A DNA stretch of 60,040 nucleotides from an uncultured Psychroflexus sp. (GTDB taxonomy: Bacteria; Bacteroidota; Bacteroidia; Flavobacteriales; Flavobacteriaceae): positions 1-60,040 of the forward strand of contig CAJXVZ010000014.1 in NCBI GenBank assembly GCA_913062845.1, read 5' to 3'. The position numbers and the translations under genes are program-made. This document shows, one piece after another, positions 1-60,040 of the stretch (its first letter is position 1; every line of letters begins with the position of its first letter). The notes under the pieces are model-generated. The model ran no database searches. It was given only the letters and a program-made list of their open reading frames with translations, and had not been told where the DNA came from.

Positions 1-3
1 AAG

Positions 4-77
4 TGGTCCCACCTGGGCTCGAACCAGGGACTTTCTGATTATGAGTCAGATACTCTAACCAACTGAGTTATAGGACC
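4..77 (-). tRNA. tRNA with CAT anticodon (tRNA-Met, or tRNA-Ile2)
   Basis: The reverse strand folds into a complete 74-nt cloverleaf. The acceptor stem is GGTCCTA with TGGGACC and an A discriminator, the D stem is ACTC/GAGT, the anticodon stem is TCTGA/TCAGA around the loop CTCATAA, and the T stem is CCTGG/CCAGG. CCA is not encoded: the genome continues with CTT. A CAT anticodon can belong to elongator Met or to the lysidine-modified Ile2 tRNA, and the sequence alone does not settle which. Its 5' end lies inside a tandem duplication described separately. Confidence 0.9.
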
Positions 78-172
78 GTTTTATTTTGATACTCTAACCA
101 CCCCGATAACTATCGGGAGAGTTATAGGACCGTTTTATTTTGATACTCTAACCACCCCGATAACTATCGGGA
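65..172. repeat. Two exact tandem copies of a 54-bp unit at the tRNA 5' end
   Basis: Positions 65-118 and 119-172 are identical 54-bp units. Each begins with GAGTTATAGGACC, which in the first copy is the real D-arm and acceptor 5' strand of the tRNA, and ends with a palindrome CCCGATA-AC-TATCGGG (102-117 and 156-171). The second copy therefore carries an orphan 13-nt piece of the tRNA 5' end. TACTCTAACCA within the unit also copies the tRNA D-loop region. Confidence 0.9.
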
Positions 173-280
173 CAATTAAAAAACCTGATTTTTTATCAAA
201 ATCGGATTGCAAAAGTAAAGTAATTTATTAAATCTGCAAGCTTTTTTATAATTTTAGTCTATGCAATTTAAGACCATAGG

Positions 281-682
281 CTAGGCTATTTCCTCACACA
301 ACTCCACCAAAACGCCGTGAGTGGATTTGGGATGCAGAAAAGCAATTCTTTTATTATCGGCACCATTTTTAGGCTTTTCGTTTATCAGACGGAATCCCTG
401 ATTTTTCAAACGATCGATTTCAGCTTCAATATCCTCAACATCGAAAGCAATATGATGTATACCTTCTCCTCGCTTTTCAATGTATTTTGCAATTGGCGAA
501 TCCTCTCGGGTAGCTCCTAGCAATTCAATTTTATTATCGCCAGTCTTAAAAAATACGGTCTTTACCCCTTCACTTTCTACCTCTTCAGACTGATATGCCG
601 GTTTACCAAACAAGGCCTCGTAGGTTTTTGTAGCTGCTTCAAGGTCTTTAACAGCAATACCCAAATGTTCAATTTTCCTCAT
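281..682 (-). CDS. mce: Methylmalonyl-CoA epimerase
   Basis: A 133-aa VOC-fold protein that interconverts the (R) and (S) epimers of methylmalonyl-CoA in the cytosolic propionyl-CoA/succinyl-CoA route. Two beta-alpha-beta-beta-beta modules are visible. The first starts with HLGIAV, whose His is a metal ligand in the family, and contains IELLG. The second starts with GIHHIAF and ends with VLVELCEE, which supply the remaining His and Glu ligands. The length is standard for the family. It stands alone on the minus strand, divergent from the aminopeptidase P gene, and its mutase partner is not in the window. Broader VOC-family activity is the main alternative. Confidence 0.9.
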   Translation of the reverse strand: MRKIEHLGIAVKDLEAATKTYEALFGKPAYQSEEVESEGVKTVFFKTGDNKIELLGATREDSPIAKYIEKRGEGIHHIAFDVEDIEAEIDRLKNQGFRLINEKPKNGADNKRIAFLHPKSTHGVLVELCEEIA

Positions 683-808
683 GACTAATTGTTTAAAAGT
701 TCAAAATAAGTGAATAAGTATGAAAATAGACATGACTTACCTCATATTTATAAGATTATTTTGACGAGGAACAAATTGAATAATCAGGTGTTTTCCTCAG
801 CAATTTTG

Positions 809-816
809 TACTTTTG
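809..816 (+). promoter_or_regulatory. -7 element TACTTTTG for aminopeptidase P
   Basis: Matches the Bacteroidetes -7 consensus TAnnTTTG and lies 16 nt before the ATG at 833, so the leader would be only about 10-12 nt. Confidence 0.55.
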
Positions 817-832
817 AAAAAATTCAAATTTT

Positions 833-2122
833 ATGAGATATCAACCTATAGACAAGTCACATTTTATTCATAATCGTAAAAATTTTACAGCTGAAATGAA
901 GTCAAATTCTTTGGCTGTATTCAATTCAAACGACATTTACCCCATCGGTGCAGACAGTACAATTCCATTTCAACAAGACAGAAATATTTATTATTTAAGT
1001 GGTGTCGATCAGGAAGAAAGTATTTTGGTTTTGTTCCCGGACGCACCAAAAGACAAACATAAAGAGATCCTCTTCTTAAAAGAAACCAACGAACACATTG
1101 CGGTTTGGGAAGGCGAAAAACTGACTAAAGAAAAAGCCTTTGAAACATCAGGCATCAAGACGGTTTATTGGCTGAAAGACTTTCATAAAATATTTCATGA
1201 GCTCATGTCTCAATCTGACATGGTTTACATCAACACCAACGAACACTACCGTGCCAATCATGACACCAAAACACGGGAAGACCGTTTCAATGTCTGGCTC
1301 AGGGAAAATTATCCTGCACATCAGGTCGCTAAAAGTAATCCTATCTTACAACGTCTTCGTTCTGTAAAACATCAACTGGAACTTGACGTTATGCAAAAGG
1401 CCTGTAACATCACCGAAAAAGCCTTCAGAAGAATTTTAAAATTCACTAAACCTGATGTTTGGGAATATCAGTTAGAGGCTGAAATTCTTCACGAATTCAT
1501 AAGAAACCGTTCAAAAGGTTTTGCATACACACCAATTATAGCCAGCGGAAACAACGCCAATGTTTTGCATTACATTGAAAACAAAGACCAATGTAAAGCC
1601 GGTGAACTGATTTTATTTGACGTCGGTGCAGAATATGCTAATTACGCCAGCGATATGTCCAGAACAATTCCTGTATCCGGGAAATTCACAAAAAGACAGA
1701 AAGAAGTTTACAATGCCGTGAACAAGGTTAAAAATGAAGCGACTAAGATGCTCGTACCTGGCGTAATGTGGGATGAATACCATGTAGAGGTTGGTAAACT
1801 GATGACTTCAGAGCTGCTGGATCTAAAACTGTTGGATAAAGCAGACGTACAAAACGAAGATCCTGAGTGGCCGGCGTATAAAAAATACTTCATGCACGGC
1901 ACTTCTCATCATATTGGTTTAGATACACATGATTATGGTTTATTGCATGAACCTATTCAGGCTAATCAGGTGTTTACCGTTGAACCAGGCATTTATCTTC
2001 CGGATGAAGGTTTTGGTATACGCCTGGAAGATGACGTAGTCGTTCAGGAAAAAGGAGAACCATTCAACCTCATGAGAAATATTCCTATTGAAGCAGATGA
2101 GATAGAAGACTTGATGAATTAA
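833..2122 (+). CDS. pepP: Aminopeptidase P (Xaa-Pro aminopeptidase, M24B)
   Basis: A 429-aa cytosolic dimetal peptidase that removes an N-terminal residue preceding proline. Residues ~1-170 form the creatinase-like AMP_N domain and ~180-425 the pita-bread catalytic domain. The metal ligands are all visible: D263 (LFDVGAEY), D274 (ASDMSRT), the His of HHIGLD near 359, E384 (VEPGIY) and E399 (RLEDD). The ATG fits a promoter element just upstream, and no other plausible start exists. It is a single-gene unit between mce, which is divergent, and the metal permease. Confidence 0.95.
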   Translation: MRYQPIDKSHFIHNRKNFTAEMKSNSLAVFNSNDIYPIGADSTIPFQQDRNIYYLSGVDQEESILVLFPDAPKDKHKEILFLKETNEHIAVWEGEKLTKEKAFETSGIKTVYWLKDFHKIFHELMSQSDMVYINTNEHYRANHDTKTREDRFNVWLRENYPAHQVAKSNPILQRLRSVKHQLELDVMQKACNITEKAFRRILKFTKPDVWEYQLEAEILHEFIRNRSKGFAYTPIIASGNNANVLHYIENKDQCKAGELILFDVGAEYANYASDMSRTIPVSGKFTKRQKEVYNAVNKVKNEATKMLVPGVMWDEYHVEVGKLMTSELLDLKLLDKADVQNEDPEWPAYKKYFMHGTSHHIGLDTHDYGLLHEPIQANQVFTVEPGIYLPDEGFGIRLEDDVVVQEKGEPFNLMRNIPIEADEIEDLMN

Positions 2123-2284
2123 AAAAGCCCATCCCTGACCCTTACCAAAGGGAAGGATTCATGAAAACTATATTCATTTAAATAATATGCTAATTGCTGT
2201 TTAAACTAAAGAACCTCTTTACTTTTTTGAGCAAGTAAAATTACCTAAATAGTATTTATTATATTAGTATATGCTTTGTTTTGC

Positions 2285-2292
2285 TATTTTTG
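2285..2292 (+). promoter_or_regulatory. -7 element TATTTTTG directly before the permease start
   Basis: A perfect TAnnTTTG match ends 4 nt before the ATG at 2297. If used, transcription would start at or next to that ATG, giving a leaderless or nearly leaderless message. It also argues against the TTG start at 2276. Confidence 0.4.
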
Positions 2293-2296
2293 TAGC

Positions 2297-3562
2297 ATGA
2301 TTTATGTTGAAGAATTTTTTAAAACCTTGTGGGAGCTGACCCTGGAAATGGCGCCTTATCTCCTGCTTGGATTTTTAATAGCCGGTTTCCTCAATGGTTT
2401 GTTTTCAAAAGAATGGCTGCAAAAGCAATTAGGAAAACCAGGCTGGGGTTCGTCCATTAAAGCAGCCTTATTTGGTGTACCCCTGCCACTATGCTCATGT
2501 GGCGTTATCCCAACAGGGGTTTCGCTGCACAAAAAAGGAGCTTCAAAAGGGGCAACAACTTCATTTTTAATTTCTACACCACAAACGGGTATTGATAGCA
2601 TATTGATCACCTACGGCATGATGGGTTGGGCCTATGCCATTATCAGACCTATTATTGCTTTTATTACGGGGATCTTTGGAGGATTTTTCGTAGATAATTT
2701 TGATAAAAGCCAAGAGGAAATGAAAGATGCAGCGTCCTGTGATGACTGTGCGGTAGACACCTCAAAACAACATTGGTTCGATCGTATCTTCAAATATGCC
2801 TTTGTTGAATTTCTTCAGGATATTTCAAGGTGGTTGATCATTGGCTTAGTCCTGGCCAGCGTGATAAGTATGTTAGTACCGGATCAATTTTTTGAAGGTG
2901 GCATTTTATCAGAACCCATCGTAAGCATGCTTTTGGTATTAGTAGCCAGTATTCCTTTGTATGTTTGTGCCACCGGTAGTGTGCCTATTGCTGCTGTTTT
3001 ACTGATGAAGGGTATTTCTCCGGGTGCAGCTATCGTATTTTTAATGGCTGGTCCAGCTACCAATATTGCTACATTTACCGTGATCTGGAATGCCATCGGC
3101 AAGCGAATGACCATCATTTATCTGGCGAGCATCATATTTGGTGCTTTATTGTTCGGTGTACTTATCGATTATGTCATGCCTGAAGCATGGTTAAGTTACT
3201 TTAGCATTGCCGAGATGGTATCTGAACATGAACACTTCCTGCCACATTGGCTCAGTCTTGGCTCTGCTATACTTCTTACGGCATTAATTATCAATGCTGA
3301 AATTTTAAGATATTTACCTAAAAAAAACAAAAGACAAATGGAAAATACAACACAAAATAACTCAACTTATATCGTTAAAGGTATGACTTGTAACCACTGT
3401 GTAGCTAACGTAAAAAAGAATTTGAATGCAGCTGAAAACGTAAAAAATGTTGAGGTTGATCTCAATTCAGGACGTGTTGACATAGAAGGCAATATATCTG
3501 AAGGCAATGTAAAAGCTATTGTAGAAGATATTGGCTATGAATATGCCGGTAAGGCATCCTAA
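2297..3562 (+). CDS. SO_0444/ArsP-type Cu/Zn efflux permease with C-terminal HMA domain
   Basis: A 421-aa inner-membrane permease of the DUF318/ArsP superfamily with about eight to ten hydrophobic segments. A PLCSCGVIPTG motif sits at the pore-side re-entrant region, and PLYVCATGSVPIA marks the second half of the repeat. A hydrophilic loop contains CDDCAVD, a possible metal site. The last ~65 residues form a heavy-metal-associated domain with GMTCNHC, so a soluble metal-binding domain is fused to the transporter. This architecture is annotated as Cu/Zn efflux in the SO_0444 family; the actual substrate is inferred. I chose ATG 2297 over TTG 2276 because MIYVEEFF matches the usual N-terminus. 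No metal regulator is adjacent. Confidence 0.85.
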   Translation: MIYVEEFFKTLWELTLEMAPYLLLGFLIAGFLNGLFSKEWLQKQLGKPGWGSSIKAALFGVPLPLCSCGVIPTGVSLHKKGASKGATTSFLISTPQTGIDSILITYGMMGWAYAIIRPIIAFITGIFGGFFVDNFDKSQEEMKDAASCDDCAVDTSKQHWFDRIFKYAFVEFLQDISRWLIIGLVLASVISMLVPDQFFEGGILSEPIVSMLLVLVASIPLYVCATGSVPIAAVLLMKGISPGAAIVFLMAGPATNIATFTVIWNAIGKRMTIIYLASIIFGALLFGVLIDYVMPEAWLSYFSIAEMVSEHEHFLPHWLSLGSAILLTALIINAEILRYLPKKNKRQMENTTQNNSTYIVKGMTCNHCVANVKKNLNAAENVKNVEVDLNSGRVDIEGNISEGNVKAIVEDIGYEYAGKAS

Positions 3563-3632
3563 TTTAAATAATTAGAATACTGATCAATGTAGAAGGATAC
3601 GCAAAAAAAATTAACTATTTTTCAAGTATTTG

Positions 3633-3959
3633 ATGGAAAACGTAATCGGATTTTTATTAGCATCATTAGTTTTTGGCAGTGCAATCTTTTTGTTTTGGGT
3701 GTTGCCAATCTGGCTGGGGCTCAGATGGGCAAAAATTAAAGGGGTCTCAAAACTATGGATGCTATTTGGAATACATCCGGTTACTGGTTGGATCGCATTT
3801 CTTGTGCTTAAATATGGCATAGAGCCCAGGAAAAAATGCAGAAAATGTAAAGAGTCTATAATAATTAATGCCCAAATCTGCAGATATTGTGGAAATGAAA
3901 TGACTGAAGAAGAAATAAACTATGCCATCAATGAATTTGAACTTAGAAAAAACCAATAA
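3633..3959 (+). CDS. Small membrane protein with C-terminal zinc ribbon
   Basis: A 108-aa protein of unknown function. Two hydrophobic segments, residues ~5-32 and ~40-60 (LFGIHPVTGWIAFLVL), are followed by a zinc-ribbon-like knuckle pair CRKCKES and CRYCG around residues 70-90 and a short charged tail. It would sit in the inner membrane with the ribbon probably cytosolic. The ATG at 3633 is preferred over the TTG one codon earlier. It is 70 nt downstream of the metal permease on the same strand and may be co-transcribed; any link to metal handling is only a guess from position. Confidence 0.6.
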   Translation: MENVIGFLLASLVFGSAIFLFWVLPIWLGLRWAKIKGVSKLWMLFGIHPVTGWIAFLVLKYGIEPRKKCRKCKESIIINAQICRYCGNEMTEEEINYAINEFELRKNQ

Positions 3960-4008
3960 AATTTTTTCATCAAATATTCTGTAATTGCAATAATTATTTC
4001 ATTAACAA

Positions 4009-4064
4009 AAACCTCAAAGATCCTAATTCGACTGTACTCAGTGAACGCAGGAACTTTGAGGTTT
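4009..4064. terminator. Bidirectional hairpin between convergent genes
   Basis: The arms AAACCTCAAAG (4009-4019) and CTTTGAGGTTT (4054-4064) pair perfectly over 11 bp, extended by ATCCT/AGGA. The stem lies between the plus-strand zinc-ribbon gene and the minus-strand dipeptidase. The loop contains TTCGACTGTACTCAG, the core of the dispersed palindromic repeat family seen elsewhere in the window. Confidence 0.65.
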
Positions 4065-4081
4065 AGTTTAAGAAATATGAT

Positions 4082-5467
4082 TTACTCTTTCAGCGCTGCA
4101 AAGTGTTTATAGAAATGTGGAATGGTTTCTATACCTTTTAAGAAATTCCAGATTCCAAAGTGTTCATTGGGCGAGTGGATAGCATCTGAATCGAGTCCAA
4201 AGCCCATCAAAATGGTTTTGGAATTGAAAGCATTTTCAAAGAGTGAAACTATTGGAATACTTCCGCCGCTTCTTAGAGGTATGGCCGGTTTACCAAAAAT
4301 ATCCTGAAAAGCCTTGTCTGCGGCCTGATATTCAATGCCATCTATTGGAGTGACGTATCCCTGCCCACCATGATGGGGTTTTACTTTAACAGATACACTT
4401 TTTGGTGCAATAGATTCAAAATGTTTTTGAAAAAGTTCTGTGATTTCCTTCCAGTCCTGATGAGGTACAAGACGCATGGATATTTTGGCGTATGCTTTAC
4501 TTGGTATAACAGTCTTTGCACCTTCACCGATATAGCCACCCCAAATGCCATTTACATCCAAAGTAGGTCTGATTGAGTTTCTTTCGTTAGTGACGTAACC
4601 TTCTTCTCCATGAACATCTCCAATACCGATAGACTTTTTATAAAGCTCCAGATCAAAAGGCGCTTCAGCCATTTTATCTCGTTCTTCCTGACTTAATTCT
4701 TCAACATTATCGTAAAATCCAGGAATAGTGATATGATTATTTTCATCCTGTAATGATGCGATCATCTGAGTTAGAATATTAATAGGGTTAGCTACGGCAC
4801 CACCGTACAATCCGGAATGAAGATCTCTGTTTGGGCCTGTAACTTCTACTTCAACATAGCTCAAACCTCTCAGTCCAGTAGTAATGGAGGGATGGTCTTT
4901 ACTGATCATACCCGTATCTGAGATCAATATTACATCATTGGCCAGCATTTCATTATGTTCATTAATAAATGCCTCTAAGTGCTCACTGCCGACTTCTTCT
5001 TCGCCCTCTATCATAAACTTAACATTACAAGGCAAAGCGTTTTCGGCCATCATGAGCTCTAAGGCCTTAACATGCATAAACATCTGCCCTTTGTCATCGC
5101 AGGCACCTCTGGCAAAAATAGCGCCGTCAGGATGAATATCCGTTTTTTTAATGACAGGTTCAAACGGTGGTGAATCCCATAAATCTATGGGATCTGGCGG
5201 TTGAACATCGTAATGGCCGTAAACCAAAACGGTGGGTAGCTTTTCATCTATAATTTTATGTCCATAAACCACAGGATGACCTTTGGTTGGATAGATTTTA
5301 GTATGTTCACAACCTGCATTTTTCAGATGTTCACAGACCTTTTCTGCAGCAGTCTGCATGTCTGCCTTGTATTTTGAATCTGCACTGATCGAGGGAATTT
5401 TAAGTAATTCTATAAGTTCATTGATAAATCTCTTCTGATGTTTTTCTACGTATGCTGTTGAATTCAT
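4082..5467 (-). CDS. M20-family dipeptidase (CNDP-like)
   Basis: A 461-aa cytosolic dimetal peptidase of the M20A/carnosine-dipeptidase-like group. The metal and catalytic signature is intact: H85 and D87 in YGHYDVQP, D124/D125 in GACDDKG, the catalytic EGEEEVGSEH near 154-163, and a C-terminal HSPNEHFG supplying the last His. A lid/dimerisation domain (~200-350) contains DLHSGLYGGAVANP. No signal peptide is visible. Its own -7 element lies about 30 nt upstream. It probably cleaves dipeptides; the exact specificity cannot be read from the sequence. Confidence 0.9.
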   Translation of the reverse strand: MNSTAYVEKHQKRFINELIELLKIPSISADSKYKADMQTAAEKVCEHLKNAGCEHTKIYPTKGHPVVYGHKIIDEKLPTVLVYGHYDVQPPDPIDLWDSPPFEPVIKKTDIHPDGAIFARGACDDKGQMFMHVKALELMMAENALPCNVKFMIEGEEEVGSEHLEAFINEHNEMLANDVILISDTGMISKDHPSITTGLRGLSYVEVEVTGPNRDLHSGLYGGAVANPINILTQMIASLQDENNHITIPGFYDNVEELSQEERDKMAEAPFDLELYKKSIGIGDVHGEEGYVTNERNSIRPTLDVNGIWGGYIGEGAKTVIPSKAYAKISMRLVPHQDWKEITELFQKHFESIAPKSVSVKVKPHHGGQGYVTPIDGIEYQAADKAFQDIFGKPAIPLRSGGSIPIVSLFENAFNSKTILMGFGLDSDAIHSPNEHFGIWNFLKGIETIPHFYKHFAALKE

Positions 5468-5497
5468 ATATGTTGAAATATTAAAATGTATAGTAAC

Positions 5498-5505
5498 AAA
5501 TTTAA
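5498..5505 (-). promoter_or_regulatory. -7 element TAAATTTG for the M20 dipeptidase
   Basis: On the minus strand TAAATTTG fits TAnnTTTG and lies about 31 nt upstream of the ATG at 5467, giving a leader of roughly 25 nt. Confidence 0.45.
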
Positions 5506-5551
5506 GCTATTAAAAGGAATATTCTAAAATTTAAGGACTTTTGATGTTTCT

Positions 5552-6157
5552 TTATAAGACCTGAACATCTAAGCCATAAACCTGCTGAAATCTTTGTTGA
5601 ATATCATCAAAGTCTTTTTGTCGGATTCCGATAATGAATTTACAATCGATCTTTAGTTCTTGAGAAGTAATTTCCAGATCGTGTGCTTTGACCAGTCTCA
5701 TGACCTCGTTCATCATGTCGTACTCACAATTTACCTGAATATATTTATCAATGGTATGGGTTTCAATCTTTGTGGCTTCAAGCGCCTTCTTAGCAGTCGT
5801 TTTATAGGCCGATATTAATCCGCCAACCCCGAGCTTTGTTCCGCCAAAATATCTAACAACCACTACAAAACAATTTGTTACTTCAAAAGCCTGTAGTTGG
5901 CCATAAATTGGCATCCCGGCCGAATTATTGGGTTCGCCATCATCATTAACTTTATAACTGTCGTAGTTTTTACCCAACTGCCATGCGTAACAAAAATGCC
6001 TGGCTTTATGGTGTTTTGCTCTGAGTTTTTCCAAGGCATTTTCGATCTCATTTTCATCTTTTACCGGAAAAACATACCCAAAAAATTTACTGCCTTTGTC
6101 TTTAAATAAGACTTCTTCTGAGGGTGATTTTGGTGATTTATATTCGTCTTTCTTCAA
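5552..6157 (-). CDS. yigZ: YigZ/IMPACT family protein
   Basis: A 201-aa cytosolic protein. The N-terminal UPF0029 (IMPACT) domain, residues ~15-125, carries the family hallmarks KGSKFFGYV, DDGEPNNSAGMPI and VVVVRYFGGTKLGVGGLI. A C-terminal ferredoxin-like DUF1949 domain follows. The biochemical role is not settled; eukaryotic IMPACT regulates GCN2, and bacterial members have been linked to translation only by homology. It begins 6 nt after the outer-membrane protein gene upstream and is probably the last gene of the HAD-EamA-OMP-YigZ run. Confidence 0.9.
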   Translation of the reverse strand: MKKDEYKSPKSPSEEVLFKDKGSKFFGYVFPVKDENEIENALEKLRAKHHKARHFCYAWQLGKNYDSYKVNDDGEPNNSAGMPIYGQLQAFEVTNCFVVVVRYFGGTKLGVGGLISAYKTTAKKALEATKIETHTIDKYIQVNCEYDMMNEVMRLVKAHDLEITSQELKIDCKFIIGIRQKDFDDIQQRFQQVYGLDVQVL

Positions 6158-6163
6158 AAAAGA

Positions 6164-7381
6164 TTAAAATAATTTATAGGAAAGCTGAAAGGCCAGGGCA
6201 TTGTAATCTGCTCTGGACCCCAAATACCTGTCTAGCAAATTTCTTTCTGAGAAATATAAAAACTCAATGCCATAATTTTTATATTGATAACCTATACCAG
6301 CAGAAAAATTTGCTCCTGATCTAATATCAAATGGATTACTGCCTGTACTTTCGATTGTTGAATTTAGATTTGCATCAAACACAATAGCTGCATTAAGGTA
6401 TAACCTGGAGCTATTGTTTAGAAAAAAATAATGCCTTATGCCAACTGGCAATTCTATTGAGTTGTATTCAACTTTAGTTTCTCTTCTACTTTCAGATGGT
6501 AGTCCTTCTGCTATGATGAAAAAACTATCAGCTTTGTAATTTTGGTAAATTGGTGTTGTAAAAACAGACCATTTATTATTGTTAAAAGATAAAATGTATT
6601 CTATTTCAATACCAAATCTAGGAATAACCTGATCATCAAAAGTAATGTTTTGATTCGCAATAGGTCCTTCAAAATATAATGAAGACAAACCAAAACCAGC
6701 CTTTGCATATAAATTCAATTTCGACTTTAAGTCAGTTGATTTATTAACAAATGTATTTGCTGTATTACCATTAGATAATTCTACAATATTAATTAACTCT
6801 TTTCTGTAATAATCTAAATCCCTTATACTTTCTTTGTCAATATTTGCCGGGTTTAAATATTTATATAACTGTGTTCTGAATTTATTGTTATAAAGGACTT
6901 TATTTTCAGTATTGGCGTATGCTTTAAACTCAAGTTGTTCAACTTTTTCAGTCTCTGGATTTTCTATGAAAAATATTTTTAAAGAGCCATCTTCATACTG
7001 GTATAAGTTAACATCTCCTTCAACCAAAACCTTAAGAAATAATGTTTCTTTTTTAAAGTCAAGCTCTGAATTATTCTGAGTTGGGGTAAGGTCTTTCAAA
7101 TTTCTTGCTATAAGAACTTCATGTCTCTCATACTTTAAGGCACCATTTATTTCAAAAACACTCACATTTTCTATGGATGCAGTATTCACATCTTGACCTT
7201 CAGAGATCTTATATTTGAAGATAGATGGAGAAGATTTCCAATCTTCGTTCAAGATAAGACATTCTATAACATTTCCATTATTGTTTATGTAATAGCCCTT
7301 TTGAAAATTGTTTTGTGCAAAAATTTCAGTTGAAAGATATAGATTTAAAAACAAAAAAAAATAAATTTTAATAGCTTTCAT
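6164..7381 (-). CDS. Outer-membrane beta-barrel protein, function unknown
   Basis: A 405-aa exported protein. A signal peptide (about 22 residues, ending near IFAQ) precedes a hydrophilic N-terminal domain (~25-215). The C-terminal half alternates hydrophobic and polar residues as expected for an 8-stranded OmpA/porin-like barrel, and the final residue is Phe (QLSYKLF), the usual barrel sorting signature. It is 8 nt downstream of the EamA transporter gene and 6 nt upstream of yigZ. No ligand can be predicted. Confidence 0.7.
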   Translation of the reverse strand: MKAIKIYFFLFLNLYLSTEIFAQNNFQKGYYINNNGNVIECLILNEDWKSSPSIFKYKISEGQDVNTASIENVSVFEINGALKYERHEVLIARNLKDLTPTQNNSELDFKKETLFLKVLVEGDVNLYQYEDGSLKIFFIENPETEKVEQLEFKAYANTENKVLYNNKFRTQLYKYLNPANIDKESIRDLDYYRKELINIVELSNGNTANTFVNKSTDLKSKLNLYAKAGFGLSSLYFEGPIANQNITFDDQVIPRFGIEIEYILSFNNNKWSVFTTPIYQNYKADSFFIIAEGLPSESRRETKVEYNSIELPVGIRHYFFLNNSSRLYLNAAIVFDANLNSTIESTGSNPFDIRSGANFSAGIGYQYKNYGIEFLYFSERNLLDRYLGSRADYNALAFQLSYKLF

Positions 7382-7389
7382 GAGTAAAA

Positions 7390-8259
7390 TTATTGAGATA
7401 ATGTTACAAATATAATACTAATGATTGCTAAAATAATTCCTAATTTATTTTTTTTAAACAGATGTTCTTTAAACATCAAAATACCAACAATTGTTGAAAG
7501 CACTACAATAGAAACGTTATTGATAACAAAAACTATTGAACTGTCTAAATTTGGGTTTCGCAAGGCTTCAATTAAAAAATAAATTGAAAAGTAATTGGGT
7601 ATGCCAAGACATATTCCACCGATAAGGTCTTTTACATTAAATAACTTTTTGTTTCTAAAGAACCTGACTATAAAAATCAAGCTCCCAGTGAGCGCTGCAA
7701 ACAAAAAAATAGAAGCTGAAAACACAGGAGTCTCTACCTGAGGTACAAAATCATTTTGAAGCACTTTGATACTAGACTCAATGACGCCGCTCCCCAAAAA
7801 AACACCGAATGGCAATAAAAGCGCAGAGGTTTTTACGCTCAAACCATCATTTGATTTTGCTGATACCAGATATACCGAAAATAAAGCGACGAGTATTCCC
7901 AATATTTTTAAAAACGAAACCTCTTCACCATAGTAAAATATCACAAAAATTACTGGAATACTTAAGCTCATTTTACTGGCTACAGAAACGACCGACATTC
8001 CGTGTTTTTGTGTAGTCATAACCATCAAATAAAAAATAACTATAAACAACACACCCAATCCAGCAGCCGGATAAAACCATTGAAATTCATGTATTTCAAG
8101 TAGATTAACAGAAGTTGACTGAATGCTGTAACCCAACACAAAAGCTGTGATGTAATTAAATATCAGAGCATTTAGGGTATTGATTCTATGTTTTGGAAAT
8201 GTCTTGAAAACAACATAGATCAATGTTGAAGAAATGACACTAAAAATAAGAGCAATCAA
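7390..8259 (-). CDS. EamA/DMT-superfamily transporter
   Basis: A 289-aa inner-membrane protein with about ten hydrophobic helices, arranged as two five-helix EamA repeats, typical of drug/metabolite transporters in size and charge pattern. Its ATG overlaps the end of the HAD phosphatase gene by 4 nt, so the two are translationally coupled. The substrate cannot be inferred. Coupling to a YihX-like phosphatase might point to a small phosphorylated or dephosphorylated metabolite, but this is speculation. Confidence 0.8.
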   Translation of the reverse strand: MIALIFSVISSTLIYVVFKTFPKHRINTLNALIFNYITAFVLGYSIQSTSVNLLEIHEFQWFYPAAGLGVLFIVIFYLMVMTTQKHGMSVVSVASKMSLSIPVIFVIFYYGEEVSFLKILGILVALFSVYLVSAKSNDGLSVKTSALLLPFGVFLGSGVIESSIKVLQNDFVPQVETPVFSASIFLFAALTGSLIFIVRFFRNKKLFNVKDLIGGICLGIPNYFSIYFLIEALRNPNLDSSIVFVINNVSIVVLSTIVGILMFKEHLFKKNKLGIILAIISIIFVTLSQ

Positions 8260-8864
8260 AAGTCAATATCTTTACGGTGAAACAAATCGACAACGTCTTC
8301 CACACCTGCCTGAAGGTGCCATGTTTGAATGTTTAAATTTTCAGCAGAATTTATATGCTCCAGAGTATCGTCAATAAATAAGGTCTCCTCTGCCTTAAGA
8401 CTATTTTGTTCAAGAACAAACTTAAAGATATCCTCATCAGGTTTACGGAGATTGATGTCATATGACAGGTAAAATTCCTTAAAACAGGATTTAAAAGCCT
8501 TATAAAAGGCTATATTTTCCTTAACCCAACTGATATGCAGATCATTGGTATTGCTTAATAGGTATATTTTGTATTTGCCTGACTTTTGAATGTTTTGAAT
8601 AAAGTCTAATCTGTATTTCGGAAAATCCAATAATATGCTGTTCCATGATCTGACAAAATTTTCTTCATTAAACTTTGGAAAAGTTTTCACATGATAGTCT
8701 ATAAATTCGGTTGATGTCATCAGACCTTTTTCATAATCCTTGTGGATTCTAATGGTTTTTTGATCTAAAGCTGTAATTCCCAATGCCCTGAAATGTCTTT
8801 CAGGTGCAGATTTATCTAAATTGATAAACACATCTCCAAAATCGAATATGATGTTTTTGATCAT
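8256..8864 (-). CDS. HAD-family phosphatase (YihX-like)
   Basis: A 202-aa cytosolic HAD subfamily IA hydrolase. Motif I is IIFDFGDVFINLD with nucleophile D8; the usual second Asp (+2) is Gly, as in YihX-like sugar phosphatases. Motif II is YLLSNTN, motif III the Lys of LRKPDEDIF, and motif IV LFIDDTLEHI. An alpha-helical cap occupies residues ~15-85. Its last 4 nt overlap the start of the EamA transporter gene. Glucose-1-phosphatase-like activity is plausible but unproven. Confidence 0.8.
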   Translation of the reverse strand: MIKNIIFDFGDVFINLDKSAPERHFRALGITALDQKTIRIHKDYEKGLMTSTEFIDYHVKTFPKFNEENFVRSWNSILLDFPKYRLDFIQNIQKSGKYKIYLLSNTNDLHISWVKENIAFYKAFKSCFKEFYLSYDINLRKPDEDIFKFVLEQNSLKAEETLFIDDTLEHINSAENLNIQTWHLQAGVEDVVDLFHRKDIDF

Positions 8865-9088
8865 TTAATTAAGGTTAGGAGTTTAAGTGGTTATATGTTT
8901 ATGATGTTATGAGGTTAAAATCAGGTTGCCATTGTTGCTTTTATTTCTTTTGATACTGTTGATTATATCTAATTTTTACATTTACACAGTAAGCTTTTAA
9001 AACATTAATTTTTTACAAAACATTATTTTCACATCCTAACCATAATTTACAACCTTATAAGTAATTCCCCTTCGAGGATTATGGGGCT

Positions 9089-10885
9089 TTAATCATTCAA
9101 CTTTAAAACCGCCATAAAGGCTTCCTGAGGGATTTCAACATTTCCTACTGCACGCATTCTCTTTTTACCCTTCTTTTGTTTTTCCAGAAGCTTTCTTTTT
9201 CTTGAAATATCACCACCATAACATTTTGCAGTTACATCTTTCCTTAAGGCCTTAACGGTTTCTCGGGCAATAATTTTTGCGCCAATTGCTGCCTGAATAG
9301 GGATATCAAACTGTTGCCTTGGAATCAACTCCTTTAGCTTGACACACATCTTTTTTCCTATATCGTAAGCATTATCAAAATGGACCAAAGCCGAAAGCGC
9401 ATCAACAGAATTGGCATTCAATAATACGTCTACCTTGACCAATTTAGAAGGCCTCATGCCGATTGGAGAATAATCAAATGAGGCATAGCCTTTAGATACT
9501 GTTTTTAATCTATCGTAAAAATCAAAAACAATTTCAGCCAATGGCATATCAAACGTAAGTTCTACTCTTTCAGTAGTCAAATAAGTTTGATTTTTGATCT
9601 CACCTCTCTTCTCTATGCATAGTGACATAACCGGACCAACAAAATCTGCTTTTGTAATAATGCTTGCTTTGATATATGGTTCCTCTACCCTATCAAGCGT
9701 CGAGGGCTCGGGCAAATCCGAAGGGTTACTGACTATGATCACCTCATCAGGCTCTTTTGTAGTGAAGGCATGATAAGATACGTTTGGCACCGTAGTAATT
9801 ACGGTCATGTCAAATTCACGCTCCAAACGTTCCTGAATGATCTCAAGGTGCAGCATACCGAGAAAACCACACCTAAATCCAAAGCCGAGAGCAGCGGAGC
9901 TTTCAGGCGTAAACACCAGCGATGCATCATTGAGTTGTAGTTTTTCCATACAACCCCTTAGTTCCTCATAATCTTCTGTATCAACAGGGTAAATTCCGGC
10001 AAATACCATAGGTTTTACATCTTCAAATCCGGCGACTGCTTTTGTTGTGGGATTTTCAGAATCAGTAATGGTATCTCCCACCTTGACCTCTCGGGCGTCT
10101 TTTATCCCGGTGATAAGATAACCCACATCTCCGGCTTTTATTTCTTTTTGAGGGAATTGCACCAGTTTTAAAGTGCCTATTTCATCGGCACCATAAGATT
10201 TTCCGGTAGCAACAAATTTTATCTTCTGGTTTTTTTTGATGCTGCCGTCAAAAACTCTAAAATATGTTTCTACACCTCTAAATGGATTATACACCGAATC
10301 AAAAACCAGAGCACGCAAAGGCGCATCGATATCTCCTGATGGTGGTGGAATCCTTTTGATGATCGCTTCCAAAATAGCATCTATACCTAAACCCGTCTTT
10401 GCACTGGCCGGTATCACATCCTCAGCATCGCAACCAATTAAATCTACAATATCATCGGTAACTTCTTCAGGATTGGCAGAAGGCAAATCGACCTTGTTGA
10501 GCACCGGAATAATCTCCAGATCATTTTCAAGGGCCAGATATAAATTTGAAATGGTTTGCGCCTGAATGCTTTGAGCGGCATCTACGACTAATAAAGCACC
10601 TTCACATGCCGCTATAGAACGGGAAACTTCGTAAGAAAAATCAACGTGTCCGGGTGTATCGATCAGATTTAAAACATACTCTTCTCCCTCATATTTGTAT
10701 ACCATTTGTATAGCATGACTTTTTATAGTTATGCCGCGCTCGCGCTCCAAATCCATACTATCCAACAGCTGCTCCTGACGTTCACGCTCTGTCACCGAAT
10801 TGGTCGAGTCCAACAGCCTGTCTGCCAAAGTACTCTTACCGTGGTCGATATGTGCGATGATACAAAAATTCCTTATATGCTTCAT
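9089..10885 (-). CDS. lepA: Elongation factor 4 (LepA)
   Basis: A 598-aa ribosome-associated translational GTPase. G1 is [10 protein letters not shown]2 lies in the RGITIK region, G3 is DTPGHVDF and G4 is NKVDLP. Domain II and the EF-G-like domains III and V follow. The LepA-specific C-terminal domain with [20 protein letters not shown] is complete. The start at 10885 (MKHIRNFC) is preferred over a TTG at 10915 because the -7 element at 10904-10911 lies downstream of that TTG. It is monocistronic, with its stop followed by 224 bp without a gene. Confidence 0.97.
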
Positions 10886-10903
10886 AGTCAATTTTGATGA
10901 ACT

Positions 10904-10911
10904 GCAAATAT
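10904..10911 (-). promoter_or_regulatory. -7 element TATATTTG for lepA
   Basis: A perfect minus-strand TAnnTTTG about 19 nt upstream of the lepA ATG. It would place the transcription start near 10898. Confidence 0.65.
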
Positions 10912-10971
10912 ACAAGAATAAGTGATGTGTAATATTTTACAAATTATAAATTAAGTTATTGTACTTAAAAG

Positions 10972-10979
10972 TATTTTTG
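10972..10979 (+). promoter_or_regulatory. -7 element TATTTTTG for the TlpA-like gene
   Basis: A plus-strand TAnnTTTG match 35 nt before the ATG at 11014. Confidence 0.5.
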
Positions 10980-11013
10980 CTAGAAACTTGAAACAGAAAA
11001 ACCAAAAAAGACC

Positions 11014-11604
11014 ATGAATCAAGCCAAAAAAAGAACCAATAAAAAACCATTTCTTAAAAAACACTGGTCCAATATTTTATTTTTTATTGTCTTTATTTTA
11101 TTCATTATACCCGATACAAGAACGAAGATTCAATCCTGGATTGTTGTTCCGTTGATAGGCTCACCTGAAATTCTCACTAACCAAAATGACATTACAATTG
11201 CTGACTATAATGTAAAATTGAAAGATCTGCAGAATAAAAGTTTCGATTTGAAAGATTCTAAAGGCACACCTATATTAATCAATTTTTGGGCGACATGGTG
11301 TTCTCCTTGTTTAGCAGAACTGCCGGGACTGGTAGAACTGTACGATGAATTTGGTGATCAGGTAGATTTTTACTTCGTCTCCAATGAAACTTCAGAGAAA
11401 TTGAGAAAATTTCTGAAGCAGAAAAAATTGAATATTCCTGTTTACAGACCTGATTCTGAACTTCCCGAATTTTACGATACTAATTCTATACCTGCAACTT
11501 ATCTGATAAGTGCGGATGGCGAATTGGTGGCCAAAGCGAAAGGTATGGCAAACTGGTATAGCAACAGTGTGAAAGAAACGATTAAAAATCTGATTAAAAA
11601 CTGA
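11014..11604 (+). CDS. TlpA-like membrane-anchored thiol-disulfide oxidoreductase
   Basis: A 196-aa protein with one N-terminal membrane anchor (~20-33) and a periplasmic thioredoxin fold (~60-196). The active site is WCSPC, with C96 and C99 (FWATWCSPCLAE), and the cis-Pro loop is seen in IPATYLI. It probably reduces disulfides in exported proteins, as TlpA/ResA-type proteins do in cytochrome c maturation. It converges with the lipoprotein gene at 11615, leaving only 10 bp between the stops. Confidence 0.88.
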   Translation: MNQAKKRTNKKPFLKKHWSNILFFIVFILFIIPDTRTKIQSWIVVPLIGSPEILTNQNDITIADYNVKLKDLQNKSFDLKDSKGTPILINFWATWCSPCLAELPGLVELYDEFGDQVDFYFVSNETSEKLRKFLKQKKLNIPVYRPDSELPEFYDTNSIPATYLISADGELVAKAKGMANWYSNSVKETIKNLIKN

Positions 11605-11614
11605 ATTTGTATAA

Positions 11615-13021
11615 TCAATATAGCGCCAAATAATCTTTAATGTGACCGTCCAGATCCTTATTAGAGAGTACTATTTCACTTTTTTGAATTCTACAATCCT
11701 GATCTATGAAAAAGATTTTATTCAGATAGTTTCTGTAAAACTCAGCATGTTCTCCGGGCACAATTGTAAATTCGTTTTCGATATTTTCGTCCTGATTGTT
11801 GACTGCTGTTAACCATTTATCCTGAAAATTGTAATCTATATTCACACCAATAAATTGAATATCTTTATATTTTTCCATCAATTGTTTCACCGCATTGACC
11901 CTGAGCTTGTGATGACTGGGCGAATGTAGGGACCAGGAATATATTACGGCATGTTTCTTTTTTATAACATCTTTTAATTTATGCTTTTTAAGATCCTTAC
12001 ATTTTAGCAAGACATCTTTCAGGTCTGCATCTACAATAAGTGCTGACTGAAATTCTACAAGTGATAAAAGCTTGTTTTTTTCTTTTTCAGAAAAATTAAA
12101 TTTTTCAATAAGATTTTTAGTATGGTCAAGATCTTTCAAATCCTTAGCATATATGATCTCTTCCTGAATAAACCTCTCAAAATATGTTTTTCTCAGTCCA
12201 TTGTCCACGATCAAACTGTCAACTAAGTGAATTCTGTCATCAAGATTGGTGTATGAATCGACGTCATAACAGTTTACATTCTTATTTTTATCTAAGCAGA
12301 TTTTTATAGATTGGTTTTTGATATAATCATCTAAAAATCTTCTGTATACAATTAAATTTTTAGCAAGCGTATCACCAAAATCGATTTTTTTCCTGTAATC
12401 GTAAAAATCTTCAGGAATATCATTAGATTTTTTTTGATTGTATTTATTCAATAGAAATGCGTAACGTTCCCTCATATCAAAATACTCATAATCAATACTT
12501 TTTTGAGCAATTTCAATAAAGTCTTCACTCAAATCAAATTTCTCCTGTATATGCTCAAGTCTGGACTCTCTGGATTTCTTAATCGAATCAGTTTTAAACT
12601 GAAAATCCTTCGGCGAAATCTTGTAATAAGACAAAATCAAATCACTGTTCTTTTGATTGAGCAGAAAATTTTCAATCAAAAAATTATTTTCGGCTGCGCC
12701 TTCACCAGAGAACACTAATGATTCGTCAAATTCAGAGGTGTTTAATCTCAATCGTATACTGTCTTTAGGTTTAAGGTAAATCATCTGAAACTCATCAGCG
12801 TGCCTGAAGGTAAAGAGCCCTTCCTCTTTGAGATCAAACCTGTAATGGAAGTGACCTTTAGAATCTATTTTTATGCTGTCAATAAAATTATCAGCTCTTG
12901 AAAGTATAATGTAATCGTCTTTTGGATGAACAATTCCACCACCCAAATAGGTTTTAGAATCATTATCACCACAAGAAAAAAATAAGAGAATTAATAAATA
13001 AAACGGATACTTCAAATGCAA
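11615..13021 (-). CDS. Lipoprotein with thioredoxin-like domain lacking CxxC
   Basis: A 468-aa protein with a lipoprotein signal (LLFFSC, lipidated C17). A helical middle region (~100-330) resembles the DUF4369/helical linker arrangement of Bacteroidetes TlpA-like lipoproteins. The C-terminal ~130 residues are thioredoxin-like. Where the active site should be (around residue 360) the sequence reads SWSLHSPSHH, so both cysteines are replaced (HSPS). It cannot do dithiol chemistry and may be a binding or structural relative. The neighbouring convergent gene encodes a TlpA-like protein with an intact site. Confidence 0.7.
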   Translation of the reverse strand: MHLKYPFYLLILLFFSCGDNDSKTYLGGGIVHPKDDYIILSRADNFIDSIKIDSKGHFHYRFDLKEEGLFTFRHADEFQMIYLKPKDSIRLRLNTSEFDESLVFSGEGAAENNFLIENFLLNQKNSDLILSYYKISPKDFQFKTDSIKKSRESRLEHIQEKFDLSEDFIEIAQKSIDYEYFDMRERYAFLLNKYNQKKSNDIPEDFYDYRKKIDFGDTLAKNLIVYRRFLDDYIKNQSIKICLDKNKNVNCYDVDSYTNLDDRIHLVDSLIVDNGLRKTYFERFIQEEIIYAKDLKDLDHTKNLIEKFNFSEKEKNKLLSLVEFQSALIVDADLKDVLLKCKDLKKHKLKDVIKKKHAVIYSWSLHSPSHHKLRVNAVKQLMEKYKDIQFIGVNIDYNFQDKWLTAVNNQDENIENEFTIVPGEHAEFYRNYLNKIFFIDQDCRIQKSEIVLSNKDLDGHIKDYLALY

Positions 13022-13041
13022 CTAATTTTGAACAAATATAG

Positions 13042-14796
<1,755 letters not shown>

Positions 14797-14874
14797 AAAG
14801 TTTACGACAAAAATTTTACTTTGTTTTTATTAACCGCTAAACTCATAAACTTCTAAACTCATAAGCTAAAGAAA

Positions 14875-15423
14875 TTACCTCGCCAAACATCCAATGATAT
14901 GGTCATTTACCATTCCTGTGGCTTGCATATGAGCATAGACAATCGTAGAACCTACAAACTTAAATCCACGTTTTTTTAGGTCTTTGCTGATTTTATCAGA
15001 AAGTGGCGTTGAGGCAGGGACTTCTTTTATACTTTTAAAATGATTGATTACAGGCTGGCCGTCAACAAATGCCCAGATATATTTACTAAAACTACCAAAC
15101 TCTTGCTGAATACTTATAAAAGCCTGAGCGTTTGTAGTGGCTGATTTGATCTTTAATTTATTTCTGATAATACCGGAGTTTTGAAGCAGCTGCTCATGCT
15201 TTTCAGATGAATACTGAGCTATCTTTTGATAGTCAAAATCATCAAAAGCTTTTCTGAAATTCTCTCTTTTCTTGAGAATGGTTAACCAACTGAGACCAGC
15301 CTGAAAGGTTTCTAAGAGTAAAAATTCGAAAAGGGTCTGATCATCACGAACAGGTTTGCCCCATTCTTCATCGTGGTATTTGATATATAGCGGATCATCT
15401 GTAACCCATTCGCATCTGTTCAT
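14875..15423 (-). CDS. tag: DNA-3-methyladenine glycosylase I
   Basis: A 182-aa base-excision repair enzyme that removes 3-methyladenine from alkylated DNA in the cytosol. The structural zinc ligands C4, H17, H175 and C179 are all present (NRCEW, YHDEEWG, NDHIIGC). The helix-hairpin-helix-like body contains LLETFQAGLSWLTIL, whose Glu and aromatic residues line the base pocket. It is the last gene of a three-gene minus-strand run behind a YciI-like protein and a DUF2391-like membrane protein. Confidence 0.95.
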   Translation of the reverse strand: MNRCEWVTDDPLYIKYHDEEWGKPVRDDQTLFEFLLLETFQAGLSWLTILKKRENFRKAFDDFDYQKIAQYSSEKHEQLLQNSGIIRNKLKIKSATTNAQAFISIQQEFGSFSKYIWAFVDGQPVINHFKSIKEVPASTPLSDKISKDLKKRGFKFVGSTIVYAHMQATGMVNDHIIGCLAR

Positions 15424-15441
15424 CTGATTCCTCTTAAAATT

Positions 15442-15900
15442 TTAAAACCCAACTTTCCAGATTTTATCAGATGCTTCCAAATATTCCGGCAGAGCAGCAG
15501 AACCATACCACTTGATGAATTCAGTATCTAAAAAACCTTCCCTTATAGCCGGATCTGTTTGTAATAACTCCTCTGCTTTTTCAATACTTTCTACATCGAG
15601 TATAAAGAGGCCTCGGTAAGACAATTCATTACTATCAAAAGGTCCTGCAACAATAAGTTTACCTTTATCCACTAAGTTTTTTATATTTTGCATATGTCCT
15701 GCAAAACTTTGTTGTCTTAATTCCGGATCATTGGGTGAATTTTCACCGGTCTTTAAAATGGCAAAAACGTAATATTTCATCCCATAATCATCTGCACCAA
15801 GTCTTTGAGCTAATTCAGCATCATAATTTGGGTTTTTCTTTTGAGCATAGGTTATGCCATGTGTAAAAAAGCAAAGAGCCAATATAAATAAACTTCTCAT
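15442..15900 (-). CDS. Exported YciI-domain protein
   Basis: A 152-aa protein with a cleavable signal peptide (about 19 residues, ending ITYAQ) followed by one YCII domain (~42-145), a ferredoxin-like fold related to EthD-type and muconolactone isomerase-like enzymes. HMQNIKNLVDKGKLIVAGPF matches the family core with its conserved His. Most YciI proteins are cytosolic; this one appears periplasmic. No substrate is known. It sits 18 nt before tag and 6 nt after the membrane protein gene. Confidence 0.75.
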   Translation of the reverse strand: MRSLFILALCFFTHGITYAQKKNPNYDAELAQRLGADDYGMKYYVFAILKTGENSPNDPELRQQSFAGHMQNIKNLVDKGKLIVAGPFDSNELSYRGLFILDVESIEKAEELLQTDPAIREGFLDTEFIKWYGSAALPEYLEASDKIWKVGF

Positions 15901-15906
15901 AGGTAT

Positions 15907-16425
15907 TTATTTTATGGTATCACTTAAGGTACCACTCATGGCGGCAGGAAATGTAACGATTATTATGCGCTTAATGGCCAACACATTATCTACACCCCAT
16001 GGACACTTTTGAATCAGTGTCAATATGATCGCAACAATGAGCATAGAAATGAAATAAGTTCCGATGACCCTTTTAATGAAATCGAAAACATATCCCTTCA
16101 GAGTCACTTTATAAAAATGGAAATAGACAAATATTGATATCAGGAAAATCGATAGTATTGCAATTAGTGCAATATTTAAATGAGGTAGGGTCGCTGCCAG
16201 ATTCCAGGCTTCCTCTGACATAGAAATGGGTATAGCTAAAAGTGCTGCACCTACACTTACCTGTAAAATATCTCTGATATTGAATTCCAGCATAATAGGT
16301 TTTATAGCATAATTAATAATTTTTCCTGAAGCATCAGCAATGGGTACAATTCTATGCAGATAGCCATTTATTCGCCGGATGGTATTAGAGGTAACATCAG
16401 TAATATTTTCAGTTGTTTTTTTCAT
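15907..16425 (-). CDS. DUF2391-like integral membrane protein
   Basis: A 172-aa inner-membrane protein with four hydrophobic helices (~55-70, ~82-108, ~120-140, ~150-168). DILQVSVGAALLAIPISMSEEAWNL is typical of the DUF2391/TIGR02587 family, and the N-terminal 50 residues are soluble. The function is unknown. It is the first gene of the run DUF2391-yciI-tag, with gaps of 6 and 18 nt, so it is probably co-transcribed with a DNA-repair glycosylase. Confidence 0.65.
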   Translation of the reverse strand: MKKTTENITDVTSNTIRRINGYLHRIVPIADASGKIINYAIKPIMLEFNIRDILQVSVGAALLAIPISMSEEAWNLAATLPHLNIALIAILSIFLISIFVYFHFYKVTLKGYVFDFIKRVIGTYFISMLIVAIILTLIQKCPWGVDNVLAIKRIIIVTFPAAMSGTLSDTIK

Positions 16426-16574
16426 TTATGAAACGCTTTTTGTGATTTAAATGTAAAAATAATTAATGGATTAATTATTTTCAATTCGAGATTTAGATGT
16501 CAAGAGTTCCAAAATGTCTCCTAAATTTAAAGTAAAATAGAGCTAAACAAAGAAATTACTTTTACTTTTAAAAT

Positions 16575-17564
16575 ATGTCAAAACCACTTTTAGAATTTAA
16601 CAATAAAGGTATCTATTGCGCCAAGGCTGACGTTTATATAGATGCCTGGCGGCCTGTAAAAAAGGTCATCATCACTCACGGGCATGCCGACCATTCAAAA
16701 TTCGGACATCAGAAATACATCACACACCATTTGAACATACCTATCATCAAACACAGGCTAGGCGATATTAATGTCACCGGTGTAGAATGGGGAGAAACCT
16801 TCAGTATTAATAGTGTGAAATTCAGCCTGCATCCTGCGGGACATATCATTGGCAGTTCTCAGGTCAGGGTTGAGCACAAAGGCGAAGTCTGGGTCTTTTC
16901 AGGAGACTACAAGACTGAAGACGATGGGATCTCAGGAGCCTTTGAGCCTGTAAAATGCCATAGCTTCATCACCGAATGCACCTTTGGTTTACCCGTGTTC
17001 AAATGGCAACCTCAACAAGAGGTTTTCGATGAAATGAACAATTGGTGGAAAGACAATCAAAAAAATAATATGACATCGGTTATCATGGTTTATTCTCTGG
17101 GAAAAGCACAAAGGGTTTTGAAATATTTAAACGCCGATATTGGAACAATATACACTCACGGCGCTATAGAAAACATGACCGATGTATTGAGAAAAAACTA
17201 CGACTTTCCGGAAACGGTTAAGATTACAAGAGAGACAAAAAAGAACGACTTGAAAGGTAATATAGTGATTGCTCCACCAAGCGCTCACGGCACTACCTGG
17301 ATGAGAAAGATGGTGCCCTATGTTACTTCGTCTGCGAGTGGCTGGATGAGTACCAGGGGCGCAAGACGACGAAGAGCCATAGACAAGGGTTTTGTCCTAA
17401 GTGACCACGCCGACTGGGATGGCTTGCTATCTGCCATTAAAACAACAGAATGTGAAAAAGTGATTTGCACCCACGGTTATACAGATATTTTTTCAAGATA
17501 TCTAAAGACATTAGGATATGACGCCAGAACTGAACAAACGCAATATAAGGAAGATGAGGACTAG
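16575..17564 (+). CDS. DNA ligase-associated exonuclease (MBL/beta-CASP fold)
   Basis: A 329-aa metallo-beta-lactamase-fold nuclease related to mRNA 3'-end processing factors, of the group that travels with bacterial ATP-dependent ligases (TIGR04122-like). The metal-binding motif THGHADHSK is intact, as are HPAGHIIGSSQ, SGDYKTEDD and a late SDHADWD. It should act in DNA end trimming together with the ligase encoded 710 bp downstream. In related genomes the pair is usually adjacent; here a repeat/GIY-YIG block lies between them. The partner helicase and metallophosphoesterase are not in the window. Confidence 0.88.
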   Translation: MSKPLLEFNNKGIYCAKADVYIDAWRPVKKVIITHGHADHSKFGHQKYITHHLNIPIIKHRLGDINVTGVEWGETFSINSVKFSLHPAGHIIGSSQVRVEHKGEVWVFSGDYKTEDDGISGAFEPVKCHSFITECTFGLPVFKWQPQQEVFDEMNNWWKDNQKNNMTSVIMVYSLGKAQRVLKYLNADIGTIYTHGAIENMTDVLRKNYDFPETVKITRETKKNDLKGNIVIAPPSAHGTTWMRKMVPYVTSSASGWMSTRGARRRRAIDKGFVLSDHADWDGLLSAIKTTECEKVICTHGYTDIFSRYLKTLGYDARTEQTQYKEDED

Positions 17565-17573
17565 GCCCCTAAT

Positions 17574-17630
17574 ACCGAAGCCGGTGACTTCGATACATTT
17601 TGCTTCCGCAAAACACTCAGTCACCTCGGT
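17574..17630. repeat. Palindromic repeat, copy A (left block, first arm)
   Basis: Nested inverted repeat. The outer arms are ACCGA (17574-17578) and TCGGT (17626-17630), the middle arms GGTGACT (17583-17589) and AGTCACC (17619-17625), and the inner arms TTTTGC and GCAAAA. It carries the core ACTTCGATACA...CACTCAGT in forward orientation and would fold into a long hairpin. Confidence 0.85.
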
Positions 17631-17670
17631 TAGGAATAAAAAATTATAACTATAAATCAAAAAAAAATCT

Positions 17671-17718
17671 GGTGGCTGAGTGAATTTTTCTGAAAGAAAA
17701 ATTTGTATCGAAGCCACC
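17671..17718. repeat. Palindromic repeat, copy B (left block, inverted arm)
   Basis: The arms GGTGGCT and AGCCACC enclose an inner inverted repeat AATTTTTCT/AGAAAAATT. It is in reverse orientation relative to copy A, so A and B form an inverted doublet around an AT-rich 45-nt spacer, ending 19 nt before the GIY-YIG start. Confidence 0.85.
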
Positions 17719-17737
17719 ATTTCGAAAGCAAAGTAAA

Positions 17738-18039
17738 ATGGCTAAAGGTTATATGTACATATTAGAATGTAATGATGGTACTTATTATACAGGAAGTACT
17801 AAGGATTTAGAAAGAAGATTAAAACAACATAAAGAAGGGAAAGGTTCAATTATACGGCAAAACGATTACCTGTTAAACTATTATATTACGAAGAATATGA
17901 TAGAATCGACAAAGCTTTTTACCGCGAAAAACAAATTCAGAGATGGAGTAGAAAGAAAAAAGAAGCATTAGTTAACGGAGCATCAAATCTGTTACCTCAA
18001 TTAGCCAAAAAAGTATTTATTAAGAAAACTGAAAAATGA
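17738..18039 (+). pseudogene. GIY-YIG nuclease gene with a one-base frameshift
   Basis: The first 36-37 codons encode a UPF0213/YhbQ-type GIY-YIG start: [26 protein letters not shown]. The open frame then drifts and stops at 17971. Shifting by one base at about 17848-17850 restores a full family C-terminus in the other frame, including [35 protein letters not shown] and NGASNLLPQLAKK, to a TGA at 18037-18039, total ~100 aa. One missing A in the TTCAATT stretch explains it. It may be a real inactivating mutation, a sequencing error or, less likely, programmed frameshifting. The gene is bracketed by inverted-repeat doublets. Confidence 0.85.
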
Positions 18040-18065
18040 AAACTATGACATTTTAATAATCAAAC

Positions 18066-18109
18066 CAGTGACTTCGATAGATTTTGCTTTCGCAAAACAC
18101 TCATTCACC
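18066..18109. repeat. Palindromic repeat, copy C (right block, first arm)
   Basis: A near copy of A in the same orientation: GTGACTTCGATAGATTTTGC, a short loop, then GCAAAACACTCATTCACC. The following spacer (TCGATTAGTGATAAAAATT onward) also matches the spacer after copy A, so the whole left block is duplicated here as a direct repeat. Confidence 0.85.
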
Positions 18110-18152
18110 TCGATTAGTGATAAAAATTATAATTATAAATTGAATAAAAATC

Positions 18153-18235
18153 CACTGGCTGAGCTAATTTTTAAATATTTACACCGGTGTTCGGTGGCTG
18201 AGTGATTTTTTCAAAAAAAATTGTATCGAAGCCAC
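18153..18235. repeat. Palindromic repeats D (partial) and E (right block, inverted arms)
   Basis: D (18153-18165, CACTGGCTGAGC) is a truncated start of the inverted arm. E (18193-18235) is a complete one with GGTGGCTGAGTG and TTGTATCGAAGCCAC. About 27 nt of AT-rich DNA ending in ACACCGGTGT separates them. E ends 39 nt before the ligase start. Confidence 0.8.
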
Positions 18236-18274
18236 ATATTTAAAACTGAAACGTAAACCTCATAAACTCAATAA

Positions 18275-19864
18275 GTGAAAAACTTCGCTCAACTCATACA
18301 AAAGATCGACAGCACCAATAAAACCAATGCTAAAGTAAAGGCTCTGAAAGAGTATTTTGATACAGCTGATGACAAGGATAAGATCTGGACTATTGCTATT
18401 CTCTCGCACAGACGTCCGCCAAGACCGGTTAACAGTACTCAAATCCGTGAATATGCTGGTGAATTGTCAAAAATACCGGCATGGTTGTTTGAAGAATCTT
18501 ATCATATCGTTGGAGATTTGGCTGAAACCATTGCCTTAGTGTTACCCAAAAACAACTCGGAAACAGAAAAACCACTGCATGAATATTTGGAAGATATTTT
18601 GGACTTGAAATCAAAATCTGACGATAAAAAAAAGAATTACCTTTTTAAACACTGGAAAAAACTAAATTATTACGAACGTTTTGTATTTACCAAACTCATG
18701 ACCGGTGGATTTAGAATTGGTGTAAGTCAGAAGTTGATGACCAGAGCACTTTCTCAATCTACTGGTATTGATCAGGACGTTTTAGCCTATAAATTAATGG
18801 GTAACTGGAAACCCCAAAACAGCACTTTTCAGTCTTTGATCTTAGAAGAAAATCCTGAAGACTACCTGTCTAAACCTTATCCGTTTTACCTGGCCTATGC
18901 CGTAGAAGGTGAGTTGAAAGATTTGGGAAATCCTGAAGACTATCTGTTTGAACACAAATGGGATGGCATACGCGCTCAATTGATTTGCAGAAATGATCAA
19001 CATTTCATCTGGTCACGAGGCGAGGAACTGGTCACTGATAAATATCCTGAATTGGAGACATTTAAAGAACAGTTACCCGAAGGAACCGTTCTGGATGGTG
19101 AGATCATCGCATATCCAAATAATGAAATTGGTGATTTTAAAGATCTTCAAAAACGCATTGGTCGTAAAAATGTCAGTAAATCTCTTCTGAAAAAAATACC
19201 CGTCATTTTTAAAGCATATGATATTCTGGAGTGGAAAGGTATAGATATTCGAAACAAATCCTTTGCTCAACGCCGAAAAGTGTTGGACGATTTATACGAC
19301 AAATTTAAAGATACCATAGCACCTTTTCACTTATCTGAAACCATGAGGTTTTCTGACTGGAAAGAAGTTGAAAAAGAACGTCAAAAGGCAAGGGAGATCC
19401 GATCAGAAGGTTTAATGATAAAACTGGTAAACTCTGAATATGGTGTCGGTCGCAAAAAAGGAGACTGGTGGAAATACAAATCAGACCCCTATTCGATTGA
19501 TGCTGTACTTACCTATGCCATGCGCGGTCACGGTCGTCGTAGCAATCTCTTTACAGATTATACTTTTGCCCTTTGGAATGACGACAAAAGTGAATTGGTA
19601 ACGTTTGCCAAAGCTTATTCAGGTTTGACCGATAAAGAGTTCCGCGAAGTAGATAGCTGGATCAAAAAGAACACTACAGACCGCTTTGGACCTGTAAGAC
19701 AGGTCGAACCCCACCATGTATTTGAAATTGCCTTTGAAGGCATAGCCGAGTCTAAAAGACACAAAAGCGGAGTCGCTACACGTTTTCCCAGAATCATTCG
19801 CTGGCGAAAAGACAAGAAAATTGAAGACGCCAATACATTAGAAGAATTAAAAGCATTACTCTGA
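18275..19864 (+). CDS. ATP-dependent DNA ligase
   Basis: A 529-aa bacterial ATP-dependent ligase of the PP_1105/TIGR04120 type. The N-terminal helical DNA-binding domain covers ~1-200. The adenylation domain has catalytic K228 in EHKWDGIR, then SRGEELVT, LDGEIIAY, SEGLMIK and WWKYK. An OB domain runs to the end. The GTG start at 18275 gives MKNFAQLIQKID, the family's usual N-terminus. It should seal nicks using ATP in a repair route shared with the upstream exonuclease. It is not the replicative NAD-dependent ligase. Confidence 0.93.
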   Translation: MKNFAQLIQKIDSTNKTNAKVKALKEYFDTADDKDKIWTIAILSHRRPPRPVNSTQIREYAGELSKIPAWLFEESYHIVGDLAETIALVLPKNNSETEKPLHEYLEDILDLKSKSDDKKKNYLFKHWKKLNYYERFVFTKLMTGGFRIGVSQKLMTRALSQSTGIDQDVLAYKLMGNWKPQNSTFQSLILEENPEDYLSKPYPFYLAYAVEGELKDLGNPEDYLFEHKWDGIRAQLICRNDQHFIWSRGEELVTDKYPELETFKEQLPEGTVLDGEIIAYPNNEIGDFKDLQKRIGRKNVSKSLLKKIPVIFKAYDILEWKGIDIRNKSFAQRRKVLDDLYDKFKDTIAPFHLSETMRFSDWKEVEKERQKAREIRSEGLMIKLVNSEYGVGRKKGDWWKYKSDPYSIDAVLTYAMRGHGRRSNLFTDYTFALWNDDKSELVTFAKAYSGLTDKEFREVDSWIKKNTTDRFGPVRQVEPHHVFEIAFEGIAESKRHKSGVATRFPRIIRWRKDKKIEDANTLEELKALL

Positions 19865-19936
19865 CAAAACTTTGAATACCCAATTTAAAAATTCGAGTTT
19901 ACTCTTACCAAGAGCTAAAATTACTTCGACCAAAAA

Positions 19937-20110
19937 TTAGGGTTTAATTCGCCCAAGAAAACGCTTTACGTTGATTAATTTAAATGCAGTCTGACCGACC
20001 TTAGCCTCGTTGTATCTTCTCATTTCAATAAGGATTTTATCATCAATATTAAATTCAGAAAATACCTCAGAATTTAGAGTACGTATACTTAAATCCTGAA
20101 TATCTGTCAT
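19937..20110 (-). CDS. Small hypothetical protein (57 aa), doubtful
   Basis: The only open frame of note in the 388-bp gap between the ligase and the CoA-transferase gene. From ATG 20110 it gives 57 residues, charged and globular-looking (IDDKILIEMRRYNEAKV, ending FLGRIKP), with no membrane segment and no recognised family. A TTG start at 20131 would add seven residues. There is no clear promoter. It could be a real small protein, a remnant, or chance. I see nothing else in the gap. Confidence 0.35.
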   Translation of the reverse strand: MTDIQDLSIRTLNSEVFSEFNIDDKILIEMRRYNEAKVGQTAFKLINVKRFLGRIKP

Positions 20111-20220
20111 AAAGATCTTATTAGTGTTCAATTACTCAATTTAAACAAAGTTGAGGCCATCTTAATACTCGTTTGAAAGCATAATTGACACTTATCATAT
20201 TTTGATTTACATGATGCCTG

Positions 20221-20228
20221 TATTTTTG
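20221..20228 (+). promoter_or_regulatory. -7 element TATTTTTG for the CoA-transferase
   Basis: A TAnnTTTG match with a TTTG at 20201-20204 as a possible -33 element. The ATG follows at 20253, giving a leader of about 20 nt. Confidence 0.55.
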
Positions 20229-20252
20229 CACTTTCATTCAAAATAGAAATTC

Positions 20253-21530
20253 ATGTCAATAAAATATTTCACAGCTGAAGAAGCTGTTGCACTTGTAAAA
20301 TCAGGACAAAGGATATTCTTTCAGGGCGCTGCGATGACACCAACTACTATAATAGATGCTTTATGTGAACGTCACGAAGAACTTGAAGACGTAGAAATTC
20401 TTCAAATGCACACAGAAGGCAATGCTAAATACACGCTGCAACCTTATGAAAATGCCTTTAAGATCAACTCTTGTTTTGTCGGTGGAAATGTCAGAAAAGC
20501 TGTCAATGCTTCTAAAGGTGATTATATACCTATCTTTTTGAGTGAAATAGACAAGCTTTTCAGAAGAAATATTTTACCTCTGGATGTTGCTTTCATTCAG
20601 GTATCACCGCCTGATAAACATGGCTACTGTTCACTTGGTATGTCTATTGACGTTACAATTGCAGCCATTGAAACAGCCAAAATAGTGATTGCACAAATCA
20701 ATCCTCAGGTACCAAGGTCTCACGGTGACGGCATCATTCACATCAGTAAAATTGATGCAGCCATACATGTCGATGAACCGATATTTAGTCATGAGCCCGC
20801 GGCACCTTCAGAAGTTGAAGCAAAAATTGGCCGAAACATCGCTGAACTTGTTGAAGATGGTGCAACACTTCAAATGGGAATTGGTGCTATTCCTAATGCC
20901 GTTCTAAACAACCTTACAAACCACAAAGCTCTGGGCATTCATACTGAAATGTTTTCAGATGGAATATTACCTTTGGTTGAAAAAGGCATCATAACCGGTG
21001 AAAACAAACGCATTAAACCCGGAAAAATCGTTACTTGTTTTGCCATGGGGTCAAAAAAACTGAATGATTTTGTAGATGACAATCCATTTGTACATTTCAA
21101 GGAAGCATGTTACACAAATGATACTGCGCTAATTCGGTTAAATCCCAAAACTACAGCTATTAATTCTGCTATAGAGATCGACATCACCGGTCAGGTTTGT
21201 GCCGATACCATAGGACAGTTTCAGTTTTCCGGAGTAGGCGGTCAAATGGATTTTATTCGCGGAGCCTCTCTATCTGAGGGTGGAAAAGCCATTATAGCCA
21301 TGCCATCGATCACAAAGAAAGGCGTAAGCAAAATTGTACCATTTCTGAACACCGGCGCAGGTGTTACCACAACCCGGGCTCACGTTCATTACGTAGCAAC
21401 AGAATATGGCGTTGTAGATCTGTTTGGCAAGAACATGAAACAACGCGCACAGGCTTTAGCCTCTATTGCGCATCCGGATCACAGAGAAATGCTGGAAAAA
21501 GCTGCTTTTGAAAGGTTTGGGGAGTTTTAG
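20253..21530 (+). CDS. Acetyl-CoA hydrolase/transferase family protein
   Basis: A 425-aa cytosolic family I CoA-transferase of the Cat1/4-hydroxybutyrate CoA-transferase type. The N-terminal domain spans ~1-190 and the C-terminal domain ~200-425. The probable catalytic glutamate is E232 in GIHTEMFSDG, which forms the glutamyl-CoA intermediate in relatives. The CoA-binding loop FSGVGGQMDFIRGA and the late VHYVATEYGVVDLFGK are intact. It probably swaps CoA between acetate and another short acid; the acceptor cannot be told from the sequence. It is monocistronic. Confidence 0.88.
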   Translation: MSIKYFTAEEAVALVKSGQRIFFQGAAMTPTTIIDALCERHEELEDVEILQMHTEGNAKYTLQPYENAFKINSCFVGGNVRKAVNASKGDYIPIFLSEIDKLFRRNILPLDVAFIQVSPPDKHGYCSLGMSIDVTIAAIETAKIVIAQINPQVPRSHGDGIIHISKIDAAIHVDEPIFSHEPAAPSEVEAKIGRNIAELVEDGATLQMGIGAIPNAVLNNLTNHKALGIHTEMFSDGILPLVEKGIITGENKRIKPGKIVTCFAMGSKKLNDFVDDNPFVHFKEACYTNDTALIRLNPKTTAINSAIEIDITGQVCADTIGQFQFSGVGGQMDFIRGASLSEGGKAIIAMPSITKKGVSKIVPFLNTGAGVTTTRAHVHYVATEYGVVDLFGKNMKQRAQALASIAHPDHREMLEKAAFERFGEF

Positions 21531-21644
21531 TCGGTATTCGGCATTTTTTTGGCGAGTAGTGAGTAGGCTTTATTAATTAGCAGATAATGCATTCAACTTC
21601 CGTCAATAACCTTGAACGATTTATTACTATTAGATCCTTCCCAT

Positions 21645-21677
21645 GCGCACTTTGCGAGAGTCTTTGCGCACTTTGCG
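21645..21677. repeat. Short direct repeat GCGCACTTTGCG
   Basis: Two copies of GCGCACTTTGCG start 21 bp apart (21645-21656 and 21666-21677) in the 218-bp gap before the DUF3817 gene. It resembles the short interspersed CTTTGCG-type repeats common in flavobacterial intergenic DNA. No coding potential was seen. Confidence 0.6.
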
Positions 21678-21748
21678 GTTAAAATTTTATAAAGACTAAG
21701 ATAGAATCATAAGTTAGTAACGATTTTTGCACTTTAAAAAATCTAAAT

Positions 21749-22018
21749 ATGATACAATCATTCAAATGGATCGCACGCGCTGAAGGTATTTCGTTTTTAG
21801 TTTTATTATTTATCGCCATGCCTTTAAAGTACATCTGGGAAGACCCTTCTTGGGTTCGCGTGGTTGGGATGGCACATGGTGTTCTTTTCGTGGCTTACAT
21901 TGCCTGGGCTATTTTTGTCAAAGAGATCAAAAAATGGAACATCAAAACCCTGACCATCGTGATTTTGGGTTCTATCCTGCCTTTTGGAACTTTTTATATT
22001 GAGAAGAGATATTTGTAA
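21749..22018 (+). CDS. DUF3817 membrane protein
   Basis: An 89-aa inner-membrane protein with three hydrophobic helices (~12-27, ~40-60, ~68-82). FKWIARAEGISFLVLLFIAMPLK and AHGVLFVAYI are characteristic of the DUF3817 (integral membrane, YdzA-like) family. The function is unknown. It is followed 49 nt later by a tiny PspC-like gene on the same strand. Confidence 0.8.
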   Translation: MIQSFKWIARAEGISFLVLLFIAMPLKYIWEDPSWVRVVGMAHGVLFVAYIAWAIFVKEIKKWNIKTLTIVILGSILPFGTFYIEKRYL

Positions 22019-22034
22019 GATTATGATTTTGGAT

Positions 22035-22042
22035 TATTTTTG
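22035..22042 (+). promoter_or_regulatory. -7 element TATTTTTG for the PspC-like gene
   Basis: A TAnnTTTG match 25 nt before the ATG at 22068, indicating that the small gene has its own promoter. Confidence 0.5.
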
Positions 22043-22067
22043 CAAAAAATTTTAAAATACTTTTATA

Positions 22068-22220
22068 ATGATATTAGGCGTTTGCGAGTGGCTGGGATAT
22101 AAAATGAATTATGAACCAAAAAATATCCGAATAGCATTCATAATATTTGCACTACTTGGCGGCTCAGGAATTTTGCTTTATCTGATTTTGTTTGTGGTCA
22201 TGCTTTTGGAAAAGAAGTAA
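22068..22220 (+). CDS. PspC-domain mini-protein (50 aa)
   Basis: A 50-aa protein beginning MILGVCEWLGYKMN and containing RIAFIIFALLGGSGILLYLI, a single amphipathic lead-in plus one membrane helix. This is the minimal PspC (phage shock protein C) domain, as found alone in many Bacteroidetes. The promoter element and the family match support it as a real gene. A role in envelope stress is inferred from the family only. Confidence 0.8.
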   Translation: MILGVCEWLGYKMNYEPKNIRIAFIIFALLGGSGILLYLILFVVMLLEKK

Positions 22221-22231
22221 GGCAAATAAAA

Positions 22232-24421
22232 TCAATAGCAATCCATCTTCAATTGGCGGTTGTTTATAAAATGCTGCAAGGGTTGACTGAATTCTTGCAA
22301 TATAAACTTTTCTAAAATTTCCAGAACCTTATTCTGCATAGCGATAGAGCCACAAATCATGATAACTCCATCATTTTTTATGGTCTCTACAAATAACTTT
22401 TTCTCGTCTTGAATCAAATCCTGAACATATTTGGTGGCACTACGTTCTCTTGAAAAACTGGTTTTTAAAGTGGCAAGTGTGTTCTTTCTTAAAGCTGAAT
22501 TCAGATAGTCTTTATATAAATGCAAAGATGCTTTTGTTCGACCACCCCAAAACAAATGCTTTTTAATGACTGATCTTTCTGAAATCATTCCTAAAAAAGG
22601 CGCTATGCCTGTACCATTTGAAATCATGATCACCTCTTTTGCCGAATCTGGTAAATGAAAATCAGAATTTGACTTTAGTTTTGCTTTTACGATACTGCCA
22701 GGCTTAAGACTGTAAAGAAAATTTGAACAGACACCAAATTTGTGTTTTTTGATACTTAGAAGTATGTCATCACCAACTTTTGCCACAGAATATTGCCGTT
22801 CTACTTGATCTTCTTTTGGATAAAAGCTCAACAGATCGCCTGATGTGAAATCAATCTTCTTTTGGGATTTGAGTTTTATCAAATAAGTGTCGTCTCGATT
22901 TAATGCAGAAACAGCGGTAACTTCAAAATTCTTTAAGCCTTTTATCTTTTTGAAAACCGGTTCAATTTTCAGAGCATAAGACTGTCTTTCATTCCACTGT
23001 CCTACCCAATTCCTAAAAGCCTCTTCTGACTGATTATTGATCTTATGTAAAGTTAGATTTGCTTCAAAATTCTTACGCTCCTGCAGCCATTGATCGACTT
23101 CAATAGCATACTGACAATAGTCAGGATAAGCCATTGATCCGAAGCCCACAACCGAAAAATCAATGCGCCTGTTTGACCGGAATTGATGAAGCTTAGCTGA
23201 AAAATCTTTGGCATTCACCGGAGCATCACCTTCGCCATAAGTGGATGTGAAGATAATGAGGTGTTTTGCTTTTTTATAGCTGCCTAAATTACTCATAGCA
23301 TCTACATAAATACTTTGGCCGGCTTTTATCATTGCTGAGGCAAAGCGATGAGCAAAAGTAAAGGTACTTCCTGTTTCTGATCCCACCAACAAAATATACT
23401 CGGCATCATCTGCCTTAAAAATATTTTTAAATTTTGTAGATTTTCTAAGCCTGTCATAGGCCATTTTGTATCCCGTAAACATCAATACAAGGATAACGAC
23501 ACAAGACAGACCTAAAACCACAGACCACAGGATGCTACCCTGACCTGTATGCAAAATCAAACTCCAGTCTACTAATTGTGTCACCGCCGAAACTTCAGCC
23601 TGACTGATTATTCCTCCGTGGAACTGATGGATATATAATTCTTCTGTGGGTGTTTTAAGGATAAAATAATCTTCTTCAAAAGGAGAAAAAGGAAATTCCA
23701 GACTTGAAATATCCTGTATGGAGTATTGCTTGAATATTTCAAAATCTTCAACCGGTAACTTGTCCTGGTCTTTCTGAAATTCTGCTACCCTATGCACTAA
23801 TTTATCTTCAGCCAATACAGAAAACCTGTTTAGAGACAATATAACTCCACTTATGCAAATGATTAGAATGGGTATAAATGTCCATCGACTCAAAACCACG
23901 TGGTAATAACTCGATGCATTTTCATAAACCACTTTGGATAGGCTTTTTTTGAGTCCGCCCTGGCGCTTGATGACCAAAATTGCTCCACTTATGAGGATAA
24001 GTAGAAGTAAAAAAGAAGCCAATCCAACTATAAACCGACCAGTTGACTTTAAAAATAAGGAGCGATGAAGGTTGGTAGCAAATTCAAAGATTGGAGCTTT
24101 TGGTTCCGGTTCTCCTAACATTTCACCAGTGGTTGGATTGATATAAAAGTCGCCACTTTCACCATTTTTCGTTGTAAGATTTGCCAGTACAAAGCCATTT
24201 TGGTCTACACGGAGACTAAACACTTCATCATGCCTCTGTTGCAAATTATAAACGGTTTGCCCAAGGCTATAATTTTCTGCCTGGCTTTCTCCATATCCCA
24301 GGGTTTTTTCATTGATAGGTTCAAAAGCAAGAATTATTCCGGTAAGAGATGCAATTGCTATAAATAAACCGGCTAAAACTGCAAGTAGATAATGGCTATA
24401 CCTCCAAATGGATAAAATCAT
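22232..24421 (-). CDS. PepSY-TM / flavodoxin / FNR fusion reductase
   Basis: A 729-aa inner-membrane flavoreductase. Residues ~1-340 are a PepSY-associated TM region with four helices (the first at ~10-32) and periplasmic PepSY-like domains. ~350-490 is a flavodoxin domain (VGSETGSTFTFAHRFA, FTSTYGEGDAP) for FMN. ~510-729 is a ferredoxin-NADP reductase module with YSVAKV for FAD and SNGTGIAPFLGMI and MICGSIAMQNKVLE for NADPH. This is the layout of sulfite-reductase-flavoprotein-like proteins that pass NADPH electrons across the membrane. It is the distal gene of the DUF6607-ankyrin-DUF2271 run opposite the TonB/HmuY genes, suggesting reduction of ferric iron or haem, or of a flavinylated partner. 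Confidence 0.87.
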   Translation of the reverse strand: MILSIWRYSHYLLAVLAGLFIAIASLTGIILAFEPINEKTLGYGESQAENYSLGQTVYNLQQRHDEVFSLRVDQNGFVLANLTTKNGESGDFYINPTTGEMLGEPEPKAPIFEFATNLHRSLFLKSTGRFIVGLASFLLLLILISGAILVIKRQGGLKKSLSKVVYENASSYYHVVLSRWTFIPILIICISGVILSLNRFSVLAEDKLVHRVAEFQKDQDKLPVEDFEIFKQYSIQDISSLEFPFSPFEEDYFILKTPTEELYIHQFHGGIISQAEVSAVTQLVDWSLILHTGQGSILWSVVLGLSCVVILVLMFTGYKMAYDRLRKSTKFKNIFKADDAEYILLVGSETGSTFTFAHRFASAMIKAGQSIYVDAMSNLGSYKKAKHLIIFTSTYGEGDAPVNAKDFSAKLHQFRSNRRIDFSVVGFGSMAYPDYCQYAIEVDQWLQERKNFEANLTLHKINNQSEEAFRNWVGQWNERQSYALKIEPVFKKIKGLKNFEVTAVSALNRDDTYLIKLKSQKKIDFTSGDLLSFYPKEDQVERQYSVAKVGDDILLSIKKHKFGVCSNFLYSLKPGSIVKAKLKSNSDFHLPDSAKEVIMISNGTGIAPFLGMISERSVIKKHLFWGGRTKASLHLYKDYLNSALRKNTLATLKTSFSRERSATKYVQDLIQDEKKLFVETIKNDGVIMICGSIAMQNKVLEILEKFILQEFSQPLQHFINNRQLKMDCY

Positions 24422-24439
24422 GGATGTTTTTATGTAATT

Positions 24440-24464
24440 GGGCTTCGACTACGTTCAGCCTGAC
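24440..24464. repeat. Short palindromic repeat with the TTCGA...CAG core
   Basis: GGGCTTCGACTACGTTCAGCC with arms GGCT/AGCC, followed by TGAC. It has the same core as the repeats beside the GIY-YIG gene. It lies in the 65-bp gap between two genes of the haem operon. Confidence 0.65.
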
Positions 24465-24486
24465 AATTATTGAATTAGATGGTGGA

Positions 24487-24990
24487 TTATTGAGGTAAAA
24501 GTCTAACGTAACGTATAAAACCTTTACCTTCAAATTTACCTTTCAAAGCTTCAGTAGTTAAATCGAATTCTACATCTCTGGTGTAATATTCCTGATCTTC
24601 AACTGCTGTTTCAAAGCGTATTTTATAACCCTGGTCTATTTTTTCATTCTCTATGCTAAATACAAAAATGGAACGCTCTCCTCCGCTTACGGTAGCTCCT
24701 GTGATAGCACTGATATCACGACGAACTTTACCCTGAAACTGCCACCATTCATCTATATCAAAATACCATTCATCATCTTCGCCCAGGACATAAAGTGTTT
24801 TTTCATATTCGCCATCAGGATTGATTAAAGAAACCACTACATAGGCGCCTTCACCCTCATAATTGGTGAGTTGAACCATACATTTATAAGATGAATTTTC
24901 ATTGATTGTCGAAGTGAAACTTGTTGATAAAAAGAATATCAGAACAAGTAATAAGCTTGATTTGACTAACTTTATAGACTTCATATTCAT
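24487..24990 (-). CDS. DUF2271 periplasmic protein, possible flavinylated electron carrier
   Basis: A 167-aa exported protein with an N-terminal signal/anchor (~10-26) and one DUF2271 domain (~34-165). Within it, RDISAITGATVSG (91-103) resembles the TGAT/SGAT motif at which ApbE attaches FMN through phosphoester linkage in NqrC and RnfG; T100 would be the attachment residue. DUF2271 has been proposed among extracytosolic flavinylated proteins. Flavinylation here is inferred. It would accept electrons from the downstream PepSY-FNR reductase. No apbE gene is present in the window. Confidence 0.75.
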   Translation of the reverse strand: MNMKSIKLVKSSLLLVLIFFLSTSFTSTINENSSYKCMVQLTNYEGEGAYVVVSLINPDGEYEKTLYVLGEDDEWYFDIDEWWQFQGKVRRDISAITGATVSGGERSIFVFSIENEKIDQGYKIRFETAVEDQEYYTRDVEFDLTTEALKGKFEGKGFIRYVRLLPQ

Positions 24991-25067
24991 TTAGAATTTT
25001 AATTGATTATCCATTGAAATTTTTTCTAACCACAGAAATTCAAGAACTACTGAGGCCATAGCTTTAA

Positions 25068-26552
25068 CTACCTTAAAAAATCCAGATCAGTATTGTTTTG
25101 CTGTAAAAGTTCATTTTCAGCTGCTAAATCATAAACGGTTTCTTCAAAATGTGTTTTTAAGGTTTTATCGGCGCCTTTAGATATGAGGTATTTCAAAATT
25201 TGCTGATTCCTGGCTTTCATCGCTGCCAGATGAAGTGCCGTGTTACCTTCGTCGTTTTTAGCATTGATATCCATACCGAATGCAGTGACGCGTTTGACAA
25301 GTTCCAAATTCCCCCTTTTAACCGCTTCATGTAAAAGTGTGTTACCTTTAGCTTGAATGGCATCCAGAGCGATATTGTTTTCCATTAATAAATTGAGTTT
25401 AGCCTCAAATTCCTTTGGATCATTAAATGTATCCAAAAGATAATAGGCCAGGGAATTGCCATCCTTATCTTTAACTGTTATATCTGCATCGTTTTTTAGA
25501 AGAAGTTCTACAACTTCAACCTCATTTCTGCCAAAGGCCTTGGTTAATGCGGAATACCCTTCATTATTTTGTAGATTGATGTCATCAACATAAGGCAGTA
25601 AGAGTTGGATGATGTTCAGGTCGTTTCCTCTCGCAGCACTCATGAAGGGCGTTTGACCATTTGCATCTTGTAGATTCACATCAACACCTTTTTGTATGAA
25701 GTACTCTAATGCAGCGATATCCTTATTTCGATAGGCCAGGTTGTGCAGTGGATTCTTTCCGTCCTTTCCAATATTGTCAGGCTCTAAACCGAGGCTTTCG
25801 AGAAATGTATAAACTTCCAGCGGATTTGTGTGTCCTCTCCTGCCTTGGCTGGCCATCAAAAAGGCATTTCCTCCGTGACGATTTAATTCTTTGTAGGCAT
25901 AACCATTTTTCACCAATTGTTTTAAGAATGAAATGTTTCCACCTTTGGCCGCATAATTAAAAATACCGTTGCCATCATTATCCACACTGTTTTTATTCAG
26001 ACCTAAGGATGAGAAATATTCTACAATTTCAAAATCTTCCAGAAAGGGAGCGATCAATAACATGGCATTCGCGCCATGATGATTTTTTTCTTCTACCGGA
26101 TCGGCTCCATGTTCGATCAAAAAGTCATAGAGTCTTTTATCCTTCTGTCCTGCATTCGCCGCAAAATTGAACACTGAATATCCATGACTATCAATGATAT
26201 CGGTTTTAGCGCCTCTATCTACAAGGTATTGCATCATCTCAAGATTACCCTTGTAAGCTGCCCAGAATATGTATGTCCTGCCGTCGTGGGTTAACTTATT
26301 TACACCATTACCTTTCTTAGACAAAAGGTATTTCACGGTTTCGTTATCCGCTTTTTCAATCAAGGCCCAGGTTACGGCATCAAAGGCATTAGCATTAAGA
26401 CTTGTAATATCGTTACCATCTTTAATGAGCCGTTCTATCTCTGAAATTTCCGGATTTTGCTTCCAAAAGTCTCTATCGTGAAAGATATTATTCTTCTGAG
26501 CAAAGGCACTTGTGACAAAAAAACAAAAGCTAATAATAAATGTATTCTTCAT
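25068..26552 (-). CDS. Exported ankyrin-repeat protein
   Basis: A 494-aa protein with a signal peptide (~18 residues, ending AFAQ) followed by roughly twelve ankyrin repeats covering the rest, with hallmarks such as GNTALHLAAMKARNQQIL, GNTLLHEAVKRGNLELV and GQTPFMSAARGNDLNIIQLL. It is periplasmic or surface-exposed and presumably binds a protein. It starts 3 nt after the DUF6607 gene. Its place in a haem/iron locus suggests a partner there, but none can be named. Confidence 0.85.
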   Translation of the reverse strand: MKNTFIISFCFFVTSAFAQKNNIFHDRDFWKQNPEISEIERLIKDGNDITSLNANAFDAVTWALIEKADNETVKYLLSKKGNGVNKLTHDGRTYIFWAAYKGNLEMMQYLVDRGAKTDIIDSHGYSVFNFAANAGQKDKRLYDFLIEHGADPVEEKNHHGANAMLLIAPFLEDFEIVEYFSSLGLNKNSVDNDGNGIFNYAAKGGNISFLKQLVKNGYAYKELNRHGGNAFLMASQGRRGHTNPLEVYTFLESLGLEPDNIGKDGKNPLHNLAYRNKDIAALEYFIQKGVDVNLQDANGQTPFMSAARGNDLNIIQLLLPYVDDINLQNNEGYSALTKAFGRNEVEVVELLLKNDADITVKDKDGNSLAYYLLDTFNDPKEFEAKLNLLMENNIALDAIQAKGNTLLHEAVKRGNLELVKRVTAFGMDINAKNDEGNTALHLAAMKARNQQILKYLISKGADKTLKTHFEETVYDLAAENELLQQNNTDLDFLR

Positions 26553-26555
26553 TAT

Positions 26556-27461
26556 TTATTGGATTACAAATGCATCAATAGTTTCCTCTATTTCAGCTTT
26601 TTCAGTTAAGCTCTCATCAAAAAGATGTTTGAATAAGACCTTATTCTCAACTTTATCCTGAAGTTTTAGATCCTGTTGTCTTGCAAAAACTTCATCCCAT
26701 TTTGCACGGACTGAAGCCCATTTTTGATGGTGTTCTTTCCACCAGTCCTGAGCAGTCTGACATCTGCTGTTATCGACTCTTTTATAAATATTATAACCCT
26801 TTTCGTGAGCGATGATCACATCTTCTTTACCATCTTCTCTCACAATTTTCTGATTGTCCTGATCGTGAACCCAACCGGAATCTGTTATCTCATGTCTGTT
26901 ACCACGCATAGTCAGGTTATAATCACTTCGCTTGGTGTACTCTCGTCTTGGTAACGGTGCCGGTGTAGTACTTTCCCAGTAGCTTTTACCATCTACATGC
27001 ACCCATGAACCGCTGCCTTCATATCTTGGACTGTCATCTACCTGATAGACTTTTTGAGTCCACTGACCATCAACGGCTTTTTTATCTTTTTCTGTAAAAA
27101 GCCACTCGTTGTCGGCATTAAACATGTAAAAATCCTGATTTTCATATAACCAATCCTGACGCCAGTGCTTCACGATATGTGGATTTGAAGGCGGCCCAAC
27201 CTGAAGTAAGTGTTGAATGGAGATTTTATCATTCTCATCAACAACCAATTCTGCCCACTCTAAACCATAACTGACCTTATTTTCTGAAGGCTTGTATAAA
27301 GAATCATCAACAAAATTGAAAGTTTCTGCAAAATTAAAAGTGACTTCAAAGCATCCACACATCTCTTTAATAGATGCCCTGTCTTTTTTCTTTTTGGATT
27401 GTGCCTGGGTTGAAAATACCACTAAACATGCAATAAATGATAAAGTAAATAAACGATTCAT
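26556..27461 (-). CDS. DUF6607-family exported protein
   Basis: A 301-aa exported protein with a signal peptide (~20 residues, ending FSTQAQ). The mature part is aromatic-rich with CGCFEVTFNFAETF near 35-48 and SGSWVHVDGKSYWESTTPAPL near 150-170, fitting the DUF6607 family found beside iron/haem uptake genes in Bacteroidetes. The CGC near the mature N-terminus might bind metal or haem, which is only a guess. It is the first gene of the minus-strand arm of the divergent promoter. Confidence 0.7.
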   Translation of the reverse strand: MNRLFTLSFIACLVVFSTQAQSKKKKDRASIKEMCGCFEVTFNFAETFNFVDDSLYKPSENKVSYGLEWAELVVDENDKISIQHLLQVGPPSNPHIVKHWRQDWLYENQDFYMFNADNEWLFTEKDKKAVDGQWTQKVYQVDDSPRYEGSGSWVHVDGKSYWESTTPAPLPRREYTKRSDYNLTMRGNRHEITDSGWVHDQDNQKIVREDGKEDVIIAHEKGYNIYKRVDNSRCQTAQDWWKEHHQKWASVRAKWDEVFARQQDLKLQDKVENKVLFKHLFDESLTEKAEIEETIDAFVIQ

Positions 27462-27475
27462 AAAATATTATTTTT

Positions 27476-27488
27476 ATTTAGTCTAAAT
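27476..27488. promoter_or_regulatory. Left operator-like palindrome
   Basis: ATTTAGTCTAAAT, a perfect 6-1-6 palindrome placed just downstream of the predicted minus-strand transcription start. It shares AGTCTAAAT with the right site read on the opposite strand. Fur or another iron/haem repressor is the natural candidate. Confidence 0.55.
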
Positions 27489-27500
27489 TAATTATAATTC

Positions 27501-27516
27501 TATATTTGCAAATATA
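27501..27516. promoter_or_regulatory. Divergent promoter palindrome TATATTTGCAAATATA
   Basis: A perfect 16-bp palindrome that reads TATATTTG, the consensus -7 element, on both strands back to back. One half would fire the TonB-receptor/HmuY arm and the other the DUF6607-ankyrin-DUF2271-PepSY arm. Confidence 0.75.
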
Positions 27517-27524
27517 AATTTTAT

Positions 27525-27539
27525 TTAGACTTAATCTAA
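27525..27539. promoter_or_regulatory. Right operator-like palindrome (7-1-7)
   Basis: TTAGACT-T-AATCTAA, a 7-1-7 inverted repeat with one mismatch, the geometry of a Fur box. It is placed at about +12 to +26 of the plus-strand transcript and mirrors the left operator about the promoter palindrome. Confidence 0.6.
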
Positions 27540-27572
27540 TTAAACAAATCTAAAAATTAAAAAATACTGATC

Positions 27573-29663
27573 ATGAGGTTTGAATGGGGGTTGAAGCATA
27601 AAGTTCTTTGTATATTTCTGCTGCTTTTTTCAGCTAAGAAATATGGTCAGGAAAAAATTGTCGATTCCTTAATATATGGTGATCTTAATGAAGTTATCGT
27701 TACTGCCACAAGAACACCCAGACAATTATCATCCCTTCCTTTACCTGTCACTTTGGTTTCGAAAGAACAAATAAAAGAAACGGGAACTATTCGGGTCAAT
27801 CAAATACTGGCAGAACAAACCGGCTTGATCCTAGTACCTGACGAAAGCGGTTTTGAAGGTTTGCAGATCCAGGGCATAGACAATGATTACGTCATGATCA
27901 TGATAGATGGCGTACCTCTGGTCGGCAGAAGTGCCGGTAATTTTAACCTGAATCGACTTAGCGTTGGTAACATCAAACAGATTGAAATCGTCAAAGGTCC
28001 TTCCAGCGCGCTGTATGGTAGCGAAGCGCTTGGCGGTGTGGTAAACATCATCACTGAAAAACCAACCACCGACAAGCTTAAAGGTAATACTTCTTTCAGA
28101 GCCGGAAGCTTTTCTACGCTGGATGCCAATGTCAATCTCCGTCAAAAATTTGAAAAAGTTGGTTATGCCTTTTCCATTAACCGGTTTTCGAGTGAAGGCT
28201 ATGACCTGGTTCCGGATGATGGAGGACAGACCGTTAGCCCTTTTGAAAACTACACCTTAAGTACCCGGCTATTTTATGATTTTAACGACGACTTAAAATT
28301 ATTCAGTTCTACAAGATATTATAGCCAATCACAAGAAAACAATATTGAAAGCAACGGTGACTTTTTTGAAGGTAATATTGAAGAAACGGAATGGAACAGC
28401 CATTTGAGATTAGACCATGACTATAACAGTTCAGTTCGTTTTGAATACGAGTTATATTTTACCAATTATCGTGCTAACGAATTCTCTCAAAATCCACTGA
28501 ATGAGGAAATTTTGTTTCAAAGTGATTTCAATCAAACACTGATCAGGCCTGAAATTCGTGGAATTTGGACTTTGGAAAATGCCGGAACCATTACCTCTGG
28601 AATGGGCTATCAACATGACCAATTGGACAGGACATTTTTTGACAACCGGGTCAGTTTTCAATCGCAATATCTCTATTCACAGTGGGATGTAGAACCATTG
28701 GATGATCTAAACATTATTGTAGGTGCACGCTTCGACAACCATTCTGAATACAGCAATCAACTCAGTCCTAAATTAGCTGTTCGATATGAGCTCAATGAAT
28801 ATTTTGCGCTTAAAAGTTCAGTGGGTTACGGGTTTAAAGCACCGGATTTCAGACAATTGTATTTTGATTTCAGCAATTCGGCTGTCGGATACACTGTATT
28901 AGGTTATAATGTGGCAGTTCAAAAGCTTCAGGAATTGGAAGAAGCTAATCAGATCCTGAGTACTGAAGTACCACTGGATATTTTTGACGAACCTCTAAAA
29001 GCAGAGAGCTCGATCGGCATCAATCTGGGTACATCTTTTGAAAAGGACAAATGGAATGCCAATCTCAACTTCTTTCGTAACGACATCACCAATCTGATCG
29101 ACACGCAGATCATTGCCAGGAAATTCAATGGGCAAAATGTATTCAGCTATAGAAATTTTGACCGTGTTTTCACTACCGGACTGGAACTGGATTTTAGTTA
29201 TGACTGGAACAAGGACTTTACAATTCAGGGAGGCTATCAGCTTCTATATGCCTATGACAAAGCACAACTGGAAAGGATAGAAAACAATGAGGTGTTTACC
29301 ACTGTAAATGGCAGAACAGTGGCTTTAGACCGTTCTGATTATTTTGGATTGATTAACCGGTCGAGACACACAGCAAATCTAAAATTCTTTTATGATATCC
29401 CTTCCATAAAAACCAATGCGAACCTGAGATTGGTTTACCGCAGTAAATACGGCCTTTTCGATACCAATGGTAATACGATCTTAGACCAAAATGACAACAG
29501 TTATGTTGATGGATTTGTAACCGCAAATTTTGCCACAACTACTCAACTGGTGAATAATTTTGAACTGCAAATAGGCATCAACAACCTTTTAAATTACACA
29601 GATATCAATATTCCAAATATTAATGGCATTCAATTTTTTACAACTCTAAATTATAATTTTTAA
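27573..29663 (+). CDS. TonB-dependent receptor, HmuR-like
   Basis: A 696-aa outer-membrane receptor. A signal peptide (~25 residues) is followed by a plug domain (~38-160: VIVTATRTPRQLSSLPLPV, IQGIDNDYVMIMIDGVPLVG, IEIVKGPSSALYGSEALGGV) and a 22-strand barrel to the terminal Phe (TLNYNF). There is no carboxypeptidase-like N-domain, so it is the classical siderophore/haem type rather than SusC. The directly downstream HmuY-like gene (18 nt) points to haem. Expression probably depends on the Fur-like operator just upstream. Confidence 0.88.
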   Translation: MRFEWGLKHKVLCIFLLLFSAKKYGQEKIVDSLIYGDLNEVIVTATRTPRQLSSLPLPVTLVSKEQIKETGTIRVNQILAEQTGLILVPDESGFEGLQIQGIDNDYVMIMIDGVPLVGRSAGNFNLNRLSVGNIKQIEIVKGPSSALYGSEALGGVVNIITEKPTTDKLKGNTSFRAGSFSTLDANVNLRQKFEKVGYAFSINRFSSEGYDLVPDDGGQTVSPFENYTLSTRLFYDFNDDLKLFSSTRYYSQSQENNIESNGDFFEGNIEETEWNSHLRLDHDYNSSVRFEYELYFTNYRANEFSQNPLNEEILFQSDFNQTLIRPEIRGIWTLENAGTITSGMGYQHDQLDRTFFDNRVSFQSQYLYSQWDVEPLDDLNIIVGARFDNHSEYSNQLSPKLAVRYELNEYFALKSSVGYGFKAPDFRQLYFDFSNSAVGYTVLGYNVAVQKLQELEEANQILSTEVPLDIFDEPLKAESSIGINLGTSFEKDKWNANLNFFRNDITNLIDTQIIARKFNGQNVFSYRNFDRVFTTGLELDFSYDWNKDFTIQGGYQLLYAYDKAQLERIENNEVFTTVNGRTVALDRSDYFGLINRSRHTANLKFFYDIPSIKTNANLRLVYRSKYGLFDTNGNTILDQNDNSYVDGFVTANFATTTQLVNNFELQIGINNLLNYTDINIPNINGIQFFTTLNYNF

Positions 29664-29681
29664 TCTCAAATTAATTTTCAA

Positions 29682-30317
29682 ATGAAAACAACAAATCAAT
29701 TTCAAATTTTAGTTTTATTGGCATTATTTTTAGGATTCACCTCTTGCAGCTCTGATGACGATGAGGACATTCGGGAAGCCATTCAGACCGTAACCGTAGA
29801 AAACCTGCACGCCCCACAGACAGGTGGACAAGGTGAACCTGTTGGCGGTGAATTTACCAAATTTGACTTTGCGACAGGTATGGTTACAGACAGTGAAACC
29901 GAATGGGATATCGCTTTCCGAGGCACGACCATAGCTGTAAACGGTGGTACAGCCACTGGCACCAATGATGAACCTGAACGCAATGCCGAGGCTGCTGCTA
30001 CTATTTACAGTGGCACAATGGCAAGTCTTACTTCGACTGAAGATTTAACCTTTGTACAAGACAGTGAATCCGGTTTCGCCATTCCAACAGGCAGTGATAA
30101 CGGATGGTATAACTACAATTTTATGACCAACGTGGTGAGTAAAATTCCCGGTAAAATTTTAGTATTCAGAACCCGCGACAACCGTTATGCGAAAGTAGAA
30201 ATTATCAGCTACTATTTGGATGCCCCTGAAAACCCGGATGGTTTTGCAGACGAAGCCAGATACTATACTTTTGACTATGTCTATAATCCAAACGAAGGCG
30301 ACACAACATTTGAATAA
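29682..30317 (+). CDS. HmuY-family haem-binding lipoprotein
   Basis: A 211-aa lipoprotein with lipobox GFTSC (lipid on C22) and an acidic SSDDDED tether. The mature part follows the HmuY pattern: a KFDFATG strand, a WDIAFRGTTIAVNGG block, a NGWYNYNF block and a C-terminal VLVFRTRDNRYAKVEIISYY. HmuY of Porphyromonas captures haem at the surface and passes it to HmuR. The axial ligands cannot be assigned confidently. A strong terminator follows. Confidence 0.85.
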   Translation: MKTTNQFQILVLLALFLGFTSCSSDDDEDIREAIQTVTVENLHAPQTGGQGEPVGGEFTKFDFATGMVTDSETEWDIAFRGTTIAVNGGTATGTNDEPERNAEAAATIYSGTMASLTSTEDLTFVQDSESGFAIPTGSDNGWYNYNFMTNVVSKIPGKILVFRTRDNRYAKVEIISYYLDAPENPDGFADEARYYTFDYVYNPNEGDTTFE

Positions 30318-30338
30318 TTTCAAATATATTTTTCAACC

Positions 30339-30367
30339 AAAAAGCACTTCAAAAGAGGTGCTTTTTT
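30339..30367 (+). terminator. Intrinsic terminator after hmuY-like gene
   Basis: The arms AAAAAGCACTTC and GAGGTGCTTTTTT pair over about 12 bp around an AAAA loop and continue into a T-run. It ends the TonB-HmuY transcript. Confidence 0.85.
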
Positions 30368-30465
30368 GTTTTTAATAATATTCTCAAAATTGTTAATCTT
30401 AATAAAACACCCATACTTTAAACCAGACTTTTTTTAGAATTTTAAAAAACTTTTAAAATTTAATT

Positions 30466-30966
30466 ATGGCACATATTACACTTGGTGGCAAACCCATTCA
30501 AACCATCGGCAATCTTCCAGAAAAGGGATCTAAAGCCCCGGCATTTACCTTAACCGCAACAGAATTGTCTTCAAAATCACTTTCTGATTATAAGGGACAT
30601 CGACTGGTACTTAATATTTTTCCGAGTATTGATACCGGTACCTGCGCAACTTCGGTAAGAAAATTTAATGAAAAAGCATCAAGCCTTGAAAACACGAAAG
30701 TCTTATGCATTTCTAAGGATTTGCCATTCGCCATGAAAAGATTTTGTGGAGCTGAAGGCATAGAGAATGTCGAAACCCTATCGGATTATAAGACCGGAGA
30801 ATTTGGCAAGTCCTACAACCTGACTATTGCTGATGGACCTTTAGAAACTTTGCACTCAAGGTGTGTCATTGTAGTTAATTCTGACGGTACCATTCTGCAC
30901 ACTGAACAAGTCGGTGAAATTGCAGATGAACCCGATTATGACGCTGCTTTAGCAAGTCTAAGTTGA
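30466..30966 (+). CDS. tpx: Thiol peroxidase
   Basis: A 166-aa atypical 2-Cys peroxiredoxin (Tpx family) reducing hydroperoxides with thioredoxin. The peroxidatic cysteine is C60 in SIDTGTCATSV and the resolving cysteine is C94 in KRFCGAEG, the same spacing as in E. coli Tpx (C61/C95). No signal peptide is visible. It stands alone downstream of the haem locus, where peroxide defence would be useful, although it is separated by a terminator. Confidence 0.95.
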   Translation: MAHITLGGKPIQTIGNLPEKGSKAPAFTLTATELSSKSLSDYKGHRLVLNIFPSIDTGTCATSVRKFNEKASSLENTKVLCISKDLPFAMKRFCGAEGIENVETLSDYKTGEFGKSYNLTIADGPLETLHSRCVIVVNSDGTILHTEQVGEIADEPDYDAALASLS

Positions 30967-30997
30967 TTATTTTTTGAACCATTTAGACATTAAGCTA

Positions 30998-31564
30998 CTA
31001 TTCTGGACTCATTATTTGCTGTAAACTTGATGGATAACTGATGGCATAAAATCTGCCATCATGAGACATACTTATAAATAATGTCTTTTTAGTTTTTGTA
31101 TGCTTTATCAATGGCATATTGAATTCTGATTTTCTAATGACCAGATTATTAGAACTGAGTTCACTTAAAAAATGAACATGTTCTGTTTTTGCATATATCT
31201 GGTTGATATAACCTTTACAGTCTACAAAAGCGTGAATATAATCCGGAGTTACATCCAAGTGGATCGTAATATCAAAAGAAGGCGTTTTGACCAAAATGGT
31301 ATTTTCATTCAGAAAAGAACAATTGAATTGAGAAGGATTGAAAACAGGTTTTGAGTTTGTATATCTTTGCCAGGCTTTATAGGCTGTTTCTTTTGCTGCC
31401 CATATTTTCCAGAAACACTTCAACTGATCTTTATCATTTAGGATTTTTTCCATCTCTACAGGAGTACAAACCTTCTCTAAGCTACGATGTCTTAGCTTTT
31501 GAGTTTGAGTTTTAGCCATTTGCCAGTCGATAATGTCGTTACCAATATGGGGTATATTGCCCAT
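30998..31564 (-). CDS. 4'-phosphopantetheinyl transferase family protein
   Basis: A 188-aa enzyme that would load phosphopantetheine from CoA onto a carrier protein. The magnesium motif HIGNDIID (D10, D13) and the second motif WKIWAAKETAYKAW (W55, K58, E59, K63) are intact. I place the start at 31564 because the longer frame (to 31627) runs through an intergenic palindromic repeat, giving the spurious peptide CLPVRQ. The directly upstream acyl carrier protein gene is its obvious substrate. Confidence 0.85.
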   Translation of the reverse strand: MGNIPHIGNDIIDWQMAKTQTQKLRHRSLEKVCTPVEMEKILNDKDQLKCFWKIWAAKETAYKAWQRYTNSKPVFNPSQFNCSFLNENTILVKTPSFDITIHLDVTPDYIHAFVDCKGYINQIYAKTEHVHFLSELSSNNLVIRKSEFNMPLIKHTKTKKTLFISMSHDGRFYAISYPSSLQQIMSPE

Positions 31565-31572
31565 CTCCCGTC

Positions 31573-31606
31573 CCTGCCTCACCGGCAGGCAGGTTCCCGA
31601 TGGGAA
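31573..31606. repeat. Palindromic intergenic repeat (CCTGCC...GGCAGG plus TTCCCGATGGGAA)
   Basis: CCTGCC-TCACC-GGCAGG followed by TTCCC-GAT-GGGAA, two adjoining small palindromes of flavobacterial interspersed type, between the ACP and transferase genes. Confidence 0.7.
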
Positions 31607-31668
31607 GAAGCCTTTATCAATTGTCATTTATTGTTCGACATTCTAAAAATCAATATTATTTGAAGTCT

Positions 31669-31694
31669 CCCCCATTCGGGGTAGCTAGAGGGGG
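31669..31694. repeat. Short GC-rich hairpin repeat after the ACP gene
   Basis: CTCCCCC...GAGGGGG with an internal CATTCGGGG, in the intergenic space directly after the ACP stop codon. It could attenuate or terminate transcription between ACP and the transferase, or be an inert interspersed repeat. Confidence 0.5.
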
Positions 31695-31695
31695 C

Positions 31696-31947
31696 TTATA
31701 GCTTCGATTTTATGATCTCCAACGAAGCACCGACAGATAACATCTTTTCCATTTCTTCATTTTCAATCCTGATATCAAATTCGTCTTCTACATCCAAAAC
31801 CACATCTACCAGGTTTGCAGAATTGATCTCCAGATCTTTGATGAATTCAGTATCTTCATTAAGGCCTTCCAGAGCTTCAGGCTTATTGACGTAAGGTTTG
31901 ATAATGTTTTTTAGTTTTTCAACAATTTCATCCTGTGAATTACCCAT
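31696..31947 (-). CDS. Acyl carrier protein (second-type, not FabI-cluster)
   Basis: An 83-aa helical carrier with the phosphopantetheine site at S43 in LEINSANLVDVVLDVEDEF. The usual DSL is NSA, and the flanking acidic helix II is conserved. It is encoded 1 nt after the stop of the fumarylacetoacetase gene, so the two are coupled, and it is followed by a phosphopantetheinyl transferase. It lacks the neighbouring fabF expected of the housekeeping ACP and probably serves a specialised acyl or aminoacyl pathway. Confidence 0.85.
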   Translation of the reverse strand: MGNSQDEIVEKLKNIIKPYVNKPEALEGLNEDTEFIKDLEINSANLVDVVLDVEDEFDIRIENEEMEKMLSVGASLEIIKSKL

Positions 31948-31948
31948 T

Positions 31949-33235
31949 TTATTTATCCTTAAAAATTGGTAACAGTTTTGTGCTTACCTCTCCAAAACCA
32001 ATTCTTACTTCATGATTCTGACAAAAGCCTCTCATGGTGACGGTATCATGATCTTCTATGAATTTTCTTTCGGCACCATCTTTTAGTTTCAAGGGTTTTT
32101 CTCCTCTCCAGGAAAGTTCAAGCATAGAGCCGTAAGAATCGGGCGTTGGTCCGGAGATCGTACCACTGGCCATCATATCTCCTGAATTTACAGGGCATCC
32201 ATTCACTGTGTGGTGAGCCAACTGCTGACTCATATTCCAGTACATGTATTTAAAATTGGTCCGTGTAACAATAGTTTCCACACTGTCTTTTGGGGTTATG
32301 CCAACTTCAAGGTTGATGTCATAGCTTTTTTTATTGTCTTTAGAAATCAAATATGGCAACAATGGCTTAATAGGCTTTGGACTTTCAGTTCTGAAAGGTT
32401 CAAGAGCATCTAAGGTAACTATCCATGGTGAGATCGAAGACGCAAAACTTTTAGCCAAAAACGGACCTAAAGGAACATATTCCCACTTTTGGATATCTCT
32501 GGCACTCCAATCGTTGAAAATCACCATACCAAAAATCTGGTTTTCAGCTTCGTCAATAGGGATAGGCTGTCCAAGATGATTGGCAGCAGTGGTTATAAAT
32601 GCCATTTCCAACTCAAAATCTACCAGCCTGGATGGCCCGAAAATCGGTGCGTCGGCACCTTTAGGCAATTTCTGCCCTTGTGGTCTGTGAACAGGAATAC
32701 CGCTTGGGATAATTGAAGAACTTCTTCCATGATAACCAACCGGAATGTGTAACCAATTTGGCAATAAAGCATTTTCAGGATCTCTGAACATCTTACCTAC
32801 ATTGGTTGCATGTTCTTTGCTCGAATAGAAGTCTGTGTAATCACCAACTTCAACCGGCATTTGCATCTCTATTTCATCAAGCGTAAAAAGGACTGTCTTT
32901 CTGTGTTCTTCGTTGTTTTTGAGCTTATCATTTTTTTCATCAAAAATTTCTGCAATCCTGTTTCGCACACTTCGCCAGGTTTTTCTGCCATCAGCAATAA
33001 AATCGTTCAGTGAATCCTGAAGGAATATATCATCGGTTAACGGAATGCCTTCAAAATAACCGAGTTGATGTAAAGCTCCAAGATCTATAGCATAATCCCC
33101 AATCCTTGTACCAATGGTAATGATATCATCACGGGTTAAAAAGACCCCAAACGGAATGTTTTGGATCGGGAAATCAGAGTTTTCAGGAATGTCCAACCAT
33201 GTTTTTCGGGTAGGATCGTTGGCTAATAAGCTCAT
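31949..33235 (-). CDS. fahA: Fumarylacetoacetase
   Basis: A 428-aa cytosolic enzyme that hydrolyses fumarylacetoacetate to fumarate and acetoacetate, the last step of tyrosine/homogentisate breakdown. The N-terminal SH3-like domain spans ~1-115. The catalytic domain carries DYTDFYSSKEHATNVG (metal Asp and catalytic His), PVGYHGRSSSIIPSG, DFELEMAFI (metal Glu residues) and NDWSARDIQKWEYVPLGPF. No other tyrosine-degradation genes are in the window. It has its own -7 element and leads the FAH-ACP-transferase run. Confidence 0.95.
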   Translation of the reverse strand: MSLLANDPTRKTWLDIPENSDFPIQNIPFGVFLTRDDIITIGTRIGDYAIDLGALHQLGYFEGIPLTDDIFLQDSLNDFIADGRKTWRSVRNRIAEIFDEKNDKLKNNEEHRKTVLFTLDEIEMQMPVEVGDYTDFYSSKEHATNVGKMFRDPENALLPNWLHIPVGYHGRSSSIIPSGIPVHRPQGQKLPKGADAPIFGPSRLVDFELEMAFITTAANHLGQPIPIDEAENQIFGMVIFNDWSARDIQKWEYVPLGPFLAKSFASSISPWIVTLDALEPFRTESPKPIKPLLPYLISKDNKKSYDINLEVGITPKDSVETIVTRTNFKYMYWNMSQQLAHHTVNGCPVNSGDMMASGTISGPTPDSYGSMLELSWRGEKPLKLKDGAERKFIEDHDTVTMRGFCQNHEVRIGFGEVSTKLLPIFKDK

Positions 33236-33275
33236 ATTTAAAATTTTCTAGTGTAAACAATATTTAATCATCATC

Positions 33276-33283
33276 CAAATATA
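33276..33283 (-). promoter_or_regulatory. -7 element TATATTTG for fahA
   Basis: A minus-strand TAnnTTTG about 41 nt upstream of the fahA ATG, in the divergent gap shared with glyA. Confidence 0.55.
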
Positions 33284-33315
33284 TTATTTTATGTTAATTA
33301 ACCGAATGCTTTTAT

Positions 33316-33323
33316 TACTTTTG
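33316..33323 (+). promoter_or_regulatory. -7 element TACTTTTG for glyA
   Basis: A plus-strand TAnnTTTG, 26 nt before the glyA ATG. Confidence 0.55.
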
Positions 33324-33348
33324 AATCAGATTTAACGAATTAATTATT

Positions 33349-34635
33349 ATGGTTGAAGATTTAGAAATATTCAAACTTATTGCTGAAGAAGAAAAGCGAC
33401 AAAGAAACGGACTTGAACTCATAGCCAGTGAGAATTTTGCAAGTGAAAATGTTATGAAAGCGGCGGGTTCTGTATTGACCAACAAATATGCTGAAGGCTA
33501 TCCGGGCAAACGTTATTATGGAGGCTGCGAAGTCGTAGATGAAATTGAAAATATCGCTATTGAAAGAGCAAAAGAATTATTTGGCGCCAGTTATGCCAAT
33601 GTACAGCCTCACTCCGGCTCACAGGCGAATACGGCTGTATTTTCCATGTGCATCAGACCAGGCGATAAAATTCTTGGTTTTGATCTGGCTCATGGTGGAC
33701 ATTTAACCCATGGTTCTCCGGTAAACTTTTCAGGTAAATTATATCAACCGGTCTTTTATGGTGTTGATGAGCAAACAGGAAGATTGGATTACGACAGAAT
33801 TGAAAGTATCGCCAATAAAGAAAAGCCCAAAATGATCATTGCCGGTGCTTCGGCCTACTCCAGAGAAATTGATTATGAGATTTTTAGACAGATCGCAGAC
33901 AAGGTTGGCGCAGTTTTACTCGCTGATATTGCACATCCGGCCGGACTTATTGCTAAAGGTCTGTTGAAAGATCCTATTCCACACTGTCACGTCGTTACTT
34001 CAACTACACATAAAACCCTTCGCGGACCGCGCGGAGGAATCATTTTAGTAGGTGAAGACATTGACAATCCTTTTGGTGAAAAATTGCGTAACGGTAAACT
34101 GAAAAAAATGTCTTCTCTGATGAACTCCGGTGTGTTCCCTGGAAATCAGGGTGGACCTTTAGAACACATTATTGCTGCCAAAGCGGTGGCTTTTGGAGAA
34201 GCTTTAAAAGATGACTTCTTACATTATATGATACAGGTGAAAAAGAATGCTGAAGCCATGGCTAAAGCTTTTATGAACAAAGATTATCATTTGATATCGG
34301 GCGGCACAGACAACCATATGATGCTTATAGATTTACGCAATAAAGGCATTACCGGCAAAGTTGCTGAAGAAGCACTTGGCCGGGCCGGCATAACAGTCAA
34401 TAAAAACATGGTACCTTTTGATGACCAATCACCATTTGTTACATCTGGAATCAGGGTTGGAACACCTGCTATCACCACACGTGGCTTAGTTGAAAATGAC
34501 ATGATGTGGGTTGTTGACATGATTGATCATGTGATCAAAAATCATGATAATGAAAGTAAATTGGAATCCATTAAACAAGAGGTTGAAGATTCCGTAAAAA
34601 CGAAACCCCTTTTTGCTAATATTGAAACTGTATAA
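33349..34635 (+). CDS. glyA: Serine hydroxymethyltransferase
   Basis: A 428-aa PLP enzyme converting serine and tetrahydrofolate to glycine and methylene-THF. The PLP lysine is K222 in [13 protein letters not shown]. The N-terminal [10 protein letters not shown] and [15 protein letters not shown] and the substrate-site [10 protein letters not shown] are intact, and the length is standard. It has its own promoter and diverges from fahA. The next gene (DUF2059) begins 18 nt later and may be co-transcribed. Confidence 0.98.
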
Positions 34636-34653
34636 TTGTTAAAAACTAAACAA

Positions 34654-35055
34654 ATGAAAAAAACCATTTTGATTATTGCTTTATTTATAGCTGCAAACTT
34701 TAATGTACAGGCACAGGATGATGCCTTCAAAAAAGATGCACTTAAATTGATAAAAATGTCCGAGGGCGTGGTAGACTCTATGATGGGACAATTGTACACC
34801 ATGATTCCCGAAGATAAATTAGAAGACTTTAAAAAAGAGTTAAAACCTATCATGGATGATTACTACATGCAAGCCGCTGAAGTGAGCATGAAGCATTACA
34901 CTCATGATGAAGTAAAAGAAATTTTGAAATTTTATGAAAGTGAAATTGGTCAAACCATGCTTGAAAAACAAGATGAGATCACCAAAGAAACCATGATGGT
35001 CTCTCAAAATTTACAAACGAAGATAATGCCACTTGTGCAGAAATATATGCAATAG
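34654..35055 (+). CDS. DUF2059 exported protein
   Basis: A 133-aa protein with a signal peptide (~19 residues, ending NVQAQ) and a helical DUF2059 domain containing YTHDEVKEILKFYESEIGQTML. The function is unknown; the family is widespread and periplasmic. The start at 34654 (MKKTILIIA) is preferred over an upstream TTG because it begins the signal peptide. It lies 18 nt downstream of glyA. Confidence 0.8.
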   Translation: MKKTILIIALFIAANFNVQAQDDAFKKDALKLIKMSEGVVDSMMGQLYTMIPEDKLEDFKKELKPIMDDYYMQAAEVSMKHYTHDEVKEILKFYESEIGQTMLEKQDEITKETMMVSQNLQTKIMPLVQKYMQ

Positions 35056-35071
35056 TTTATTTTAAACTATT
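35051..35071. terminator. Perfect hairpin at the DUF2059 stop codon
   Basis: AATAGTTTA-TTT-TAAACTATT, 9-bp arms overlapping the TAG stop at 35053. No T-run follows, so the termination function is tentative. Confidence 0.4.
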
Positions 35072-35076
35072 GCTAT

Positions 35077-35215
35077 GAGGCTATCTCAAAATCTTACTTT
35101 TTGTCAATTTCATCCTGTTTCAGGTTAAATCCAAAATTATCATTTTATGTAGTACATATTATGATATTCTGAAATCAGTTCCGAGAAAAAAGATGAGTTG
35201 TTTTTGAGATAGCCT
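35077..35215. mobile_element. MITE-like element with 14-bp terminal inverted repeats
   Basis: About 139 bp of non-coding DNA bounded by AGGCTATCTCAAAA (35078-35091) and its exact inverse TTTTGAGATAGCCT (35202-35215). The termini resemble insertion-sequence ends of the GGCTGTCTCAAAA type. No open frame lies inside and no clear target duplication was seen. A T-run follows the right end, so it may double as a terminator. Confidence 0.55.
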
Positions 35216-35226
35216 TTTTTTATGGA

Positions 35227-35802
35227 TTATTCTTCAACCACAGATTCTAATTCGTAAGCACCAAATCCTGTTGCCTTAACTTGACCTATCTCGTCATCCC
35301 AGAATATATAGGTCGTATTTATGATGCCCGTGTTTGTATAGGAAAGCACTTTACAAGTATACGTTCCAGCAGGCACTGTAATTGTTGAGTCTACTGAAAT
35401 CACCTTATAAGTAACAATATCACCGTCGGGTTGCGGAAATTCCCAGGTTTCACCTAAAGTTGGATTCTTTTTATAGGCTTTAACCCAATAGTCACCATCA
35501 CCGTTTGAATCTATCTCCAAAAACTCTCCGTTTTGTCTCCATATATCAATACCTGTACCTAATGGTATATCTCGCTCCACTTCAAAACCTTCTTCATTTA
35601 TACATGACCCGATTTTGATAGTTCCGAATGCGGTTTGTGTTCCAAAAGTTCCAAAATTATAGGTTAAAGTTCTGCCTTCCTTTATAAATGGAAACGTAGT
35701 ATCACAGAATGATGACTGAGGCGCGTTTGAATTGTCACTATCGTCTGTCGAACATGAAAATAGGACTAAAAAAGCTGCAAATAAAATCAAGGGTTTTTTC
35801 AT
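35227..35802 (-). CDS. Lipoprotein of unknown function
   Basis: A 191-aa lipoprotein with lipobox VLFSC (C17) and an acidic STDDSDNSN tether. The mature part is beta-rich and looks like a single sandwich domain with paired cysteines (FCDTTFPF, IGSCINEE, YTCKVL). No family is recognised. It is transcribed towards the DUF2059 gene with the MITE-like element between them. Confidence 0.6.
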   Translation of the reverse strand: MKKPLILFAAFLVLFSCSTDDSDNSNAPQSSFCDTTFPFIKEGRTLTYNFGTFGTQTAFGTIKIGSCINEEGFEVERDIPLGTGIDIWRQNGEFLEIDSNGDGDYWVKAYKKNPTLGETWEFPQPDGDIVTYKVISVDSTITVPAGTYTCKVLSYTNTGIINTTYIFWDDEIGQVKATGFGAYELESVVEE

Positions 35803-35873
35803 GGTTGAGGTTTTAATTTTTGATTATAATATAATTGAGATTAAGTTTTAGAAAACGTACATTTTTTTCTGAT

Positions 35874-36050
35874 CTAATCCTCTTCAAACTCCACACTTTC
35901 ATAAGCTCAGGCATCGGGGTTTTGTGTTTGAGAACGATTTACACCAAGAATATCTAATTCTACCAATTGAGCAGTCTGAGGATTACCTGTTCCATTGACA
36001 GCCGATTCATTGCCAATTATGAGTTCATATGTTCCATCATCCAAAAATTC
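35874..36050 (-). pseudogene. Truncated duplicate of a lipoprotein gene 3' end
   Basis: The minus strand matches, at about 90% by eye, the last ~58 codons of the beta-helix lipoprotein gene at 36888-38456: EFLDDG, IIGNESAVNGTGNPQTAQL, VELDILGVNRSQTQNPDA, AYESVEFEED. The Gly codon after NPDA is TGA here, an in-frame stop, and there is no start. Homology ends at 36050, next to a palindromic repeat. It is the relic of a paralogue or tandem duplication. The rest of the 297-bp gap holds nothing recognisable. Confidence 0.85.
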
Positions 36051-36061
36051 ATTTTGTTCTA

Positions 36062-36092
36062 AACCCAACAGGTTTCTAAAACCTGTTAGGTT
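36062..36092. repeat. Palindromic repeat AACAGGTTT-CTA-AAACCTGTT
   Basis: 9-bp perfect arms (36067-36075 and 36079-36087), extended by AACC/GGTT. It is a typical flavobacterial interspersed palindrome and sits at the boundary of the duplicated gene fragment. Confidence 0.75.
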
Positions 36093-36100
36093 TTACTACT

Positions 36101-36838
36101 CTATTTTTTTATTAATTTCTTTCTCAACATACCAAAGGGCGTTTCTATACTTAAAATATAAATACCCTTTTGTAAATGACTGACTTTAATTTGATTATGG
36201 TCTAATTTCTCTTCCTTGATTAACTTGCCATTTAAATCAAAAATTCTAACTTTTTCTATTGGAATTTCAGGACTTTTTATATGCAATTTATCTGAAACCG
36301 GGTTTGGGAAAATTGAAAAAGCCTCCTCCAAAAATTCATTGGCTCTCAAATTATTAGCAGAAAATGTAGCAACCTCGCCAATAGTATTCGTTATATCCAA
36401 ATAAATGATATCACCTACTACTGTAAAGCTGTAACTCAATGGTCCAAATACGTTAGGTATGCTATTATTGCCATATACAGTTAGATTAGTATTTGCCTGA
36501 ATAAATATGTCATTAAAATAAAGAGCTATTTGAGAACTAAACTCAGTTCCTATTGTACAACCTAGAAAATGATAAAATAAACTAGAATTACTATCGTCAA
36601 ATGAAAAATAACCTTCACAGTGCCCAAATAATAAATAATATAGTGTAAATCCGTCCGAAACGAATGAAGTATCTAGTGTTAAGGTGTCGTATTCACCAAA
36701 TGCATTTAAATCCGCATTAATGACCTGAGATCCTGTGTCAATTTTCTCTATTGTCCAAGTATGATTTAGTATTGGTGCTATTTGAGCCTTTAAATTAAAC
36801 ACCATGAAGAATAAAATAATATGGATTTTTGTTTTCAT
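36101..36838 (-). CDS. T9SS-sorted secreted protein
   Basis: A 245-aa protein with a signal peptide (~19 residues, ending NLKAQ), a ~140-residue domain of unknown fold, and a C-terminal type A sorting domain of ~75 residues. The CTD shows FSIFPNPVSDKLHI, VRIFDLNGKLI and LQKGIYILSI, ending in Lys-rich KKLIKK. It should cross the outer membrane through the type IX system and be cleaved there. It lies between the broken fragment and the intact lipoprotein gene, both on the same strand. Confidence 0.85.
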   Translation of the reverse strand: MKTKIHIILFFMVFNLKAQIAPILNHTWTIEKIDTGSQVINADLNAFGEYDTLTLDTSFVSDGFTLYYLLFGHCEGYFSFDDSNSSLFYHFLGCTIGTEFSSQIALYFNDIFIQANTNLTVYGNNSIPNVFGPLSYSFTVVGDIIYLDITNTIGEVATFSANNLRANEFLEEAFSIFPNPVSDKLHIKSPEIPIEKVRIFDLNGKLIKEEKLDHNQIKVSHLQKGIYILSIETPFGMLRKKLIKK

Positions 36839-36887
36839 GATATGTTTTTTTGTTCAAAATAACAAAAACAATGAAATTTGAGAGTAT

Positions 36888-38456
36888 TTAGTCCTCTTCA
36901 AACTCCACACTTTCATAAGCACCGGCATCGGGGTTTTGTGTTTGAGAACGATTTACTCCAAGTATGTCTAATTCTACCAATTGAGCAGTCTGAGGATTAC
37001 CTATACCATTAGCAGCCGATTCATTGCCAATTATGAGCCTATTAGAATCTTCATCCAAAAATTCCGGTGACTGGTTTAAAACTATATTTTCATATAAGCT
37101 GGTATTACTAAAATCAAATTCGGGTTGCTCCAATAATGCATCATTAAATGGATCTATTCTTATCAGTGAATTTTCAAACTTAAAATTGAAGGCTGCCTCT
37201 TCATTTCGATTAAATAGCACTTCAACCCTTTCGTTACCATAAATGATACAATTAGAAAAATTAGCCTCTATTAGATCAGCTACAAACAAATTGTCCGGAG
37301 TTTCCAGTTGATTTTCTATCAATAAGGCTGGAAAATTTCTGAAAGAATTTCGCCAGTAATTCACGATTGTAGAATGCCTGAAATTATATCTGCCGCCAAG
37401 TGATAAATTAACAGCAGCTTGACCAGCATTATTGACTACAAAATTTTCAGCATCAATAAAAGCAGTTCTGGCCAGCAAACCGACGTTGCTTGAATTGTAT
37501 ATCTGTGTGTTTTTGATGGTCAAAGTTGGATTTTCAGTCCCATCATTGGAATCCATCAAAATGCCAACGGTTGAATTTTTTATGGTTGCATAGTTAAACT
37601 GGTTGTCTGTACTTCCGGCGGTTAACCAGATGGTAAACCACTGCCCCGGCACCTCAGAAAACTCAGGCTCAAGGCGATCGCCTTCAAAAATGACTTCATT
37701 TTCTAAAAGGTCCGGATCTGAGCTAAACTCTCCATTCACATGAATTGAAGCGCCATTAGCCACTATGATTCCGCTGCTTTCATGAAAATGCACCCTGGCT
37801 CCTGCCTGTACTTCCAGGGTTTTTCCTGTAGGCACACCTGCAAAACCGTAAATCACATAGGGCTTTTCGTTAGTGAAGATCAATTCGTCATCATCCAGAA
37901 AAAAACCATCTATCAAAACTTCATCTCCCTCGGCATTAAGTCCAAGTGATAAGGTTTCTGTTGTTCCGTCTTCAAATCTTTCGGGAAACAAAAAGTGAGC
38001 ATCCTGAACAAGTGTAACCAGTTCTACCTTTTGGCTCTCGCCATCACTGTCAAACAATATCTGATCTGTGTACAAAAACTGATTGTTGTTCTGAGTTAAC
38101 TGATCAATATCTGCTGTTACTTCTACAAAAATAAACAGACTGTCTTTGGCAAATATTTCTACATTTTCAAAGCTTTTACCGGGAACACCATCTACGTTTA
38201 GTCTGTATTTTGAAGCTTCACCATCTGCTAAGGCAACATTCGGTATAAAAATATCTTTATCACTCCTGTTATAAACCTTAAACCTGTATGTACTTGAGCC
38301 AATATCTGTGAATACGGTATCCAGATATATTGTGTCATTTGAAAACTCCAGTCCACCGGTAGAGAGTTCAAATTCAAAATCTTCACGGCAGGAGGAAAAA
38401 ACAAGGATAAGGCTTATCGTAAAAAGTGGTAAAACTGTTTTTAGGTGTTTTTTCAT
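36888..38456 (-). CDS. Beta-helix-containing lipoprotein
   Basis: A 522-aa lipoprotein with lipobox VFSSC (C23). An N-terminal beta-sandwich-like part (~30-165) resembles Ig-like domains. Residues ~215-430 have the repeating short-strand pattern of a right-handed parallel beta-helix, as in GIIVANGASIHVNGEF, TLTIKNTQIYNSSNVGLLA and FSNCIIYGN. It ends with a conserved NPDAGAYESV motif. The function is unknown and no polysaccharide-lyase residues are recognisable. It follows the glutaminyl cyclase gene by 70 nt. Confidence 0.65.
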   Translation of the reverse strand: MKKHLKTVLPLFTISLILVFSSCREDFEFELSTGGLEFSNDTIYLDTVFTDIGSSTYRFKVYNRSDKDIFIPNVALADGEASKYRLNVDGVPGKSFENVEIFAKDSLFIFVEVTADIDQLTQNNNQFLYTDQILFDSDGESQKVELVTLVQDAHFLFPERFEDGTTETLSLGLNAEGDEVLIDGFFLDDDELIFTNEKPYVIYGFAGVPTGKTLEVQAGARVHFHESSGIIVANGASIHVNGEFSSDPDLLENEVIFEGDRLEPEFSEVPGQWFTIWLTAGSTDNQFNYATIKNSTVGILMDSNDGTENPTLTIKNTQIYNSSNVGLLARTAFIDAENFVVNNAGQAAVNLSLGGRYNFRHSTIVNYWRNSFRNFPALLIENQLETPDNLFVADLIEANFSNCIIYGNERVEVLFNRNEEAAFNFKFENSLIRIDPFNDALLEQPEFDFSNTSLYENIVLNQSPEFLDEDSNRLIIGNESAANGIGNPQTAQLVELDILGVNRSQTQNPDAGAYESVEFEED

Positions 38457-38526
38457 TAATAATGTTGTTTTCAGCAGATTTTCAAATCGCCAGTATATTA
38501 GATTTTAGAACGGATTTAATAACATA

Positions 38527-39555
38527 TTATTTTGAAATGATCTTTACTTCAAATAATTTATTCCAGTTTTTCCCGGTGACGTAAAGTTTCTTTGTTGCAG
38601 GATGATAAGCAATACCATTTAAAACATCAAGGTTATCGTGTTGCCTGACCTGTGTTTTTAGTTTTCTGAAGTCAATTACCGCTTCTATAGCACCATTTTC
38701 AGGATTGATAATTGCGACGCCATCTTTTCCATAGGTATTGGCATAAATCTTTCCGTCAACTATTTCGAGTTCATTAAGCTTTTCTGAAATAGAATTATGC
38801 GTTGTGGGCTGTATATAATCTATTTCCTGTAATGTTTCTTTATCTAATCGCCAGATTTTTTGGGTGCCATCGCTCTTGTAAATATATTTGTCGTCATGGC
38901 AAAGACCCCAGCCTTCTTCACTTTTATTATATCTGAACTTGTCCAACACTTCAAATGTATTGACATCATAAATCAAGCCTTCGCCTTCACGCCAGGTAAG
39001 CTGATAGATCTTATCATTCAAAATGGTAAGCCCTTCACCAAAATAATGGCTCTTCATCTTATGTTCTTTCAAAACTTTACCTGTTTCGAGATCTACTTTA
39101 CGCAAAGCAGATTTACCATATTGACCAATACTTTCGTATAGGCTGTCATTATAAAATTCAAGACCCTGCGTATAAGCTTCGATATCGTGCGGATAAGCAT
39201 TAACAACTTCGTACTTGTAGATTTTAGGAGGTTGATCATTGAAGATCTTCACTTTTTTTGCTGTATCAAAAACTTCTCCACCGGCATAAATTTTAAGAAG
39301 TAAATCGTGCTCTCCTAAAAGTATATCTTTTAATCCGATCGACAGATTTTTATCAGATTTACCACTGAGGTTTTGAAGTTTATAACTTACAGAATCAATG
39401 CTGGATTCGTCTGTAGATTTGATTTCCAGTTCTAATTTTCCATTTAATTTTAGATCCTGAGCAGGTGTTTTAAAGTTTAATTCATAGGGCACTTTGTCTT
39501 CACATGCACCTAACACTAAGATAATCAAAAAAATAAAGACCGATTTAAGGTTCAT
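38527..39555 (-). CDS. Glutaminyl-peptide cyclotransferase
   Basis: A 342-aa lipoprotein (lipobox LGAC, C18) with a five-bladed beta-propeller of the plant-type/Glu_cyclase_2 family, which converts N-terminal Gln to pyroglutamate. Typical segments are YPHDIEAYTQGLEF, ESIGQYGKSALRKVDLETG, YQLTWREGEGLIYD, SDGTQKIWRLD and ELEIVDGKIYANTYGKD. The start at 39555 (MNLKSVFIF) begins the signal. The longer frame to 39741 is rejected because it runs antisense through the SRP RNA gene. Confidence 0.88.
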   Translation of the reverse strand: MNLKSVFIFLIILVLGACEDKVPYELNFKTPAQDLKLNGKLELEIKSTDESSIDSVSYKLQNLSGKSDKNLSIGLKDILLGEHDLLLKIYAGGEVFDTAKKVKIFNDQPPKIYKYEVVNAYPHDIEAYTQGLEFYNDSLYESIGQYGKSALRKVDLETGKVLKEHKMKSHYFGEGLTILNDKIYQLTWREGEGLIYDVNTFEVLDKFRYNKSEEGWGLCHDDKYIYKSDGTQKIWRLDKETLQEIDYIQPTTHNSISEKLNELEIVDGKIYANTYGKDGVAIINPENGAIEAVIDFRKLKTQVRQHDNLDVLNGIAYHPATKKLYVTGKNWNKLFEVKIISK

Positions 39556-39633
39556 AACCGAAGTATTTGAAATTTTGATGACAAATTTAGACAATTTTAA
39601 AAACAAAAATCTTGGGAAAAGCTTTAAAGATTG

Positions 39634-39641
39634 TATATTTG
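39634..39641 (+). promoter_or_regulatory. -7 element TATATTTG for the SRP RNA
   Basis: A perfect TAnnTTTG ending 4 nt before the first base of the predicted SRP RNA stem, consistent with initiation at or next to position 39646. Confidence 0.7.
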
Positions 39642-39645
39642 CACC

Positions 39646-39739
39646 GGCAAGTCCTACACAACCAGCTCCTGTCGAATCCTCCAGGGCGGGAACGCAGCAA
39701 AGGTAGATGGTCGTAGCGGTGTGATGTAGGTAGCTTGCC
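39646..39739 (+). ncRNA. ffs: Signal recognition particle RNA (4.5S type)
   Basis: About 94 nt. The terminal stem GGCAAG (39646-39651) pairs with CTTGCC (39734-39739), then GTCCTACA with the TGTAG-type strand. The apical SRP domain CTCCAGGGCGGGAACGCAGC shows the GGAA tetraloop and the asymmetric loop that binds Ffh. A T-run (ATTTTTT) directly follows as terminator and a promoter element precedes it. Confidence 0.92.
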
Positions 39740-39794
39740 ATTTTTTATGCCCTGTTTTCAACAATAAATTTCGATATTTGCCAAAAAAATAATA

Positions 39795-40598
39795 ATGCCA
39801 AAAATAGTATTGGTTACAGGAGCTTCTTCCGGATTAGGGCAATCTATCGCTGAATACCTGGCTTCAAAAGATTTTATAGTTTACGGCACGTCTAGAAATC
39901 CTAAACAAAATAAGAAAAATAGCGTTTTTTTTAAATCACTGGATGTTCGTTCACAGGATTCTGTACAAAAATGTGTTGAGGATATTATTTCTGAAAACGG
40001 TCATATTGATATACTGGTAAATAATGCCGGCGTCGGTATTACAGGACCTATAGAAGAAGTTATTATTGAACAGGCACAGGCACATTTTGACACTAATTTT
40101 TTCGGCCCTATCCGTGTTATTAATGCAATTTTGCCATTTATGCGGAAGCAAAAGAAAGGCATGATTATAAACATCACTTCAATCGCTGCCCATATGGGTT
40201 TGCCCTACAGAGGATTTTATTCGGCTTCCAAAGGTGCACTTGCCAGGCTTACGGAATCATACAGAATGGAACTTAAACCATTTAATATTAAAATCATGAA
40301 CCTTGCGCCTGGTGATTTTGCCACAAATATTGCACAGGGGCGCTACCATAGTCCACTTAAGGAAAATTCGCCATACTATGAAAATTACAAGTTCTCACTG
40401 GACCTTATGGACCAGGACGTTGATAAAGGTGAAGACCCCATCAAACTGGCAAAAAAAGTCTATCGCCTGATCCAAAAATCTGACCCGAAAGTAAATTATA
40501 CTTCGGGGGCTTTTTTACAATGCTTTTCTGTAACTTTGAAAAGGCTTTTACCGGAAAAACTTTTTGAAAAAATCTTACTCAAACATTATAAATTATAA
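39795..40598 (+). CDS. SDR-family oxidoreductase
   Basis: A 267-aa classical short-chain dehydrogenase/reductase. The cofactor motif is TGASSGLG (8-15), followed by NNAGVG, an active-site Ser in the SIAA strand and Y142xxxK146 (YSASK). The C-terminal ~40 residues form the substrate lid. TSRN after beta-2 suggests NADP(H). The substrate is unknown. It is encoded 3 nt before the aldolase gene, so the two are likely co-transcribed. Confidence 0.88.
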   Translation: MPKIVLVTGASSGLGQSIAEYLASKDFIVYGTSRNPKQNKKNSVFFKSLDVRSQDSVQKCVEDIISENGHIDILVNNAGVGITGPIEEVIIEQAQAHFDTNFFGPIRVINAILPFMRKQKKGMIINITSIAAHMGLPYRGFYSASKGALARLTESYRMELKPFNIKIMNLAPGDFATNIAQGRYHSPLKENSPYYENYKFSLDLMDQDVDKGEDPIKLAKKVYRLIQKSDPKVNYTSGAFLQCFSVTLKRLLPEKLFEKILLKHYKL

Positions 40599-40601
40599 AT
40601 C

Positions 40602-41258
40602 ATGAAATTTTTTATCGATACCGCTAATTTAGATCAAATACGTGAAGCACAAGACCTTGGTATTCTGGATGGTGTAACCACAAATCCTTCGCTTATGGCC
40701 AAAGAAGGCATCACCGGTGAAGCTAATATAAAACAACACTATGTTGATATTTGCAATATAGTAGATGGTGAAGTAAGTGCTGAAGTGATTTCAACAGACT
40801 TTGATGGTATCGTTAAAGAAGGAGAAGCTTTGGCTGAACTCCATGAACAAATTGTGGTAAAAGTGCCAATGATAAAAGAAGGCGTAAAAGCTATAAAATA
40901 TTTTTCTGACAAAGGCATAAAAACCAATTGTACCTTAGTATTTTCAGTGGGTCAGGCGCTGTTAGCTGCAAAAGCCGGAGCTACCTATGTATCTCCATTC
41001 ATTGGCAGACTGGATGATATTTCGACAGATGGTCTAAACCTTATTGCTGAAATCCGTCTTGTCTATGACAACTATGGCTTTGAAACAGAAATCCTTGCTG
41101 CGTCTGTACGACACACTATGCATGTTATAGACTGTGCTAAAATCGGTGCTGACGTCATGACCGGTCCTTTAAGTTCGATTGAAGGCTTATTGAAACACCC
41201 TTTGACCGATATCGGCCTGGAAAAATTCCTTGCAGATTACAAGAAGAGTAATTCATAA
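40602..41258 (+). CDS. fsa: Transaldolase-like fructose-6-phosphate aldolase
   Basis: A 218-aa TIM-barrel class I aldolase of the FSA/TalC group. It has [22 protein letters not shown] and the Schiff-base lysine K87 in [19 protein letters not shown] and the late GADVMTGPL complete the barrel. The family covers both small transaldolases and fructose-6-phosphate aldolases, and which activity this has cannot be decided by eye. The length matches the short group. Confidence 0.9.
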
Positions 41259-41330
41259 ATAGTTATAAGTATTTTATGAGTTAAAATTCTAAACCTTAAT
41301 GATGTTTAAGCCATTCAAATCTTTTCTTAT

Positions 41331-41990
41331 TTGAAAATTTATAAAGACAAAGCCTTTTGGACTGGAACTTATTCAGGTGGACCATTGGTTGCAGGCTATT
41401 TATTTGCTCAGAATTTCAAGGCTTTCGGTGAACACCATTACCTGAAAGCCACCTGGATAATTTCTGTACTGGTTACAGTTATTCTCTTTGGAGGGGTTTT
41501 CCTGATTCCCGAAACCATTGAAATACCTAAGTTCATTATACCTCTCGCTTATACGGCTTTGGCTTATGGCATCTTTAAAAAGTATCAGGGCAAAAAAGCT
41601 GAAAAGCATATCAAAGACGGTGGTGAGGTATGTGGTTGGGGCCGTTTGATTCTTGTAAGTGTAATCGGTTTAATTCTCACCATAGGACCAATTTTTACTG
41701 TGGCTTACTTATCGGACTTAGGTTTTCAGCAAAATCATGTGACCAAAAATTATGGTCTGCATCAGATTGAATTTGATAAAACGAAAATCTCTGAATCTGA
41801 AATAGATAAAATAGCAAAAGGCTTTATGAATGTCGGCTTTTTTGACAGGTCTACCCCAAAGTTTACTTATATCAGTAAACACGAGAATATTTATCAGATT
41901 TCTTTATCTGTCATGAAAGGGATAGAGCATGATCATTTGGCGCTGATACAACTAAAAACCTTGAGATTAAAAATGGAATCATTTTTGTAA
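41331..41990 (+). CDS. Membrane protein of unknown function
   Basis: A 219-aa protein from a TTG start (MKIYKDKAFWTGTYSGGPLVAG). Three to four hydrophobic segments (~12-27, ~42-60, ~67-80, ~105-125) are followed by a ~90-residue soluble C-terminal domain containing DKTKISESEIDKIAKGF. No family is recognised. The next 253 bp hold nothing certain; a short VOC-like relic is noted under rejected items. Confidence 0.6.
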   Translation: MKIYKDKAFWTGTYSGGPLVAGYLFAQNFKAFGEHHYLKATWIISVLVTVILFGGVFLIPETIEIPKFIIPLAYTALAYGIFKKYQGKKAEKHIKDGGEVCGWGRLILVSVIGLILTIGPIFTVAYLSDLGFQQNHVTKNYGLHQIEFDKTKISESEIDKIAKGFMNVGFFDRSTPKFTYISKHENIYQISLSVMKGIEHDHLALIQLKTLRLKMESFL

Positions 41991-42243
41991 AATCAAGTTG
42001 AATTCAGACTTGTAGTGGATGATCTTGACAATGTTGTAAAAATTTTGAAATAGATAATAACTGGCAAATAACATTGAGTAGGAAAATACCACCTTATTTT
42101 AGCATAGGAGGTAATAACTCTAAAACAATTAACAATTGTAACTTATTTTGATAAAGGTTTAACCCTTGCCATGCCAGGTTTATAAAGCTATTAACGCAGA
42201 AAGCTACTGATAATTCTTATAATGTGATAAACACAAAAAAATT

Positions 42244-42798
42244 ATGGATAAGAATAAGAGAATAGCAATTTTAGCAACAGATGGATTTGAAGAAAGTGAA
42301 TTGGCTTCACCTAAAGAAGCGCTTTTAAATGAAGGATTTGATGTTGACATTGTAAGTGATAAAGAAGGAACGATAAAAGCCTGGAAAGATGGCAACTGGT
42401 CCGGAGAATATAATGTAGATTATACCATCAATAACGTCAGTGCCAAGGATTATAATGCTTTAGTACTGCCAGGTGGTGTCATTAATCCGGATTTGTTAAG
42501 AAGGAATGACGATGCATTAATTTTCATTAGAGATTTCTTTAAACAAAGTAAACCAGTAGCAGCCATCTGTCATGGACCTCAACTTCTAATAGAAGCTGAT
42601 GTTGTCAAAGGCAGAAATTTAACAAGCTTTAATTCTATTAGAACTGATTTAGAGAATGCAGAAGCACTGTGGGTCGATGAAGAAGTAGTAGTAGATGAAG
42701 CACTGGTAACAAGTAGAAACCCCAACGATCTTAAGGCCTTCAATTCAAAACTCATTGAAGAAATTAGAGAAGGCAAGCATGATTTACAACATGCATAA
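42244..42798 (+). CDS. DJ-1/PfpI family protein (YhbO/YajL-like)
   Basis: A 184-aa cytosolic protein of the class I glutamine amidotransferase-like fold. The nucleophile elbow is C109-H110 in AAICHGPQLL, and the partner acid is in DGFEESE (E16-E17 region), as in stress proteins with reported deglycase or protease-like activity. GGVINPDLLRRND follows the family. Its function is debated in the literature. It is monocistronic and ended by a clear hairpin. Confidence 0.88.
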   Translation: MDKNKRIAILATDGFEESELASPKEALLNEGFDVDIVSDKEGTIKAWKDGNWSGEYNVDYTINNVSAKDYNALVLPGGVINPDLLRRNDDALIFIRDFFKQSKPVAAICHGPQLLIEADVVKGRNLTSFNSIRTDLENAEALWVDEEVVVDEALVTSRNPNDLKAFNSKLIEEIREGKHDLQHA

Positions 42799-42821
42799 AT
42801 AGAATTTAAATTACCTAAAAT

Positions 42822-42859
42822 AAGCTGTTACGATTTAAAAAATATTGTGACAGCTTTTT
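42822..42859 (+). terminator. Intrinsic terminator after the DJ-1/PfpI gene
   Basis: AAGCTGTTAC (42822-42831) pairs with GTGACAGCTT (42847-42856), 9 Watson-Crick pairs plus a G-T, and runs into TTTTTG and a further T-run. Confidence 0.75.
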
Positions 42860-42946
42860 GTATTTTTTAATTCCCCTTAATTAAATAAACTACCTTAAAG
42901 TTTTTAAAATAGAAAATCAATACTTTTATAATTTTATATTGAAGAG

Positions 42947-45900
42947 GTGAGTCAAAAAAACCAAAAGAATACCAACAAATCCAAAAAAAGACCTTTTCGC
43001 TGGCTGAGAAGGTTACTGAGAACTTTTGGTATTCTTATATTGTTTTTGATATTGTTATTGTTGTTCATAAGAAGTCACTGGGGCCAAAATATTATCAAGG
43101 ATAAATTAATCAGTTATCTTTCGGATAAAACTGAAACAAAAATTGAACTTGATAAGCTATTTATTACGTTTGAAGGTAACCTTCAGATAGATGGTTTTTA
43201 TCTGGAAGACAAAAAGGGTGATACGTTAGTGTATTCAAGACATCTTGAAGCCAATCTCCCGTTGTGGCAAACCATAACTGATCAGGCATACGGTGTAGAC
43301 AACATAAAATGGCAAGGGCTGAAGGTCCGTGTCACAAGACAGGACAGTATTTCCGGTTTTAATTTTCAATTTTTGATTGATGCCTTTAGCTCCGAAAAAG
43401 ACACTACAAGGACAAAGGAAAATAAGGGTTCCATTAGTCTAATTATCGGTGATGTTAATCTCAAGGATTTTGATATAAAATATACTGATCAGGTTTCCAA
43501 AATTGATAGCGAATTAGATATTGGTCGTTTGAATCTTGAGATGAAGTCCACTGATGTTGAACATATGATTTTTGAAGCAAAAGAATTCGCTCTTGATAAC
43601 ACACAAATAAAATTTCATCTCAATTCAACTGCAAAAAATGAAGATTCTGATTCTTCCACTTTATTACCAAAATTATCTTTTGGCCAGATAAATCTTAAGG
43701 ATATAAAAACCGATATAGAAGTACCAGATCTGAAAATACGCAGCAGTATTGTTGAATTTTACACTGAAATCCCCATACTTGATTTATCTCAAGAGCAATA
43801 CATTTTTAACACAGTTCAATTTAGTAATTCTGAGGTTTCTGTAAATATTTACAATGACAAAAATATCGCCCAGAATTCTGAAGACAAGGCTTTTGCCTGG
43901 CCAAAACCAGAATTAGAAATCCCCAAAATTGTTTTAGAAAATAACAGCTTCAACTATAGTCTTAACGATGCCAAACCCAATAAAAACAAATTTGACCCTG
44001 ACGCGATTGCCATAGAAAATTTTAGTCTTGACCTTGAGAATTTTACTTTCAAAGAAAGATCTGTTGAACTCCAAGTCAATCAATTAGGATTTGATTCTAA
44101 CCCTGATATTAAGCTTAAAAAGTTGAAAGGCAGAATGAGTTTGAGTGACGAGCAAATTCTTCTGAAAGGACTGGAACTGAATTTAGATCGCCATATAATT
44201 AAAGGCATGACCGAACTAAAATACTCTGATTTCAAAACATTTATTGAAAAACCCGAAGAGGTAAAATTCAAATCTGATATTACCACTCTAAAGCTAGCCT
44301 TACAGGACCTTTTAAAATTTCAGCCTGATCTTAAGGAAAACCCATATGTAAAAACAATCAGTAAAAAACAGCTTACAGGAAAAATCAAAGTTTCAGGAAC
44401 ACTGGCTAATTTACAGATTCCTGAATTTCAAATGAATTGGGGCGAAAATACAAAGATTTCAGCCACTGCTTCAGTGCAGAATATAACCGTTATCGACAGT
44501 ATTAAATTTGATGCACCAAATTATATGGTATCTACGCAGCGAACTGATATTTTGAATTTTGTGGATGAAGCTCAACTTAGTATTTGTCTTCCCGAAAGAT
44601 TTCTGCTTCAGGGAAATTTTAGCGGAAAAAAGGATAGTTTTTTCACCTCTAGCCAATTGGAAAGTTCTCAGGGTTTAGTCTTTTTAGAAGGAAAAGTAGA
44701 TCTTGAAGCTAATGTGAACTTCAGCAGCACATTGGAAGTAAAGGAATATAAAATTGATGAACTCCTTGACAATCCGGCTTTGGGGAAATTAAGTCTTAGG
44801 CTAAAATCCAGTGGTTCAGGACAAAGTTTAGAACGATTAGATGCAGAAGCCGATCTTTACGTATCCAGATTAGACTTTAATGATTACAGTTATGAAAACT
44901 TAAGCCTGAATGGCTTTCTCAAAAATGGAAAAGGAGAATTCACTTCAAACTACAAGGACGATAATCTCAATTACACATTAAATAGTACAATTGAATTAGA
45001 TACTTTAACAACAAAAGCTACACTAAACCTTGGCATGAAAGGTGTTAACCTCAACGCACTTGGTTTTGTTAAAAGAAATATCAAAACCGGGTTTGATCTG
45101 AAGTTTGATTTCTGTAAATCTGATAGTGTATACAATTTCATCTCCAATCTTGAGAATGGCGTAGTGGTATACGAAAACAGAAGCTATATACTTGGCGATC
45201 TGGACGCGGAAGCTTTTATTTCAAAGGATACCACTGATGTAAACATCAAAAATAAAATCCTGAGTCTAAATTTAAAGGCCAATTCCTCGCCAGGTGAATT
45301 TGGACAATCCTTAAGTCAATACCTTGGTAATTATTTTCAGTCAGATAACAAAATCTCAGACAGTACATCAAAGCCGATATCAGTAAAAATTAATGGAAAA
45401 ATATCTCAATCCCGTTTACTTAATGAAGTAATGCTTGTCAATGCCAAGGATGTGGACACAATTGATTTCTCTCTGAATTTTGATGAAAAACAAAAAACGC
45501 TAATCACTCACCTCACTGCACCACATATCAATTATTCAGGAAATGAAATTGACAGTCTGAAATTGTCATTACAGGCAGATGAAAAAAACTTAAAATTCGA
45601 TTTTGGGTTTAAAGCAGTTAATGCAGGTCCTTTCAATATCCCGAGAACTTCCATAACCGGAATTAAAGAAAATGAGCTGTTTCATCTGAAATTTAAGGCT
45701 GAAAAAGAAAATAAATTGTTGTATTATCTTAAATCAAATTTATCAAATGCCAACGACAGAATTCAATTTAGCGTGGATAGCGATAGTCTTTTGCTCAATG
45801 GTAAAAAATGGCTTATTTCTCAAAAAAACAAGGCCTTTCTAAAATCTGACTCACTGGTTTTTGAGAATTTTGAAATCAAAAAAGGTGATCAGTTGTTAAA

Positions 45901-47965
45901 AATTTCAGATGCCTTTGAAGACATCTCAAAATCCCATCTGGGTCTGGAATTCAAAAATTTTAACCTCAATGAAATTCTAAACTATTTTAATCCTGAAGAA
46001 CAGCTGGTAAAAGGTAATTTAAACGGGAATTTTATCATTGAAGAGCCACTGAATGATACGGGTATAGTTGCAAAAATGAACATCAGCCAATTAGAAATTC
46101 TGGATGCTTACCTTGGAAAATTAGATTTTAACGGTCGGTCAATAGATGGGAATAATTATGATTTTGATGCCAAAATTAGGGAAGGAAATGTAAATCTGGA
46201 TCTACAGGGAGCATACAGTTCAAGTGGAGAAAATCCAAACCTGGATTTGAAGATAAATTTAAATGAGATAAAAGTTAAGGCTTTAGAAAATTTATCCTTC
46301 AATACCATTAGTGAGGGAACAGGTAGCCTGAGCGGAAAATTTAATTTTAAAACAAGAGGTGAAGAAACCATTTACACGGGTGCCCTTGCATTCAACAAAG
46401 CCGGCTTTAAGGTTAACATGCTTAACACAAGTTTCATGCTGCCAGCTGAATCTCTGGAAATTGATGATCAAGGCCTGAAATTTGATGATTTTAGCATAAG
46501 AGATGCGAAAGATAATTTATTTTCCGTGTCAGGAGAAATTCGCACGGATAGGATTATCAATCCCGAGTTTGACCTTAATTTTAAGGCTGATGATTTTAAA
46601 GTTCTCGATGCTGGTATAGAAGACAATTCATCTTTTTACGGCAAGGCCGTCATTGACGCTGAAGGTACATTAAAGGGTGACCTGGAAATCCCAGATTTAG
46701 ATGCAAAATTTAAAGTTGGTTCGGAAACTGATTTTGTTTATGTCCTGCCGCAAAGCACAGCAAGTATAGAAAAAAGGGAAGGTGTGATAAGGTTTGTAAA
46801 TCGAGAGAATCCTGACGATATACTTACCAAAAACACAGTAAAAAGTGGATCCATCACTGGCTTCGATATCAATGCCTTACTAAAGGTGGATAAATCGGCA
46901 AAGTTTACGGTCATACTTGATGAAAATTCTGAAGACAGCTTTGAAGTTCAGGGTGAAGGAGATCTTAATTTTCAAATGTTCACAAATGGAAGGATAAACC
47001 TATCGGGGATTTTTGAAGCATCATCCGGACAATATAAACTGAACCTTTACAACCTGGTAAAACGAAAATTCACTTTAGCACCTGGCAGTCGGTTAACATG
47101 GAACGGAGACCCTTTTAATGCCAAACTGGACGTACGGGCTATATACAATATAAAGACCTCAGCCTATTCTTTAATGAGTCCTCAGATATCGGGACTGGAC
47201 CCGTCACTAAAATCAAAATACAGACAAGTTCTTCCTTTTAACGTATACCTTGATATTGATGGCGAATTGATGCAGCCGGAAATTTCCTTTGAGCTGGACA
47301 TGCCCGAAGATGAGAGAGGAGCAATTAGTGGACAGGTTTACAGCAGAATAAAACAGGTCAACCAACAAGAAGCTGAGCTGAGTCAACAGGTGTTTTCTCT
47401 ATTGGTACTCAATCGTTTTTATCCTGATGGCAGTAACGACGGTAGTTCCGGAGGCATACAAACACTTGCACAAGACAACATCAACGATGCCATTTCAGAT
47501 CAGCTCAATGCATTTTCTAATAAAATACTTGGTAATTCCGGATTTGAGCTGGACTTTGGTTTGGATAGCTACACAAATTATCAGGGAGATAGTCCATCAC
47601 AAACAACACAGCTCAATGTTGCGGCACAGAAAAAACTCTTCAATGACAGATTAACGGTTCGTGTGGGAAGTGAAATTGATATAGACGATAACTCTGCCTC
47701 CGGTAATCCTGCACCAGTTACAGGGAATGTAAGTTTGATATATCAGTTAACAAAAGATGGACGATACACTTTAAAAGGTTTCAGAAGAAACAGATTTGAA
47801 AATATTATAGACGGACAAACCATAGTAAGCGGGATTGCACTTATTTTCACCAAAGAGTTTAATAAGTTTGATGAATTGTGGAAAGCAATGCTAGAATCAT
47901 CGAAAAACAAAAGCGATGAAAAAAACGAAAAGAGAAATAAAAGCAGTAATACTCAATCAAATTGA
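42947..47965 (+). CDS. tamB: TamB-like translocation/assembly protein
   Basis: A 1672-aa envelope-spanning protein. An N-terminal anchor helix (~26-44, GILILFLILLLLFIRS) is followed by a very long repetitive beta-strand body (a hydrophobic groove of the AsmA/TamB type) and the C-terminal TamB (DUF490) domain in the last ~300 residues, with QVFSLLVLNRFYPDG and KEFNKFDELW near the end. It spans the periplasm from the inner membrane to its TamL partner and is implicated in protein assembly or phospholipid transport. The start codon is GTG (42947). The next gene overlaps its stop. Confidence 0.93.
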   Translation: MSQKNQKNTNKSKKRPFRWLRRLLRTFGILILFLILLLLFIRSHWGQNIIKDKLISYLSDKTETKIELDKLFITFEGNLQIDGFYLEDKKGDTLVYSRHLEANLPLWQTITDQAYGVDNIKWQGLKVRVTRQDSISGFNFQFLIDAFSSEKDTTRTKENKGSISLIIGDVNLKDFDIKYTDQVSKIDSELDIGRLNLEMKSTDVEHMIFEAKEFALDNTQIKFHLNSTAKNEDSDSSTLLPKLSFGQINLKDIKTDIEVPDLKIRSSIVEFYTEIPILDLSQEQYIFNTVQFSNSEVSVNIYNDKNIAQNSEDKAFAWPKPELEIPKIVLENNSFNYSLNDAKPNKNKFDPDAIAIENFSLDLENFTFKERSVELQVNQLGFDSNPDIKLKKLKGRMSLSDEQILLKGLELNLDRHIIKGMTELKYSDFKTFIEKPEEVKFKSDITTLKLALQDLLKFQPDLKENPYVKTISKKQLTGKIKVSGTLANLQIPEFQMNWGENTKISATASVQNITVIDSIKFDAPNYMVSTQRTDILNFVDEAQLSICLPERFLLQGNFSGKKDSFFTSSQLESSQGLVFLEGKVDLEANVNFSSTLEVKEYKIDELLDNPALGKLSLRLKSSGSGQSLERLDAEADLYVSRLDFNDYSYENLSLNGFLKNGKGEFTSNYKDDNLNYTLNSTIELDTLTTKATLNLGMKGVNLNALGFVKRNIKTGFDLKFDFCKSDSVYNFISNLENGVVVYENRSYILGDLDAEAFISKDTTDVNIKNKILSLNLKANSSPGEFGQSLSQYLGNYFQSDNKISDSTSKPISVKINGKISQSRLLNEVMLVNAKDVDTIDFSLNFDEKQKTLITHLTAPHINYSGNEIDSLKLSLQADEKNLKFDFGFKAVNAGPFNIPRTSITGIKENELFHLKFKAEKENKLLYYLKSNLSNANDRIQFSVDSDSLLLNGKKWLISQKNKAFLKSDSLVFENFEIKKGDQLLKISDAFEDISKSHLGLEFKNFNLNEILNYFNPEEQLVKGNLNGNFIIEEPLNDTGIVAKMNISQLEILDAYLGKLDFNGRSIDGNNYDFDAKIREGNVNLDLQGAYSSSGENPNLDLKINLNEIKVKALENLSFNTISEGTGSLSGKFNFKTRGEETIYTGALAFNKAGFKVNMLNTSFMLPAESLEIDDQGLKFDDFSIRDAKDNLFSVSGEIRTDRIINPEFDLNFKADDFKVLDAGIEDNSSFYGKAVIDAEGTLKGDLEIPDLDAKFKVGSETDFVYVLPQSTASIEKREGVIRFVNRENPDDILTKNTVKSGSITGFDINALLKVDKSAKFTVILDENSEDSFEVQGEGDLNFQMFTNGRINLSGIFEASSGQYKLNLYNLVKRKFTLAPGSRLTWNGDPFNAKLDVRAIYNIKTSAYSLMSPQISGLDPSLKSKYRQVLPFNVYLDIDGELMQPEISFELDMPEDERGAISGQVYSRIKQVNQQEAELSQQVFSLLVLNRFYPDGSNDGSSGGIQTLAQDNINDAISDQLNAFSNKILGNSGFELDFGLDSYTNYQGDSPSQTTQLNVAAQKKLFNDRLTVRVGSEIDIDDNSASGNPAPVTGNVSLIYQLTKDGRYTLKGFRRNRFENIIDGQTIVSGIALIFTKEFNKFDELWKAMLESSKNKSDEKNEKRNKSSNTQSN

Positions 47966-50247
47966 ATAATAATTTAAAAAATAAAATCCTTTTTATCTTT
48001 CTTCTAATAATGTTGAATGCCTGTAGCATAAAAAAATTTATTCCGGAAGACGAACGATTATACATTGGTGCTTCGATTGAAATTAAAGCAGATTCAATCA
48101 TAAAAAACAAAGCCGGTTTAAAAAGTGAATTAGAGGATATTTTGACTCCAAAACCAAATTCAAAAGTTTTAGGAATGTACCCAGGGTTGTATTTCCATTA
48201 CAAGTCCCAAAAAGAAAAAAACAGCTTTCTCACCAGATGGATAAATAAAAAAATTGGTGAAAAACCTGTATATCAATCTGATGTAAATTCAATAGAACTT
48301 GAAGATATCCTGGTAAACCGTCTGGAAAATAATGGCTATTTCTACAGTACTGCCAGTTCAAAATTTGAAGAAAAAGGCAATAAAGCCTCAATAAAATATC
48401 AGCTGAATCTGACTACACCTTATGTCATGAAAAAGTTCCAATTGGATTCCATGCCTTCACCTTTATACGATGATATCCGGGTCATATTGGAAGATTCTCC
48501 GTTATATAAAGAGAATAGATTCAATCTTTCAAATTTCAAACTGGAAAGACAACATATTGATAATGAACTAAAAAAAATAGGCTATTATAATTTCAATTCA
48601 GATTTTTTAATTTTTGAAGCTGATACCAATCAATACACCAAAAAAAGATTCGACCTTTACTTAAGACTTAAAGATAATGCACCGGAAAGGGCAATTTTAC
48701 CTTACAGAATTTCAAAGATAAATATTTACCCTCAGCAGAACCTCCGGGATACAACAAGCAAAAACACTATTGAATTTAACAATAAATATTATTTACAGGA
48801 TTCTGTTTTTATCAAACCAAAATACCTGGATAAATTCATAACTCTTGAACAAGGACAAATGTATAATCCCGGCAGTTCAAAAAACACTGCCAGAAGGCTG
48901 TCCTCTTTTGACATCTATAAATATGTAAATATTCAATATAAAGAAATAGACACAACAGCATCTGAAAGAGAAAAAGCCCTTGAGGCCAACATCTTTCTTT
49001 CACCCCTAAACAAAAGATCAATCCGTGCTGAATTGCAGGCTGTAACCAAATCTAATAATTTCACAGGCCCTAATTTATCACTCACATACACCAACAGGAA
49101 TCTATTCAATGGTGGTGAAGTACTCGACATCAGTACTGAATTTGGTTATGAGACCCAATTTGCCAGTGGTTCAAATGCAGGACTTAACAGTATTGAATAT
49201 GGTTTAACCACAAAATTGACATTCCCAAGACTCATTTTTCCAATTACTATTGATGATGATCTTTTTAAATATTCTATTCCAAAAACCAAGACCAGTCTGG
49301 GTGTAGATTTTTTGAACAGAACTCAACTCTATACAATAGTTTCAAGCAGAGCACTGTTTGGGTATACCTGGAATGCAAACAGATATTTAACGTATGAATT
49401 CAATCCGTTATCTTTAAATTATACTCAACTTACAAACACATCTGATGAGTTTGAGGACATTTTAGACAGCAACCCCTTTTTAAGACGAAGCTTTGATCAA
49501 CAATTTATTTCAGGACTTGAGTTTGCCATAACCTACAACGGCATGTTGAAAAGTAAAGACTCCTGGCAATATTATTTAAATACAACGCTCGACCTGGCAG
49601 GAAATACACTAAGTCTGTTTGCCGGTGGCAGCACTTCGGGGCCTTCAGAAGAGGTTTTTGGATTACAATATGCGCAATACGCAAAAGCAGACGTAGATGC
49701 CAGAGTACATCATAAATTTGGAAAAGACAAAGAGCAAACTCTGGCTATGAGACTCTTTGCAGGTTATGGACTGCCTTACGGCAACTCAGATGTTATCCCG
49801 TACGTCAAACAATATTTCTCTGGCGGACCATACAGCGTGAGAGCATTCCGTATAAGATCACTTGGACCCGGAACTTATTCTGGAAGTGACCAATTAAACA
49901 ATACAAACGACTTTTTTGACCGCACCGGTAACATACGACTCGAAGCCAATATAGAATACAGATTTCCGATTTTTTCATTCTTTAAAGGCGCTGTATTTAC
50001 AGATGCCGGAAATATTTGGAATTCTAATCCCAATCCTGCATTTAATGGTGAAGACCAATTCACCTCAGATTTTTTAACCGAATTAGGAATTGGTTCCGGC
50101 GTTGGACTTCGTATAGATGTACAGGGATTTGTGATCCGTTTTGATCTGGCAGCTCCTATTCATGACCCTGCGCTTCCTGAAGGAGAACGTTTTGATTTTC
50201 AGTTTGACCAGCCGATCCTCAATTTTGCTATAGGCTATTCTTTTTAA
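47962..50247 (+). CDS. tamL: TamL, lipidated BamA/TamA-family outer-membrane protein
   Basis: A 761-aa Omp85-family barrel with an N-terminal lipobox MLNAC (C21), the lipoprotein form of TamA found in Bacteroidetes. POTRA-like domains lie at ~40-330, with the 16-strand barrel after ~340 including the lid-lock region GGPYSVRAFRIRSLGPG and a terminal Phe (FAIGYSF). The start is a TTG whose last two bases are shared with the tamB stop TGA, so translation is coupled. The exact initiation codon lies within 47962-47964. Confidence 0.9.
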   Translation: MNNNLKNKILFIFLLIMLNACSIKKFIPEDERLYIGASIEIKADSIIKNKAGLKSELEDILTPKPNSKVLGMYPGLYFHYKSQKEKNSFLTRWINKKIGEKPVYQSDVNSIELEDILVNRLENNGYFYSTASSKFEEKGNKASIKYQLNLTTPYVMKKFQLDSMPSPLYDDIRVILEDSPLYKENRFNLSNFKLERQHIDNELKKIGYYNFNSDFLIFEADTNQYTKKRFDLYLRLKDNAPERAILPYRISKINIYPQQNLRDTTSKNTIEFNNKYYLQDSVFIKPKYLDKFITLEQGQMYNPGSSKNTARRLSSFDIYKYVNIQYKEIDTTASEREKALEANIFLSPLNKRSIRAELQAVTKSNNFTGPNLSLTYTNRNLFNGGEVLDISTEFGYETQFASGSNAGLNSIEYGLTTKLTFPRLIFPITIDDDLFKYSIPKTKTSLGVDFLNRTQLYTIVSSRALFGYTWNANRYLTYEFNPLSLNYTQLTNTSDEFEDILDSNPFLRRSFDQQFISGLEFAITYNGMLKSKDSWQYYLNTTLDLAGNTLSLFAGGSTSGPSEEVFGLQYAQYAKADVDARVHHKFGKDKEQTLAMRLFAGYGLPYGNSDVIPYVKQYFSGGPYSVRAFRIRSLGPGTYSGSDQLNNTNDFFDRTGNIRLEANIEYRFPIFSFFKGAVFTDAGNIWNSNPNPAFNGEDQFTSDFLTELGIGSGVGLRIDVQGFVIRFDLAAPIHDPALPEGERFDFQFDQPILNFAIGYSF

Positions 50248-50374
50248 TCTGAATTATTCATCTGCATTTATTATAAGACATGAATTTAGATGCTGAACTC
50301 TTTTTAAGTTCTTTCAGATTTTTTAAAGGGTATGTTTTTAAATAAAAAATGTAACTTCAGCCTCAAAAAAGTTA

Positions 50375-52468
50375 ATGAAAATATTACTTCATGCCTCAGC
50401 CTTACTTTTTTGTCTGGCATCTCTGGCACAGAACCTGACGGGTTACTCTACAAAAGATGCTGAAGTACAATTAAATCTTGAGAAGGAATTCAGATCTAAA
50501 ATAAACAAAGAAAGATTCAGGCATCACCTGAAAAAACTTACGGAAAAACCACACATCGCCGGTTCTCCAAACAACGAATTGGTCAGAGATTACATGATGG
50601 AAACTATGCGTGCTGCAGGTTTTGATGTTACGGCCTATCCTTACGATGTTTATTTAAGCCAGGGACCCGGACAATCAGAAATAGAAATTTTGTCACCGGA
50701 AAATCTAATTATCGATCAAAAAGAAGAAGTGCTGAAAGAAGATCCGTATTCGGATCATCCGGATCTGCTAAAAGGCTGGAACGCTTATTCAGGTAATGGT
50801 GAGGTTACAGCCGAAATAGTTTATGCAAACTATGCCCGCAAGGAGGATTTTGAAAAGCTGAAAGCTCTTGGTGTTGACATTGGCGGAAAAATTGTCATTG
50901 CCCGTTATGGTGGAAACTTTAGAGGTTACAAAGCAAAATTTGCAGAACAATATGGTGCCGCAGGTTTGATAATTTACACCGATCCTGCCGACTCAGGATA
51001 CATGAAAGGCCTTATTTATCCGGAAGGACCACAATACAACCACAGCGCTATTCAACGTGGATCAGTTTTAACTGCTGACTGGACCGGAGATCCACTTACA
51101 CCTTATGAACCTGCATTACCACTTGATGATAAAAAAACTCCGGAAAGATTACAAACTGATGAAGTTGGATTGCACACTATACCGGTTACACCAATAGCTT
51201 ATGGTGCTGCTGAAGATATTTTTAAACATATGACTGGTCAACCAGTACCTCCGGATTGGCAAGGCGGATTGCCTTATGCCTATAGACTTGAAGGTGGAAG
51301 TGAATTGGTAGTAAGGCTGAAGGTAAATCAGCCAAAAGATTTTACGAGGGTCTTTAATGTTGTAGGAACTTTAAAAGGCAGTACATATCCTGATGAGTGG
51401 ATCATATTAGGTTGCCATTACGATGCATGGGCCTTTGGAGCAACAGACCCAAATTCAGGCACGGCGATGCTCCTAAGCCTGTCTGAAACCCTTGGAAAGC
51501 TTGCCAAAGACGGCAAACGGCCTGAACGCTCAATACTCATTGCCCATTGGGATGCTGAAGAACATGGTGTAATAGGCTCTACAGAGTGGGTAGAACAGCT
51601 TAAAGAAGAGCTGCAATCCAATGCTGTTGCATACATCAATCTTGATGGTGCGGTATCCGGAAAAAACTTCAGTGCATCCGCTTCGCCAAGCCTTAAAACT
51701 ATACTAGCTGATGCGACAAAATTTGTAAACTACCCCTATTCAGACAAAACGGTTTATGAAGAATGGAAAAAAGAAAAAACAGAGCCTGGCATTGGTAACC
51801 TTGGCGGTGGTTCAGATCACATCGGTTTTTATATGCATGCCGGGATTCCTTCATTAAATGCAGGTTATCGTGGTAAAACCCTGTACCATACAAATTATGA
51901 TGATTTTTACTTTTATGAAAAGTTTGTAGACCCTGAATTTCAAATGGGACCAACATTAGAAGCTGTTATGGGCACACTTTCCCTAAGGCTTGCCAACGCT
52001 GAAGTTATCCCATACGACATGGTCAAATATGCGACAGATTTAAAAATTCATTTTGAAAATGCCACTAAAAAAGTTAATACATTATATCCTGAATTTAAAG
52101 GCTTCAGCAAGGCCAAAGTTGCGATTTCAAATCTTGAAAAAACAGCAGATATAGCTACTAAGAACCTTTCTGAACTTCTGGAAAAGAAAAAATTAAAAAA
52201 GAAGAACATCAAGGCTATAAATCAAATGCTCATTGAATTGGAAAAAAGTTTTTTGATCCCCGAAGGCTTACCCTTTGGAGAATGGTATAAATCACTTTAC
52301 GTTTCTTCCGATCCGTATAGTGGCTACGCCTCATGGATCTTGCCTGCAATCGAATATCAAATAGAGGCTAAAGACAGATCCAAACTGGAATACTGGGACA
52401 AAAAATATGCTGAAGTCATATTGAACTTGAATGACAACATACAGGAAATTATTGATGAAATAAGATAA
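50375..52468 (+). CDS. M28 peptidase, glutamate carboxypeptidase II-like
   Basis: A 697-aa exported peptidase: a signal peptide (~18 residues), a protease-associated domain (~130-260), an M28 catalytic domain (~320-540), and a TfR-like dimerisation domain (~570-697). The zinc ligands are visible: H348 (HYDAW), D358 (ATDPNSG), the catalytic pair in WDAEEHG, then INLDGA and a late YHTNYD. Relatives remove C-terminal acidic residues or process N-acetylated peptides. It is 2 nt upstream of the GH92 gene in the glycoprotein locus. Confidence 0.88.
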   Translation: MKILLHASALLFCLASLAQNLTGYSTKDAEVQLNLEKEFRSKINKERFRHHLKKLTEKPHIAGSPNNELVRDYMMETMRAAGFDVTAYPYDVYLSQGPGQSEIEILSPENLIIDQKEEVLKEDPYSDHPDLLKGWNAYSGNGEVTAEIVYANYARKEDFEKLKALGVDIGGKIVIARYGGNFRGYKAKFAEQYGAAGLIIYTDPADSGYMKGLIYPEGPQYNHSAIQRGSVLTADWTGDPLTPYEPALPLDDKKTPERLQTDEVGLHTIPVTPIAYGAAEDIFKHMTGQPVPPDWQGGLPYAYRLEGGSELVVRLKVNQPKDFTRVFNVVGTLKGSTYPDEWIILGCHYDAWAFGATDPNSGTAMLLSLSETLGKLAKDGKRPERSILIAHWDAEEHGVIGSTEWVEQLKEELQSNAVAYINLDGAVSGKNFSASASPSLKTILADATKFVNYPYSDKTVYEEWKKEKTEPGIGNLGGGSDHIGFYMHAGIPSLNAGYRGKTLYHTNYDDFYFYEKFVDPEFQMGPTLEAVMGTLSLRLANAEVIPYDMVKYATDLKIHFENATKKVNTLYPEFKGFSKAKVAISNLEKTADIATKNLSELLEKKKLKKKNIKAINQMLIELEKSFLIPEGLPFGEWYKSLYVSSDPYSGYASWILPAIEYQIEAKDRSKLEYWDKKYAEVILNLNDNIQEIIDEIR

Positions 52469-52470
52469 AT

Positions 52471-55452
52471 ATGACAAAAAAGTGGATTACACATATATAT
52501 TTTGTCTTTATCCTTTTCGGGCTTATTGGTTGCCAAAAAGAAAGCGTATTGGATTCTGAAAATCCAATTCATTATGTCAATCCTTTTATAGGAACCGGAG
52601 GCCATGGCCATACCTTTCCCGGAGCGACAATGCCCTTTGGCATGATGCAACTCAGTCCGGACACCCGACTGGATGGCTGGGATGGTTGCTCGGGGTACCA
52701 CTACTCCGATAATTACATATACGGATTTTCCCATACGCATCTGAGTGGAACCGGCGTATCTGATTATGGAGATGTTTTGTTGATGCCAACAAATACCATA
52801 AATTTCAACAACGGATCTGACCCTGAAATTAACCGGAAAGCAATCGGAACAGGTCTAAAAAAAGGCTATGGAGATTATTTTTCACATAATAATGAAATTG
52901 CAGAACCCGGATACTATAAGGTAAAATTGGACAGCACTAACATTGAAGTAGAGCTTACGGTTTCAGAACGCAGCGGAATTCACAGATATCAATTTCCTTC
53001 AGCAAATGATCAGGTTGTAATTCTGGATCTTGTACATCGTGATAAGGTCCTTGATGCAAAAATTGAAAAAATATCCAGCACAGAGATTCATGGCTATCGT
53101 TTTTCTGAAGCCTGGGCAACAGATCAACGGTTATTTTTTGCCATACAAACTTCACATGCATTTGAATACACCTTACAATCTGCCTCTGAGACAACCGAAC
53201 TTGGCGGAAGACGAGCAGCCTTGACCTTCGATAACCCAAACAACGAACCTATAATCCTAAAAGTTGGAATATCTGCTGTAGATATTGAAGGCGCCCGAAA
53301 AAACATGGAAACCGAAATAGGTGGTAAATCTTTTGAGGAAGTTAAAAGCCATGCTCAGAACGCCTGGTCGAAACAACTGAAAAAAATAGAAATTACGACT
53401 GATAATAAAGATCACAAAACCAATTTCTACACCTCGCTCTACCATACCATGATTGCCCCTAACCTTTACCAGGATGTAGATGGCAGATATCGTGATATGG
53501 ATATGGAAATCCATCGATCAGGTGAACATCAGCATTACACCGTTTTTTCGCTTTGGGATACTTACCGGGCCACTCATCCTCTCTACACGATTATTGAACA
53601 GGAACGTACTAATGACTTCATAAAAACCTTTATCAAAAAATATGAGTCCGGTGGAATCATGCCCATTTGGGACTTGTCTGCCAATTATACAGGTTGCATG
53701 ATAGGCTACCATGCTGTTCCGGTGATTGCAGATGCTTACCTGAAAGGCATTCGTGATTATGATGTAGAAAAGGCTTTTGAAGCCATGAAACATTCAGCCT
53801 CACAAGATAAATTAGGATTAAAACAGTATAAGGAGCTTGGTTTTATCCCGGTTGAAAAAGAATCAGAGTCGGTTTCTAAAACCCTGGAATATGCCTATGA
53901 CGACTGGAGTATTGCACAGATGGCAAAAGCTCTTGACAAGTCTGAGGATTATAAAACCTATCTCAAGCGGGCACAGAATTATAAAAATGTCTACGACCCG
54001 GACTCCAAGTTTATGAGGGGTCGTTTTAAAAACACCTGGTTCTCCCCTTTTGACCCTTATGAGGTAAATTTTAATTACACCGAAGCCAATGCCTGGCAAT
54101 ACAGCTTTTATGTACCTCAGGATATTTCAGGTTTTATCAAATTAATGGGTGGCAAGAAAAAGCTGGAAGCACAACTAGATGATTTATTCACAGCAAATCA
54201 AAACACATCTGGCAGACATCAGGCTGACATCACAGGCCTTATCGGGCAATATGCACATGGCAACGAACCTAGTCATCATATCGCCTACTTGTATAATTTT
54301 ATCAACAAACCTGAAAAAACACAAAAATACGTCCATGAGATTTTAACGACCTTATACCATAATGCTCCCGATGGGATTTCGGGTAATGAAGACTGTGGAC
54401 AAATGAGCGTATGGTATGTACTCAGCAGTTTAGGATTTTACCCGGTAACGCCAGGTTCCAATGAATACATCATCGGCAAACCTTTATTTGAAAGCGCTAT
54501 AATAAATCTTGAAAACGGCAACAAATTTACCATTAGAGCTAAAGGTATTTCCGATAAAAATATCTACATCCAGTCTGCTGCTTTAAATGGGAAAGACTAT
54601 CCCTTTTCTTTTTTAAAACATGAAGATATTATGAATGGTGGTGAGTTGGTTTTTGACATGGGAGATGAGCCGTCTGAATGGGGAAAAGCTGATGAAAATA
54701 TTCCTGAAACAAAGATTGAAGAACATTTAATCGTATCATCACCATTTATTGCTAAGGGTGAAATCGCCTTCAAAGACCAAACTGAAGTCATATTAAAGAA
54801 CCATGATGAAAAAGCTAATATTTATTATAAACTCTTGAATCCTTCGGTAGCTGAAACTATTGGCTTTAAACCATACACAGAACCTATAATCATAAAAGAT
54901 AAAAGCCTTTTGGAGGTCTACAGTCAGAAGGGCAACAAAAAAAGCCCTATGATCGCCACCAATTTCTTTAAAATTGATCCTAATTTGAAAATTTCTTTGG
55001 AAACAGAATATGCCAATCAGTACAACGCAGGTGGAGATAATGCACTGATTGATGGTATTTTGGGCACTGAAGACTTCAGGACAGGCACATGGCAAGGCTA
55101 CTGGAACGAAGATGTCGTCGCAACAGTTGATCTAGGAAAAATAAAAACCAATGAATACGTAAAGATAAATTTTTTACAGGATCAAAAGTCATGGATTTTC
55201 TTACCTACCGAAGTGGAGTTATTAGTCTCTCTGGATGGTTTGGATTTTAATTCCATACATACCCAAAAAATGAATGCTACTGCTCGATTGAACAAACCTG
55301 ATATCTACAACTTCATGCATACTTTTAAAACGAAAGCGTTCAGGTATATCAAAGTTATTGCCAGAAAATTAGGTGAATTACCGGATTGGCATCCTGGCTA
55401 TACTCAAGACGGCCAATCCTGGATATTTATTGATGAGATTGAGATTAATTAG
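52471..55452 (+). CDS. GH92 family alpha-mannosidase
   Basis: A 993-aa lipoprotein (lipobox LIGC, C21). The GH92 domain, residues ~30-740, starts with NPFIGTGGHGHTFPGATMPFGMMQLSPD and DGWDGCSGYHYSD, with later GNEDCGQMSVWYVLSSLGFYPV carrying the conserved catalytic-site acidic residues and calcium-site loop. A C-terminal beta-sandwich/F5-8-type carbohydrate-binding part (~840-993) follows. GH92 enzymes are exo-alpha-mannosidases acting on N-glycans. It is coupled to the M28 peptidase gene. Confidence 0.93.
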   Translation: MTKKWITHIYFVFILFGLIGCQKESVLDSENPIHYVNPFIGTGGHGHTFPGATMPFGMMQLSPDTRLDGWDGCSGYHYSDNYIYGFSHTHLSGTGVSDYGDVLLMPTNTINFNNGSDPEINRKAIGTGLKKGYGDYFSHNNEIAEPGYYKVKLDSTNIEVELTVSERSGIHRYQFPSANDQVVILDLVHRDKVLDAKIEKISSTEIHGYRFSEAWATDQRLFFAIQTSHAFEYTLQSASETTELGGRRAALTFDNPNNEPIILKVGISAVDIEGARKNMETEIGGKSFEEVKSHAQNAWSKQLKKIEITTDNKDHKTNFYTSLYHTMIAPNLYQDVDGRYRDMDMEIHRSGEHQHYTVFSLWDTYRATHPLYTIIEQERTNDFIKTFIKKYESGGIMPIWDLSANYTGCMIGYHAVPVIADAYLKGIRDYDVEKAFEAMKHSASQDKLGLKQYKELGFIPVEKESESVSKTLEYAYDDWSIAQMAKALDKSEDYKTYLKRAQNYKNVYDPDSKFMRGRFKNTWFSPFDPYEVNFNYTEANAWQYSFYVPQDISGFIKLMGGKKKLEAQLDDLFTANQNTSGRHQADITGLIGQYAHGNEPSHHIAYLYNFINKPEKTQKYVHEILTTLYHNAPDGISGNEDCGQMSVWYVLSSLGFYPVTPGSNEYIIGKPLFESAIINLENGNKFTIRAKGISDKNIYIQSAALNGKDYPFSFLKHEDIMNGGELVFDMGDEPSEWGKADENIPETKIEEHLIVSSPFIAKGEIAFKDQTEVILKNHDEKANIYYKLLNPSVAETIGFKPYTEPIIIKDKSLLEVYSQKGNKKSPMIATNFFKIDPNLKISLETEYANQYNAGGDNALIDGILGTEDFRTGTWQGYWNEDVVATVDLGKIKTNEYVKINFLQDQKSWIFLPTEVELLVSLDGLDFNSIHTQKMNATARLNKPDIYNFMHTFKTKAFRYIKVIARKLGELPDWHPGYTQDGQSWIFIDEIEIN

Positions 55453-55590
55453 ATTTTTGGTTAATGAAATCTTGGTTTATTTTTCTAAACTTTAATTATT
55501 TAATGATCATGATGCTTTAAAGTGTTAAATTTTCATCTTTTAATTTTAAAATAGTATTTTTAAAAATTATCAACCTTACCATTAGAAAAT

Positions 55591-56613
55591 TTGAAACGAC
55601 GTAAATTTATTCAAAGGGCCGGTCTTTCGGGGATTGGTATTGCTGCGGCATCAGCTGGAATGTCTTGTGCTGAACAGTCAAAAAAGACAAATGATGCGCC
55701 TGTGAGTGAAGCAAAAGAACAAGCACTTAATTTACCAATTGTCATAGCCACCTGGAATGTACCCAAAGCTACTGAAAAAGCATGGGAAATTCTCAATAAA
55801 GGAAAATCGGCTTTAGAAGCAGTTGAACAAGGTGTTATGGTTGAAGAAGCTGATGAAAAAAATCAAACTGTTGGAAAAGGAGGAATACCCGACAGAGATG
55901 GTATTGTAACACTGGATTCCTGTATCATGAACAGTAATGGAGATTATGGAGCTGTACTTGCTTTGGAAAACATTACACATGCCGTATCAGTAGCAAGAAA
56001 GGTAATGGAAGATACGCCTCATGTAGTGCTTGCAGGTGAGGGTGCTAAAAAATTTGCTTTAGAAAGCGGCTTTATGGAAGAAGATTTATTGACTGATGAC
56101 TCCAGGAAGCAATGGGAGAAATGGAAACTAAAATCAGAGTACAAGCCAATCATCAATATAGAAAACCATGATACCATTGGAATGCTTGCTATGGATAAAA
56201 GCGGCAACCTATCAGGTGCCTGTACAACAAGTGGCATGGGATATAAGATGAGGGGCCGTGTTGGAGACTCTGCAATAATTGGTGCAGGCTTATTTGTAGA
56301 TAATGAAATTGGTGCGGCTACCGCAACCGGACTTGGTGAAGAAGTACTAAAAACAGTAGGGAGCTTTTTGATTGTTGAACTGATGCGACAAGGTCTTTCA
56401 CCTCAGAAAGCCTGTGAAGAAGCTATTCTAAGAATTGTAAAGAAGAACAGAGATTTTAAAAACTTTCAGGTTGGTTATATCGCAATCAACAAAAAAGGAG
56501 AGACAGGTTATTATAGTATTCAGGAATGGTTTAGTTGTACAATTTACAAGAATGGTGTAAATAAAAATATTAAATCAGATTATTACTATAAGCCATCAGA
56601 TCCTGAACAATAA
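55591..56613 (+). CDS. N4-(beta-N-acetylglucosaminyl)-L-asparaginase
   Basis: A 340-aa N-terminal nucleophile hydrolase with a twin-arginine-like signal (KRRKFIQRAGLSGIG) and a Cys that could be lipidated (GMSCAEQ). Autocleavage before T195 (NHDTIGMLAMD) would yield alpha and beta subunits, and SGACTTSGMGYK is the matching beta-chain element. The aspartylglucosaminidase-like layout fits release of GlcNAc from Asn of glycopeptides. It has a TTG start. The sugar transporter gene follows after 8 nt. Confidence 0.9.
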   Translation: MKRRKFIQRAGLSGIGIAAASAGMSCAEQSKKTNDAPVSEAKEQALNLPIVIATWNVPKATEKAWEILNKGKSALEAVEQGVMVEEADEKNQTVGKGGIPDRDGIVTLDSCIMNSNGDYGAVLALENITHAVSVARKVMEDTPHVVLAGEGAKKFALESGFMEEDLLTDDSRKQWEKWKLKSEYKPIINIENHDTIGMLAMDKSGNLSGACTTSGMGYKMRGRVGDSAIIGAGLFVDNEIGAATATGLGEEVLKTVGSFLIVELMRQGLSPQKACEEAILRIVKKNRDFKNFQVGYIAINKKGETGYYSIQEWFSCTIYKNGVNKNIKSDYYYKPSDPEQ

Positions 56614-56621
56614 ATTTACAG

Positions 56622-57935
56622 ATGACATCAACTAAGTCGAACTATAAGAGTGCCTTTCTGTTTATCACCATTTTATTCTTTTTATGGGGGTTTATTACCG
56701 TTCTGGTCGATAGCCTTATCCCACGATTGAAAGATGTTTTTGAAATGTCCTACGGCAGAACAATTTTGGTTCAATCTGCCTTTTTTATAGCCTTCTTTAT
56801 CGTTTCATTACCAGCCGGTAAGCTATTATCCAAAATAGGTTATAAAAATGGTATCATTGCAGGACTGCTTACAATGGCCACCGGATGTCTATTGTTTTAC
56901 CCGGCGTCGGCCTACCGAAATTTTAATGTTTTTATTGTTGGATATTTTACCCTGGCCAGTGGTATTACTATTCTACAGGTAGCGGCAAACCCATATGTTT
57001 CTCTTTTGGGTAGTGAGAAAGGCGCCAGTAGTCGACTTAACCTATCTCAGGCTTTTAATTCATTGGGCACTACCATAGCTCCTATAATAGGAGCACTGTT
57101 TTTGCTGAGTAGTTCTGTAAAATCTTCAGCTGAAATAAATTTACTTACCGAAGCAGAAAAGCTGAATTATTATGCAGAAGAAGCTGGTACAGTACAAGTA
57201 CCTTTTCTGGCAATAGCCATATTCATTGGATTACTCGCTCTTTTATTTTACTTCATTAAACTGCCTTCAGTGGTAGAAAAAAGTCCCCGTCAGGGCTACA
57301 CAGAACTTCTGAAAAACAAAAAACTACTGCTTGGTGCCTTGGGTATATTTGTATATGTAGGTGCTGAAGTTGCTATAGGCAGCAGTTTTCTGGTCAATTA
57401 TTTTGAAAGCATGAACCTCAGTGTAATTGTTGCGAATAATGGGCATATGATGTCTATTGCAAATACAATTGCTGATGTATTTAACCATTCGTTCTCCAAT
57501 TCAGATCCACGATCTCTGCTTGGCATATTTATTACCTTTTACTGGGGTGGTGCAATGATAGGTCGTTTTGTAGGTTCATACCTCACAAGGATTCTTTCGC
57601 CCGGCAAAGTTTTATCTTTTTTTGCATTATTGGCAATATGTATGATTCTGACATCCATCCTTACAGTTGGACTTGTTTCTATGTGGAGTATACTTGCTGT
57701 TGGACTTTTCAACTCTATTATGTTCCCTACTATTTTTTCACTAAGCTTAGAGGGTCTGGGAAATTTAAAATCACAGGCCTCCGGTATTCTTTGTATGGCC
57801 ATTGTTGGAGGTGCTGTGGTCCCTTTTATTTTTGGAAATATAATTGACAGCTATGGCTTTAAAATAGCTTTTATTTTCACAATAACCTGTTATGCCTATA
57901 TTTCTTTCTATGGCTATTACAAATCTAAAAATTAA
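56622..57935 (+). CDS. FHS/NagP-type MFS sugar transporter
   Basis: A 437-aa, 12-helix major facilitator of the fucose:H+ symporter family. It has WGFITVLVDSLIPRLKDVFEM at the N-terminus, AANPYVSLLG, ASSRLNLSQAFNSLGTTIAP, GAEVAIGSSFLVNY and a late GLGNLKSQASGILCMAIVGGAVVPF. Members import L-fucose, glucose/galactose or N-acetylglucosamine. Location after a GlcNAc-asparaginase favours GlcNAc, an inference from context. Confidence 0.85.
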   Translation: MTSTKSNYKSAFLFITILFFLWGFITVLVDSLIPRLKDVFEMSYGRTILVQSAFFIAFFIVSLPAGKLLSKIGYKNGIIAGLLTMATGCLLFYPASAYRNFNVFIVGYFTLASGITILQVAANPYVSLLGSEKGASSRLNLSQAFNSLGTTIAPIIGALFLLSSSVKSSAEINLLTEAEKLNYYAEEAGTVQVPFLAIAIFIGLLALLFYFIKLPSVVEKSPRQGYTELLKNKKLLLGALGIFVYVGAEVAIGSSFLVNYFESMNLSVIVANNGHMMSIANTIADVFNHSFSNSDPRSLLGIFITFYWGGAMIGRFVGSYLTRILSPGKVLSFFALLAICMILTSILTVGLVSMWSILAVGLFNSIMFPTIFSLSLEGLGNLKSQASGILCMAIVGGAVVPFIFGNIIDSYGFKIAFIFTITCYAYISFYGYYKSKN

Positions 57936-57980
57936 GATTTTAGACACTTAAAGCTTACTTTAATCAAAACTGAAGTCAAT

Positions 57981-59345
57981 TCAGGAAAACAAAACTTCGA
58001 CCAGATCTGTAACACTTCCAAGGCTTATGACATCAAGATTGTAAGCATTGGTAGACACTTTTGTATGTTTGGAAATAAATATTTTTTCAAAGCCGAGTTT
58101 ATCAGCCTCTGCGATGCGTTGCTCTAATCTTGGTACTGGCCTAACTTCACCTGCTAAACCTATCTCACCCGCAAAGCAGATATTATGTTCTAATGCTGTG
58201 TCGTCATTGGAGGATAAAATTGCCGCCACTACTGCTAAATCTATGGCAGGGTCATCTACGTTAATTCCTCCTGTAATGTTCAAAAACACATCTTTGGCTC
58301 CTAATTTAAAACCCGCTCTTTTTTCTAACACGGCCAGAACCATATTGAGTCTTTTGGCATTATAGCCCGTGGAAGAGCGCTGTGGTGTGCCGTAAACTGC
58401 AGAACTTACAAGAGCTTGTATTTCAATCATTAACGGGCGCATGCCTTCTATAGTAGCAGCTATTGAAGTACCGCTAAGGTTGTGGTTATGATTTGAAATT
58501 AAAATTTTTGACGGGTTGAGGATCTCTTTCAATCCTCCTGAAAACATTTCATAAATACCAAGTTCATGGGTTGCTCCAAACCTGTTCTTCTGGACTCTTA
58601 TGATGCGGTAAATAAAGTTTTGATCCCCTTCAAATTGTAGAACAGTATCTACCATATGCTCAAGAATCTTAGGTCCTGCAAGATGCCCTTCCTTATTGAT
58701 ATGCCCGACTAGAATAACTGGCGTGTTGGTATCCTTAGCGAAAGAAATCAATTCAGCAGTACAGGCACGTATCTGAGAAATACTCCCTGGTGAACTTTCA
58801 ACAAATTCTGTTTTTAAAGTCTGGATAGAATCTATGATCAGTATTTCAGGACCAAGTCGTTTTATTTGTTTGAATATATTTTGAGTAGAAGTATCCGCAA
58901 GGATATAGCAGTTATCATTTGTGGCGCTAATACGTTGTGCACGCATTTTTATCTGTTTACTGCTTTCTTCACCCGAAACATAAAGGCTTTTTAATTTTAG
59001 CTTTAAACAAAGCTGTAACAACAGTGTACTTTTTCCTATACCTGGCTCACCACCAAGTAATATGAGTGAGCCTTTTACAAGTCCGCCTCCAAGTACTCTG
59101 TTCAGTTCTTTGTCAGGTAAGGTAATTCTGTCTTCAACCTCATATGCTATGTCTTCAATTTTTGAAAACTTTGGTTGTAAACTTTTTGCTGTATTCCCAT
59201 CAGTGTGCCAGTCCTTTTTTTCAGTTTTGGAAATAACTTCTTCGACCAGGGTATTCCACTGTTTACATGAATTACACTGTCCCTGCCATTTGGGGTGTTG
59301 TGCACCACAATTCTGGCAATAGTATACTGTTTTTGCCTTAGCCAT
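57981..59345 (-). CDS. radA: DNA repair protein RadA
   Basis: A 454-aa RecA-like helicase-loader/branch-migration factor. The N-terminal zinc finger is YYCQNCGAQHPKWQGQC with NSCKQW. The Walker A is GGEPGIGKST, the Walker B LIIDSIQTL and the RadA motif KNRFGATHELG. The C-terminal half is a Lon-protease-like domain. The start overlaps the upstream gene's TAA by one base. Confidence 0.95.
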   Translation of the reverse strand: MAKAKTVYYCQNCGAQHPKWQGQCNSCKQWNTLVEEVISKTEKKDWHTDGNTAKSLQPKFSKIEDIAYEVEDRITLPDKELNRVLGGGLVKGSLILLGGEPGIGKSTLLLQLCLKLKLKSLYVSGEESSKQIKMRAQRISATNDNCYILADTSTQNIFKQIKRLGPEILIIDSIQTLKTEFVESSPGSISQIRACTAELISFAKDTNTPVILVGHINKEGHLAGPKILEHMVDTVLQFEGDQNFIYRIIRVQKNRFGATHELGIYEMFSGGLKEILNPSKILISNHNHNLSGTSIAATIEGMRPLMIEIQALVSSAVYGTPQRSSTGYNAKRLNMVLAVLEKRAGFKLGAKDVFLNITGGINVDDPAIDLAVVAAILSSNDDTALEHNICFAGEIGLAGEVRPVPRLEQRIAEADKLGFEKIFISKHTKVSTNAYNLDVISLGSVTDLVEVLFS

Positions 59346-60040
59346 TAGTAACCAAAAAGATCTTTTAATCGGGCAGCCTCCTCAAGCAGCATATCTTTGG
59401 ATATTCCTCCGGCTTCTTTATACGAATAGGCTGACTGATAAGCCTTTATAGCTTTTTTCGGATTCCCCATTTTTTGAAAATATCTTCCCAGAAAATAATC
59501 ATAAAGCAGCGTCTCAGGATGTTCTTTTTTGGCAATTCTGGCAAGTCCTTCATAAAATTCCCAGGATTCATTCTCTTTTATGAGCTTATCCACCTTCATG
59601 ATGTCAGAAATTCTGATTTTTTTATTGAGATCATATAATGTATTGATAACCTCATATTTCTTTATCAGGTATTGGTTGGGGTCTTCTGCTTTTGACAAAA
59701 CCTCGTATTCTTTTTCATCAATAGGTGTATAGGGCGCAAATATTTCCAGTAAATTAAAGGGCAATGCATTTACCACAAAAGTGTAGTGATCTCCACTTTC
59801 AAATAATCTATAGCTGGTTGTAACCATATCATTTTCAATCGTAGAAACCAGATCACTTAATTTTTTTGCTTTTTCTTTTAAGAAAGGTACATCATCCTTA
59901 GCTGTACTTAGGCTATACCACAATTTACTTTTAGACATTGCGAGATTATCCTTGATGTAAGGCATAAAACCATCAGGAATGTCGGGACTCAGGTTTATAA
60001 ATCCTTGAAATCCTGTCTTTTTTGAAAATAAATAAAAATT
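59345..60040 (-). CDS. C-terminal part of a probable alpha/beta-fold esterase (cut by the window edge)
   Basis: The frame stays open to the end of the window, so the gene is partial: its true start lies beyond 60040. The visible ~231 residues begin NFYLFSKKTGFQGFINLSPD and include ALPFNLLEIF and a TPR-like tail (LGRYFQKMGNPKKAIKAYQS). FINLSPDIPD and LWYSLSTAKDD match the C-terminal part of esterase-D/putative esterases in Bacteroidetes, but the catalytic Ser is not in view. Its stop overlaps radA by one base. Confidence 0.5.
   Translation of the reverse strand, partial: NFYLFSKKTGFQGFINLSPDIPDGFMPYIKDNLAMSKSKLWYSLSTAKDDVPFLKEKAKKLSDLVSTIENDMVTTSYRLFESGDHYTFVVNALPFNLLEIFAPYTPIDEKEYEVLSKAEDPNQYLIKKYEVINTLYDLNKKIRISDIMKVDKLIKENESWEFYEGLARIAKKEHPETLLYDYFLGRYFQKMGNPKKAIKAYQSAYSYKEAGGISKDMLLEEAARLKDLFGY

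Follow-up and report, generated by a model that had tools for sequence, protein, structure and literature searches.

REPINs are inverted pairs of short REP hairpins found with RAYT (TnpA-REP), a Y1 HUH transposase, and free-standing GIY-YIG homing endonucleases spread by breaking and repairing DNA. From Neisseria, site-specific single-stranded GIY-YIG nucleases of the Ssn family have been described together with cognate NTS repeats (reportedly in Nature Communications, 2025), the Ssn homologs reportedly having several specificities and different corresponding sequences, and the Ssn/NTS pairs reportedly forming sites that control DNA uptake or recombination.

The locus described here lies in an uncultured Psychroflexus sp. 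(genome G000), and was compared with each of these systems. As in REPIN/RAYT systems, inverted pairs of short hairpins flank a single resident nuclease gene, and some relatives carry many units clustered between genes; the resident protein, however, is a GIY-YIG protein matching PF01541 only and not a Y1 HUH transposase, and the locus is therefore not a REPIN/RAYT system. With Ssn/NTS it has in common a small free-standing GIY-YIG protein and a repeated palindrome as the likely recognition site. It differs in its inverted pairs, conserved unpaired core, variable stems and bracketing of the gene. Like the genes of GIY-YIG homing endonucleases, the gene may spread by DNA breakage and repair, but its likely sites flank the gene itself and are palindromes that are also found elsewhere, and the homing endonuclease model TIGR01453 gave only 21.1 bits (cut-off 56.05). 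In the accessible part of the open-licence literature, preprints not included, no link of GIY-YIG proteins to REP or REPIN sequences was found, nor were six core sequences found in print. The initial, sequence-only reading of the locus had spoken of a new kind of REP-mobilising system, which is too strong a claim given that GIY-YIG nucleases with cognate repeats (Ssn/NTS) have reportedly been published; what would be new relative to Ssn is the arrangement of REPIN-like doublets with a conserved unpaired core that bracket the gene.

The features of the locus are as follows, with positions numbered within the window, by which we mean the whole stretch of DNA that was analysed (60,040 nucleotides); R1 is a covariance model of the hairpin.

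16575..17564, plus strand: ligase-associated DNA damage response exonuclease, left neighbour (NCBIfam TIGR04122, 463.5 bits, cut-off 325)
17583..17625, plus strand: hairpin unit A, consisting of arm GGTGAC, TTCGATACA, inner stem, CACTCA and arm GTCACC (R1 68.4 bits)
17626..17670, no strand: AT-rich spacer of the first doublet, resembling the second-copy spacer and the spacer in sister genome G401
17671..17718, minus strand: hairpin unit B, the inverted partner of A (R1 58.1 bits)
17738..18040, plus strand: UPF0213-like gene for a GIY-YIG nuclease, with a frameshift near 17850 (PF01541; second frame via tblastn)
18067..18109, plus strand: hairpin unit C, a copy of A (85% over 73 nt) with one arm mismatch (R1 59 bits)
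18110..18150, no strand: AT-rich spacer of the second doublet (82% match to the first block)
about 18151..18184, minus strand: half unit D, the first half of B copied and broken off before E (ends by eye)
18193..18236, minus strand: hairpin unit E, complete and inverted (R1 62.4 bits)
18275..19864, plus strand: cisplatin damage response ATP-dependent DNA ligase, right neighbour (NCBIfam TIGR04120, 617.7 bits, cut-off 400)

The gap between exonuclease and ligase measures 710 bases in the window. Positions 17570-17642 are 85% identical to 18054-18126, and 17639-17689 are 82% identical to 18122-18172, both matches with a start-to-start distance of 483-484 bp, so that the duplicated block (17570-17689 and 18054-18172) includes the spacer and half of B. 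Unit E occupies the point where the copy of B breaks off, and the simplest reading is that a single doublet was duplicated to the far side of the GIY-YIG gene. The layout recognised by the sequence-only reading, in which two matching blocks of palindrome, spacer and inverted palindrome flank the gene, was thus confirmed in all its parts, with the half copy D in addition; the AT-rich spacer that it had described as conserved has its second copy within the 82-85% identical duplicated block, and the pairs that it had likened to REPINs (A-B and C-D/E) each consist of two REP-type hairpins that face opposite ways across a short spacer. Of the four matches that a strict unit finder returned in the 60-kb window, three are A, B and E and the fourth, at 57100, looks accidental; C was missed because of its arm mismatch. 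Model R1 scored all four full units (A, B, C and E), matches that follow by construction, as three of its nine training rows, and C in addition, are these units.

The first frame of the GIY-YIG gene matched PF01541 at 5.8e-11. This frame runs from 17738 to about 17850; beyond that point the remainder of the domain is encoded in a different frame, as far as about 18040, so that the gene is either frameshifted or affected by an assembly error. The sister genome G401, whose exonuclease is 90% identical, carries at the same site an open GIY-YIG frame with 84% identity to the window gene; there, doublet A-B is in place, B pairs less well and the far hairpin is reduced to a remnant (both by eye). 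The PF01541 domain and the conserved residues, the latter taken from 15 homologs, place the protein in the GIY-YIG superfamily. Residues Tyr 7, Tyr 17, Gly 19, Arg 27, His 31 and Glu 64, which have a catalytic role in this superfamily, were invariant across these homologs, in an alignment with 27 invariant columns. In the G401 copy the first-motif Tyr 7, otherwise invariant among the 15, is replaced by serine. In place of the broken window protein, homolog L019 was used for a structure match by phmmer, and gave 1.3e-12 to 1zg2 and 9.9e-11 to 1ywl, two UPF0213 structures that have the domain in common with it and whose entries mention no repeat association. Four GIY-YIG proteins tried against NCBIfam were not named above cut-off, and one tried against PHROGs received no name.

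Comparison of the window and G401 copies gave a dN of 0.097 and a dS of 1.58, and the protein has therefore probably been under selection for most of the time since the two copies separated. The dS was uneven, at 0.295 over the first 37 codons and saturated, without a value, over the other 62, for which local gene conversion is one possible reason. Low dN/dS and the 27 invariant columns also fit an explanation in which the palindromes are host signals, for example for the control of DNA uptake or recombination, and the nuclease has been domesticated, so that the pair is kept by its function and not by selfish spread. This explanation, which we regard as possible though somewhat doubtful, sits poorly with the lesions in both copies at the exonuclease-ligase site, and the contexts of other copies bear on it further below.

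The hairpins follow one design: the arms are complementary and vary in sequence, the unpaired core (TCGATACA/CACTC) is largely conserved, and the inner stem varies again. Across nine units from four genomes, TTCG.TA and ACTCA were kept without exception, and the most conserved letters were the unpaired ones. In the same units 95.6% of cells were paired (5 of 114 were not), and changes on both sides of a pair were seen in 24 cells, as against 7.0 +/- 2.0 in shuffles, with no one-sided change. The stems thus vary by compensatory substitution, beyond what chance would give. Pairing was also seen in 273 units near 80 named homologs that had been picked by the core CTTCGR..CTCAG alone: arm positions 1-4 were paired in 86, 87, 73 and 64%, positions 5 and 6 in 44 and 36%, and positions 3-5 jointly in 60% when in register compared with 22-32% when slid. 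For the TACA-type inner stem, 44 of 56 cells were paired, compared with 16-36% when slid. G-T pairs made up 2-3% at arm positions 1-5 and 14% at position 6 of the 273 units, a rarity which suggests, but does not prove, that the relevant form of the hairpin is DNA and not RNA. We think it highly improbable that the hairpins act as terminators of transcription or as RNA processing sites: they are stem-loops and lie mostly at gene ends, as such sites would, but their compensatory changes include hardly any G-T/G-U steps, their most conserved letters are unpaired, and units occur in both orientations and in some cases inside ORFs.

The association of such palindromes with GIY-YIG genes was then sought beyond the window. 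A protein search gave matches in 180 of 397 family genomes at E <= 1e-12. At the 29 best other loci of these 397 genomes, 56 strict units lay in 20.2 kb of near flank (300 bp upstream and 400 bp downstream); the far flank, 50.4 kb in all, had 6, and 20 mononucleotide shuffles gave none. How units and patterns were defined had been settled after the first loci had been inspected. Strict units were present at 25 of the 29 loci, and on both sides at 15; five of the six far-flank units belong to L021, which carries a second copy of the gene, and the loci lacking a strict unit (L019, L022, L024 and L045) have looser versions by eye. Among named genomes, the sample consisted of the best 80 of at least 552 confirmed relatives by protein similarity, and with a looser finder 79 of these 80 homologs had units at 350 bp or less from the gene, 56 of them on both sides, for a total of 337 units compared with 2-7 per mononucleotide shuffle. 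After removal of the five of the best 80 that duplicate loci already seen, the figures were 74 of 75 with units, 51 on both sides and 320 units. The single exception, L161, has no unit in the upstream 350 bp, and its sequence ends 19 bp past the gene. Unit density was 9.31 per kb at 0-150 bp and 0.21-0.47 per kb beyond 600 bp; outside ORFs, it was 9.53 per kb near the gene and 0.86 far from it. The record titles of the best 80 homologs include Bacteroidetes, Spirochaetia, Ignavibacterium, Calditrichia, Chlorobiaceae, Anaerolineales, Oculatella and Desulfoprunum, many of them for metagenome bins that may be misplaced.

Palindromes of one recognisable design therefore bracket such enzymes nearly always, and the enrichment beside GIY-YIG genes that the sequence-only reading had asked about is a general pattern (79 of 80 homologs, often on both sides). 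A cognate repeat around the gene, a mark of Ssn, is in these 79 of 80 cases a finding at the level of sequence. The association suggests that the GIY-YIG enzyme and the palindromes work together, and perhaps that they spread together.

The palindromes also tended to differ with the clade of the protein. CTTCGR..CTCAG was found near 35 of 37 clade I genes, with 125 matches in 29.4 kb of near sequence and 10 in 64.8 kb of far sequence; TTCTCGA..CTCGAA was found near 8/8 clade II and 7/7 clade III genes, two clades with a common arm code and a different inner type; and CTGAA..TTCAG was found near all three clade IV genes. The exceptions were TTCTCGA..CTCGAA at 3 of the 37 clade I loci (4 units) and CTTCGR..CTCAG, which also occurs at 3 of the 8 loci of clade II and at 3 of the 7 of clade III. 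When mapped on a tree of 57 proteins (94 alignment columns, with many forks unresolved), inner repeat type changed 14 times compared with 31.7 times in shuffles that ignore relatedness, with 0 of 200 as low; in this typing of 57 rows, 1 mixed row and 5 rows without a type were counted as groups of their own, and 11 changes were found without them. Clustering on the tree was strong for the TACA and CTNCG types (0 of 500 shuffles as low) and weak for the CARG and GAG types (20 and 11 of 500, respectively). Genome G407 has two clade I genes (L121 and L137) that are surrounded by different repeat types, a difference for which descent of the host alone does not account. The repeat type at L047 was predicted by neither its protein nor its site. 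Taken with these exceptions, GIY-YIG clades tend to have palindrome codes of their own, as far as the loci compared indicate.

The exonuclease-ligase site was compared among relatives by seeking the ligase within about 1.5 kb of the exonuclease. Outside the genus, 7 of 8 relatives have the ligase after the exonuclease; within it, 8 of the 22 genomes whose exonuclease locus is complete do. The earlier assumption that the two genes usually sit together thus held in part. Thirteen of the 15 neighbouring pairs are without the GIY-YIG gene, which is present in G000 and G401 only, so that relatives do have sites of the gene-free kind that the sequence-only reading had proposed to look for; the gaps without the gene range from -4 to 310 bp, and no insertion ends could be defined by comparing gaps. 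Neither of the two outcomes that had been named as telling against the sequence-only reading, repeats that are not enriched beside GIY-YIG genes and a site that never changes, occurred as stated. In the next sister, G411 (exonuclease 86%), the gap is without the gene and contains one hairpin of the general class, with arms ATGC/GCAT (by eye). A hairpin standing there without a gene may mean that the hairpins at this site predate the gene, or that G411 has lost the gene.

Gene contexts were counted for 112 clade I loci after the removal of repeats L145 (the same DNA as L119), L185, L186, L196 and L220, in a rough count that took as neighbours the longest stop-to-stop frames within 1300 bp. The 100 non-repeated loci with both neighbours showed 82 distinct neighbour pairs, and at 53 of them neither neighbour was in common with another locus (48 with looser clustering). 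The commonest pairs were common to 8, 6 and 6 loci, and many copies have therefore been inherited rather than moving. In G403 a hairpin is nested in the tip of another twice over, in near-identical form (L112, 2253-2343 and 3653-3743), and in L021 two copies of the GIY-YIG gene lie 512 bp apart. Nested hairpins, tandem copies and the many gene contexts favour mobility of the hairpins and of the gene together with its hairpins. For the explanation by host signals, the same flanking gene pairs at 8, 6 and 6 loci from different genomes count in its favour, and the 82 pairs among 100 loci, the patchy distribution (a match at E <= 1e-12 in 180 of the 397 family genomes) and the nested and tandem copies count against it. 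As a separate observation, the clade I genes of L028, L120, L122, L137, L151 and L174 lie between hsdM- and hsdS-like type I restriction genes (by eye).

Copy number was assessed with the core CTTCGAN{4,6}CTCAG. Its median was 22 copies where the genome has a close homolog (E <= 1e-29; 38 genomes), 9 where it has a distant one (142 genomes) and 2 where it has none (217 genomes), the reversed control pattern having a median of 1. Within genera, genomes with a close homolog had the higher count in 24 of 27 cases, the lower in 2 and a tie in 1; for any GIY-YIG match compared with none, the count was higher in 42 of 56 genera, lower in 8 and tied in 6. The core is thus commoner in genomes that hold a close homolog (median 22 vs 2; 24 of 27 genera). 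At least one core match, chance matches included, was present in 322 of the 397 family genomes, with up to 121 copies in one of them. In G000 itself, the short core gave 20 matches and the control 4, R1 gave 5 matches (a lower bound, with 150 of 1740 candidates scored) of which 4 lie in the element, and a BLAST search of the 175-bp block against this genome returned the two blocks only. The search of this genome that the sequence-only reading had proposed thus showed hardly any dispersal of this subtype beyond the element (1 of 5 R1 matches, as a lower bound). Such confinement fits a recent arrival with a failed nuclease, or a line in which dispersed copies have been lost. In G401, R1 gave 2 matches, both at the exonuclease-ligase site, and in G399, G419, G403, G402, G349 and G404 it gave 21-57, all lower bounds from the 150 candidates scored per genome.

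Three of these R1-rich genomes (the genus members G399, G419 and G402, with 57, 52 and 26 matches, respectively, as lower bounds) have no clade I gene; G399 and G419 have other GIY-YIG clades instead, and G402 has one with stops. Such genomes, together with the 12 of 15 hairpin-cluster stretches that contain no GIY-YIG gene (L101-L108, L110, L111, L114 and L115), would be expected if the hairpins were spread by another enzyme and small GIY-YIG genes merely settled in hairpin-rich intergenic DNA as safe sites. We consider this unlikely: a tendency towards codes by clade, seen even for L121 and L137 within G407, is not expected of a passenger, and unit density drops with distance from the GIY-YIG gene. 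Integron-like cassette arrays, considered for the same-strand R1 runs of G399 (C10), were rejected, as three G399 stretches proved to be hairpins among ordinary-looking genes. One hairpin-rich stretch of G399 (L102, 3773-5739) also contains small toxin-antitoxin-like genes (by eye).

Other small GIY-YIG matches were noted in G000 and its relatives. In G000, six of them (L012 1175-1461, L007 1180-1838, L015, L004 1252-1444, L001 1773-1858 and L008 1270-1341) adjoin tRNA genes (Leu, Asn, Met, Ser, Cys); L012, L007 and L004 contain partial tRNA copies, in L012 and L007 with a short palindrome inside the partial tRNA (by eye), and at C3 a GIY-YIG gene and a tRNA end are duplicated in tandem. These look like a second, tRNA-riding kind of GIY-YIG element. 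Also in G000, the GIY-YIG gene of L003 lies among CTGAA..TTCAG palindromes (19 overlapping matches in 800 bp) and that of L006 among ATTCC..GGAAT palindromes (2 matches). At L005 a GIY-YIG match lies between 79% identical copies (1384-1474 and 1744-1834) of the apparent start of a sugar-epimerase-like gene (name by eye). At L025, L033, L039, L044 and L047, the GIY-YIG frame stays open for 417-459 residues into a mevalonate-kinase-like gene, and at L045 it is open for 904 residues inside an hsdR-like frame (both by eye); in all six, hairpin DNA is read as a linker in a long open frame.

Given the anatomy of the locus, the compensatory changes in the stems, the association across many genomes, the tendency towards clade codes, the gene-free sites and the two lesions, all of which were observed directly, we consider it likely that the locus is a decayed unit of a nuclease and its cognate palindromes, whose enzyme probably recognises and cuts the surrounding hairpin and which has spread by repair; recognition, cutting, loss of activity and spread are what we infer. 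The recognition site would probably be the surrounding hairpin, in which two stems, free to vary as long as they pair, enclose the largely conserved unpaired core (TCGATACA and CACTC). The nuclease would probably cut hairpin DNA that has become single-stranded, be it in replication, in repair or in DNA uptake. If the break is then repaired from another copy, the palindromes would stay paired and be duplicated in place, and the gene would sometimes be copied with its flanking hairpins to another location. The unit probably entered the exonuclease-ligase gap before G000 and G401 separated, after which the window gene would have lost its frame and the motif tyrosine of the G401 copy would have changed to serine. 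Against this account of the locus stand the near confinement of the hairpin subtype to the element in G000, the R1-rich genomes without a clade I gene, the impure clade code, the weak clustering of the CARG and GAG types, the exception at L047, the flanking gene pairs common to 8, 6 and 6 loci, and the 2 of 27 genera with fewer copies in genomes that have a close homolog.

A wider proposal is put forward tentatively, as one whose chances we place somewhat below even. The TCGA...CTC palindromes may be the mobile parts of a transposase-free element, in which a small GIY-YIG nuclease (about 90 residues) recognises the unpaired core of a DNA hairpin and spreads the hairpins and itself by breakage and repair, with each clade driving its own code; this would constitute a REP-mobilising class separate from RAYT. 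To our knowledge, no owner of the CTTCGA...CTCAG palindromes is generally accepted. Their link to one particular small nuclease, with a match between clade and code that can partly be read, makes their origin and spread testable, and the concept of REP and REPIN would thereby extend beyond HUH transposases.
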